In this document: one piece after another, positions 1 through 39,006 of the stretch
Numbering within the stretch: the first letter of the stretch is position 1
Layout: each line of letters starts with the position of its first letter
Assembly: GCA_001871495.1 (NCBI GenBank)
Contig: MNVG01000042.1
Coordinates: 1-39,006, forward strand
Direction: 5' to 3'
Source: Candidatus Micrarchaeota archaeon CG1_02_51_15
Lineage (GTDB): Archaea; Micrarchaeota; Micrarchaeia; Norongarragalinales; UBA8480
DNA length: 39,006 bases
Notes under the pieces: generated by a model
Databases searched by the model: none
What the model was told of the DNA's origin: nothing
Seen by the model: the letters and a program-made list of their open reading frames with translations, nothing else
Translations under genes and position numbers: made by a program

Positions 1-11
1 AAAGGGAGATT

Positions 12-2738
12 CTAGCGTTTCTTATTATGCGAGTACATCCAGTACGCCACGCCTGCCGCAATCAAGACTATCACTACAATTATGGGCAACAGGTAGTCGG
101 AGCCGGCTTGCGCGACTTGGCCGCTAGAACCACGTGCAAGGTAGTCTCCGGCAGACCCTTTCGACGCAGGCTTTACAGCAGAGTACGGAGTGGGTTCAGG
201 CGTGGGCGCTGCAGGAACTGCGACCGGCGCGGCAAACTGCTGGATTACACTCTTGTCCATAGGCTTCATTACAATTGCCCTTACATTGAATTCCTGCCTA
301 GGCGCAAGGTTTACTTCGTCGTACTCGGCTATCACGCTTCCAGGCAGTACGCGCGAAGGCACGGGACTCAAGCTTATCAAGCCGTTCTGGTAGTCCGCGT
401 AGTCGAAAGGCATCCTGAAAGTCAACCTTCCTTGGAACCCGTTCGCACTCGCTTGATAGGAGACGGTGAACGAAGAACTAGTGGGCGTGAAAGTCCCTTG
501 TACTCGCGAGTTCTCGTCCAAACTCTGTTCCTGGCGTTCGGCAACAACAGGTTCAACAACTACTGCTTCTGTTTCAACAGACTCGGTGGCTTGAGTCGTT
601 GTCGGCAGTGCGTTAGTTCCGGTTGAAGACGAGGAAGACCCGCCGCTTGGACCGACCGATATCGACGAACTTGCGTAGACTGCAGTTCCTGTTACGGTTA
701 TAGTGTGCGTACATCCTGAGGAAACTGCGAATGAAGTATTGAAGAATCCGGTTGAATTGGCGTAAATCGTACCAGACGCACATCCGCTTAGCGTAAGTGA
801 AGCGTTATTCACCCCCGTGCCATTGCTGGAACCGTTGGCATAGGCATAATATACATAACCACTAATCCAAGTAGTTCCAGCAGACGTGAACGACCTGGGA
901 GCCACAGAGTAACTCGAAATATTATAAGTGTAGTTGTTCACTGAAACGTTGAATTGCTCCAATGTAAAGTTAGTGGAGTAGTTGTTCCAAAGCGAATCTC
1001 TTGCAGTTACATTCACCAAATAGTACTGGCCAGCAGTAATAAGTGACACGTTACACGCGTAGGTTGCTCCAGTTACCTGCGTAAGCGTACACGAAGAAGT
1101 ACTACTGTCGTTGTAGAACAACGCACTGCCCGAACTTATTGCAGTGCTTCCTGCATCTGTAAGGTTTACAGTAAATGAATAAGTTTGGGAGATGCCGCCC
1201 GCAGAAGGCGTAACGCTCGGAGATGAAGCCCCCGGACCCGTGTTATCCACTTGCAAGTCATAAACCATTGCAGTCGCGTTTTTCCCAGCCGAGTTGAATA
1301 CCAATAATCTTATTAAATAATTACCGTCTTGGTACTCGCTTGTGTTCCAAGTGGTTAAGAAAGAAGTGTTCGAAGTAGTGGAATTAATCAACGAGAAAAC
1401 ACGAGTCGTGTTTTCAACGGTAATGTTGTAGCTAGCGAATGTACCGCTTTGGTTATAAGCCGCGCCACTCACAGTAGCCAAGCCCGCATATGCTCCACTA
1501 GTAGGAACAGTAAGGGTCGAGACCAAGCCAGTATTGTTTACTTGAACCACTACCGTCGCGCTGTTAATATTGGATGCATTGTCAGTCACCGTAACATTAA
1601 GAGTGTAATACCCATCGGGAACCGCGCTAGTATTCCAATTAGTATAGTTTGAGGCAGAAACTGGTAGGTCGCCCGAATAGATTAAGTTCCACACTGACCC
1701 GGAAGTACCATAACGGTAATATACTGCATACCTACCGCCGTTCGTGTCGCTTGCCGAACCATTGACATGCACATAATCCCCGCTTACTATTTGCAATGAA
1801 GTCGGAGAAGTTACAGTTACGCTCGGATACGTATTATCCACCACGAGCATAGTCGTTGAGTTGTAGCCACGGTTTCCGGCTAGATCTGTCAACGTGACGT
1901 TTATCGACAAGTTAGCGTCATTACCATAAGAAGGAACAGTTATTGTGAAATTACAGAAAGTACTAGAATAGGTTGCATTGGCTACCGAAGTTCCATTAAT
2001 AAACGCTTCGCAAGAAGTGCTAGTGTTTACCGAATCATCAGTGATCGACGCATTTAGCACCAAGGTTGCGCCATTCTTGCGAATGGAAGCATTCAGATAA
2101 TAAGGCAGCAGAACAATAGGAGACGTGCTATCCAATTGTGCAACATATGAATCGTTGTAAGTCATATTGCCATAATGATCAGTCGCAGTCACGTTGATAG
2201 TGTAGTTACCATCAACTAATCCAGTAAGCGAATAGTTGTAATAACAGTAATAACCTGAAACCGTACTGTTTTGAGTGGCGCTAGCGCCGATTTTTATAGT
2301 GCAGTTAGTTACGTTCGATCCCGCATCCACTACTGACGCGTTTATCAGTACATATGACGTATTCTTGCTTGGAGTAGCATTAGAGTTGAGCAAGATTATT
2401 ACCGGGCCCGCCGTATCGAATCTGAAAGTGATATTTCCAGTAGTATTAGTATTGTTACTTGAATCGTTTGCCCACACGTTTATAGTGTGAAGCCCTTGGC
2501 TGATTGCCGCGAGCGAAATGTTCGCAACCAACGTAGTGTTTGCGCCGCCGTCAAGAGCATACCAAGTCGCGTTGATTCCACTTGCATCCGATGCCGAGTA
2601 ATTGAGGCTCGCGTAACTGATATTGGTATATATCAGATTTAAAGTCGGATTAGTTACCCACAATGAGGGAGACGTGCTATCTAATGATACTGAGTATGAA
2701 TCGTTGTAAGTGTGGTTGCTTGTAAGTGTGGTTGCCAT
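12..2738 (-). CDS. Giant surface glycoprotein, C-terminal part (frameshifted)
   Basis: This 908-residue frame is the continuation of the upstream surface-protein ORF. Its first residues (MATTLTS) lie in or beside the duplicated 16 bp, so its apparent start is probably an artefact of the frameshift. It contains at least five Ig-like repeats delimited by DSTSP, DTAGP and DNTYP motifs, dense glycosylation sequons, a Ser/Gly-rich low-complexity stretch around residues 690-705, a proline-rich segment near 840-850, and a C-terminal membrane anchor (DYLLPIIVVIVLIAAGVAY) followed by a basic tail ending KKR. It has no signal peptide of its own, so as an independent protein it could not be exported normally. 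Stop codon is TAG 11 bases from the window edge. Confidence 0.75.
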   Translation of the reverse strand: MATTLTSNHTYNDSYSVSLDSTSPSLWVTNPTLNLIYTNISYASLNYSASDASGINATWYALDGGANTTLVANISLAAISQGLHTINVWANDSSNNTNTTGNITFRFDTAGPVIILLNSNATPSKNTSYVLINASVVDAGSNVTNCTIKIGASATQNSTVSGYYCYYNYSLTGLVDGNYTINVTATDHYGNMTYNDSYVAQLDSTSPIVLLPYYLNASIRKNGATLVLNASITDDSVNTSTSCEAFINGTSVANATYSSTFCNFTITVPSYGNDANLSINVTLTDLAGNRGYNSTTMLVVDNTYPSVTVTSPTSLQIVSGDYVHVNGSASDTNGGRYAVYYRYGTSGSVWNLIYSGDLPVSASNYTNWNTSAVPDGYYTLNVTVTDNASNINSATVVVQVNNTGLVSTLTVPTSGAYAGLATVSGAAYNQSGTFASYNITVENTTRVFSLINSTTSNTSFLTTWNTSEYQDGNYLIRLLVFNSAGKNATAMVYDLQVDNTGPGASSPSVTPSAGGISQTYSFTVNLTDAGSTAISSGSALFYNDSSTSSCTLTQVTGATYACNVSLITAGQYYLVNVTARDSLWNNYSTNFTLEQFNVSVNNYTYNISSYSVAPRSFTSAGTTWISGYVYYAYANGSSNGTGVNNASLTLSGCASGTIYANSTGFFNTSFAVSSGCTHTITVTGTAVYASSSISVGPSGGSSSSSTGTNALPTTTQATESVETEAVVVEPVVAERQEQSLDENSRVQGTFTPTSSSFTVSYQASANGFQGRLTFRMPFDYADYQNGLISLSPVPSRVLPGSVIAEYDEVNLAPRQEFNVRAIVMKPMDKSVIQQFAAPVAVPAAPTPEPTPYSAVKPASKGSAGDYLARGSSGQVAQAGSDYLLPIIVVIVLIAAGVAYWMYSHNKKR

Positions 2739-4956
2739 AGTAGTCTATAGCGGTCACGTTAATCGTATAATTACCGCCAACAAAACCGGAAAGGTTATAC
2801 GTGGCATTACAATAACCTCCCGAAACGGTTCCCGCCATCAATGCATCCGCACCAACAGTAACATTACACGAAGTAACGTTCGACCCAGGCTCCGAAAGCG
2901 AAACATTCACATTCAAGGTAGACGAATTGGTAGCATTAGTCATATTCACCATAGCCATGGAAACAACAGGACCCCGACCATCCAAACGGAAAGTAATATT
3001 TCCAGTCGAATTTATGTTTCCGACAGAATCGTTTACCCACACGTTTATAGCATGGACTCCATCGGCAAAAGTGTAGAGGGAGATGTTCGAAGAGAGAGTA
3101 GTATTCGCGCCGCCGTCCAAGGAGTACCAAGTTGCATTGATTCCAATTGCATCGTATTCCGAGTGGTTCAAATAACGACCACCGACCATATTATAAATTA
3201 CCTCGTCGACTACCGGCGAGTATACCACGACATAGTTTGGTGCGGTTCCGTCTACTGTAAAATTCCTGCTTCCCGCACTGTTGTTCCAGTTGCCAGCATT
3301 ATCAGCCATTCTAACGTTTATCTCGTAAGTACGTTGGCCAGTATAGTTAACCATATTATTTACACACTCTGCACTCGAAGTACTGAGGTTGATGCACGAA
3401 AGGTTTTGTGCATCGAAATCAACCATCGTATTGTTTTGTACGTCTCTAACCGTTATGGCGAGCGTTGAAAGGTTTAATGAAGATCCGCCTACGGAGTATA
3501 GCGTTACGTTTAATGTCTGCAACCCGTCAGAATAATTTGCGGCAAAAGGAGTGTTGATAGTGGCGTTCGGAATGCCATCGTCATAACCCGTAATATTAAT
3601 CAAATAATTAATTTGCGTGCCGTTTATAAGTTGGCCCGGGAGAGTCACATTATAAGTAGCCGCCGAGGCGTTGCGGACTACGAAGGTATAGTTTTCACTA
3701 TGCAGGTTGGTGAACATACAGTAGCCGCCGACCGTAACATTGGACGAAACAACTGCGGATAGGCTGGTTGAATTGTAAGCATCTACGGTCTGACCCGTAA
3801 CTGCCGCATAGTAAATACCCGTGAGGTTAATCGTGATATTGTGAAGAGAGGTATCGAATACAGGGTCATTGCCCGACACTATATTTTGGTTATATGCGTC
3901 CAAGCGCGTGCTGATTATTATCGTGGCCGGAGATGCGTCATTTACGGGAGGGATATACTCGGTGACGTTAATGAATGTATATGCGACAATGTCATTAGTG
4001 ATGTTATATATTGGAAAACAGAACCCCAAGCCGGATGCGTTAACTGTCTTATTAGTTGCATTAAAGGCCGCTGGGTCGCTGTAATTAAGTGAAAAACATG
4101 CGCCTGCCTTGCTGCTGTTTATAGGCGAAGTATTATTTGAAACGAACACCGCAGAAATGTTATATCCGATCATATTTTGATACCAGAAATAGGGATTGCT
4201 CGGATCTGCAGGAGCCACCAAGTAGATTGAATTGAGATTTAGGGTGGCAACATCAGGCGTGCTCACGTTGCCAGTATAATTAACTGCCGTGTTGGTGCAG
4301 TTTCCCCCGCCTACGAAGGTAGTGCAGTTTGCGTCCGGGTTGGCATAAGCGTACATGTGAAGCGGAGAGGGGCTGTATTGACTTAGAACAGGAGAGAAAT
4401 TGAAGTAACTGGTAACGTTGAACTTCGGCGAATCGTTGTAGTTTTCAGCAACATAATAATCAGTCCTGAATTGCTTGACTTCGCCGCTCATCCAAGAGAA
4501 GTTGTTGTTGAACTGCCAGAAGAACATCGTGTGATTCTGGACCATTTTCCACGTGCCCGCATCAAGGATCAAAGTAGTTAAATTTATACTCGTATTAATC
4601 ACAGACCCCGAAATGTTCAGGTACTGCGAAAAATTGGCATCAAGGATAGGCAAATTGTTGTCTTGGATTACTGTGACATTAGTATATACCGTGCCATTTT
4701 TTCCGAAGTAACTGCAACGATCGTTCAAAGTAGATACGTTAACATTATGAGTTCCTAACGGAGTGATGACGGTTTCAGTATAGTTGGTTTCAGTGCAGGA
4801 CTGGGAGATTATCGCAGGGGAGGAGAACCCGCTTAGTATGAGGAGAAAGAACGACAGGCCGAGGAGGACGGAGAAGCTTTTTATAAAATTAGGTTTTTTA
4901 CTTGCGCGGTTATTGGCGCAATTATTCTGGCTATTATTGTTGTTTACTTTATTCAC
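2677..4956 (-). CDS. Giant surface glycoprotein, N-terminal part (frameshifted)
   Basis: This is the upstream 759-residue part of a large exported protein. It starts at GTG with an upstream GGAGA ribosome site on the minus strand (about 4962-4969). A charged, Asn-rich N-terminus is followed by a hydrophobic signal segment at about residues 29-50. The rest is rich in Asn-X-Ser/Thr sequons and beta-sandwich (Ig-like) repeats ending in motifs such as LDGRGP, typical of archaeal cell-surface proteins. From about residue 590 it shares a repeat unit with the downstream part (INATWYSLDGGANTT, then a GNITFR motif, then GNYTINVTA). The frame leaves homology just after GNHTY, exactly at a 16-bp tandem duplication, and ends in a short unrelated tail. 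Removing one copy joins it to the downstream ORF as a single 1642-residue protein. Its role as an envelope or adhesion protein is inferred from architecture only. Confidence 0.8.
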   Translation of the reverse strand: MNKVNNNNSQNNCANNRASKKPNFIKSFSVLLGLSFFLLILSGFSSPAIISQSCTETNYTETVITPLGTHNVNVSTLNDRCSYFGKNGTVYTNVTVIQDNNLPILDANFSQYLNISGSVINTSINLTTLILDAGTWKMVQNHTMFFWQFNNNFSWMSGEVKQFRTDYYVAENYNDSPKFNVTSYFNFSPVLSQYSPSPLHMYAYANPDANCTTFVGGGNCTNTAVNYTGNVSTPDVATLNLNSIYLVAPADPSNPYFWYQNMIGYNISAVFVSNNTSPINSSKAGACFSLNYSDPAAFNATNKTVNASGLGFCFPIYNITNDIVAYTFINVTEYIPPVNDASPATIIISTRLDAYNQNIVSGNDPVFDTSLHNITINLTGIYYAAVTGQTVDAYNSTSLSAVVSSNVTVGGYCMFTNLHSENYTFVVRNASAATYNVTLPGQLINGTQINYLINITGYDDGIPNATINTPFAANYSDGLQTLNVTLYSVGGSSLNLSTLAITVRDVQNNTMVDFDAQNLSCINLSTSSAECVNNMVNYTGQRTYEINVRMADNAGNWNNSAGSRNFTVDGTAPNYVVVYSPVVDEVIYNMVGGRYLNHSEYDAIGINATWYSLDGGANTTLSSNISLYTFADGVHAINVWVNDSVGNINSTGNITFRLDGRGPVVSMAMVNMTNATNSSTLNVNVSLSEPGSNVTSCNVTVGADALMAGTVSGGYCNATYNLSGFVGGNYTINVTAIDYYGNHTYKQPHLQRFILSIIR
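2704..2735. repeat. Perfect 16-bp tandem duplication causing frameshift
   Basis: Two adjacent identical copies of TTGTAAGTGTGGTTGC (plus strand, 2704-2719 and 2720-2735) lie inside the surface-protein gene. Sixteen is not a multiple of three. Deleting one copy makes 12-4956 a single frame of exactly 1643 codons, and restores YGNHTYNDSYSVSLDSTSP, which matches the paralogous repeat YGNMTYNDSYVAQLDSTSP elsewhere in the same protein. Confidence 0.95.
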
Positions 4957-5048
4957 TTTTTGCTCTCCTTCTCTGTTTTTTCGTAAATATTTTTCCCTAA
5001 ACCGCGTTTACGGCCGAATTATTTTCGGAAGTAATTACACCCAAAGGG

Positions 5049-5056
5049 TTTATATT
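5049..5056 (-). promoter_or_regulatory. Probable TATA box for the surface-protein gene
   Basis: On the minus strand the sequence CGAATATAAACC lies about 95 bases before the GTG start at 4956 and just downstream of the tRNA-Ile gene. It resembles an archaeal TATA box and would give an untranslated leader of roughly 65 bases containing the GGAGA site. Assigned by position and motif only. Confidence 0.4.
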
Positions 5057-5084
5057 CGTTTTGGGAAAAGTTGAAAAAAAAGAG

Positions 5085-5252
5085 TGGGCGAGAAGGGATT
5101 TTCCTTTCCCAGTCGAAAGGGGACTGCAAGTTCCCTTTCTTTTTGGGGTATTGAAAGACCTTTTTCTTTTGGGAAAGAAAAAGGGATTTCATTTGAACCC
5201 TTGGCCGCCCGATTATCAGTCGGGTGCTCCAACCAGACTAAGCTACTCGCCC
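5085..5252 (-). tRNA. tRNA-Ile(GAU) with a 93-nt intron in the T arm
   Basis: Acceptor stem halves GGGCGAG (5246-5252) and CTCGCCC (5086-5092) pair perfectly, with A as discriminator at 5085. The anticodon arm is CCCGA-CTGATAA-TCGGG, giving anticodon GAU. The T arm begins AAGGG-TTCAAA and finishes T-CCCTT only after about 93 extra bases (5099-5191 if cut at position 59/60; an AAAT repeated at both ends leaves a few bases of ambiguity). Removing that stretch gives a normal 75-nt tRNA. The intron ends can pair with each other (CTTTCCC with GGGAAAG plus flanking T-A pairs). No canonical 37/38 intron is present. Confidence 0.85.
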
Positions 5253-5347
5253 ACTTAAAATAACGGAAAGAATTTGGTGCGTTCTTGTTTTTAAGGCCTG
5301 CGAAACAATGGGTTGCATGCCGTTGTTGAAAAGTATAAAAAAGAAGG

Positions 5348-5364
5348 GAGGGGTTGCTCCCCTC
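5348..5364 (-). terminator. Intrinsic terminator after metK
   Basis: GAGGGG-TTGCT-CCCCTC forms a six-base-pair hairpin. On the minus strand it is followed by TTCTTTTTT and lies about 30 bases beyond the metK stop codon. Confidence 0.55.
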
Positions 5365-5395
5365 TTGTTTTTCGGATTGCCTCTTGCGTACTATA

Positions 5396-6568
5396 TTATA
5401 GTCCGGCGTCTTTCTTGAGTGCAGCGGCCTTGTCCGTAGCTTCCCATGTGAAGTCAGGGTCGTTGCGCCCGAAGTGTCCGTACGCGGCGGTCTTCTTGTA
5501 GATTGGCCTGCGTAGGTTGAGGTCGCGGATGATGTGCGCCGGCTTTAATCTGAAGTGCTTTCGTACTAATTCGACCAGTTTTTCTTCAGGAACTTTGTTG
5601 GTTCCGTGGCAGGAGACGAGTACGGATACTGGGTCGGGTACGCCTATGCAGTAGGCGAGTTGTACTTCGCAACGGTCGGCAAGCCCTGCTGCAACCAGGT
5701 TTTTGGCTATGTAGCGGGCCATGTAAGATGCGCTGCGGTCGACTTTGGACGGGTCCTTGCCGGAAAAACAGCCGCCGCCGTGCGAGCCTTGGCCGCCGTA
5801 AGTGTCCACTATTATCTTTCGTCCGGTTACTCCGGTGTCGGCTGCGGGTCCGCCGAGTACGAAGCGGCCGGTTGCGTTGATGTGTATTTTTGTGTTTGCG
5901 TCAAGCCATTTTTCGCAAACTGGTTTTATGACGTCTTCGGTTATGCGTTTGTTTATTTCTTCGTTGGACGGTTCGGGGTCGTGTTGGGTTGCTATTACTA
6001 CCGTGTGCACGCGCTTGGCTTTGCCGTTCTCGTATTCTATTGTCACTTGCGACTTGCCGTCCGGCCTTAGCCACGGAATTATTTTTTTCTTCCTGCATTC
6101 GGCAAGGCGTTGGGCGAGCTTGTGTGCAAGCGTTATGGGCAGTGGCATGTACTCGGGGGTTTCGTTTGTTGCGTAGCCGAACATGAGCCCTTGATCGCCT
6201 GCTCCTTGTTCTTCCTCGCTTTGCTTCACTACTCCTTGGGCGATGTCGGGCGATTGTTCGTGGATTGCGACTAGAACTGCAACCGAGTCGAAGTCGAAGT
6301 GATAAGCGGGGTTGGAGTAGCCGATTTCCTTAATCGTTTTCCTAATAGTGTCTTGCACGTCAATGTAGCAAGTGGTGGTTACTTCGCCTGCAACTATAAC
6401 CAAACCCGTGCTGGCAAGCGTTTCTACGGCAACGCGTGCCTGCGGGTCCTTGGCGTAAATCGCGTCGAGGATGCCGTCGGACACTTGGTCGCACACTTTG
6501 TCAGGGTGCCCTTCGGTGACTGATTCGGAAGTAAAGAGGTAACTTCCTTTGGGTAGCGATATTGCCAT
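5396..6568 (-). CDS. metK: S-adenosylmethionine synthetase, bacterial type
   Basis: This enzyme makes S-adenosylmethionine from ATP and methionine in the cytoplasm. The 390 residues match the bacterial MetK family length and carry its signatures: [12 protein letters not shown] near residue 20 (methionine/ATP loop), [15 protein letters not shown] near 120, and the P-loop-like [16 protein letters not shown] near 265 (usually GGGAFSGKD; Cys replaces Ala). Archaea normally use a very divergent MAT of their own, so a bacterial-type enzyme points to gene transfer in this lineage. The ATG at 6568 is preceded by GGAGG (about 6581-6585) and by a TATA-like CTTTAAATG about 44 bases upstream. It is transcribed divergently from the XRE-CBS regulator. 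Confidence 0.96.
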
Positions 6569-6695
6569 AATTCAAAAAACCTCCGTTCCATTCGTGCTCT
6601 GATACGCATTTAAAGAACAACGCAACTTCTTTCACGAAGCTTATTAATAATATCTCGTGACAGTTTTATTCCTAAAAGAATAATGAGGTGTTTTT

Positions 6696-7235
6696 GTGTT
6701 TCCTGATGTTTCCGAAATAGGTATTTTGAGGAGGAAGGCAGGCTTAAGCCAGGCTGTGCTTGCGCGTGAAGCCGGTGTTTCGCAGTCGCTTGTAGCTAAA
6801 ATAGAGTCGGGTCGGATTGAACCGGGTTATGCTGTTGTCTCAAGGATTTTCGGCGTGTTGGCTAATGTGGGAAAAAAAGACGAGAAGACTGCTGGCGAAG
6901 TAATGAATCGGAAGGTGCTCTGGCTTTTGGTAGGCGATTCACTTAGGCAGGCTGTAACTAAAATGAAGAGCAACGCGATTTCGCAGGTGCCTGTGCTTGA
7001 AGATGACAAACCGGTTGGTTTGGTTACCGAAGGGGTTTTGTTGGACGCGCTTTCGCGGGGCTCTAAGCAGAATGTCGGCGAAGTGATGGCGGAGGCGCCG
7101 TCGGTTGTTTCGCTTTCAATGCCGCTTGGCGCTCTTGCAGGGTTGTTGAAGCATTGTTCGTTGGTTTTGGTTGCGGAAAAAGGCAGGTTTAAAGGCGTTG
7201 TTACTAAGTCCGACTTGTTTGATGCAATGTATTAA
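6696..7235 (+). CDS. XRE-type HTH regulator with CBS domain pair (COG3620-like)
   Basis: The N-terminal 60 residues are a helix-turn-helix of the XRE class (LRRKAGLSQAVLAREAGVSQ, then SLVAKIESGRIEPGY). Two CBS domains follow from about residue 66 (VMNRKVLWL...QVPVLEDDKPVGLVTEG, then VGEVMAEAPSVVSL...GRFKGVVTKSDLFDAMY). CBS pairs bind adenine nucleotides, so it is likely a transcription regulator responding to energy or SAM-related ligands. It starts at GTG, preceded by GAGGTG. A TATA-like TTATTAATAATAT sits at about 6641-6653. Its divergent placement beside metK, with under 130 bases between, makes control of metK possible but unproven. Confidence 0.85.
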   Translation: MFPDVSEIGILRRKAGLSQAVLAREAGVSQSLVAKIESGRIEPGYAVVSRIFGVLANVGKKDEKTAGEVMNRKVLWLLVGDSLRQAVTKMKSNAISQVPVLEDDKPVGLVTEGVLLDALSRGSKQNVGEVMAEAPSVVSLSMPLGALAGLLKHCSLVLVAEKGRFKGVVTKSDLFDAMY

Positions 7236-7273
7236 TTAGGCGGGATTTCTTTTAGCCGTATTAGGGGTTTTTC

Positions 7274-7834
7274 TTGAAGAATGACTTGGTGAAGACCGCG
7301 TTGGCGGGCTTTGTTTTTTTGTTGCTGGCTTTGGTTGCACTTGAAGGGATTGCCTCGTTTTTTCCGTCGGCGTTTTCGTCTTTCGAGTCTTTGGTTGTCC
7401 AATATGGTTTGGTTGGAACGTTTGCATTGATTTTTTTGGGCAGTTCGTTGATTCCGTTTCCTGTTGACATTGTCTTTACTTACTCGGCGGTATTGTCAAC
7501 TGATTTGCTGCTTTTGATTGTCGTTGCGGTTGTCGCGTCTTTTTTGGGTTCGTTGGTAAACTATGCTATTGCGCTACTGCTGCGGGAAAAGTTCGTCTTG
7601 CGGTTTGTTAAGGAAAAGGACTTGGAGCAGGCCCGCAAGACGGTTGACGCTTACGGGCCGTGGGCGATAATAGTGTTCGGCGTCCTTCCGGCGTCTCCGT
7701 TGATTGACCCGTTGACTTTCCTTGCGGGGCTTTCGAAAATGAGTTTCAAAAAATTCGTTGTATTCCTGTTCGCATCGAAGGTAATACACTTCGCGCTATT
7801 GGCGGGTCTTGCGAACTTGTTTTCATTGGGATGA
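7274..7834 (+). CDS. VTT/DedA-family membrane protein
   Basis: A 186-residue integral membrane protein with a hydrophobic N-terminus and several membrane segments. It shows the family pattern FLGSSLIPFPVDIVF in the first half and a later GVLPASPLIDPLTFLAGLSKM with the conserved proline/aspartate and glycine. This resembles the SNARE-associated (VTT/DedA) fold, thought to act in lipid scrambling or transport. TTG start with AGGGG about six bases upstream. It follows the regulator by 38 bases on the same strand and may be cotranscribed. The substrate is unknown. Confidence 0.75.
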   Translation: MKNDLVKTALAGFVFLLLALVALEGIASFFPSAFSSFESLVVQYGLVGTFALIFLGSSLIPFPVDIVFTYSAVLSTDLLLLIVVAVVASFLGSLVNYAIALLLREKFVLRFVKEKDLEQARKTVDAYGPWAIIVFGVLPASPLIDPLTFLAGLSKMSFKKFVVFLFASKVIHFALLAGLANLFSLG

Positions 7835-7861
7835 ATTGTAGCATGCGAGAGGTAATTTAAT

Positions 7862-8941
7862 TTGACTGATAGGAAAGTTGAATTGGCTAATAGGATAATA
7901 CGCGAGACCGTTGAATCCGCGTCGCTTGAAGGGCTTAGGAAAACAAAATCTTTTGCAGTATTGCGGCCGAGGCTTGCAAGCAATCCTCGCAAGCGTTGCG
8001 AACCTGCTTTCTTTTCTTCTCTGACTCAAGGAAGCGAGTACCGCCAGTTTGTCTTAATGCTTAAGCCTCCTGAAAACGCGGGAGACTTCGGCAGTTCTTA
8101 CGCGGGTTACCGTACTTGGTATTTTCCAAAGGGCACGGCTTATTCAATAAGGGGCGTGGCTCATTTGCCTAACTCGGCTTTTGCGAAAGTGTTGATTGAA
8201 CAAAAGGGCAAGAAGTTGAAACTGTTGCTGTATCCTATCCAGAAAACGCTTTTCATTGACGACAACGTTCATAACGTGGGCGGAAACAGGGAAGTAACCG
8301 CGCGTCAACGCAGGGAATTGTTGAATCGTTGGGTTGGTAAGCATGCAGGAAAAATTGGCGTTGCGACCCTTACTAAAGTTTGGGAATTTCTTGAACTCGA
8401 AGGCAGTTATTACGGAGTTTACGGAGTTAATCCAAGAGCGGCGAATGTGATTTTGCAAGAAAAAGCCGCGGGTATTCTGCGGACGATACAGGATGGAAGA
8501 ATATCCAATAAACTGTTGATTCCAAAAGAGGAGGTAATCCGTTCCAGGTTGCGGACTGAAAAAACGTGTAAAAAAGACTTGCGGTTGGCCGCGTTATTGC
8601 ACGACCACGCGCAGGAAGTCCTTTGCAGGCGCATTAGAGCGCTGCGGGTTACCGATGCGGCTCATGCTTTGCAGGGAGTTGAACGGCATTTCCTATTCGT
8701 GCCTTTGGCAGAACAAATTGCAGAGCGCTTGAGGAAAGAAGGTTTCGAAGTTGAATTGCACGCCATGCATCCTGACAATATAGTTCCTGAGTTATTTGAA
8801 GTAAAACCGGCTAGAGAAACAATTGCGTTGGTTAAACTGCCCTTGCAACGGCTTGCCGAATCGTTTCCCGCATCCAGTTTTGCCCTTAAGTTCATGAATA
8901 ATACTAGTAAAACTCAAATAAAGACCGTGCGCGTTTCCTAG
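7862..8941 (+). CDS. Conserved-looking protein of unknown function
   Basis: I do not recognise this 359-residue soluble protein. It has no signal peptide or membrane segment, is basic, and has a middle region rich in aromatic and beta-forming residues (YAGYRTWYFPKG, LEGSYYGVYGVNPR). The C-terminal third is rich in charged helices with HDHAQEVLCRRIRALR near residue 245. Base composition and codon use resemble neighbouring genes. TTG start, preceded by GAGAGGT. It ends in TAG, with a second in-frame stop two codons later. It sits 27 bases after the VTT gene, suggesting a common transcript. Confidence 0.65.
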   Translation: MTDRKVELANRIIRETVESASLEGLRKTKSFAVLRPRLASNPRKRCEPAFFSSLTQGSEYRQFVLMLKPPENAGDFGSSYAGYRTWYFPKGTAYSIRGVAHLPNSAFAKVLIEQKGKKLKLLLYPIQKTLFIDDNVHNVGGNREVTARQRRELLNRWVGKHAGKIGVATLTKVWEFLELEGSYYGVYGVNPRAANVILQEKAAGILRTIQDGRISNKLLIPKEEVIRSRLRTEKTCKKDLRLAALLHDHAQEVLCRRIRALRVTDAAHALQGVERHFLFVPLAEQIAERLRKEGFEVELHAMHPDNIVPELFEVKPARETIALVKLPLQRLAESFPASSFALKFMNNTSKTQIKTVRVS

Positions 8942-9021
8942 GCGGAATAAACGCTTTTTTTTAATCCGCGCGTTTAAGTTAGGCAGGCCGTTTTATTTAG
9001 TTGCATTTTCAATAGCAGGTG

Positions 9022-10260
9022 ATGCAAGCCGTTTTGCGCCCTGAAGTAGTGGCGACTGCAAAAAAGAAGGGCTTTACCGAGCTTACGGGGATTCAACTGA
9101 AGGCTATTCCTGCAATAGCCGTAGGCTGGGATGTTTTGGTAATTGCGCCTACTGGTTTTGGAAAGAGCGAAACTGCTTTCCTTCCTATTCTTTCGAAACT
9201 CGTTGAAGCAAAAGAAGGGGGTAATGCAAACGGCATTCAAGCGATTTACATCACGCCGTTACGTGCTTTGAACCGCGACATGCTCGAGCGGCTTTCGTTT
9301 TGGTGCAAGGAACTTGGAATAACGCTGGGCGTGCGCCACGGCGACACGCCTTATTCCGAGCGCCGCAAGCAACGCGACAACCCTCCTCAGTTGATGATAA
9401 CCACTCCCGAGACGCTTGGAAGCATGCTTGTTGCGCCCAAGCTTAAGGACTCGCTTGCCAACGTGCGTTTTGTAGTGGTTGACGAAGTGCACGAACTGGC
9501 TTCAAGCAAACGCGGATTGCAGTTGTCGCTTTCTTTAGAACGCCTGCACGAAAAAAGCAGGGCGTTCCAGACAATAGGGTTGAGTGCGACTGTCGGCAAT
9601 GCCGGCGAAGTCGCAGCGTTCCTTTCGCCTTTAGCAAGAGTCGTCCGCACTGACGGCGCAAGGCAGTTGCAGCTCGTTGTCGAGTTCCCTTCCGAGAAGC
9701 CGGGAAAGGAAACCGCTGCAAAAGCGGAGTTGATTGCGCGTTTGATAGACGAACACAAGAAAACGCTGTTGTTTGTTAACACGCGTTCGTTTGCCGAAGG
9801 CATGGGTTCGTTGCTTTCGTTAATTCCGTCACTTAAGGGCAAAATCGCAGTGCACCACTCTTCTCTTTCGAAAGACGCGCGTGTTGAAACCGAAGACCGT
9901 TTTAAGCACGGGAAACTCAAGGCGATCGTCTGCACTTCGTCTTTGGAACTGGGGATAGACGTTGGCGACGTGGATTTGGTTATCCAATACGTTTCGCCCC
10001 GCCAAACAAGCAGGTTAGTGCAACGCGTTGGCCGCAGCGGCCACTGCAGGCACTTGGCACCCAAGGGAGTGGTTGTTGCAGTTGACGCGTTGGATGCCGC
10101 AGAATGCGCGGTAGTAGCGCGCAAGGCGGTTGCCAACGAGCTCGAGCCTATTGCGAGCCTATTGCAATACGCAAGAATGCTTTGGACGTGCTGGCGCACG
10201 CGGTTGCCGGCATCGCTTTGGACTTCGGTTCCGTTACTGCTGAAAAAGCCTTCGGGATAG
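9022..10260 (+). CDS. Lhr-type ATP-dependent helicase, N-terminal part (frameshifted)
   Basis: This part holds the two RecA-like domains of an Lhr-family superfamily 2 DNA helicase. Walker A is APTGFGKSE near residue 42, the Walker B box is DEVHEL near 157, motif III is SATVGN near 193, and motif VI is QRVGRSGH near 338. The ATG at 9022 follows AGGTG closely and is preferred to the overlapping GTG. Homology ends at ANELEPI, where an 11-bp tandem duplication throws the frame, and the remaining roughly 38 residues are out-of-frame nonsense. Correcting the duplication and one TGA gives a 917-residue protein, near the usual length of archaeal Lhr proteins. As it stands the product would keep the motor but lose the winged-helix and C-terminal modules. 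Confidence 0.85.
   Translation: MQAVLRPEVVATAKKKGFTELTGIQLKAIPAIAVGWDVLVIAPTGFGKSETAFLPILSKLVEAKEGGNANGIQAIYITPLRALNRDMLERLSFWCKELGITLGVRHGDTPYSERRKQRDNPPQLMITTPETLGSMLVAPKLKDSLANVRFVVVDEVHELASSKRGLQLSLSLERLHEKSRAFQTIGLSATVGNAGEVAAFLSPLARVVRTDGARQLQLVVEFPSEKPGKETAAKAELIARLIDEHKKTLLFVNTRSFAEGMGSLLSLIPSLKGKIAVHHSSLSKDARVETEDRFKHGKLKAIVCTSSLELGIDVGDVDLVIQYVSPRQTSRLVQRVGRSGHCRHLAPKGVVVAVDALDAAECAVVARKAVANELEPIASLLQYARMLWTCWRTRLPASLWTSVPLLLKKPSG
10143..10165. repeat. Perfect 11-bp tandem duplication in the helicase gene
   Basis: CGAGCCTATTG is repeated without spacing (10143-10153 and 10154-10164; the 23rd base extends the repeat). Eleven is not a multiple of three. Removing one copy restores ELEPIAIRKNALDVLAHAV, the expected Lhr junction between the second RecA domain and the winged helix. 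Confidence 0.95.
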
Positions 10261-10538
10261 TCACTCGCGCGTGGCCTTTTGCTTCACTGGCTCATGAAGA
10301 CTTTGATTCCGTGCTTTTACAGCTTGCCCTCTGGCGCATCATCTCGTTGAAAGAAGGCGTGATTTCAAAGCGTTTGCGCACGTTGTTGTACTACTACGAA
10401 AACTTGAGCACGATTCCGGATGAGAAAAGGTTTTTCGTAATCGACGCGGCAACCCGCAAGCACGTTGCAGTGCTGCACGAGGAATTCGTTTCCTCCCTTT
10501 CTCCGGGCGGTACGTTCATTGCCCGCGGAAGGCCCTGA
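10145..10538 (+). pseudogene. Lhr-type helicase, middle fragment ending in a TGA for Trp
   Basis: This frame continues the helicase from EPIAIRKNALDVLAHAVAG to FIARGRP. It covers the winged-helix region (LDVLAHAV, GIVTRAWPFASL, LLYYYENLSTIPDEKRF). It has no start of its own at the true boundary. It stops at TGA (10536-10538), exactly where Lhr proteins have the Trp of a G-R-P-W-[RK]-V motif; a single base change TGG to TGA explains this. The sequence after the stop continues in the same frame (RVLDLQDQELIAE). Confidence 0.8.
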
Positions 10539-10544
10539 CGCGTT

Positions 10545-11786
10545 TTGGACCTTCAAGACCAGGAGTTGATTGCCGAGCGGACCGACGATGCATCGGCTGC
10601 GATTCCCGAGTGGGAAGGCGAACGGATTCCCGTGCCTAATTCAATTGCGCAAGAGACTGCGGAACTTCTTGCTTTATTTTTTAGACCCGTTGAAGCATGG
10701 CTCAAACGAGGGTATTTGCTTTCGGACGTTGCTGTATATAGGCTCCAATGGTTTGCTTTGCGCCAGAAAAACGCGTTCGTCCCTTCGCCCCGCGCATTGG
10801 TTGCAGAGTCGTTTGGAAACTTCATAATCCTGCATTCGTTCAACGGCAGCAAGGCAAACGCCTGCCTTGCCCACGTGCTCTCGGCACTGCTTTCGGCTTC
10901 AATCGGTTCGTCAGTGCGTAGCCGGCCCTCGGCTTACCTGATTGCATTCGAGTTCCCAAAACCGTATCCGGTGCAAAGGTTTGTTGCAATCCTGCACGAA
11001 CTCACACCCGAAAACACTGAAAAAATATTGCTTAATACTCTGCCAAAGACCTCGTTGTTTCTCTTCCGTTTCCTGCATGCCGCAAAACGAAGTGGTTTCA
11101 TATCCAAAGACGCGCAACTGCATGCGCTTAGCCTGCAGCGGATTGTCGAGACCCAAAAAGACTCGCTGGCCTATCGCGAAGCATTTGCGGAACTGTTGCA
11201 TGACAAGTTTGCCGTTTCGGAAGTCGCGGAATTGATTTCCGGCCTGCGCTCGCACGAAATAACCTTGCAGACCCACGACGCGGACGCAAAAAAGCTTTCG
11301 TCGCTTGCCAAAGACTTCCTGGAATTCACCGGTTACGGCGAACTCTTCGCGCCGCCCGAACCGACTGCGCAAATAGTGCAGGCATTCAAAGACAACCTTC
11401 TTCTGAAAAAAACCGAGCTAGCCTGCGCCCACTGCGCCAAAAAATTTTCGCGCAAACTAAGCGAAGTGCCCCCAGAACCAATTTGTCCCTACTGCTTGTC
11501 GTCTCAAGTAACCTTGGGCAAGTACGCCGAAGTACTTGAAAAAAAGGCAGGCCGCAAAACCCTTTCCGTATCCGAACGCGCCCAATACAAAGAGGCCCTT
11601 AGGGTTGCTTCGCTTTCAAACGCATACGGCCGCAAGGCAATAGAAGCGCTCGAAACCTATGGAGTCGGACCCGAAACAGCTGCGCGCGTGCTCAAAAACC
11701 TCAGGCAAACCGACGAAGACTATTACTCCGATCTTCTCGAAGCGCAAAAGAATTTTGTGCGCACCAAAAAATACTGGCGGGCCTGA
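10545..11786 (+). CDS. Lhr-type helicase, C-terminal part with zinc ribbon
   Basis: This is the remainder of the helicase gene, in the same frame as the middle fragment and separated from it only by TGA and one codon. It begins at a TTG that would serve only if translation restarts. It contains the Lhr C-terminal region and, near residues 295-325, a four-cysteine zinc-ribbon-like pattern (CAHC ... CPYC), followed by a basic helical tail ending TKKYWRA. Codon use matches the flanking genes and there are no further lesions. Whether it is made as a separate protein is unknown. Confidence 0.75.
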   Translation: MDLQDQELIAERTDDASAAIPEWEGERIPVPNSIAQETAELLALFFRPVEAWLKRGYLLSDVAVYRLQWFALRQKNAFVPSPRALVAESFGNFIILHSFNGSKANACLAHVLSALLSASIGSSVRSRPSAYLIAFEFPKPYPVQRFVAILHELTPENTEKILLNTLPKTSLFLFRFLHAAKRSGFISKDAQLHALSLQRIVETQKDSLAYREAFAELLHDKFAVSEVAELISGLRSHEITLQTHDADAKKLSSLAKDFLEFTGYGELFAPPEPTAQIVQAFKDNLLLKKTELACAHCAKKFSRKLSEVPPEPICPYCLSSQVTLGKYAEVLEKKAGRKTLSVSERAQYKEALRVASLSNAYGRKAIEALETYGVGPETAARVLKNLRQTDEDYYSDLLEAQKNFVRTKKYWRA

Positions 11787-11831
11787 AAAAACACAAAAAC
11801 CTTATATCCTCTTTCGTAGTTTAATTCAGTA

Positions 11832-12260
11832 ATGCCCCGGTCAAAACAATACGAACAGCCAGTCCAAAACGAGGAATCCGCCCTTCAAAACCACGGTCAA
11901 ATAGGAGTTCCTTATTCATCGGGCCATAACGAGGCATTCCAATCCAACGTAATGCGCGGAATTGCAGCCACCATTCTACTAATAGCAATAGGTTCTACAG
12001 CCTACCACTTCATTGAAGGCTGGAGCTGGATCGATTCAATCTACTTTTCTTCAACAACTCTGACTACCGTCGGTTTCGGCGACATGCACCCTACCCACGA
12101 CGTGTCGAAAATATTCACTGTATTTTTTGTATTCGCAGGCGTTTCAGTTGTCTTTTATACCATCACCAAACTCGGCGCTTACTCAGTAGAACAACGGCTG
12201 CGCCCGCCGTGGGTTCCCAGGCTCTTGAAAGCCGACAAACACGAACTCCTCAAACGCTAG
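11832..12260 (+). CDS. Two-transmembrane potassium channel
   Basis: This 142-residue protein has a hydrophilic N-terminus of about 40 residues, a first membrane helix (GIAATILLIAIGSTAYHF), a pore loop with the K+ selectivity filter TLTTVGFGD at about residues 77-85, and a second helix (IFTVFFVFAGVSVVFYTI). It forms a tetrameric K+-conducting pore in the membrane. It ends soon after the second helix and has no attached RCK/TrkA domain, so gating must come from elsewhere. A TATA-like CTTATATCC about 30 bases before the ATG suggests a leaderless message. Confidence 0.9.
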   Translation: MPRSKQYEQPVQNEESALQNHGQIGVPYSSGHNEAFQSNVMRGIAATILLIAIGSTAYHFIEGWSWIDSIYFSSTTLTTVGFGDMHPTHDVSKIFTVFFVFAGVSVVFYTITKLGAYSVEQRLRPPWVPRLLKADKHELLKR

Positions 12261-12393
12261 CTTACAAAACAACTGCGCTAACAAGCGTCTTGTCGTGCGA
12301 GCTTGCCTGCCGTGATTACGAAACGCTTTTATCTCCTGTCCGCCCACTCTTAATTGTTTTTTTCAAAAAAAAGCGCAGAGGGGGTAATTCCGA

Positions 12394-13131
12394 GTGAAAC
12401 ACAAGACACGAAAACACGCTACAGTACGACGCGAAAAACCTGCGTTCGACAACGCTACCCTGATTGTGGTAGTGATGATAATCCTAGTCGGGATAATCTG
12501 CGCTTGGTACGTATTCAGCCAACCCGTTTTGCCCCAAGCAAACAACGAACAATACCTCGCCCGTGGCCAAGCAAGCACGAAAGCAATCGTAACTCCGTCA
12601 TTTCCGGAATTCAGCGCAACCCCGATTCCAGTTTCCACGCCCCGCCCCGTAAACGAAGACTGCAGGCTGCAAGTAATTCCCACCAGTGAAGTCCAAGGAA
12701 TAATGCTTTCGGTTTCAAACCAAGAAGGCTTCACAGCAACCCGCGCAGACGACGGAGCTCCCGCGTACTCTCCTAAAATCGCGTTCTTCTTCGACGGGTC
12801 GACAATCAACTACTGGCAATCCAACTCGCCAAACTCACCGTCTTACCCTGCTTCAAGCATTTCAATAGCTGGCTCGGAAATAACCGCGGTTCAAGGAGAG
12901 AACTACCTGCTTCCTTTAAGCGCAACTGCTTCACTCAACCTCGAAACCTATTACTTGCTACGCGCAGACCAACCCCAAGCATTCAGGTACGGCACAAACG
13001 GAGTTTACTCCGGCCACCGCCTCATAATCGGCGTAGAACCCGGCTCGACAACCGCATCCATATACTTCCTACCGCTAGGCTCGAACTACTACCAAAAAAC
13101 CCAGAAACTCTACTGGAACGACTGGTGCTAA
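12394..13131 (+). CDS. Membrane-anchored extracytoplasmic protein, unknown function
   Basis: A basic N-terminal tail (KHKTRKHATVRREK) precedes one membrane helix at about residues 22-42 (ATLIVVVMIILVGIICAWYVF), then a Pro/Ser/Thr-rich linker and a beta-rich domain of roughly 160 residues with two cysteines (Cys92 region and the final Cys) that could form a disulfide. It is probably anchored with its C-terminal domain outside the cell. No family recognised. GTG start with GAGGGGG about nine bases upstream. Confidence 0.7.
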   Translation: MKHKTRKHATVRREKPAFDNATLIVVVMIILVGIICAWYVFSQPVLPQANNEQYLARGQASTKAIVTPSFPEFSATPIPVSTPRPVNEDCRLQVIPTSEVQGIMLSVSNQEGFTATRADDGAPAYSPKIAFFFDGSTINYWQSNSPNSPSYPASSISIAGSEITAVQGENYLLPLSATASLNLETYYLLRADQPQAFRYGTNGVYSGHRLIIGVEPGSTTASIYFLPLGSNYYQKTQKLYWNDWC

Positions 13132-13166
13132 ACTAAAAACAAAGCGGCTTTGCTGCATTGCAGGCG

Positions 13167-13664
13167 ATGGACAAAATGGCGTTAGACAAGATTTACGACC
13201 CGGAAACCGGCTGTTGCCCGACGTTCGACCCCGAGCCTTGGAACGAAAAAGAAGTCACCCTGAAGGAAAAGCTGTTCCTTAAAGAACACGTGTTCTGCCT
13301 CTTCCACATTCCGTTGAACATGGACGGCGTAATGAAGAAAACAATGGAAAAAATAGCCGCCGCGCAAGCGCTCGCAGACAAGCCTCTAATGCTCTACGAC
13401 TCCAACTCTCTCTTCGGCGCCGACATCTACATCGCAACATCCAAGGAAGTCCCAAACACGCAAATGACCCACATCACCGGAACCTTCCTGTCTAAAGTCT
13501 TCGAAGGCGACTACTCCAATACCGGCGAGTGGATCAAGCAAATGAACGAATACGCAGTCTCCAAAAACAAGGCCATCAAAAAAACCTACTTCTACTACCC
13601 CACCTGCCCGGCCTGCGCCAAACACTACGGAAAAAACTACGCCGTACTGCTCGCGCAAGTGTAA
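13167..13664 (+). CDS. Small CxxC protein, 'hydrolase'-annotated family
   Basis: A 165-residue soluble protein. It has CC near residue 16 (ETGCCPTFDPEPW), a core with GADIYIATSKEVP and GTFLSKVFEGDY, and a C-terminal YYPTCPACAKHYGKNY with a CxxC pair. I recall this pattern from a widespread family usually labelled only as hydrolase, found mainly in bacteria; no reaction is established to my knowledge. The ATG at 13167 is chosen over the TTG nine bases upstream because the conserved pattern begins with MDK. Possible transfer from bacteria is inference. Confidence 0.7.
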   Translation: MDKMALDKIYDPETGCCPTFDPEPWNEKEVTLKEKLFLKEHVFCLFHIPLNMDGVMKKTMEKIAAAQALADKPLMLYDSNSLFGADIYIATSKEVPNTQMTHITGTFLSKVFEGDYSNTGEWIKQMNEYAVSKNKAIKKTYFYYPTCPACAKHYGKNYAVLLAQV

Positions 13665-13805
13665 ACGCGAAAAAAAAACAACCGACCACTTCAACTGCGT
13701 ATTAACACTATTTTTTAGCCAAAATGCCGGTTGACGCCGAATTTGGTGTTAAATAGTAGTCCGGGCGGAAAGGCAGAGATAGGCAAACCCGGCGAGGATT
13801 GCCGG

Positions 13806-14900
13806 TCACTGTTTTTCCAGCATTTTCCTTGCTTTTGGCAATAGTTTTTTCTTGCGTTCTTGGAAGTTCTTTAAGTAAGAACAGATTTTTTGCGCAACTT
13901 CTTTCTTGCAGTCGCCGCAGGAGATGCCGCCGCTTGTACAACGTTCCTGGAATTTTTTAAGTGCCATGTCGTCGTCTTGGAAGTGGAAGAACATTAGTTC
14001 GTGGACAACGCATTTTTCGATTTCTCCGCCCAGCCGTTTTTGTTCTTCTGCTGTCGCGCGTCCGCCGGTCAGAGCGCGCATGACTTTCTTTTTGATTAGT
14101 TCTTGCTCGTCGTTTAGGGAAATGACGTTTAATGGGTCGCGTTTGCTCATTTTCGTCGTGCCGTCCAAGCTGCGGAACAGCCGTTGGTAGGTTGCAGCAG
14201 GAGGCAGGAAGTGCGGGTCTATTTTTTGCGCTAAGTCCCTGCACAACCGGATGTGCGGGTCCTGGTCTATTCCAACTGGGATTACGACGTGCTTTGGGCC
14301 GCCGAATTCCTTTAGTTGTGGCTGGAGGATGTCGCCTGACTGCATTAGTGCAGAAAAGTATAATCCGAGGTTCTGGTGGCCGTAAATGGCGTCAAGTGTT
14401 GCCAGGGTGGTCTTGCGGGCGGCTATGAATGCCAGGTTGGAAACTGCTTTGTTTTCGCTTTGTTTGTAGACTAATGCGTTACGTTCGTCCATTCCCAGTG
14501 CCAGCAGGTCGGCCGTGTTTTGGATCGCGTGTTCTGCACTGGTTTCCAGCGATTGCCCGTTGTCGGCAAATGCTTCCAAGTCGGCAATGCAGTAGAACAG
14601 CTTGCCTGAAAACGCTTTTTGGCAGTAAATTATTTGTTCGACAGTAAGCTTGCTGCCCAAGTGAAAGTCGCCTGTGGGCTTTATTCCGCTCATTACCGCA
14701 ACCGGCTTGCCTTTTTCGAACGAGTTGAGAAACTTGTCAAAGTCGCGGTGGGCGAAAACTATGCCGCGCCGCCACAAGCGGTTGGGATTGGGTAGCCGCG
14801 CAACAAGACCGTCGCTTGCGTGCTGGAGCCCGAATTCCTTGAATAGGTTGGAGTAGTCGGAGCACAAGTCGTCGCCCCACGGATTTATTCTTTCGTTCAT
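13806..14900 (-). CDS. trpS: Tryptophanyl-tRNA synthetase, archaeal type
   Basis: This class I synthetase charges tRNA-Trp. Signatures are GIKPTGDFHLGSKLT (HIGH equivalent) near residue 75, GIDQDPHIRLCRDLA near 210, and KMSKRDP near 250. Its length (about 364 residues) and order fit the archaeal/eukaryotic branch. The ATG at 14900 is preferred to the TTG at 14909 because an ATTTAAATT TATA box at about 14931-14939 would place transcription start near 14908. C-terminal cysteines (RCTSGGISCGDCKKE) may bind metal. No lesions are seen. Confidence 0.95.
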   Translation of the reverse strand: MNERINPWGDDLCSDYSNLFKEFGLQHASDGLVARLPNPNRLWRRGIVFAHRDFDKFLNSFEKGKPVAVMSGIKPTGDFHLGSKLTVEQIIYCQKAFSGKLFYCIADLEAFADNGQSLETSAEHAIQNTADLLALGMDERNALVYKQSENKAVSNLAFIAARKTTLATLDAIYGHQNLGLYFSALMQSGDILQPQLKEFGGPKHVVIPVGIDQDPHIRLCRDLAQKIDPHFLPPAATYQRLFRSLDGTTKMSKRDPLNVISLNDEQELIKKKVMRALTGGRATAEEQKRLGGEIEKCVVHELMFFHFQDDDMALKKFQERCTSGGISCGDCKKEVAQKICSYLKNFQERKKKLLPKARKMLEKQ

Positions 14901-14930
14901 GTAAAACAAACGCTTTTATTAAACCCGTCA

Positions 14931-14939
14931 ATTTAAATG
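14931..14939 (-). promoter_or_regulatory. TATA box for trpS
   Basis: Minus-strand ATTTAAATT lies about 30-38 bases before the trpS ATG at 14900, the spacing expected for a nearly leaderless archaeal transcript. Confidence 0.5.
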
Positions 14940-15009
14940 ATTGGTTTCGTTTTAACCTATTAACGCGGTTTGAACCTGTCGCGCGGCGGACGGGAAGAAG
15001 GGTGGTTTG

Positions 15010-15285
15010 ATGGCGTCTGAAAGGAAGCGTTTTGCAGTCCATAGTCTAGACGGCGCTAGCGGCCGCGTGGAATTAGGAGAAGATGACGTAGTATTATGCG
15101 CTGGTGGAAAACCGGTGGGTATAAAGAAGGCGTATGTTGCAGGCGTGAACAAAGTTGAAGACCTTGCGTTGGGTAAGGTAGGCGTGGCGTTCACTTACTA
15201 CGACTTGTTTGGAAACAAGGAATGCGTTTCTTTGGCAATGGCGGAATCGGATTACCGTGCGCTCAAGAAAATGCTGGGCAAGTGA
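15010..15285 (+). CDS. Small soluble protein of unknown function
   Basis: A 91-residue protein with alternating charged and beta-prone segments (RKRFAVHSLDGASGRVELG, GKPVGIKKAYVAGV) and a helical end (MAESDYRALKKMLGK). No family recognised. The ATG at 15010 follows GGTGG by about five bases, and is favoured over the abutting TTG. It ends 21 bases before the Lon-like protease on the same strand. Confidence 0.6.
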   Translation: MASERKRFAVHSLDGASGRVELGEDDVVLCAGGKPVGIKKAYVAGVNKVEDLALGKVGVAFTYYDLFGNKECVSLAMAESDYRALKKMLGK

Positions 15286-15306
15286 CGTTCTTGCATTTAA
15301 AAGCAG

Positions 15307-17397
15307 GTGGCGAATTTGGTTAGGTTCACTAAAACTCTGTTGTTTATCGCGTTATTCGCCGCCTTTACTGCCGCGCTTTCGTCAATGAACGTTCCAGCAG
15401 TAGACGGCGAGCAACACGGCTTGCTTACTGAAATAACCGTTTCCGCGTCGTTAGGAACCGGAAAAATAAGCGTTGAAATCTCGCCTTTGATAAACACCGA
15501 TACCCAGCAGTCCATCAAGACCGCAGCACAGCTCGCAGCCCGGCTTGCCAACAAAAGCCTTTCTGCCTACGACTTCAGAGTTTCCATACACACCGACGCT
15601 TCGGCTGTTGACGGGTCTTCAGGCGGAGCGGCAATGACCCTATTGTTTTACGCCGAGCTCTCTAGCCGTAGGGTGCGTTCAGATGCAACAATAACCGCAA
15701 CCGTTGAAGACGACGGTAGCCTCGGCGGCGTCGGAGGAGTCAAGGAAAAACTGGATGCGGCAATAAGCCACAACATTACTCTCGTAGTCATTTCAAAAGG
15801 ACAAAGCGCTTTCGACGACTTCGACTACGTCGAATACGGCCGCGAAAAATCGAGTGGAAAAACCCAGGTTGCCGAAGCAGCCACTGCCGAAGAAGCAGTG
15901 AAACTGCTTTTCACGCAGATTGGAACCCGGCTTTCGCTCCCCCAAAGCGCGATATCCCCGCTTTCGGTAAGAAAAATAACTCCTTCGCCGGCTCTTGCGC
16001 CGCTGCGCCAGATAGCGCAAGAAGAACTGGATTCACTAAACCGTACTTACGCCGAACTCTTGGCAAACTTGGAAAAACGCGGAATCAACCTGACTGCCGA
16101 AGCCGGAAGCGAAGTAGCTGCAACCGCATTCGAGCGCGGCATCAAAAAATCGGTTTCAAACGCCCAACTCCTGCTGGACAACGGTTATTACTACTCTGCG
16201 GCCAACGCCGCATTCCTAACTGAAATAAACCTCCGCTCAATAGACTTGCACAACGTAAGCAAAACGGAGTTCGAAGCCCTCTTGGACGAACTCTGGAACA
16301 AAATCGAATCCTCGAACTTCACGCCCAAAACGACTAAAAACATCGAGTGGGCAACCGCAGCGGAACTGCGTTTTTATTGGGCAAAATGGAAGCTTGATTC
16401 GATCGAACAATCACTTGAAAGCGGAACCCCGGTGGCTTCGCTGATTACCGAATACGCGTCTGCAAAAAGCTGGTTCGACGCATCGGAGAAAATGGATTTG
16501 CTAGCGCGCCAAGTCGACGGAGGAAAAACCGTGACCGAACTCAATGCAAGGAACCACGCCCGCCGACTACTTGATTCGATAATCGAAAGGATAAAAGCAA
16601 GCGAAAGGCTTGCCCAAGATGCCGAAATACAATGGCATCTTGAAGCAGCGCAGGAAGAATGCGCTTCTGCAGCTTACGTTGCCTGCGCAACCGACGCCGG
16701 TTTCGCAATTGCCTACGCAAACGTCTTCGACGAGTCGGCCAACAAGACGCTCCGCCAGCTTTCAAGAGGACTCGAAAACGAAACCGCGCTGCCCAATTAT
16801 GCGGCTTCGCCGTGGGCGCAGGCGTACTTCATTCACGGAATCTTCAACGCCCAGGAATACAACCGCACTGGAGCCGCGGCTTACTTGCAAAACGCCTTGA
16901 AGCTCCAAAGTCTCGCCGACCAACTGCTAGGAAACACTAGGCAACTCGAAATAGAATTAGTGCTGCCCACTCCCTTCGAACCTATTGTTCGCGAATCCAA
17001 TGAAACCAATGCCAACGCAAGTGCGAACGAAACCAATCAAACAATTCCTCCTGCGCCCTTAGTGACCGTAACCTCACTGCAGAAAACCGGCCAGCCCAAC
17101 TGGCTGAATCTGTTATTTGCAGGTGCTGCATTCCTTGTTGCAATCCTGCTTTTTTCGCTCTTCCTTTCGAAAATCACTTCCCGGCGTTCCTCCGCGCCGC
17201 TGAAGCCCGAGGAAGCACTGGAAAAACTAGACCGAGCACTAATAGAAGGAAGAATCACCGAACGCACTTACGAACGGCTGCGCGGCAAGTACGAACAAAA
17301 AACAATTCCGCAAAGTCAAGCCAACCAAAAACTCGTGCAATCCCTTGAAGAAACGCCGCGTAAAGCCAGGAAAAAAACGGCGAAAAAACCGCAGTGA
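15307..17397 (+). CDS. Membrane-anchored Lon-like (S16) serine protease, COG1750 type
   Basis: A 696-residue exported protease. A signal/anchor helix spans residues 9-25. A Lon proteolytic domain at about 40-205 carries the Ser-Lys dyad: Ser105 in VDGSSGGAAM and Lys146 in GGVGGVKEKLDAA. It has no AAA+ module, so proteolysis would be ATP-independent and outside the cytoplasm. A long alpha-helical region follows (about 230-560). A Pro/Asn-rich linker precedes a second membrane helix at about 600-620 and a charged tail with a short SHOCT-like motif (PEEALEKLDRALIEGRITERTYERLRGKYE). This matches the predicted archaeal serine protease family; the substrate is unknown. GTG start. Confidence 0.85.
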   Translation: MANLVRFTKTLLFIALFAAFTAALSSMNVPAVDGEQHGLLTEITVSASLGTGKISVEISPLINTDTQQSIKTAAQLAARLANKSLSAYDFRVSIHTDASAVDGSSGGAAMTLLFYAELSSRRVRSDATITATVEDDGSLGGVGGVKEKLDAAISHNITLVVISKGQSAFDDFDYVEYGREKSSGKTQVAEAATAEEAVKLLFTQIGTRLSLPQSAISPLSVRKITPSPALAPLRQIAQEELDSLNRTYAELLANLEKRGINLTAEAGSEVAATAFERGIKKSVSNAQLLLDNGYYYSAANAAFLTEINLRSIDLHNVSKTEFEALLDELWNKIESSNFTPKTTKNIEWATAAELRFYWAKWKLDSIEQSLESGTPVASLITEYASAKSWFDASEKMDLLARQVDGGKTVTELNARNHARRLLDSIIERIKASERLAQDAEIQWHLEAAQEECASAAYVACATDAGFAIAYANVFDESANKTLRQLSRGLENETALPNYAASPWAQAYFIHGIFNAQEYNRTGAAAYLQNALKLQSLADQLLGNTRQLEIELVLPTPFEPIVRESNETNANASANETNQTIPPAPLVTVTSLQKTGQPNWLNLLFAGAAFLVAILLFSLFLSKITSRRSSAPLKPEEALEKLDRALIEGRITERTYERLRGKYEQKTIPQSQANQKLVQSLEETPRKARKKTAKKPQ

Positions 17398-17406
17398 TTT
17401 CCCGCG

Positions 17407-18009
17407 TTAAACCAACGATTGCGCCGCCTGCTTAAAGCCCTCGAAGTTTTCATATAGTCGCGCGTCCAACCCTGTTTCTTTCATAGCTTCGACGCATTCG
17501 GGCGAGTCGTCGAAAAACAGCACTTCACAAGGAAGAATTCCGTACTTCTTTTTAAGTTCGGCAGTCACCAATTCGAAAAACCGTTTTTCCGGTTTCCTGT
17601 AACCCAGTTCGGCGGAAGAAAACACTTTGTCGAAAATCCTTGCGAAACCCAGGCGTTCCTTCAGGTATTCTGTGCGGCATTTCTCCTGGTTGGTCGCCAA
17701 ACAGCACGCTATTCCTTTCTTCCTCAACTTGCCGACAAGTTCCACGACCCGGCCATCCACGCAAGACTCGGACTCGAACCAATAGTCCAGTAGCCCGTCG
17801 ACAGTTCCGTTCCAACGCCATTTATCAAGCCACGGCTTAACTTCTTGCTTCAAGTCCGCCTCGCCCACCAAACAATCTTGAAACTTGCCTTCGAAGAACG
17901 GAAGCATTTCCTCGTTCGAAACCCCGTACTTCCTCGCGTAGCCCGGGGTGAACATCTCGGAATTAATCACTACCCCGTCAACATCAAGCAAAACGCATTT
18001 GACTGCCAT
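17407..18009 (-). CDS. HAD-superfamily hydrolase
   Basis: A 200-residue phosphatase-like protein of the haloacid dehalogenase superfamily. Motif I is LLDVDGVVIN (nucleophile Asp9 and Asp11), motif II is ATNQEK near 105, motif III Lys is in YRKPEKRFF near 138, and motif IV is FFDDSPECVEAM near 167. The alpha-helical cap between motifs I and II is typical of subclass I. The substrate is unknown. It lies 22 bases downstream of the UMP kinase gene on the same strand, so it may share its transcript. Confidence 0.88.
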   Translation of the reverse strand: MAVKCVLLDVDGVVINSEMFTPGYARKYGVSNEEMLPFFEGKFQDCLVGEADLKQEVKPWLDKWRWNGTVDGLLDYWFESESCVDGRVVELVGKLRKKGIACCLATNQEKCRTEYLKERLGFARIFDKVFSSAELGYRKPEKRFFELVTAELKKKYGILPCEVLFFDDSPECVEAMKETGLDARLYENFEGFKQAAQSLV

Positions 18010-18031
18010 TACTGCAATGCCTCATTGTTTT

Positions 18032-18754
18032 TCACTCGCGCGGCGTGTTCACCGTAGTCCCTTCAATCGGCCTTCCTTCTATTGCGTTCCGGATTTGGTC
18101 CATTTTCCTTCCGTTGACGAACAGGATGGGAATCTTGGAACGCCCGGCAATCTTGGCTGCAATCGAGTCGAACACGAAGTTCGTCCTCGCCTTCCGTTCG
18201 TCGTGTATGTCCGCTAGGTGCACGAGTTGTTTGTGCGTCATTTCAAGAAACTTTTTGGCTTCGGGATTGGTGCGCGGATCCGAGTCGTACACGTAATCTA
18301 TGTTAGTCACGTTCACTATCCTGCACGCGTGCAACCGCTCTGCAAAAATAGCGGCAACAGTATCCGTAGTCATTCCCTCCAACAATCCCGCGCTTACGGG
18401 GATCAGGCCTTCGCGGAAAGCGTGCACTGCGTCGTCAATGTCTTTCAAAACTTTCGGAAAGGCGGCGTCGCCCAGCGTTGCAATAACAAGTTTTGCATTA
18501 AGCTTGGTTACGTCGATTCCCAGGCGGTCTGCGTAAAACTCGCTTTCGGTAAGCTCCCGCACTGCATTGGCGTACATTCCTGCAGTCTTTCCTCCGCCTA
18601 CTACTATTGCGATGGGAAAGCCGTTTGCATAAACGTTTTTCGCCAGTTCGCAAAAGTCGGAGACGTATTTGGTGTCTATTGTTCCGTTTGCAAAAAGCAT
18701 CGAGCCGCCCAACGAAATTACTACTGCCTCTCCGTTATTCACTTTTTTAATCAA
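18032..18754 (-). CDS. pyrH: UMP kinase, archaeal type
   Basis: Phosphorylates UMP to UDP in pyrimidine nucleotide synthesis. The 240 residues of the amino-acid kinase fold show VVISLGGSML at the N-terminus, VVGGGKTAGMY near residue 50, LNAKLVIATLGDAAFP near 85, and NVTNIDYVYDSDPRTNP near 148. Start is TTG at 18754, preceded by GGTGA seven bases upstream; no ATG fits. Intact. Confidence 0.93.
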   Translation of the reverse strand: MIKKVNNGEAVVISLGGSMLFANGTIDTKYVSDFCELAKNVYANGFPIAIVVGGGKTAGMYANAVRELTESEFYADRLGIDVTKLNAKLVIATLGDAAFPKVLKDIDDAVHAFREGLIPVSAGLLEGMTTDTVAAIFAERLHACRIVNVTNIDYVYDSDPRTNPEAKKFLEMTHKQLVHLADIHDERKARTNFVFDSIAAKIAGRSKIPILFVNGRKMDQIRNAIEGRPIEGTTVNTPRE

Positions 18755-19019
18755 AACAACTCACCTTCGCAAGACGTAAGCGTGCGAAACAATAAAACGG
18801 TTTCATCCAAGGCGCGAGAAAGTTTTTTAAACACTTGTTGTGATAATTAGTGGAGATAGCAGAAAGGCTTAACATGGCTATTTTTAGTATCGTCCTCGTT
18901 GAAGCGCAGTTTTTGATTGCGGCGAGAGGATTCAGGCAATGACGGCGTTTAGTCGTTGCAAGAAAGTAGGGAAAAACGTTTTTGGAAAAAAACCGATCTT
19001 ATGGAGGTAGAAACGAAAA

Positions 19020-20294
19020 ATGGCTGGAAAACCGCACTTGAACTTGATTTTCACGGGTCACGTAGACCACGGAAAGTCCACTCTCGTTGGAAGAGTATTG
19101 TACGACACCGGAGCGCTTTCCGAAAACGACTTGCGCAAGCTCAAGGAAGAGGCAGCCAAAGTAGGCAAGGCCACTTTCGAATTCGCTTTTGCCATGGACG
19201 ACTTGAAGGAAGAACGCGAACGCGGAGTCACTATCGACATTGCGCACAAGGACTTCAACACCCAAAAGTATTACTTTACTATAATTGACGCGCCTGGCCA
19301 CAAGGACTTCGTCAAGAACATGATTACCGGCGCTTCGCAAGCCGACGCCGCAGTGCTCGTGTGCTCTGCCAAAGAAGGCGTGCAGGCGCAAACTGTTGAA
19401 CACGCTTTCCTGTTGAAGGTGCTCGGAGTACAACAGTTCATTATTGCCATTAACAAGATGGACGCAGTCAACTACGACCGCATCAAGTACGAGGAGACCA
19501 AGCAGGCTCTTATTGCAAAGATAAAGCCCATGGGTTACAAGACCGACGAGCTTCCTTTCATCCCCACCAGCGCTTATGAAGGCGCCAACGTGGCGAAGAA
19601 AAGCGATAAGACCCCCTGGTATTCAGGTCCTACTCTCACTGAAGCATTCGACTTGCTCAAGGAGCCTTCGAAGCCTTTGGACAAGCCATTGCGTCTTCCC
19701 ATCCAGGAAGTATTTACTATCACCGGACAAGGAACCGTGCCCGTTGGCCGTGTTGAATCGGGAATACTCAAGCCCAACACTACGATTATAATCGAGCCCG
19801 AGCACTTGACGGGCGAAGTAAAGAGCATTGAAATGCACCACAAGACGCTCGAACAGGCTATTCCGGGAGACAACGTCGGCTTTGCACTCAAGGGAATCGA
19901 CAAGAAGGCAATAACCCGCGGATCCGTCGCCGGAACGCCCAACAGTCCGCCGACTGTTGCCGAAGAGTTCACTGCACAATTGGTCGTGCTCAACCACCCG
20001 ACTGCAATCGGAAAGAACTACACCCCCGTGTTTCACATACACACTGCACAGCTCGCTTGCACCATAACCGAAATAATGGAAAAGAAGGATCCCAAGACTG
20101 GAGCAACCGCGCAGAAGAACCCTGACTTCATTAAGACCGGCGACATGGCAATAGTAAAAATCAAGCCCACTCGCCCGGTAGTAATTGAAACGTACAAGGA
20201 CTTCCCGGCACTCGGAAGGTTTGCCATCCGTGACATGGGACAAACCGTTGCAGCAGGAGTAGTCCTGACCGTAACGCCTCGTAAATCCGCTTAA
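19020..20294 (+). CDS. tuf: Translation elongation factor 1-alpha
   Basis: GTP-dependent carrier of aminoacyl-tRNA to the ribosome. G-domain motifs are GHVDHGKST (residues 14-22), DAPGHKDF near 91 and NKMD near 146, followed by the two beta-barrel domains. 424 residues is the normal archaeal length. ATG with GGAGG upstream (about 19003-19007). The leader region 18755-19019 holds a TATA-like TTTTTTAAAC near 18825-18835 but no other gene I can support. It is followed by S10, the conserved archaeal order. Confidence 0.97.
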   Translation: MAGKPHLNLIFTGHVDHGKSTLVGRVLYDTGALSENDLRKLKEEAAKVGKATFEFAFAMDDLKEERERGVTIDIAHKDFNTQKYYFTIIDAPGHKDFVKNMITGASQADAAVLVCSAKEGVQAQTVEHAFLLKVLGVQQFIIAINKMDAVNYDRIKYEETKQALIAKIKPMGYKTDELPFIPTSAYEGANVAKKSDKTPWYSGPTLTEAFDLLKEPSKPLDKPLRLPIQEVFTITGQGTVPVGRVESGILKPNTTIIIEPEHLTGEVKSIEMHHKTLEQAIPGDNVGFALKGIDKKAITRGSVAGTPNSPPTVAEEFTAQLVVLNHPTAIGKNYTPVFHIHTAQLACTITEIMEKKDPKTGATAQKNPDFIKTGDMAIVKIKPTRPVVIETYKDFPALGRFAIRDMGQTVAAGVVLTVTPRKSA

Positions 20295-20474
20295 GACGCG
20301 GCTTTGCATAAAAAGGCATAAAAGCTTTAGCAAACATTTTTTCCTTTTGTTTTTTTAAGGAAGTAAAAACACAATTCATTGCAAGCCGGAAAAACCAGGA
20401 AAGGTTTTTCCACTTCCCTTCCCAAAAAAGGGGGTCGCGCTTGTAAATGGCTTGAAAAAAGGTCGAAACAAAAC

Positions 20475-20780
20475 ATGAACAAGGCCCGTATCAAACTCGA
20501 AAGTCAGGAATGCAACGACTTGGATGACGTCTGCGCCCAAATAAAGGACATTGCAAAACGCACCGGCGTTGAACTCCGCGGGCCTATTCCGCTTCCAACA
20601 AAGAAACTCAGGATAACCACGCGCAAGACGCCTTGCGGCGACGGCAGTGACACTTACGAAAAATGGGAAATGCGCGTCCACAAGCGCCTCATTGAAATCA
20701 ATGCAGACGACCGCGTGCTCCGCGAAATAATGAGAATCCGCATTCCTTACTCGGTTCAAGTTGAAATGACTCTCGCTTGA
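20475..20780 (+). CDS. rps10: 30S ribosomal protein S10
   Basis: A 101-residue small-subunit protein with the S10 signatures RTGVELRGPIPLPTKKLRITT and WEMRVHKRLIEI. The ATG at 20475 (MNKARIKLES) matches the family start; the longer upstream frame is not conserved. It lies 180 bases downstream of EF-1A. Confidence 0.95.
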   Translation: MNKARIKLESQECNDLDDVCAQIKDIAKRTGVELRGPIPLPTKKLRITTRKTPCGDGSDTYEKWEMRVHKRLIEINADDRVLREIMRIRIPYSVQVEMTLA

Positions 20781-20823
20781 TTATATCAAATAAGCAAGCG
20801 CATTACCCCGAGTATTATGCTTA

Positions 20824-21245
20824 ATGGCATTCGCAGACCTTTTTGTTGCTTCGATAGCAGTATTTGCGGCAACTGCCTTAGGTGGTTTGGTTGTACTATT
20901 AAGTGTCATTCCCCTCGTTTGCGTGCAGTACTGCTTTCTTTTGCAGCCGGAATGATGGCTTTTTCAGCAGCGCAAATGGCTTACTCCGCTTAGGCAAACG
21001 GCTGGAAACACCGTGTTGTCGGACTGGATGCAGGAATCGTCGTGTTACTAATTGTCGAAAAATTCCTGCCCTGCCTGCATTTGGCAGTCCGCAAAACCAG
21101 CCTCTATCCTTCGAAACAAAAAGTGGCACTCATTGCTGGAACCATTACAATACACGACGTGCCCGAAGGGCCTGCAATCGCTTCGGCATTCGCAGCAGAC
21201 GGCCCTCTAGGCTGGCTGGTTGCGGCATCCAGAGTTTCTTCTTGC
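20824..21245 (+). pseudogene. Decayed ZIP-family metal transporter
   Basis: Remnant of a ZIP (Zn/Fe) permease. From ATG 20824 the frame reads MAFADLFVASIAVFAATALGG, then the coding frame shifts by one base near 20910 to PRLRAVLLSFAAGMMAFSAAQ. It then meets an in-frame TAG (20991-20993), continues as GLDAGIVVLLIVEKFLP and reaches the ZIP metal-site motif TIHDVPEGPAIASAFA (usually HNxPEG), and loses similarity soon after LGWLVAAS. The C-terminal membrane helices are missing. The open frame that continues to 21848 merely runs by chance into the following acetyltransferase. Confidence 0.7.
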
Positions 21246-21304
21246 GATCTGAAAACAACACTTAAATTAAGTGCGATTGTCTTAATTACTTACTGTGAAG
21301 CGAA

Positions 21305-21848
21305 ATGGCTTGGAAGAAAACTGCAACCCTCAAAGACGGGCGCCAAGTGCTGCTGGCGTGACTTGTCTCCCAAAGATAGCGTTAGTGAACTGCGTTCGTT
21401 CATAGCGGTCTTCGTAAAAGAAAACGCGTTTTTGCTTATGGACAAAGTGCCGTCAATGAAGAAAGAACGCGAGTGGTTCAAGAACCAACTTGAAAAAATC
21501 AAGCAAGGAAAGGCAATCGACGTCATTGCACAAAGCAACGGCAAAATAATAGGCAAGGCCGAAGCCAAACGCGGCGAAATGAAGAACAGTGACAACGTAT
21601 CGCTGGGAATCGCGATCCTGCCTGAATTCAGGGGAGCCGGCCTCGGAAGAATCCTCTTGAGGGAACTGATTGCGCGCGTTAAAAAAGAATTCAAGCCCAA
21701 AAACATCTGGCTTTCAGTAGTAGCGCCGAACAAGCGCGCGTGTGTTCTTTACAAAAGACTTGGCTTTGAGGAAAACGCGCGGCTGCCCAACTGGTTCAAG
21801 CACAAGGGAACGTACTCCGATGAAATACGGCTTATTCTCAAGCGGTGA
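21305..21848 (+). pseudogene. GNAT-family N-acetyltransferase with N-terminal frameshift
   Basis: The acetyl-CoA binding motif is ILPEFRGAGLGRILLREL, followed by VVAPNKRACVLYKRLGFEE, a typical GNAT core of about 180 residues. The probable start is ATG 21305 (MAWKKTATLKDGRQVLL). One extra G at 21355/21356 shifts the frame, and omitting it joins VLL directly to RDLSPKDSV. A TATA-like CTTAAATTAAG lies about 35-45 bases upstream. The acyl acceptor is unknown. A downstream restart, for example within the open part after 21410, could still give a shorter protein. Confidence 0.65.
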
Positions 21849-21995
21849 ACCTCAAAGCAATCCGCACAATCCCTTTAATTAAGCCCAACGTCCCTAATCT
21901 TAATGACAGCGGTTTTTGCAGTCTGCCCGATTTAACCAAGTGACGGCACCCGGCTCGCGTTTGCGAAACGAAAATCGCGATATAAGGTGAAATCA

Positions 21996-22187
21996 ATGAA
22001 GGGAAAAGTAAAAATGTTCAACAATGAACGCGGATTCGGGTTCATAACCGGCGAAGACGGCAAAGACGTTTACGTGCACTCGACAGCAGTTCAAGGCGGA
22101 GCGCAACTCGCGCCCGGCGACGAAGTCGACTACGAAGTCGAGGACTCGCAACGCGGCCCCCGCGCAAAGAACGTAAACAAGGTCTAA
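21996..22187 (+). CDS. Cold-shock-domain RNA-binding protein
   Basis: A 63-residue CspA-like protein with both RNA-binding motifs: RNP1 as ERGFGFITGE and RNP2 as DVYVHSTAV. ATG 21996 is chosen over the GTG nine bases upstream because the GGTGA overlapping that GTG is the ribosome site for the ATG. Such proteins melt RNA structure. Cold-shock proteins are patchy in archaea, so acquisition from bacteria is possible. A T-rich stretch follows the stop. Confidence 0.92.
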   Translation: MKGKVKMFNNERGFGFITGEDGKDVYVHSTAVQGGAQLAPGDEVDYEVEDSQRGPRAKNVNKV

Positions 22188-22371
22188 ACTCCTTAATTTT
22201 TCCGCCTTTCTTTTTTCAAGCGGGATTTAAAGCGCCGTAAGAGAAAAAAAAGCTTCCCTTTTCGGCCTTCCTTTTTACTACCTCCAGCCGCCGCGCTTGA
22301 AAACCAAAGCAAGCAAATCGTCTGAACTAAACGGTTTTTTATTGCCCGCCTACCAAAATATTTCTGCCCGC

Positions 22372-22618
22372 GCCGGGTTGGCAGAGCGGTTATCGCGCCA
22401 GTGACCTTTTTTGGTCTCGCTTCGCTTGGCCTGCGGGCCTTTGCTCGCAAGCCCAAAAAAGCTCAACCAAAAAAGGTTGGCGAACCTTGAGAGCTGGTTT
22501 CCGAAAGGATACAGGAGTTCGAAGCCCATCCCCTTTTTCTTAGAACGAAAAAGGGTCTGGTCGAACCCCCAAAAAGAAGGCTTTTTGGAGGAATCAAAAG
22601 AAAATCTCCTACCCGGCG
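22372..22618 (+). tRNA. tRNA-Ser(UGA) with two non-canonical introns
   Basis: Acceptor halves GCCGGGT (22372-22378) and ACCCGGC (22611-22617) pair perfectly, with discriminator G as expected for serine. The anticodon stem CCAGT/GCTGG encloses loop CTTGAGA (anticodon UGA) after removal of about 83 nt (22403-22485). The long variable arm TTTCCGAAAGGATAC marks a class II tRNA. The T arm AGGAG-TTCGAA...T-CTCCT is interrupted by about 81 nt (22524-22604), near position 59/60. The mature length would be 83 nt. Within intron 1, ACCTTTTTTGGT and ACCAAAAAAGGT can form a 12-bp helix. Exact cut sites may shift by a few bases. The 3' end overlaps the convergent radical SAM stop codon. Confidence 0.75.
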
Positions 22619-23940
22619 TTTTTGTCGTGCTTAGCGGTGGCTATGACTTCCTTTGGATTGAGGTAAGGCAGTACGAAGTTGTAGTAAAGGAACTCTATGT
22701 TTTCTCTCGAAAGATTCTTCGTGCTTATTGCACACTGCTCGTGGGTGAAATTCCAATCTCTCGCGTGCACTTTTATCCCCAACTCCTTCCGTTTGTCCCA
22801 CACCTCCGAGCCGGGGTAGGGAATGAGCATGCTGACAGTTATTACCGTTGCGCCGAGTTCCTTCAACCTGCACGCGAACGCCACTGTGTCAACTATTGTT
22901 TCTTCAGTGTCTTTAGCGTGGCCTATTATGAAACTGCAGATGATTTCACTGATTCCCGCCGCTTTTGAAGTAGCCACTGCCGCTTCCGCTTGTTCCAAAG
23001 TAATGCCTTTCCTAGTTTCGAAAAGTATCTTTCGGTTTCCGGATTCAACGCCGAAATGGATTGCCTTACAGCCCGCATTCTTCATTGCTTCCAAAAGCTC
23101 TGCATCAACCGTGTCCACCCTACAATAACACGACCACCCGAAATGCAAGCCGTTTTCGCCTATTGCTCGGCACACTTCAATCGCCCGTTTCCGGTCCAAG
23201 GTGAAAGTGTCGTCCAAAAAAGTTATTTGTTTTGCCCCATATTCTCCTATAAGCAGCCGGATTTCTTCCAACACCGAACCCATTTCCCTCGGAAAGTACC
23301 GCTTGTTTGATATTGCACTGCACGTGCAGTAATTGCACAAGAAAGGGCAGCCGCGGCCCGTGATTATTGCAAAACGGTTGTTGGAAGAATATTTTTCAAC
23401 GCTCGCCAAGTGCCACGCAGGAATCCCACAAGGCGGAGTCATTTCCCCGCTTTCATTGTGCACGCATTTCCCGCCCTCATTATAAGATATGCCTGGAATG
23501 TCCCCTAGTTTCTTCCTGCCCTCAAGGTACTCGCCGATGTTTACTATAGGCTTTTCTCCATATCCCCTGACGACGATGTCGAAAAAGCCAAGGCACCCGT
23601 TTGGCACGAAAGTCGGGTGTATCCCTCCTGCGATTAGAAGAATCTTCGGAAAGTGTTTCCTGATTATTCTCGCCGTTTCGTACGCTTGGGCAGCAGAGAA
23701 AGTCAATATCGACACGCCAACTGCTTTCGGAGAAAACTCTTTAATTAGTTCAAGCAACACATCTTCCTTATCCCGCGCCTCCAGTTCAAGCCGAAGGTCT
23801 CTGATAGCAACCGAAAAGCCGTTATCCTCCAACGCGGATGCCAAATACATTAAGCCAAGCGAAGGAACGCTTTTTTCAGGGCTTGAAATATTCAGACGGT
23901 CGTCTGACAAAAGCAAAAGAAAATCCGCCATTTCCGTCAC
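22609..23940 (-). CDS. B12-binding-domain radical SAM protein
   Basis: A 443-residue protein. The N-terminal Rossmann-like domain resembles cobalamin-binding domains (VPSLGLMYLASALEDNGF, LIAGGIHPTFVP), but I see no clear DxHxxG lower-ligand motif. The radical SAM core begins with the iron-sulfur motif CPFLCNYC (Cys198, Cys202, Cys205), followed by FLDDTFTLD and HFGVESGN. Family members methylate or rearrange lipids, cofactors or other substrates; the substrate here is unknown. GTG at 23940 or ATG at 23931 could start it. The stop TAG lies within the 3' end of the convergent tRNA-Ser gene. Confidence 0.88.
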   Translation of the reverse strand: MTEMADFLLLLSDDRLNISSPEKSVPSLGLMYLASALEDNGFSVAIRDLRLELEARDKEDVLLELIKEFSPKAVGVSILTFSAAQAYETARIIRKHFPKILLIAGGIHPTFVPNGCLGFFDIVVRGYGEKPIVNIGEYLEGRKKLGDIPGISYNEGGKCVHNESGEMTPPCGIPAWHLASVEKYSSNNRFAIITGRGCPFLCNYCTCSAISNKRYFPREMGSVLEEIRLLIGEYGAKQITFLDDTFTLDRKRAIEVCRAIGENGLHFGWSCYCRVDTVDAELLEAMKNAGCKAIHFGVESGNRKILFETRKGITLEQAEAAVATSKAAGISEIICSFIIGHAKDTEETIVDTVAFACRLKELGATVITVSMLIPYPGSEVWDKRKELGIKVHARDWNFTHEQCAISTKNLSRENIEFLYYNFVLPYLNPKEVIATAKHDKNAG

Positions 23941-23950
23941 TGGCTAAAAC

Positions 23951-24117
23951 CTATTGGCGACAGCCCGGCAGCGAAAACGTAGCCCTAAGCCGTTCTGGAA
24001 TGTACTCCCTGTAGCCATTCGATCCGGTATCCAATTCCTTCCTTACTTCCATAAACGCCTCTCTTGCAGACTTTCCCTCCAACTGCATTTCTGCAACCCT
24101 TAATCCAACGTCCATAT
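23951..24117 (-). pseudogene. Possible small ORF upstream of the radical SAM gene, broken at (CT)4
   Basis: Reading from ATG 24117 on the minus strand gives MDVGLRVAEMQLEGKSA, then a two-base shift at a (CT)4 tract (24059-24066) is needed to continue as REAFMEVRKELDTGSNGY to a TAG at 23951. With one CT unit fewer, the ORF would be 54 residues long. It has a GGGGC element upstream, a TTTAATATTA TATA-like box about 40 bases away, and ends 10 bases before the radical SAM start. I do not recognise it, and it may be spurious. Confidence 0.4.
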
Positions 24118-24151
24118 GCAAATCGCCCCTGAAGCATATTCGTTTGGGATA

Positions 24152-24190
24152 ATATTAAACCTGCGGCTAATTTTCGATACTTAATTTAAA
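24152..24190. promoter_or_regulatory. Divergent promoter region
   Basis: Minus-strand GGTTTAATATTA (24152-24163) faces the radical SAM side, and plus-strand AATTTAAAAG (about 24181-24190) faces the Lrp-type regulator at 24228. Both resemble archaeal TATA boxes. Motif and placement only. Confidence 0.4.
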
Positions 24191-24227
24191 AGATAGGCTT
24201 AAAAACAGAATAAAAGTAGATTATTGC

Positions 24228-24425
24228 ATGAAAGAAGTAAAATCGGCTATTCGGAGGGCTCTTGACAAGCGAGACCGCGGGATTTTGTTTCAATTGGATG
24301 CCAACAGCCGCAAGCCGTATGCTGCAATAGCCAAGGAACTGGGAATCAGCAAGGCGGCCGTGGGCTATAGGGTAAACCGGCTAGTGAAGAAGGGCATAAT
24401 CAAGGGTTTTTTTTTCGGAGGTTAA
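24228..24425 (+). CDS. Lrp/AsnC-type regulator, N-terminal HTH (frameshifted at T9)
   Basis: The first 57 residues form an Lrp-type winged helix (DKRDRGILFQLDANSRK, YAAIAKELGISKAAVGYRVN, RLVKKGIIKGF). The frame then passes through nine consecutive T (24407-24415) and stops within a few codons (FFFGG). With eight T the frame continues as GFFSEVNASKFGYTGHK into the downstream ORF, and the whole gene 24228-25218 becomes exactly 330 codons. As translated directly, only an isolated DNA-binding domain is produced. Confidence 0.75.
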   Translation: MKEVKSAIRRALDKRDRGILFQLDANSRKPYAAIAKELGISKAAVGYRVNRLVKKGIIKGFFFGG

Positions 24426-25218
24426 TGCAAGCAAGTTCGGTTACACCGGGCATAAGCTGTACATTCAGTTCCAGAACGTTGATGAAAAGACTGAGAAAAA
24501 AATTTTTGAGGACTTGCTGAAGCTTCCGCAGACGGCGTGGGTAGTAAGCTGCAACGGCCGTTTTGACGCGATATTCGGCTTTTGGGCAAGGGATTCAATA
24601 GAGTTCTACAATATTGTCTTCGACATCCTGAACCATTACAGCAAACACATTCTTACGAAGGACGTGGCAGTTAACATCAGCTGGAAGATATGCGGCAGGG
24701 ACTGGCTGGTGGACGAGCCCTGCGATAGGACTGCAGGCGATTTCGGGGGCGTTTTAGGCAACGAGAAGATCGACAAGATGGACTCTGAGATACTTTCGTT
24801 TTTGACTAAGAACTCGAGGACTCCCATAGTCGAGATTGCCGGCGCGCTTGGAGTATCGAGCTCGAATGTCTTGTACCGCATACGACGCCTGGAGAAGCGC
24901 AAGATAATCGTGCGTAACGGCATGAACCTGGGCTTGGATAAACTGGGCTACGAGTTCTGTAAAGTGTTGGTCTACCTCCAGAACGTAACGCGGAAAAGGT
25001 TTGACGAGCTCGCGGAACACTGTGCGGACTGCCCGCACGTCCAGGCAGTAGTGCCGGTTATCGCGCCCTGGGATTTCGAGCTCGAGTTGGAGGTCGAAAA
25101 CTTCGAGCACATGTCGAGAATAATGAACGGCATCAAAAGAAAATTCGGAGACATAATAAAACACTACGAAACCTGCGTCATAACCAAGGAATCCGGAAGA
25201 CGCTACATACCAAAATAA
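24416..25218 (+). CDS. Lrp/AsnC-type regulator, ligand domain plus second HTH module
   Basis: The continuation of the regulator after the T9 tract: an effector-like alpha-beta domain (KLYIQFQNVDEKTEKK, AWVVSCNGRFDAIFGFW), a linker, then a second Lrp winged helix (DKMDSEILSFLTKNSRTPIVE, GALGVSSSNVLYRIRRLEKR) and a second alpha-beta domain (KVLVYLQNVTRKRFDELA, VQAVVPVIAPWDFELELEV). The gene therefore encodes two tandem Lrp units in one chain, an arrangement found in some archaeal regulators. It has no good start near 24416; the first candidate start used by open-frame rules is at 24514, inside the domain. The target genes are unknown; the divergent radical SAM gene is a candidate. Confidence 0.75.
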
Positions 25219-25325
25219 ATACGGAAAACAAGGCTTGCTTTATCCGTGCCATTCATCGTCCGCTGAAGCTGTTCCGTGCCGGTTGTCTGGGCAAGTCAAT
25301 AGTCTAATAAACGGTTTGAGGCATA

Positions 25326-25925
25326 GTGAATGCCGTGAAAATCGTTTTTAAAGAAGGATGGAAAATAGAACGGCCCGAAACCGAGTTGGACGCTTTCGCA
25401 AAACGTTTTATCAAGTGCCTAGGGCAGGCGCGGGTCAACTACGTTATAGTATCAGGTTACGTATCGATTCTTTTCGGCCGCAGCCGCAACTCCGAAGACA
25501 TTGACTTGTTCATCGAAGCGGATGAAGAGAAGTTCGTTGAATTATGGCGCGCCGCTTCACCATATTTCGAGTGCATAAATGCGCTCGAACAAGAAGCGTT
25601 CAACGACTACTTGAATAACGGGATTGCATTGCGTTTTGCAGAAAGAAACAAGGCAATCCCGAACATGGAAGTAAAGCTTGCAAAAACGGATTTGGACGAG
25701 TGGAGCCTTAAAAACGCGGAGGTAATTCAGTTCAACGGCACGCCAATACGGGTTTCCCCGCTAGAACTCCAGATTGCCTTCAAACTTTTTTTGGGCAGCG
25801 ACAAGGACTTTGAAGACGCCCGCCACCTGTGGCTGGTCACTAAGTCTCACCTGAATAAAATGCGGCTGCAAGGATTTTTCGCGCGGTTAAACGTGTTCAA
25901 GGAGGCGAACGAATGGCTAAAGTGA
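25326..25925 (+). CDS. Nucleotidyltransferase-fold protein (DUF6036-like), possible TA component
   Basis: A 199-residue protein with the minimal nucleotidyltransferase motif: VIVSGYVSILFGRSRNSEDIDLFIE at about residues 39-63, with the metal-binding DID pair, and a later ALRF...NMEVKLA carrying a possible third acidic residue. It resembles archaeal stand-alone nucleotidyltransferases, several of which act as toxins or as antitoxins in two-gene modules. GTG start about 18 bases after a TAATAAAC element, so it may be leaderless. Its stop overlaps the start of a 48-residue ORF, pointing to translational coupling. Confidence 0.7.
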   Translation: MNAVKIVFKEGWKIERPETELDAFAKRFIKCLGQARVNYVIVSGYVSILFGRSRNSEDIDLFIEADEEKFVELWRAASPYFECINALEQEAFNDYLNNGIALRFAERNKAIPNMEVKLAKTDLDEWSLKNAEVIQFNGTPIRVSPLELQIAFKLFLGSDKDFEDARHLWLVTKSHLNKMRLQGFFARLNVFKEANEWLK

Positions 25926-26059
25926 AGAAAACAACGGATTCGGAAGAGCTTCCGGAAATAGACTTAGAGCAACTGCGGCTTCAAGTCGAGCAGAACAAGA
26001 AGGAACGCCGTAAGTTCTTGGATTATTACGCCAAACGCATACTGGCCGGAACCGCCTGA
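25913..26059 (+). CDS. 48-residue partner of the nucleotidyltransferase
   Basis: ATG at 25913 overlaps the end of the nucleotidyltransferase gene (its stop is at 25923-25925) and is preceded by AAGGAGG with good spacing, inside the upstream gene. The product is highly charged and mostly helical (EIDLEQLRLQVEQNKKERRK, then FLDYYAKRILAGTA). It is too short for most gene finders, but its ribosome site, overlap and composition support it. A role as cognate partner, for example antitoxin or adaptor, is inference from the arrangement. Confidence 0.65.
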   Translation: MAKVKKTTDSEELPEIDLEQLRLQVEQNKKERRKFLDYYAKRILAGTA

Positions 26060-26071
26060 ATTTTTACTCGA

Positions 26072-26488
26072 TTAATGCAGCAACCCCTCGAAAAAAGCGG
26101 GTTTTTCGTGTTTTCCGAAGTAGGTGTAGAACCCGGGCTTCGACCTTATTTTCCAAGCTAGCCGTGCATGGATTACCCGCTCGTCTTCCTTCGAGGGAGC
26201 CCAGTCGTTCTTAAGCTTCGCGGGAAAACCTTTCAACGAAACCGTTTTGCGGGGCTTGAAGCCCCATCGCTTCATTTCCCGCTTGATTTCCTCAAAGCGC
26301 CGCTTCAAGTAGGCGAGCTTGTCCTTGAAGAACTTGACGTGCCCTTTTCCCAGGCAATACTTTTCCGGAATGCCTCCAGGCAACGGGTATTTCTTCACGC
26401 AGCCCAACAGCATCAGGATTTCGTCGTACTCCGCAACCAAATGCTGGTCTGCCAGCTTATGCGGGTCAACAAGGTTTATTCTAACCAC
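26072..26488 (-). CDS. Pyrimidine-dimer DNA glycosylase, T4 endonuclease V type
   Basis: Base-excision repair glycosylase/AP lyase for UV-induced cyclobutane dimers. The 138 residues equal the length of T4 DenV, and the N-terminus MVRINLVDPHKLADQHLVAE aligns closely with it: Arg3, His16 and catalytic Glu23 are present. In T4 the nucleophile is the alpha-amino group of Thr2; here residue 2 is Val, which still allows Met removal and an exposed N-terminal amine. The family is mainly viral and bacterial, so transfer is likely. It starts nine bases after the AlkD-like gene and may be cotranscribed from the feoB side. Confidence 0.88.
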   Translation of the reverse strand: MVRINLVDPHKLADQHLVAEYDEILMLLGCVKKYPLPGGIPEKYCLGKGHVKFFKDKLAYLKRRFEEIKREMKRWGFKPRKTVSLKGFPAKLKNDWAPSKEDERVIHARLAWKIRSKPGFYTYFGKHEKPAFFEGLLH

Positions 26489-26497
26489 GGGAGTTGT

Positions 26498-27153
26498 TCA
26501 CCTTATTTTTTCAAGTTCCCTTATCGCGTCGTTTGCAACCCACTTTGCTGCAGGCGAGTCCAACAGTTTTATTCGCTCGGCGGTTTTCAACGCGGCCACG
26601 CGGAGGCGCGGGTTCCGCTTTCCTATTTGGCGCAGCGCCCAGTTGACTGCTTTCTTCACGAAGTTGCGGCAGTCGGTTGACTCGCGTTCGATTGCAGGCA
26701 GGAATTGCAGGAACTTTTCGTCACTTGCTTTCTTGTCGTGCACTGCCAGAACAGCCATTAACGCGAACCCCGCGCGCTTGACGAATTCGCGGTCCATTGA
26801 ACTCCATTCTATTGCCTTTTTGTAAGCGAAAGGAGTCTTGTCGAATAGGTTCATGCAGGTCTGGCCGCAGACGTCCCACGAGTCGAAGTCCTCCGCCCAC
26901 GAGTCGGCCTGCTTTTCGGTTACGCAAGCGGGTTCGTCACCATTGACGCGAGCAGACGCGCTTCGTGCACGCCGGTTTTCCACAGTTCCAGCGCGAGCAA
27001 ATGGTTCTTGCCCGTTTTCTTGGCGAGGGCCCGGATTGCGGGGACGGGAACGCCGAGCATTTTATTCCCTTGGATTCCGAAGCGCCTCATTCCCTTGACT
27101 GCCTGCGGCTTGGCGCGGAGTTCGAGTTCATTTACCAGTTCAACCTAATTCAT
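26498..27153 (-). pseudogene. AlkD-like DNA alkylation repair gene, disrupted
   Basis: The open 161-residue frame (26498-26983) is only the C-terminal part of an AlkD-like HEAT-repeat glycosylase (DSWAEDFDSWDVC, FVKKAVNWALRQIGKRNP). The N-terminal part lies upstream in another frame: MRRFGIQGNKMLGVPVPAIR, then LALELWKTGVHEARLLASMV. The two join if one base is added near 26920-26926. At the expected start, ATG 27153 with GAAGTGA upstream, the third codon is TAG (27145-27147), so even the N-terminal frame is not open from that start. Corrected length would be about 218 codons, normal for AlkD. It lies 21 bases after feoB. Confidence 0.75.
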
Positions 27154-27174
27154 TTTTTTTTCACTTCGTTTTGG

Positions 27175-28905
27175 CTACATTACCAACGGGAGCAGCCGGT
27201 AGGCGATTCCGCCAAGGAGTATTGCAAAGCTTATTTCGAAGACGGTTACTGCAATTGCTTTTTTCCAACCGAATTCCTTGACTAGCGTAGCCACAGTGGC
27301 GGCACAAGGGATGTAGAATATCATTACTAAGGTATAGACCATCATTTGAACTGGGGACAGGAAGGCCGCAAAGTTTACCGTGCCAAACATGCTGGCCAGC
27401 ATTATCAGCGCGAGTTCCTTGCGTATTATTCCGAACAACAGGGTTATTCCCGCCGCAGCAGGAAGGCCGAGCCAACCCACGGTCACAGGCGACAACAACG
27501 ACTCTATAGGTCGCGTGAGGCCCGTCGTTTCCAGCGCGGCTATCAACAGGCTCATCGCGAGTATTATCGGGAACGCTATGACGATGAAGTGCTTTACCCT
27601 CTCGACCGACCGCCGGGTTATTGCCTTGAGTTGCGGCAGGCGGTAGGACGGCATTTCCATGATTAAGGACGCCGGCTCGTGCAGGAACGCCTTTGCAGTA
27701 AAGCGGCCCAGCACTACGACTACGAGTAGGTTGAAGGCGTACACTGCCAAGGCCCACTGCCAGCCCATGAAGGCGCCTACGACGCCGAGTATTATGACGC
27801 TGCGTGCCGCGCACGGAACCAGCGTGGCGAGGAAAGCCGTTTGGAAGCGTTCCTTGCCCGTCTCTATTATGCGGCAGCCTATGCAGGCCGGGACCGTGCA
27901 CCCGTAGCCCATGAACAACGGAATGAATGCCTTGCCGTGCAACCCCAAGCCGTGCATGAAGCCATCTGCAAGGAAAGCCATCCGCGCCAAATAACCCGTG
28001 TCCTCAAGCACTGCAAGCAGTATGTAAAATGGCAGCACGAACGGAATGGCCACTGTAAGGGCGGCAACCAACCCGTCGGCCAATCCTTTCCACAACGGGT
28101 TTTCGGTTACTCCCGGCCCAAACAGTGTTGTCGCAGCCTGTTCGAGCACTTCCAAAGTGGAGTACATCGCCTGCGCCAGCGACTCGCCGAGAGTGAATAC
28201 CGAAAAAAACAGCGCCAACGTCACTAACGCTAGCACCGCATAACCCAGCACCCCGTGCAATGCCACCGAATCGATTTTTTCCTCCAAAGACGTGGACTTG
28301 GGTTCCGAAATTGCCTGCACTTCGGAAACCAGCCCGGCTATTTGGGCGTACTTTTGTTCCGGCGAAGAAGGCCTGCGCGCAACCGCCTTGCGAGCCCGGC
28401 CTTCTTTCAATGCAATCGCCTTGCGGATTATGCCGTCGACTCCCTTGCCGTGGACGGCAACCGTTTCAACCACTTCGACGCCGAGCTTTTCGCCCAGTTT
28501 GGCCGCGTCCACGCTTATGCCCTTGCGCTTGGCAACGTCCGACAAGTTGAGTACCAGTATTACTGGAGCCCTCATTTCAAGCAACTGCAGCGTAAGGAAC
28601 AAGTTGCGTTCCAGCACCGAAGCGTCTACCACATTTATCACGGCATCCGGCTTTTCAGTCCGGATGAACTCCTCGGCAACCCTTTCTTCAGGCGAGTTCG
28701 GCGAAACAGAATAAATACCGGGCAGGTCAACTACCTCAACCGAGTAACCGCGGTAAACCAAGGTGCCGTCCGCCTTCTCAACGGTTTTTCCAGGCCAGTT
28801 GCCCACGTGCTGGCTGCCGCCCGTGAGGTAGTTGAAAATCACCGACTTGCCCACGTTGGCGTTGCCGGCCAGCGCAATCTTCAGTTTCCTCAATTTCAAT
28901 CGCAC
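27175..28905 (-). CDS. feoB: Ferrous iron transporter FeoB
   Basis: Fe(II) permease of the cell membrane. The N-terminal G domain has GNANVGKSVIFNYLTGG (G1), DLPGIYSV (G3) and NLSD (G4). A helical spacer follows and then the multi-helix membrane domain with the Gate motifs PFVLPFYILLAVLEDTGYLAR and GYGCTVPACIGCRI, and later YIPCAATVATLVKE. 576 residues is short for FeoB, mainly through a compact spacer. ATG 28905 overlaps the end of the dtxR-feoA gene by ten bases, showing coupling. It is probably iron-repressed through the operator upstream of dtxR. Confidence 0.95.
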   Translation of the reverse strand: MRLKLRKLKIALAGNANVGKSVIFNYLTGGSQHVGNWPGKTVEKADGTLVYRGYSVEVVDLPGIYSVSPNSPEERVAEEFIRTEKPDAVINVVDASVLERNLFLTLQLLEMRAPVILVLNLSDVAKRKGISVDAAKLGEKLGVEVVETVAVHGKGVDGIIRKAIALKEGRARKAVARRPSSPEQKYAQIAGLVSEVQAISEPKSTSLEEKIDSVALHGVLGYAVLALVTLALFFSVFTLGESLAQAMYSTLEVLEQAATTLFGPGVTENPLWKGLADGLVAALTVAIPFVLPFYILLAVLEDTGYLARMAFLADGFMHGLGLHGKAFIPLFMGYGCTVPACIGCRIIETGKERFQTAFLATLVPCAARSVIILGVVGAFMGWQWALAVYAFNLLVVVVLGRFTAKAFLHEPASLIMEMPSYRLPQLKAITRRSVERVKHFIVIAFPIILAMSLLIAALETTGLTRPIESLLSPVTVGWLGLPAAAGITLLFGIIRKELALIMLASMFGTVNFAAFLSPVQMMVYTLVMIFYIPCAATVATLVKEFGWKKAIAVTVFEISFAILLGGIAYRLLPLVM

Positions 28906-29486
28906 TTCCTTACGAAAACCTTTTCCGCCAGCCCGCGGCCTACGGCCAAAGAAGAACCCTTAACCTTTAACTCCACGGGCCCGCTTGCGGCCGACGCCCG
29001 TTCCACGACCACCCGCGTCCCTTGAACCACGCCCATTTCAGCAAGCCGTCTTTTGGCCGAACCTCCGACTGCAACTAACACTACCTTCCCGCACTCGCAA
29101 CGCCGCATCTCCGAAACCTTGCGCACGTCCTTCTCGCGCACAAGCTTGGCCATCGCCTTCTCGACCTCGTCGGAAACCGCGTGCTCCAAAACGCAAGCCT
29201 CGCGGTGCAGGTTCTTCCGCAACCCCAGCAAAGCCAGGAACTTTTCAATCACCCTATGGCGCCGAGTTATCTTGCGGCCCACTCCCTCTCCTGCAAGCGT
29301 AAGCGCCGCCCCGCCGTAAGGCACGCGCGAAACGAAACCCCTCGACTCCAGCTTTTTCAGCATCTCGCTGGCACTCGCCGGCGAAACCCCCAGCGCAACC
29401 GCGAGCTCGTTAGTCTTCGCCTCAAGGCCCCTCTCCTTAAGGCGGTACATCTCCTCAAGGTACTCCTCAACCTGCTGGCTCTTCAT
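28896..29486 (-). CDS. DtxR-family metal-dependent repressor fused to FeoA domain
   Basis: Residues 1-60 form the DtxR winged helix (YLEEMYRLKERGLEAKTNEL, then SPASASEMLKKLESRGFVSR). The metal-binding dimerisation domain follows (GRKITRRHRVIEKFLALLG, CVLEHAVSDEVEKAM), with Glu/His/Cys ligands. The last 70 residues are an SH3-like FeoA domain (KRRLAEMGVVQGTRVVVE). It likely represses its own promoter and feoB when Fe(II) or Mn(II) is abundant. The ATG lies four bases from a 22-bp palindrome. Confidence 0.92.
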   Translation of the reverse strand: MKSQQVEEYLEEMYRLKERGLEAKTNELAVALGVSPASASEMLKKLESRGFVSRVPYGGAALTLAGEGVGRKITRRHRVIEKFLALLGLRKNLHREACVLEHAVSDEVEKAMAKLVREKDVRKVSEMRRCECGKVVLVAVGGSAKRRLAEMGVVQGTRVVVERASAASGPVELKVKGSSLAVGRGLAEKVFVRKCD

Positions 29487-29489
29487 GCA

Positions 29490-29511
29490 AAAGTTAGGTG
29501 CACCTAACTTT
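29490..29511. promoter_or_regulatory. Perfect 22-bp palindromic DtxR-type operator
   Basis: The core TTAGGTGCACCTAA, extended by AAAG and CTTT, is a perfect 22-bp inverted repeat. It resembles DtxR/IdeR-type boxes. On the minus strand it starts at a TTTAATAAA TATA box (about 29509-29518) and ends three bases before the dtxR-feoA ATG, so a bound repressor would cover the transcription and translation start. Confidence 0.9.
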
Positions 29512-29569
29512 ATTAAACCTGCTACAACGCAAGGTTCAAAAACCGCAGCGTCGATAGTTGGATTGCCCC

Positions 29570-30463
29570 ATGAAACCGGTGCTCGCGGCGTTGTTTGCCG
29601 CGCTGTTGTTGTTCGGCTGCATCCAACAGCCCGCCGTGACCGAAGGCAACGTCAACGCCTCTGCCAAGGAATACGAAGTGAATTCCACGGGCTTCCTGCA
29701 TTACTTTCTTTCAACTCCCAACTACTCGATTTCGCAGGGCGTTGAGGCAAACGGTTCGACTTGGTATAACGTGAGTTTTCAAAGCGCGGGGTTTATGGTG
29801 TACGGTTTGCTGCGGGTTCCAAACGGAGTTAGCAAGCCGAAGGCGGTTTTGTTGCTTCCGGGCGCAATGGTGAAGAAGGAAGACGAACAGGGTTCGCTGG
29901 GAAGGAAGCTGTCGGAATGGGGTTTTGCCTCTCTGGCAATTGACGCGCGGGGAGTCGGCGAGAGTCGTTTTCCCCGTTTGTCAATGGACTTTGACTTTCA
30001 AGCCTTTTCAAAAGGCGGGGAGCCCGTGCAGCACTTGATGGTGCGGGATGCAATTGCGGCGTACAAGGTGCTTCAAAAGATTCCTGAAGTCGACGCTTCG
30101 CACGCAGTGATTGTAGGAGAGAGCTTGGGTGGGAGGCTGGCTGTGATTGCAGCTGCAGTCGAACCGTCGGTTGCAGGGGTTGTTGCAGTTAGTGCAGGGG
30201 CCTATGGCTTTCCTGCCGAAGGCGAGGCGAAGCGTTTTGTGGATTCATTCGAACCCGTGCATTACGCGGCGTTGGTGGCTCCGCGGGAATTGGTTTTCGT
30301 GCATTGTTCGGGAGACTCGGGCGTGCCGGTTTCAGCTGGACGGAAGATTTTCGACGCAGCGATTGAACCAAAAAAGTTTATTGAAGTCAATTGCAGTATT
30401 CACGGCTATAGACCGGAAATGGATGTGGACCTTGAACGCGAGCTGGGGCGCCTTAATAGGTGA
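29570..30463 (+). CDS. Secreted alpha/beta-hydrolase lipoprotein
   Basis: A 297-residue exported hydrolase. The N-terminus has a signal helix ending in a lipobox (LLLFGC), so it is probably lipid-anchored outside the cell. The fold signatures are VLLLPGAMVKKEDEQG, DARGVGES, the nucleophile elbow GESLGG (Ser near 187), an acidic residue in HCSGDSGVP and a histidine in SIHGYRPE. Probably an esterase or peptidase of the dienelactone-hydrolase/BAAT type; the substrate is unknown. The ATG at 29570 is preferred to a TTG twelve bases upstream because the signal peptide begins there. Confidence 0.82.
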   Translation: MKPVLAALFAALLLFGCIQQPAVTEGNVNASAKEYEVNSTGFLHYFLSTPNYSISQGVEANGSTWYNVSFQSAGFMVYGLLRVPNGVSKPKAVLLLPGAMVKKEDEQGSLGRKLSEWGFASLAIDARGVGESRFPRLSMDFDFQAFSKGGEPVQHLMVRDAIAAYKVLQKIPEVDASHAVIVGESLGGRLAVIAAAVEPSVAGVVAVSAGAYGFPAEGEAKRFVDSFEPVHYAALVAPRELVFVHCSGDSGVPVSAGRKIFDAAIEPKKFIEVNCSIHGYRPEMDVDLERELGRLNR

Positions 30464-30504
30464 GGGCGGCAGCGTTTTATTCAACTGAATGCAGTATTTA
30501 TCGC

Positions 30505-30966
30505 ATGGGCAGTTTTTACATTACAACCGGAAGGAAGCCTTCGGATCCTACTAGGAAGTTGGCGCGTTGGCTTGCGGCTATTTTGGGAGGCGAGACTGAG
30601 AACCGGGGTCATCGGGGTTTGGGCGAGCTTGTCGAGCGCGCGAAGGCAAAGGGTTTGAGGCGGGTTTTGTTTATTTACGAGTCGCACGGTAATCCTGCGC
30701 GTTTGGTTTTGTGGGAGGATGAGTGGCTTGAGCCCGAGGTTTGGATAAAGTCGGTGAGGTTTCATTCGGCTGCCGGCGGGAGGCTTGCGCCTGGTTTTCG
30801 GGTTGTTGCCGAAGACGATTTCGGCAAGCGGGTCAAGGGGTTGTTGGAGTTGGAGGAGCCTGAAGGCGAGGTTGTTGAGTTGCATGCGTCTGTCAAGTGT
30901 TTGAGGTTTGAGTTTTGCGGTTGCAAGGTGGGGCCTGAACTGGTTTTGAGGCAGTTTGGCGTCTGA
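30505..30966 (+). CDS. Brix-domain ribosome biogenesis protein
   Basis: A 153-residue archaeal Brix/Imp4-like protein. The N-terminal ITTGRKPSDPTRKLARWLA is the family hallmark (usually TTSRxPS), followed by IYESHGNPARLVLW and VKSVRFHSAAGG. It is presumed to act in rRNA processing or subunit assembly. The ATG at 30505 matches the family start; upstream in-frame codons are not conserved. Confidence 0.82.
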   Translation: MGSFYITTGRKPSDPTRKLARWLAAILGGETENRGHRGLGELVERAKAKGLRRVLFIYESHGNPARLVLWEDEWLEPEVWIKSVRFHSAAGGRLAPGFRVVAEDDFGKRVKGLLELEEPEGEVVELHASVKCLRFEFCGCKVGPELVLRQFGV

Positions 30967-31019
30967 AAGGGTTTTTTAATCTCGTTCGCGTTCTTGTTTT
31001 TTAGGGGGAGTGTTTTGTT

Positions 31020-32714
31020 TTGCAGTTTGAGGTTCTTGCGCAGCTGGCTTTGATTGTTGTCTGCGGCATTGTTGCAGCCCGGGCAGGCCAGCGCTTGAGG
31101 ATTCCTGCGGTTATTCCGCTTCTTTTGGCCGGTTATTTGCTTGGGCCTGACATTCTTAATTTGTTGAAGCCTGCGGAATTGGGAATCAGTTTGGAGTTGC
31201 TTGCTTCGCTGGCTGTTCCGATAATTCTTTTTTACGACGGTTTGAAGACGGACGTGCGGCATTTGGCCAGTGCGTTGCGTCCGGTTGCTGCAATCAGTAC
31301 GGTTGCCGTGTTGTTCACTGTTTTTGGAATTGGCGCGGTTGCGCATTTTGCGTTCGGCTTGTCCTGGGTTTTTTCGTTGCTTTTGGGCGCTATTCTTGCG
31401 TCGACGGATCCTGCCGCGATAATTCCGGTTTTGCGCAAACTAAGCATTTCCAAAAAGGTTTCGGGCCTTTTGGAAGGCGAGACTGCGTTTAACGACGCTG
31501 CTGCAATTTCGTTGTTTCTTGTTTTGATGGAGGTTGCTGCAGGCGAGGCGATTTCGCTTACTGCAGCCGTCGGCCAGTTTTTGTTTATCGTGATTTCCAG
31601 TGTTGCGGCCGGTTTGGCAGTGGGCTGGCTGTTCGTGCAGTTGTTTAGGGCATTGCGGGTGGAAAGCGATTTGCTTATAGTTTCGGTGATAGTGCTACTT
31701 TCTTCTTTTGGCGTGGCGGAGTATGTCGGCGGCAGCGGCGCGATTTCGGCGGTGGTGACTGCGTTGGTGGTTGCGACTTACTTCCGCGGGTCGCGTGTGG
31801 AGCCGCTTGCGCGGGCGCAGACTTTCGGCGCGTGGGATGAGATTAATTTCATAGCAATTTCAATGATTTTCATTGTTTTGGGTGCGGAAATCAGTTTGTC
31901 TGCCATTGCGCCTTTCTTGTTTGCGGGAATCTTGCTTTCGCTTGCGTTCGTGTACGTGGTAAGGCCGCTTACTGTGTTGGCAAGCATGTTTTTTGAAAAA
32001 GAGTTTTCTTTCAACGAAAAGCTGTTTATTTCGTGGGTAGGCGGGCCTAGGGGCACTGTGAGTGCGGCGTTGGCTGCAGTTGTAGCAAGCAAGGCGACTC
32101 AAGGATTGTTTCCTAAAGAGGAGGCGCAAGTGATTTTCGGAGTTACGTTGGTAGTCGTTTGTTTTACGGTGATAGTTACGTCGTTGTCGGCAAGCAGGGT
32201 TGCAAAGTTTTTGCTGGGGGCGGTCGAGGACTCGGCTGCAGAGCGTTACCGCATGCTTTCAACCGACTTGAAGGCAATGCGAATTGCGTCCAAGAAACTT
32301 AAAGACGATTGGAGCAACGGTTTGGTTTCCAACAAGATGTACCACGAGCTTAATGCGAGGTACAACCAGATGATTTTGAGCGTTTCTTCGGAAATGGCTT
32401 GCTTAACCAAGGAGAACCCGCGGCTTGAGGATAAAGAGAGGGTGTCGCACGTCAAGCGCATGCTTGCAACGCAGGTTAATGCAGTGAACGACGCTTTCGA
32501 CAACAAGGAAGTGTCAGAGTACGGTCATGCTGAACTGATGAAGAAGTATGAAGAGCGCTTGGGTCGTTTGAGCGAAGTTGAAGCAAGCGCGCCCGATTTT
32601 TCGTTGTCCAAAACGCTTTCGGAAGCCGCAACCGAAGGCCACGAGAAAGTTAGAAAGGCGTTTCAGACTGCGTTGAAGAGAAAGAGTTGGTCCAAGAATG
32701 AAGGCGGTAATTGA
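31020..32714 (+). CDS. CPA1-type Na+(K+)/H+ antiporter with cytoplasmic tail
   Basis: A 564-residue integral membrane protein. About 12 helices occupy residues 1-410 and include the exchanger motifs ILASTDPAAIIPVLRKL and ETAFNDAAAISLFLVL (the paired Asn-Asp of the ion site), and the loop WVGGPRGTVSAALA. The last 150 residues are a charged helical cytoplasmic domain. It exchanges protons for Na+ or K+, controlling pH and salt. TTG start with AGGGGGAG upstream. Its end overlaps the Pcc1 gene by 17 bases. Confidence 0.9.
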   Translation: MQFEVLAQLALIVVCGIVAARAGQRLRIPAVIPLLLAGYLLGPDILNLLKPAELGISLELLASLAVPIILFYDGLKTDVRHLASALRPVAAISTVAVLFTVFGIGAVAHFAFGLSWVFSLLLGAILASTDPAAIIPVLRKLSISKKVSGLLEGETAFNDAAAISLFLVLMEVAAGEAISLTAAVGQFLFIVISSVAAGLAVGWLFVQLFRALRVESDLLIVSVIVLLSSFGVAEYVGGSGAISAVVTALVVATYFRGSRVEPLARAQTFGAWDEINFIAISMIFIVLGAEISLSAIAPFLFAGILLSLAFVYVVRPLTVLASMFFEKEFSFNEKLFISWVGGPRGTVSAALAAVVASKATQGLFPKEEAQVIFGVTLVVVCFTVIVTSLSASRVAKFLLGAVEDSAAERYRMLSTDLKAMRIASKKLKDDWSNGLVSNKMYHELNARYNQMILSVSSEMACLTKENPRLEDKERVSHVKRMLATQVNAVNDAFDNKEVSEYGHAELMKKYEERLGRLSEVEASAPDFSLSKTLSEAATEGHEKVRKAFQTALKRKSWSKNEGGN

Positions 32715-32964
32715 AACGGGTTTCGCCAACGCGAATGCTGCAAAGAAGGCACTATCGGTGATGAAGACGACTTCGCCGAAAGCTGAAGACGAAGACGACT
32801 CGGCGGCAGTCAAGCGCGCGGAAGTAACTTTTTCTTGCAAAGGCAGTTCTTTGCATTGCGTTGTTTCTGCTAAAGATTTTACGGCCTTGCGGGCAAGGGT
32901 GACGAGTTTGCTGCGCGATTTGCGCGTGGTTTACGACGCGGCCGAGGCTGCGCAAGGGAATTAA
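32698..32964 (+). CDS. KEOPS complex subunit Pcc1
   Basis: An 88-residue protein with the Pcc1/CTAG pattern: a beta hairpin (RAEVTFSCKGSSLHCVVSAK) then DFTALRARVTSLLRDLRVVYDA. Pcc1 is the dimerising subunit of KEOPS, which makes t6A37 in ANN-decoding tRNAs. An acidic insert (KAEDEDDSAA) lies before the hairpin. It is followed by prefoldin beta, a frequent archaeal neighbour. Confidence 0.85.
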   Translation: MKAVIETGFANANAAKKALSVMKTTSPKAEDEDDSAAVKRAEVTFSCKGSSLHCVVSAKDFTALRARVTSLLRDLRVVYDAAEAAQGN

Positions 32965-33049
32965 ACTGTTGCGGTGCAATACTTATGTGCGGCTTCTTTG
33001 GTTTTAATGCCAGGGAGTTTTTTCTGATAATAGGAGAGTGGTTTAACCA

Positions 33050-33415
33050 ATGGATTCGTTGCCTGAAGACATGAAACGGGATGTAGTGGAGTTTCAACAG
33101 TTGCAACAGCAGCTGCAGATGGTTGCAATGCAACGCCAGCAGTCTTCGCTTGCTTTGGCCGAGCTGGCCAAAGCCGGAGAGGAAGTTGCCAAGAGTTCGG
33201 GCAAGTGCTATCGTTTTGCAGGTTCGGTGATGGTGCCTAAGGAAAAGGCGGCATTGGAAGCCGAGCTTAAAGAAGAGAAGGAATCGCTTGATTTGAGGCA
33301 GGGAATGTTCCAAAAGCAGGAAGACAAGCTTCGAGAACGTCTTTCGACGCTGCAGAAAAAGTTTGCCGAGTTCTCGACCAAGCAGCAGAAGCCAAGTGGA
33401 AAAGAGGCCGCGTAG
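33050..33415 (+). CDS. pfdB: Prefoldin beta subunit
   Basis: A 121-residue coiled-coil chaperone subunit: an N-terminal Gln-rich helix (EFQQLQQQLQMVAMQRQQ), a central beta hairpin (KCYRFAGSVMVPKEK) and a C-terminal helix (LDLRQGMFQKQEDKLRERLS). It assembles with alpha subunits into a hexamer that hands unfolded proteins to the thermosome. Confidence 0.92.
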   Translation: MDSLPEDMKRDVVEFQQLQQQLQMVAMQRQQSSLALAELAKAGEEVAKSSGKCYRFAGSVMVPKEKAALEAELKEEKESLDLRQGMFQKQEDKLRERLSTLQKKFAEFSTKQQKPSGKEAA

Positions 33416-33445
33416 TTTTTATTCTTGCGTTACTACTTTTTGCTT

Positions 33446-34480
33446 ATGCGCACTCTTTTGAAGGAACTGAAGGCGTTGAAGGGAAGGACGCTTTTGTCGT
33501 TCCATTCGCTTGCCGACGTTGACGCAGTCGCGTCTGCAATAGGCTTAGCTGAATTGCTGCCGCAGGCGGTTGTGAAAGCGCCTGACAAGCCTGCTTCTGC
33601 TGCCCGCAAGCTCTTGGAAGCAGTCGGCCTTTCTTTTGACTTGCTTGAACGAAGCGAGCTATCTGCTTACGATAACGCGGTTTTGGTTGATGTAAGTACT
33701 GCGGGGTTGCTTGGCGGCTTCGGAACGGAGTTCGAGGCATTTGCGCGCGCAGAGGGAAAGAAATTAGTTTGCGTCGACCACCACTTACATACGAATAGGA
33801 TTGCAGGCGCAAGCGTTCACTCGTTTGCGCACCGCTCGAGCTGCAGCGAAGTGGTTTTCGAACTATTAGCGTTGAATGGCAAGCCGTTGCGCAAGGAGGT
33901 TGCGCTTGCTTTGGCTGCGGGGATTGCTGCGGACACCGCGTTGTTTTCTTCAGGTAATGCAGCGTCTTTCCGTGCTTTTTGCGAATTGATGGAGTTCTTG
34001 GAGAAAAAAGGGGTTTCCTACGCTCAAGTGCAGGCCCTGGCTTCGCCGGCGTCGGCGTTGTCGGAAAAGATTGCAATTGCAAAGGCATTGAAGTCGGCCG
34101 AGTTTTACGCAATAGGCAAGGGAGAAAGCCGTGTTTTAGCTGGCGTTGCGCCTGCTAGCGCGTGCGAATTGGCTTGCGCCCTTGCGTTACTACCGGCTTG
34201 CGACTATGGTTTTGCGTTCAACGAGAAAGAAGGAAGGGTTTCTGCAGTGCGTTCCCGTCACTGCCTTTCTTGCGCGAGTGTCGGAAAGTTGATGGAGGTT
34301 GCCGGCAAGGCAATGGGCGGCAGCGGAGGCGGCCACGAAGCAGTTGGCGGAGCTTCAGGCAAGCCCGGCGCGGCCGAAGCGGCCGTGCGCGAGTGCGTGC
34401 GCTTGGTTGCAGATTCATTGCATACCAAAGCAGTGTTGTTGAAGGGTTGGGTTTGTTTTGAAGATTGCATTTGCAAGTGA
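33446..34480 (+). CDS. DHH/DHHA1-family phosphoesterase
   Basis: A 344-residue RecJ/NrnA-like protein. Motif I is LLSFHSLADVDAVASA, the eponymous motif is CVDHHLHTN, and the C-terminal DHHA1 domain has GSGGGHEAVGGASG for substrate binding. Such enzymes degrade short oligonucleotides, cyclic dinucleotides or single-stranded nucleic acid. The ATG at 33446 is chosen over the TTG at 33425. Its end overlaps the Mre11-like gene by 23 bases, suggesting coupled expression of two nucleases. Confidence 0.88.
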   Translation: MRTLLKELKALKGRTLLSFHSLADVDAVASAIGLAELLPQAVVKAPDKPASAARKLLEAVGLSFDLLERSELSAYDNAVLVDVSTAGLLGGFGTEFEAFARAEGKKLVCVDHHLHTNRIAGASVHSFAHRSSCSEVVFELLALNGKPLRKEVALALAAGIAADTALFSSGNAASFRAFCELMEFLEKKGVSYAQVQALASPASALSEKIAIAKALKSAEFYAIGKGESRVLAGVAPASACELACALALLPACDYGFAFNEKEGRVSAVRSRHCLSCASVGKLMEVAGKAMGGSGGGHEAVGGASGKPGAAEAAVRECVRLVADSLHTKAVLLKGWVCFEDCICK

Positions 34481-35657
34481 TTTTCACTTTGGTTTCGGCG
34501 ATGACGCGCTTGCACAGGCAGCCGAGGCGCTTAGGCAAGCGTGTTCCGAAGCAGACTTGGTGGTGTTGGCAGGCGACTTGTTCGATTCCCGTGTTCCGAA
34601 GCAGGAGGTAGTGTACGATGCGGTGCGGTTGTTGAGCGAGGCCAAAGCGGTGTTGGAAGCCAAGGCAACTGTTTCGGGTTTGAAGCTGAGGTTGTTGCGC
34701 GATGGAACGGAAACACGGCAGACTGTCCCGATTGTCGCAATTTACGGCACTCACGAGCGTCGGACCAAGGGATTGGTTAATATTATCCAAGTGCTGGACT
34801 CGGCAGGGCTTGTGTTGAACTGTCATGCGGGGGTAGTAGCCGCGGATTTGAACGGCGAGCGTGTGGCAATCCAGGGAATGGGTGGCGTTCCTGAAGAGTA
34901 TGCAAAGCAAGTGCTTGATGCAATCGAGTTCAAGCCGTTGCCCGAGTCTTTCGATGTTTTTGTCTTTCACCAGACGCTGCGGGAATTGATTCCCGCGGTT
35001 GCCGAAGGCATTGCCGCAGCGGATTTGCCTAAAGGGTTTGACTTGTACGTTGACGGCCATATTCACTGGGCGCGGGAGTTGAACGAAGGCGGAAAACGCA
35101 TTCTTTTACCGGGCAGTACGGTAGTGACCCAGATGAAAAAAAGCGAGGCGAGCCCAAAAGGGTTTTACGTATGCGATTCGTTGTCCAAGGAAGTCGTTTT
35201 CAAAGAAATCAGGGTGCGTCCTTTTGTTTACGCCGAAGTGGAGTTCAAAGACGCTTGGCCTGAAGAAGTTATTGCCGCTTGCAGGCTGAAGCTTGAGGAA
35301 ATCGCCCTCAAACAAGCGGGCCGCAAGCCGCTTGTGAAGCTCAAACTTAAAGGCAGCTTGGCCCAGCGCCTGTCGACTAGTGCAGTTGACTTGACTGCTT
35401 TGGAAAAGGAGTTCGGCGAACGCATGTTGCTTACTCTTGACAGGGATTTCGAAGGCGCCGACTTGAAAGAAAGGATTGAAGCGTTGCGGAAAAAACGCGG
35501 GGAAACGACCGGCGCAAGAGGCGCGGGCGCGGCGTTATTGCGCGAGCGGCTCAAAGAGAGGCAGAGTCCTTGGGCGGAAGACGAACAACTGTTTGCGTTG
35601 CTTGCGGAAAAAGAATCGGAAGCGGCGTTGAAGCACCTGCTTGCGCGAGAAATATAA
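34458..35657 (+). CDS. Mre11/SbcD-like nuclease
   Basis: A 399-residue calcineurin-like phosphoesterase of the Mre11 family. Metal motifs are SDFHFGFG, AGDLFDSR, YGTHERR (usually GNHD), VFHQ and DGHIHWAR. The C-terminal 150 residues are helical, in the position of the Rad50-binding region. It would process DNA ends. TTG start, overlapping the DHH gene. No rad50 is adjacent: the next gene region is a disrupted ORF on the other strand. Confidence 0.88.
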   Translation: MKIAFASDFHFGFGDDALAQAAEALRQACSEADLVVLAGDLFDSRVPKQEVVYDAVRLLSEAKAVLEAKATVSGLKLRLLRDGTETRQTVPIVAIYGTHERRTKGLVNIIQVLDSAGLVLNCHAGVVAADLNGERVAIQGMGGVPEEYAKQVLDAIEFKPLPESFDVFVFHQTLRELIPAVAEGIAAADLPKGFDLYVDGHIHWARELNEGGKRILLPGSTVVTQMKKSEASPKGFYVCDSLSKEVVFKEIRVRPFVYAEVEFKDAWPEEVIAACRLKLEEIALKQAGRKPLVKLKLKGSLAQRLSTSAVDLTALEKEFGERMLLTLDRDFEGADLKERIEALRKKRGETTGARGAGAALLRERLKERQSPWAEDEQLFALLAEKESEAALKHLLAREI

Positions 35658-35661
35658 TAGT

Positions 35662-36609
35662 CTAGGCGATTCGGCTCTTGCCGTTTTCTTGGAGCCACTT
35701 TTGCATTGCGAGGCGACCGAACCGCGCGAAATCCCTCTCGGCCTGCCGTCGGAATTCGAGGGCGGTCTGTGTAGTCATGGTTCCGGTAATCGGCCGCGCC
35801 AGTTTCGCCGATCTGCGTGCTGACGCGTGCTTGTACCCTGACGAAGGATAGGCACAGCCGGTTCCGTATTCTTCAGGCGGCAGGTCTTTTCTCAGGAAAG
35901 TCTTTCCGGAAACTTTTTGCTTAGCAGGATTATGCGCGCTTATCTAATACATTGGAGTATTGTCTTTGGCGCGGGTAGTTGCAGCATATTCGGGAACGTT
36001 ACGCGCCAGCGCGTACTCTCTTATATCCGAAGTAATTTCACGTCGTGTTTTTCCGGTCCCAACGACGTCTATAACGGAGTATCTGCAGATTGGCCTGTCC
36101 TGGAATATTTTTTCAACCTGTTGGCGTAATTTGTGTTTCCACTGCGTTTCATCATTACTGTTCGGCCGTCTTACCTAGTTGAAGCTAGGTGCAGTTGTTA
36201 TTGTGCATGCCTTGGCATTTTTTGCCACGCCGTGTTGTTTTAATGATTGAAGCATTTCGTTTACTGTTCAATAGTTTATACGCCCGGATGTCAACGGAAA
36301 CAGGAACACGTGGTTTCCGCAAAGTTTTTGATCGTAGTCCGGAATAGTATTCTCGGTGTGTTGGTCGTGGCTTGAAGGGGGTTCTAATTCGGTGGAATGC
36401 TTAAAGACGTGACTGCATAGCTCGTTCAGGCTACTGTTCATCTTGTCTTCAGGGTAAGATTCATTCTCGTTAAATGGGCTTAAGTGCAAGCCATCCGCTA
36501 CGCGGGTGAATAAGTCGCGTTCGCAGGGCAAGCAGAATATCCTTGACGTGAGCCAGTTTGCCTTTTCTTTAGTGATTCTTTCGGTTGGTTTCAGGCTGAA
36601 CCGGTTCAA
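35662..36609 (-). pseudogene. 316-codon frame interrupted by three in-phase stops
   Basis: On the minus strand one reading frame runs from TTG 36609 to TAG 35662 with only three internal stops: TGA 36268-36270, TAG 36175-36177 and TAG 35944-35946. The first 113 residues are open (LTSRIFCLPCERDLFTRV). Later segments read like protein: QVEKIFQDRPICRYSVIDVV, REITSDIREYALARNVPEY, SGKTFLRKDLPPEEYGTG, EFRRQAERDFARFGRLAMQ. A random stretch this long would carry about 15 stops. It starts seven bases after corA on the same strand. I recognise no family. Most likely a pseudogene with nonsense mutations. Confidence 0.55.
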
Positions 36610-36616
36610 TTCGGCA

Positions 36617-37450
36617 TTACAGCCATCCTTTTTTCTTGAATATTATTACGACGCCTATTGAGAAGAGAATGCTCGCGAGTGTCACTAGGGGGTAGCCCCA
36701 TTGGCTTTGGAGTTCGGGCATATTGGCGAAGTTCATGCCGTAGTGGCTGGCGATGATGTTGGGGATCATAAGTATGAGCGTGATTGCCGTTAGTTTTTTC
36801 ATGATCTCAGTCAGGTATTCGATGCGTTTGTTGAGTTCCTGGGCGCTCTTCATTTCGTACTCCATTCTTACGTCCTTGACGCGGTTGACGCTGTTCTTAC
36901 AGCGGTCAAGCAAGTGGGTTGCGGTTGCGCGCAGCACGTGGTAGTCGTAGCCTACGTACGCGGTGTTGACTTCGCGCACGCGGCGTTCTTCAACGCGGAT
37001 GAGTACGTCTATAAAGTCTTCGAGTTTGTCGGTGAGCTTGCGTATGATGTTGTTGACGTCGCTGATTTTTTCGAGGTCGAAGTTCATTTCCAGTTCGTAC
37101 AAGTCGGTGTGGAGTTTCTCGAATTTTCCGCTGTAGTTTTGGAGTACTTTTTTGAAGAGTATCAATGCGATTGCAGTGCTTTCGCCAAACGGTTTTTGCA
37201 TTGTCAGGCTGAACATGCGGAACTCGTTTTTCGGAATCGCCTTTTGGGTATAGACTAGGGTTTTTTCTCTTGAGAACACTAGTATGTTGTTGGGTTCTTC
37301 ATCGTAGTCGCGCAGGTTGAAAATAAGGTAATTCTTGTGTTTTTCGAAGAAAATCAAATCGAGGCTGATGAGTTGGCGCAGGTCTTCGACTACGCCCATT
37401 GAACGCGCTTCTTTAAGGAATTCCTCGAAGTCCGTGAATGTCAGTATCAT
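36617..37450 (-). CDS. CorA-family divalent metal transporter
   Basis: A 277-residue Mg2+ (or Co2+/Ni2+) channel. The long N-terminal cytoplasmic domain (residues 1-215, helical from about 100) ends in two membrane helices (LTAITLILMIPNIIASHY and PLVTLASILFSIGVVIIF) separated by the signature YGMNFANMPE. It ends in a basic KKKGWL tail, typical of the family. Intact, with no close regulatory element recognised. Confidence 0.92.
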   Translation of the reverse strand: MILTFTDFEEFLKEARSMGVVEDLRQLISLDLIFFEKHKNYLIFNLRDYDEEPNNILVFSREKTLVYTQKAIPKNEFRMFSLTMQKPFGESTAIALILFKKVLQNYSGKFEKLHTDLYELEMNFDLEKISDVNNIIRKLTDKLEDFIDVLIRVEERRVREVNTAYVGYDYHVLRATATHLLDRCKNSVNRVKDVRMEYEMKSAQELNKRIEYLTEIMKKLTAITLILMIPNIIASHYGMNFANMPELQSQWGYPLVTLASILFSIGVVIIFKKKGWL

Positions 37451-37555
37451 GGTTTATCGCGACGGTTATCCTGCGTTAAACTCGTTAACGCCAAGCAATA
37501 TAAAAACGCTTGGAGTCAATCTTGCGTTAACTAACGCGTTTGAAGTGGTTTGTAA

Positions 37556-38062
37556 ATGAAGGTATCCGTGATTGCGTGCATTGGCTTGCTTGCTTTGTTG
37601 TCTGCAGCGGGGTTTGCCAGTGCGGCGGAACTCGAAATGTATGCTATAAAATATTCGCCAGATCGCGGCGTTGTTATGGAGAACGAGAGCCTTTCGTTCG
37701 TGCTTTTTGTCAAGAATACCGCAATTGCAGCAGCCGAGAATACCAACGTTACTCTTAATGTGACTCGCGGTAGTTACGTGCATAACTTTTCTTGCGGTCC
37801 CTTAAACGTTTCCGGACGTGGCTTGGCCAGCATTTCCTGCGGTTCTGTGACTGCTTGGTCCAACAGTTCAACTATCAACGTCTTGGGTTACGTGCAGCCT
37901 GTTGGTGCGGAGTCCAACGCAACCGACAATTACTTGAACATGACTATTACGGTGCACGTTACAGGCACCATTGTTGCGCCGGCTGTGCCTGAATTGCATT
38001 GGGCAATAGTGTTGCTTGCCGCAGTTACGGCTACCGCAGTTGTTGCTAAAAAGGAGGACTAA
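37556..38062 (+). CDS. Secreted, C-terminally anchored CARDB-like protein
   Basis: A 168-residue exported protein: a signal peptide (about residues 1-23, ending ASA), one beta-sandwich domain of CARDB type with Asn sequons (ENTNVTLNV, SATDN-like repeats), and a C-terminal segment PELHWAIVLLAAVTATAVV followed by AKKED. The Pro-Glu before a hydrophobic helix and basic tail resembles archaeal PEF-CTERM sorting signals, though the match is loose. The stop overlaps the convergent S17e gene by four bases. Confidence 0.75.
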   Translation: MKVSVIACIGLLALLSAAGFASAAELEMYAIKYSPDRGVVMENESLSFVLFVKNTAIAAAENTNVTLNVTRGSYVHNFSCGPLNVSGRGLASISCGSVTAWSNSSTINVLGYVQPVGAESNATDNYLNMTITVHVTGTIVAPAVPELHWAIVLLAAVTATAVVAKKED

Positions 38063-38283
38063 GCTGATTCTTTTTCCCGGGCTTCGCGAACCCTTTTGGC
38101 AGTGCGCTTTAGTGAAGTAACTGCGCCTGCGAGCTTGTTGCGTTCGGTTTTGCTTTCGCCGACTATTTTCAGTTCGTCGATTTTTCTCTTGTTTTTGTCG
38201 AAATCTTCTGTAAAAGAAGACGAGTGTCCCTTAACGAGTTGTTTCGCCATTCTCTTCAAATGAGTTCCTTTGACTCTGCCCAA
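38059..38283 (-). CDS. rps17e: 30S ribosomal protein S17e
   Basis: A 74-residue archaeal/eukaryotic small-subunit protein: MGRVKGTHLKRMAKQLV at the N-terminus, SFTEDFDKNKRKIDEL, and RNKLAGAVTSLKR. The TTG start is supported by GGTGA about six bases upstream and a GTTTAAAAAAT TATA box at about 38299-38308. Confidence 0.92.
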   Translation of the reverse strand: MGRVKGTHLKRMAKQLVKGHSSSFTEDFDKNKRKIDELKIVGESKTERNKLAGAVTSLKRTAKRVREAREKESA

Positions 38284-38313
38284 ATCAAATCACCTTATTT
38301 TTTAAACGGGTTA

Positions 38314-38420
38314 TAGCCCCGAGCGGATTCGAACCGCTGTCAACGGGTTTCCTCCTATTCCTTCTTGGAAGAAGGAAAACGCTCAAAGCCCGTTATCCTT
38401 GGCCGCTAGACGACGGGGCT
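38314..38420 (-). tRNA. tRNA-Gln(UUG) with canonical 37/38 intron
   Basis: Acceptor halves AGCCCCG and CGGGGCT pair, with discriminator A. The T arm GCGG-TTCGAAT-CCGC is uninterrupted. The anticodon arm is ACGGG-CTTTGA then a 34-nt insert (38349-38382), then A-CCCGT, giving anticodon UUG after splicing at 37/38. The intron forms a hairpin (CCTTCTT with AAGAAGG). A TATA-like TTTCATAAAATAA lies about 25 bases upstream. Confidence 0.85.
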
Positions 38421-38487
38421 ACGGAGTGCCACGTGATTATTTTATGAAACCCAACTTTTTAAAGCCCCTCCGCGCTCCGGTTTGGGC

Positions 38488-38771
38488 ATGAATTCAATAG
38501 AAACCGAGGATTGGGTCAAATTTCGGGCTTGCTCAAGGCTGCTGCGCAAGCTTATTCACAAGGAGTTGCGTCGATGCCGCATTGCAAGTCCAAAAAGGAA
38601 TTGGAAGGCAAACGCGATAGCCTGCTTATTGCAGCAGAGTCAAGGCAGTTGAATGGCGTTGCCAAAGAAGCCTTGGCGCACTTTGTTGCAGTCGAACGCA
38701 AAGCCGTTCAAAAAGGCCGGGGGGATTCGGAGTTGGTTGCCTTGATGCAACGCTTGCTTGAAGACAGGTAG
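38488..38771 (+). CDS. Small protein of unknown function, probable frameshift near its start
   Basis: The open frame from TTG 38511 encodes 86 residues, helical and rich in Lys/Ala (KSKKELEGKRDSLLIAAESR, QLNGVAKEALAHFVAVERKA). A better start is ATG 38488: it is about 30 bases after a TTTTTAAAG box, as in a leaderless gene, and reads MNSIETEDWVKF. Joining this to SGLLKAAAQAYSQG needs one extra T in the TTT run at about 38520-38522. I do not recognise the family. If no frameshift exists, the TTG start stands but lacks a spaced ribosome site. Confidence 0.5.
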
Positions 38772-38797
38772 CAGAACGGTTTTTATTCCGCAGAATA

Positions 38798-39006
38798 CCC
38801 CGCTCCTTGGGGCGGGGTCTGCAGGGCGGTAGTGATGTAATGTTTTGCGTCGTATTTTGGGTGTGGAGTTAGGGCGTGCGAGTCATTGCGTCTATAAGAT
38901 TGGGTATCACTTGGTTTTGTGTGTTAAGTATCGTAAGAACTGCTTTTTGCGGATGAGCGAATCTCGTTTTTGAAGCGCGTGTTGGAAGAGATTGCCGAGC
39001 GGTACG
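38798..39006 (+). mobile_element. Left end of an IS200/IS605-like element (cut by window edge)
   Basis: A 9-bp hairpin with a TT loop and one G-T pair (38798-38817, CCCCGCTCC/GGGGCGGGG) precedes a TnpA-like ORF by about 45 bases, the layout of IS200/IS605 left ends, where TnpA recognises subterminal hairpins in single-stranded DNA. The right end lies outside the window, so completeness is unknown. Confidence 0.6.
38863..39006 (+). pseudogene. tnpA: TnpA (Y1 transposase), partial and frameshifted
   Basis: From GTG 38863 the frame reads VELGRASHCVYKIGYHLVL then CVKYRKN, the N-terminus of IS200/IS605 TnpA (family pattern YHLVxVTKYRxxVL). After KYRKN the coding frame changes: LLFADERISFLKRVLEEIA then ERY continues in another frame, consistent with loss of one base near 38940. 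The first frame stops at TGA soon afterwards. The HUH and tyrosine motifs would lie beyond the window edge. Confidence 0.7.

Follow-up and report, generated by a model that had tools for sequence, protein, structure and literature searches.

The window, by which we mean the whole stretch of 39,006 nucleotides that was analysed, begins with what was formerly one long minus-strand gene (12-4956) for an Ig-repeat surface protein. This gene is now split in two by a perfect tandem duplication, and the window also contains a helicase gene with a lesion of the same type. The features concerned are the following:

2677 to 4956, minus strand: N-terminal half of the surface-protein gene (759 aa), with a signal-like segment, a unique region and Ig-like repeats
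12 to 2738, minus strand: C-terminal half of the surface-protein gene (908 aa), with Ig-like repeats and a membrane-anchor module
2704 to 2735, no strand assigned: TTGTAAGTGTGGTTGC in two perfect tandem copies of 16 bp, shifting the frame
9019 to 11786, plus strand: Lhr-type helicase pseudogene in three ORFs, with an 11-bp duplication and a TGA at 10536-10538
10143 to 10165, no strand assigned: perfect 11-bp tandem duplication in the Lhr gene, CGAGCCTATTG twice plus one base

The two 16-bp copies lie back to back (2704-2719 and 2720-2735), are 100% identical and were scored by the tandem-repeat scan as 2.0 copies of the unit. A 39-kb window should contain only ~9e-6 (about 1e-5) exact 16-bp tandems by chance, and chance is no explanation for the duplication. 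An earlier note on this DNA had described two adjacent identical 16-mers that shift the frame in mid-repeat, and both copies as well as the frame break were indeed located at 2704-2735. Its further claim, that removal of one copy leaves 1643 codons over 12-4956, agrees with arithmetic on the span, since 4945 bases minus 16 give 4929, or 3 x 1643, and with the stop counted among them these 1643 codons correspond to the 1642 residues that it had stated. The N-terminal ORF crosses the repeat and stops ~25 bases beyond it, the C-terminal ORF starts from an ATG at 2738 that immediately adjoins the repeat, and the two frames overlap by 62 bases. Also as claimed, the single-copy junction has a counterpart in an internal paralogous repeat: YYGN-HTYNDSY...LDSTSP aligns with HYGN-MTYNDSY...LDSTSP (82% over 44 nt), and at the protein level the match to the neighbouring internal repeat is 51% over ~188 aa. 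Because the junction is matched in this way, the single-copy form is the older one. The N-terminal part has no further stop in its frame, and apart from the 16-bp duplication the 4.9-kb gene has no lesion and remains open, which fits a recent loss but would equally fit a switchable gene.

The overlap of the two frames, together with the ATG at 2738, would suit an arrangement in which both halves are still used, either by ribosomal frameshifting at the overlap or by a restart at this ATG, giving a full-length or a two-piece protein. However, no slippery heptamer or programmed-frameshift motif is present within 2671-2760, so that read-through by programmed frameshifting is unlikely. Moreover, no hairpin was found at 2704-2735, where the fold is not stronger than that of shuffled sequences (calculated for the plus strand only, with DNA parameters). 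The C-terminal half also lacks a signal peptide, and in the original gene its ATG stood out of frame. Continued use of both halves is hence, in our judgement, very improbable.

The repeats of the surface protein are of the Big_13 type, while its match to an OmpL47-type domain stays below threshold. Judged by eye, a hydrophobic, signal-like stretch lies close to the N-terminus and the C-terminus carries a transmembrane segment, which bears out the assignment in the earlier note of a signal peptide to the N-terminal half and a membrane anchor to the C-terminal half. The last 299 residues have matches in 10 other genomes of the order, and in 9 of 9 inspected genomes this C-terminal module closes an open frame, with a hydrophobic, transmembrane-like segment coming after it. 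Since the module closes open frames in this manner elsewhere, the sequence comparison supports the view that the two halves once formed a single exported, anchored protein. The module itself (12-911, minus strand, ~300 aa), with a motif around 'FDYADYQNGLI' ahead of its transmembrane end, is common to surface proteins from many genomes of the order and matches no Pfam or NCBIfam model.

Of the surface protein, other members of the order share only this module. Nothing in 29 genomes of the order matches the unique N-terminal part, and a search of relatives gave weak Ig-domain matches only, with no ortholog in genus or order. For this reason, dating the duplication from one-copy orthologs is impossible. 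In the other genome of the genus (G001, n=1) the surface gene is absent from the syntenic position next to the S-adenosylmethionine synthetase gene. A scan of genome contigs with the surface gene, and likewise one with the Lhr query, returned no relative; the same genome has no second copy of the surface locus, and the site sequence of 2704-2735 does not occur in viral contigs.

About 7 kb from the surface-gene duplication, the tandem-repeat scan found that the 11-bp duplication in the Lhr gene also shifts the frame. The DEAD/Helicase_C, WH_Lhr and DEAD_assoc parts of this protein are spread over the three ORFs, and 18 pairs of protein queries taken from relatives put the frame break within 10128-10185, where the duplication lies. 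A nonsense TGA at 10536-10538 forms the second break; G001, whose Lhr protein aligns through both breaks, has a tryptophan there. The C-terminal part of Lhr is matched in 48 of 60 relatives, mostly by open frames of ~850-1040 codons and by a few shorter ones. The Lhr gene is a pseudogene in which two lesions arose independently, one of them of the same type as that in the surface gene, and because of the nonsense lesion simple reversal of the duplication would not suffice to restore it.

Similar duplications were counted across this genome and its relatives, using sampled stretches of this genome with a contig-end duplication omitted, and excluding all-N stretches of G001 from the base counts. 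Perfect non-triplet duplications of at least 11 bp number 6 in 803 kb here and 4 in 1.03 Mb of relatives, so that the density is similar to that of related genomes. Early samples had hinted that short duplications are in excess here, but no difference was left once more control genomes were included. The other two-copy duplications of this genome measure 11, 16 and 19 bp, and those inside genes affect, besides the surface protein and Lhr, a relic of an AEC-type transporter and, judged by eye, a probable methyltransferase; others precede a DUF6498 gene or fall within a kinase-like ORF. In the transporter relic (Mem_trans; locus L026, contig C25, 4428-5472), which has several stops and frame breaks, one frame break coincides with a perfect 11-bp tandem duplication at 4855-4876. 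In the probable methyltransferase (L117, contig C36, 11884-12384), again by eye, a perfect 19-bp duplication at 12058-12096 lies at a frame break, and another frame break follows downstream. The duplicated units have no sequence in common, and their microhomology amounts to 0 or 1 base; at the ends of the 16-bp duplication there is none, the run length being equal to the period. Being unlike each other and nearly devoid of microhomology, these units point away from a recombinase site and from a prepared slippage tract.

It is conceivable that the second 16-bp copy is an artefact of assembly or consensus, the cell having a single copy and the assembler having joined overlapping ends or merged strain variants. 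The draft genome is fragmented into 56 contigs, and the window is one entire contig that ends 11 bases past the surface gene. Such an origin would also agree with the presence here of several gene-breaking two-copy duplications of differing length, given that none of the duplication sites in the control genomes clearly breaks a gene, although these numbers are small. On the other hand, Lhr and the transporter relic have independent second lesions, such as stop codons, which joining of overlaps does not make, and related assemblies contain similar duplications; for these reasons we regard an assembly error at 2704-2735 as less likely than a real mutation, and overall as rather unlikely. A generally indel-ridden assembly could be ruled out, since frameshifts in conserved coding DNA are rare: a survey of 251 kb revealed 5 sites, 3 of them on one contig (L116), and a smaller survey found 0 in 117 kb. 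The in-frame stop counts of the larger survey were left unused because they were contaminated by antisense shadow ORFs. In the window, the EF-1A gene (19020-20294) has an archaeal-type EF-1alpha as its best match, which identifies the host as an archaeon.

Taken together, these observations lead us to consider it probable that a spontaneous and recent 16-bp tandem duplication knocked out a large Ig-repeat surface protein, as one of several such events in dispensable genes of this lineage. The duplication would be of recent date, having arisen either in this genome or in the strain that dominated the sampled population, and by breaking the frame it would have abolished the anchored protein. As predicted from the sequence, the likely product is a truncated, secretable N-terminal fragment of 759 residues that has no anchor, while the C-terminal half, having no signal peptide, would be either untranslated or not exported. 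As is to be expected of an ordinary spontaneous duplication, there is no special sequence at the site and the same type of lesion is found in unrelated genes. Wild-type Sulfolobus acidocaldarius has yielded 163 spontaneous pyrE mutations, 13 of which (8%) were tandem duplications exceeding 5 bp (PMC7785828). The surface-gene lesion resembles these in being an archaeal, gene-inactivating tandem duplication longer than 5 bp; however, the pyrE mutations were measured in culture under selection (PMC7785828), whereas ours is a single sighting in a draft genome. As an ordinary mutation, the duplication would have little significance.

The earlier note had proposed a reversible switch, that is, slipped-strand phase variation between an anchored full-length and a truncated secreted form. 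On this view a small-genome archaeon would maintain both states of a giant surface protein in its population. The surface nature of the product and the open remainder of the gene would be in keeping with this, and slipped-strand reversal of 2704-2735 is possible in principle. Bacterial simple-sequence contingency loci consist of many short units or homopolymer tracts. The surface gene resembles them in that a tandem repeat changes the frame of a surface-protein gene, but it has one 16-bp unit, twice, with no array of several short units or long homopolymer at 2704-2735. Nor are the duplications of this genome concentrated in surface or modification genes, small as the numbers are: no repeat was found at other surface genes, and the genes hit by this type of lesion include the helicase gene, the transporter relic and the probable methyltransferase.

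A closer parallel is offered by the pneumococcal capsule genes cap3A, cap8E and tts, whose two-copy intragenic duplications are described in two reports as able to revert and to cause phase variation (PMC4243769, PMC4022640). These are likewise two-copy tandem duplications within the ORF of a surface-related gene; reversion was observed there, whereas for the surface gene only the two-copy allele is known. For a 9-bp insertion one of these reports puts reversion at no more than ~1e-5 (PMC4022640). Without microhomology this exact duplication would seldom be recreated from a single copy, and switching would therefore be mostly one-way. With two copies only, no second allele in the same genome or in viral contigs, no ortholog and the same lesion in the helicase gene, the switch is not supported, and we give it only a small chance of being right; a better fit is offered by the other two options that the earlier note named, fixed mutation and assembly error. 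The helicase lesion 7 kb away also counsels caution before one broken frame in a draft genome is taken for phase variation. A recent review states that the distribution of phase-variable loci in archaea is yet to be explored (PMC11868660), and if both states were seen in the reads of one population, the locus would provide an example of archaeal surface phase variation by duplication.

Two further sites in this genome deserve mention in their own right. The DUF6498 membrane-protein gene (L022, contig C17, 3396-4097, minus strand) has an internal stop, and a 19-bp tandem duplication in its start-codon region adds an upstream ATG. At the start of contig C35 (L116, 1-2022) there is a 94-bp tandem duplication, which is possibly an assembly end effect, and genes on this contig show several frame breaks relative to G001.

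Follow-up and report, generated by a model that had tools for sequence, protein, structure and literature searches.

The window, meaning the whole 39,006-nt stretch of DNA analysed, contains a tRNA-Ser(UGA) gene interrupted by two introns (Table 1). The initial annotation had proposed that this 247-nt locus resolves to an 83-nt class II tRNA once about 83 and about 81 nt are removed, and splicing confirmed both the lengths and the coordinates, with three exons (30 + 39 + 14 nt) forming a class II product that carries the anticodon UGA. In the spliced molecule the acceptor stem spans 7 bp and the anticodon and T stems 5 bp each, the anticodon stem being CCAGC/GCUGG with the loop CUUGAGA; together with a long variable arm and G73, this is what is expected of an archaeal tRNA-Ser. 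The predicted interruption of the T loop by about 81 nt was borne out, at 59/60, whereas the other interruption, previously placed near the 5′ side of the anticodon loop, actually interrupts the anticodon stem, in its 5′ strand, at 30/31. As read from the sequence, the boundaries of both introns can be fixed to within 1–2 nt.

Table 1. Features of the tRNA-Ser(UGA) locus and of a related tRNA gene in the same window (BHB, bulge-helix-bulge).
Feature	Position	Strand	Remark or basis
tRNA-Ser(UGA) gene with two introns	22372..22618	+	247 nt; read and spliced from sequence
Exon 1 (tRNA positions 1-30)	22372..22401	+	30 nt
Intron 1 at 30/31	22402..22484	+	83 nt; perfect BHB
Intron 1, central BHB helix, 5′ strand (CGCC)	22396..22399	+	BHB scoring
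Intron 1, central BHB helix, 3′ strand (GGCG)	22479..22482	+	BHB scoring
Intron 1, 13-bp intron helix, 5′ arm	22403..22415	+	BHB scoring
Intron 1, 13-bp intron helix, 3′ arm	22466..22478	+	BHB scoring
Family B module (GACCTTTT...AAAAGCTCAACCAAAA)	22403..22472	+	motif and pattern searches
Exon 2 (positions 31-59)	22485..22523	+	39 nt; anticodon TGA at 22488-22490
Intron 2, T loop, 59/60	22524..22604	+	81 nt; position 60 is U in intron-free relatives
Family A module of intron 2	22524..22577	+	covariance model R1, alignments
Exon 3 (position 60 to discriminator G73)	22605..22618	+	14 nt
tRNA-Ile(GAU) gene	5085..5252	-	T-loop intron 5099-5191 with the same family A module

Excision of both introns restores a complete tRNA, as is characteristic of archaeal BHB-type tRNA introns. 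ARAGORN calls a tRNA-Ser(tga) once both have been taken out, and it finds no tRNA in the unspliced gene or when only one intron is removed. In the raw window the gene was missed by both ARAGORN and Rfam, an empty result that is misleading about this locus. A group I intron or another Rfam family was considered for the locus and set aside, as low-threshold Rfam searches gave only chance-level matches (E 0.18 and 0.71).

Intron 1 displays the archaeal BHB architecture in full, with a 4-bp central helix (CGCC:GGCG) and two 3-nt border bulges (AG^U and AA^C), and direct scoring against the BHB rule yielded one clear solution, at 30/31, with 13 contiguous intron-helix pairs. The perfect 12-bp self-complementary pair noticed earlier in this intron (ACCTTTTTTGGT / ACCAAAAAAGGT) is real and lies inside the 13-bp intron helix. 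Of 20,000 dinucleotide shuffles of intron 1, 1.6% produced a central helix of 4 bp at one or another of three junctions, and 0.005% (about 5e-5) combined it with an intron helix of at least 6 pairs. Junctions 29/30, 31/32, and 32/33 were rejected for their poorer motifs.

Intron 2 lacks a strict BHB at its borders. Its best junction, 59/60, offers UUC:GAA plus a G-A mismatch, that is, three of the four central pairs, with no intron helix there, and only a relaxed form of the motif is possible; junctions 58/59 and 60/61 gave poorer motifs than this. Given the 3-bp central helix and the lack of an intron helix at the junction, excision of intron 2 would be less certain than that of intron 1. Several other T-loop introns of the genome, which terminate in CGAAAA^U or UGAAAA^U, conform better to the BHB rule than intron 2 does. 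It is conceivable that the T-loop interruption represents two introns, tandem or nested, that are removed in two steps. Such an arrangement would fit the weak motif at the single junction, the two hairpins held by intron 2 (the first of which is able to pair with the T-loop exon), and the presence in tRNA-Ser(GCU) of two modules in tandem within one interruption; against it, no second BHB pair could be recognised inside intron 2 by reading the sequence alone, and it is regarded as quite improbable. One 81-nt intron is the preferred reading.

Uninterrupted tRNA-Ser(UGA) genes occur in three genomes of the same order (G012, G018, and G023) and align without gaps to the spliced model, with 67–68 of 83 positions identical. 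In G001, which belongs to the same genus, the gene carries a 15-nt canonical 37/38 intron instead, and once this is removed 74 of the 83 positions agree. Since G001 has this intron in place of those at 30/31 and 59/60, a change of intron content has taken place within the genus. The D-stem mismatch A12-C23 of tRNA-Ser(UGA) is also found in G001 and G015 and is therefore unlikely to be a sequencing error. According to the initial annotation, a separate intact tRNA-Ser(UGA) gene would have spoken against its interpretation; none was found in the assembly (1.13 Mb in 56 contigs, 91% complete, so that a second copy could sit in the missing part), where the five matches to the spliced exons comprise three from this gene and two chance 14-nt hits.

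These observations bear on whether the locus is a decayed pseudogene, in which the insertions destroyed tRNA-Ser(UGA) and another tRNA serves the UCA codons. Such decay would account for the two insertions and for the failure of generic tRNA finders, but it is at variance with the spliced stems, which are all intact save for the one A-C pair common to relatives, with the absence of another tRNA-Ser(UGA) gene from the assembly, and with the perfect BHB of intron 1. Moreover, a T-loop intron at or near 59/60 was seen in at least 17 of the 35 tRNA genes detected in this genome (loci assigned by reading; the census, made with generic tRNA models, is a minimum). With so many genes carrying the same kind of T-loop intron, pseudogenization would imply that the whole tRNA set has decayed, and it is considered very unlikely. 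A functional, spliced gene is thus the favoured interpretation. Other interrupted genes include that for tRNA-Ile(UAU) (L026, G000:C20), whose T loop is interrupted by well over 200 nt and whose anticodon loop holds a second intron, and, within the window, a tRNA-Gln(UUG) gene at 38314-38420 (minus strand) with a canonical-looking 37/38 intron.

The splicing endonuclease, whose subunit type had been singled out earlier as worth inspecting, is encoded by a single locus in the genome, as detected by Pfam search, and is of the epsilon-2 (ARMAN) type. This 385-aa protein is a single three-unit chain that aligns nearly end to end with ARMAN-2 epsilon-2 (PDB 4fz2; phmmer, residues 11-385, E=4e-119), and the catalytic triad Y236/H251/K282 and the ARMAN loop Y160/K161 all fall on identical residues (numbering from PMC12397907). 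Judged by this enzyme, the closest named genomes are those of Candidatus Micrarchaeota. A gene for the RtcB ligase is present as well. Cleavage of BHB and BHL introns at a range of positions has been demonstrated for the epsilon-2 (ARMAN) enzyme (PMC4033280, PMC12397907), non-canonical introns are among the substrates of enzymes of this type (PMC4033280), and multi-intron tRNAs are listed for ARMAN-1 and ARMAN-2 (PMC4033280). The ARMAN-2 system (PMC12397907; PDB 4fz2, 9w2k) shares with the present one the enzyme type and the ARMAN-specific loop; unlike here, no intron family or shared module is mentioned in the available part of PMC12397907. The notion that two introns outside 37/38 require an endonuclease of relaxed specificity is supported, with a refinement: both introns do lie outside 37/38 and an epsilon-2 enzyme is encoded, but only intron 2 needs relaxed motif recognition, because intron 1, despite its unusual position, forms a canonical BHB.

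Family A, to which intron 2 belongs, is a dispersed group of structured introns. Alignment of intron 2 with the T-loop introns of tRNA-His, tRNA-Ile(UAU), tRNA-Ile(GAU), and tRNA-Ser(GCU) beats all 1000 shuffles, and a covariance model of the family, R1, was built with seven copies as input. Its best ten matches in the genome (E<=1.8e-12) all fall inside tRNA genes, nine in number and assigned by reading, namely in the T loops of tRNA-His, tRNA-Ser(GCU) (two in tandem), tRNA-Ile(GAU), tRNA-Ser(UGA), tRNA-Ile(UAU), one tRNA-Arg, and one tRNA-Leu, and in the anticodon loops of tRNA-Arg(UCG) and tRNA-Glu(CUC). A match at E<=0.01 was obtained in 31 of the 60 genomes searched, this genome included. 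Inspection of 22 matches from this and other genomes placed about 19 in or overlapping a tRNA gene (by reading), two outside tRNA genes (both in G027), and one in an unclear context (G005). Among 47 distinct copies, standard pairs fill 97.2% of the pair cells of the hairpin, and two-sided changes occur at 13 of its 14 pairs; a one-column slide of the partners reduced the latter number to 3–5. As the alignment was fitted to R1 itself, this covariation count is biased in favour of the structure. The 54-nt module is identical in tRNA-Ile(GAU) and tRNA-Ser(GCU).

Family B, represented by intron 1, is treated as distinct because local alignment of introns 1 and 2 revealed no similarity (130 of 1000 shuffles were equally good) and intron 1 gave no match to R1 at E<=0.01, although the two are alike in layout. 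Within the genome, the 3′ motif of intron 1 occurs with at most one mismatch in exactly three places, all of them tRNA introns, namely those of tRNA-Ser(UGA), tRNA-Ser(CGA) at 37/38, and tRNA-Gly(CCC) at 37/38 (by reading). The full pattern GACC-UUUU...AAAAG-CUCRACCAAAA (GACCUUUU...AAAAGCUCRACCAAAA) gave 26 exact matches in 7 of the 60 genomes, and its reversed control gave 0 in the same set. The contexts, as read, include rRNA genes (G009, G012), tRNA genes (G000, G013, G016), and a tandem array (G012). Some one-mismatch matches (L156, L167, L170, and L284), which appear to lie in coding or intergenic sequence, were disregarded. In 25 distinct copies, some of them drawn from a looser pattern, the closing pair is C-G in 15, U-A in 9, and unpaired in 1, and the family conserves unpaired sequence outside the stem. 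In intron 1 of tRNA-Ser(UGA), the strand CCUUUUUUGG serves both the module stem and the BHB intron helix, so that only one of the two can form at a time.

Further arrangements of such modules have been observed in relatives. The family B module recurs as tandem repeats of 47 nt at two contig ends in G012, the end of C1 (L281) and the start of C6. Several U-rich hairpin modules lie within an apparent 16S rRNA (L273 and L166, G009:C63), which suggests multiple rRNA introns of the same kind. In a tRNA-Ser gene of G013 (L136, from 1501), a long stretch (GACGTCGCAGTTTTTCTCCTCGCCCTTCGTGGGCTCGTCGATAAAACTGCTCGTGCCCCT) is nearly the same in the anticodon-loop intron and the T-loop intron, as though one of them had given rise to the other within the gene.

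The likeness among these introns might also result from convergence of independent, ordinary BHB introns, U-rich hairpins being simple structures that the splicing enzyme may prefer. The low complexity of the stems, the two of 22 inspected R1 matches outside tRNA genes, and the many weak R1 matches on the opposite strand of palindromic hairpins would be compatible with this explanation. It accommodates less readily the identical 54-nt module of tRNA-Ile(GAU) and tRNA-Ser(GCU), the conserved unpaired sequence of family B with its empty control, the occurrence of family members at different positions (30/31, 37/38, the T loop, and rRNA), and the stretch shared by the two introns of the G013 tRNA-Ser; convergence is accordingly held to be unlikely. 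Joining of unrelated sequence into the gene during assembly, a concern because this Micrarchaeota genome is a MAG, is extremely improbable, for the exons continue exactly at both junctions, the modules of the introns are found again on further contigs and in other genomes, and 30/31 fits the BHB rule exactly.

It is thus highly probable that tRNA-Ser(UGA) is a working gene, and probably the only one of its kind in the genome, whose two introns would be cut by the epsilon-2 enzyme and whose exons would be joined by RtcB, the introns themselves being copies of structurally conserved families that have spread among the tRNA genes of this lineage and, in relatives, into rRNA genes. The transcribed precursor is expected to fold first; the endonuclease would then cut the strict BHB of intron 1 at 30/31 and the relaxed T-loop site of intron 2 at 59/60, after which RtcB would join the exons. 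The existence of the two families points to introns having been copied from gene to gene, for example by reverse splicing followed by recombination, and suggests that introns of these families can multiply like mobile elements. Such copying has been reported for Thermoproteales. More tentatively, and plausible without being favoured, Micrarchaeota may host small mobile RNA intron families that encode no protein, with the covarying module promoting its own spread through tRNA and rRNA genes and the host epsilon-2 enzyme and RtcB removing the insertions. Within such a mobile-intron reading, the module would be laid out as a closing helix, a pyrimidine mismatch, a U-rich/A-rich stem, and then an ACC-A-rich segment. 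The module might contribute to splicing, to movement, or to both.

Archaeal BHB introns at non-canonical positions were reportedly described by Marck and Grosjean in 2003 and by Sugahara et al. in 2006–2009. The reviews PMC4090602 and PMC4033280 describe similar positions, strict and relaxed motifs, and several introns per gene, and 30/31 and 59/60 are both among the known intron positions in PMC4090602. Since both intron positions and this type of enzyme had been described before, the gene structure itself is not new in kind. The published non-canonical introns come mainly from Crenarchaeota and Nanoarchaeota, whereas those of tRNA-Ser(UGA) belong to structured families. The transposed introns of Thermoproteales (a 2010 study, as cited in PMC4090602 and PMC4033280) likewise resemble one another while sitting in different tRNAs, and at different positions, within one lineage, and similar introns do occupy different tRNA genes and positions here. 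However, Thermoproteales belong to another phylum, the present genome falling outside that order with Micrarchaeota as its closest named genomes by endonuclease, and in the present case conservation of a covarying module extends through a class, with rRNA introns involved as well. No report of families A and B was found in the main texts of the open-licence papers covered, which is weak evidence of absence. The added value is that, on sequence comparison, each of the two tRNA-Ser(UGA) introns belongs to a dispersed structured family.

Interrupted tRNA genes have often been treated as isolated oddities, whereas many of those in this one genome share a few structured families. With families recurring across a class and in rRNA genes, the origin and movement of archaeal tRNA introns become directly testable. 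These families also tie intron load to a broad-specificity endonuclease and account for the genes that standard tRNA finders overlook in these genomes.

The rtcB gene (L235:1375-2838, G000:C37) contains an in-frame TAA within a short insertion. Taking out 27 nt (TCTCCTTAAGTTATTAAGGGGCCTTAA) restores HEG-Y-GFPIGG, a stretch that close to 30 relatives have unbroken. The junction conforms to a BHB, in which the central helix AGGG:CCTT includes one G-U, the bulges are AT^T and AA^A, and the intron helix has 8 bp. The insertion is likely to be an mRNA intron within the very gene that encodes the splicing ligase. Short insertions bearing stops are also seen in rtcB of L266 (G047), L267 (G015), and L270 (G026), located near HEGY/GFPIGG in G026 and near GVGY/DINCG in G015 and G047. 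In several other relatives, rtcB appears to carry inteins at DINC/GVR.
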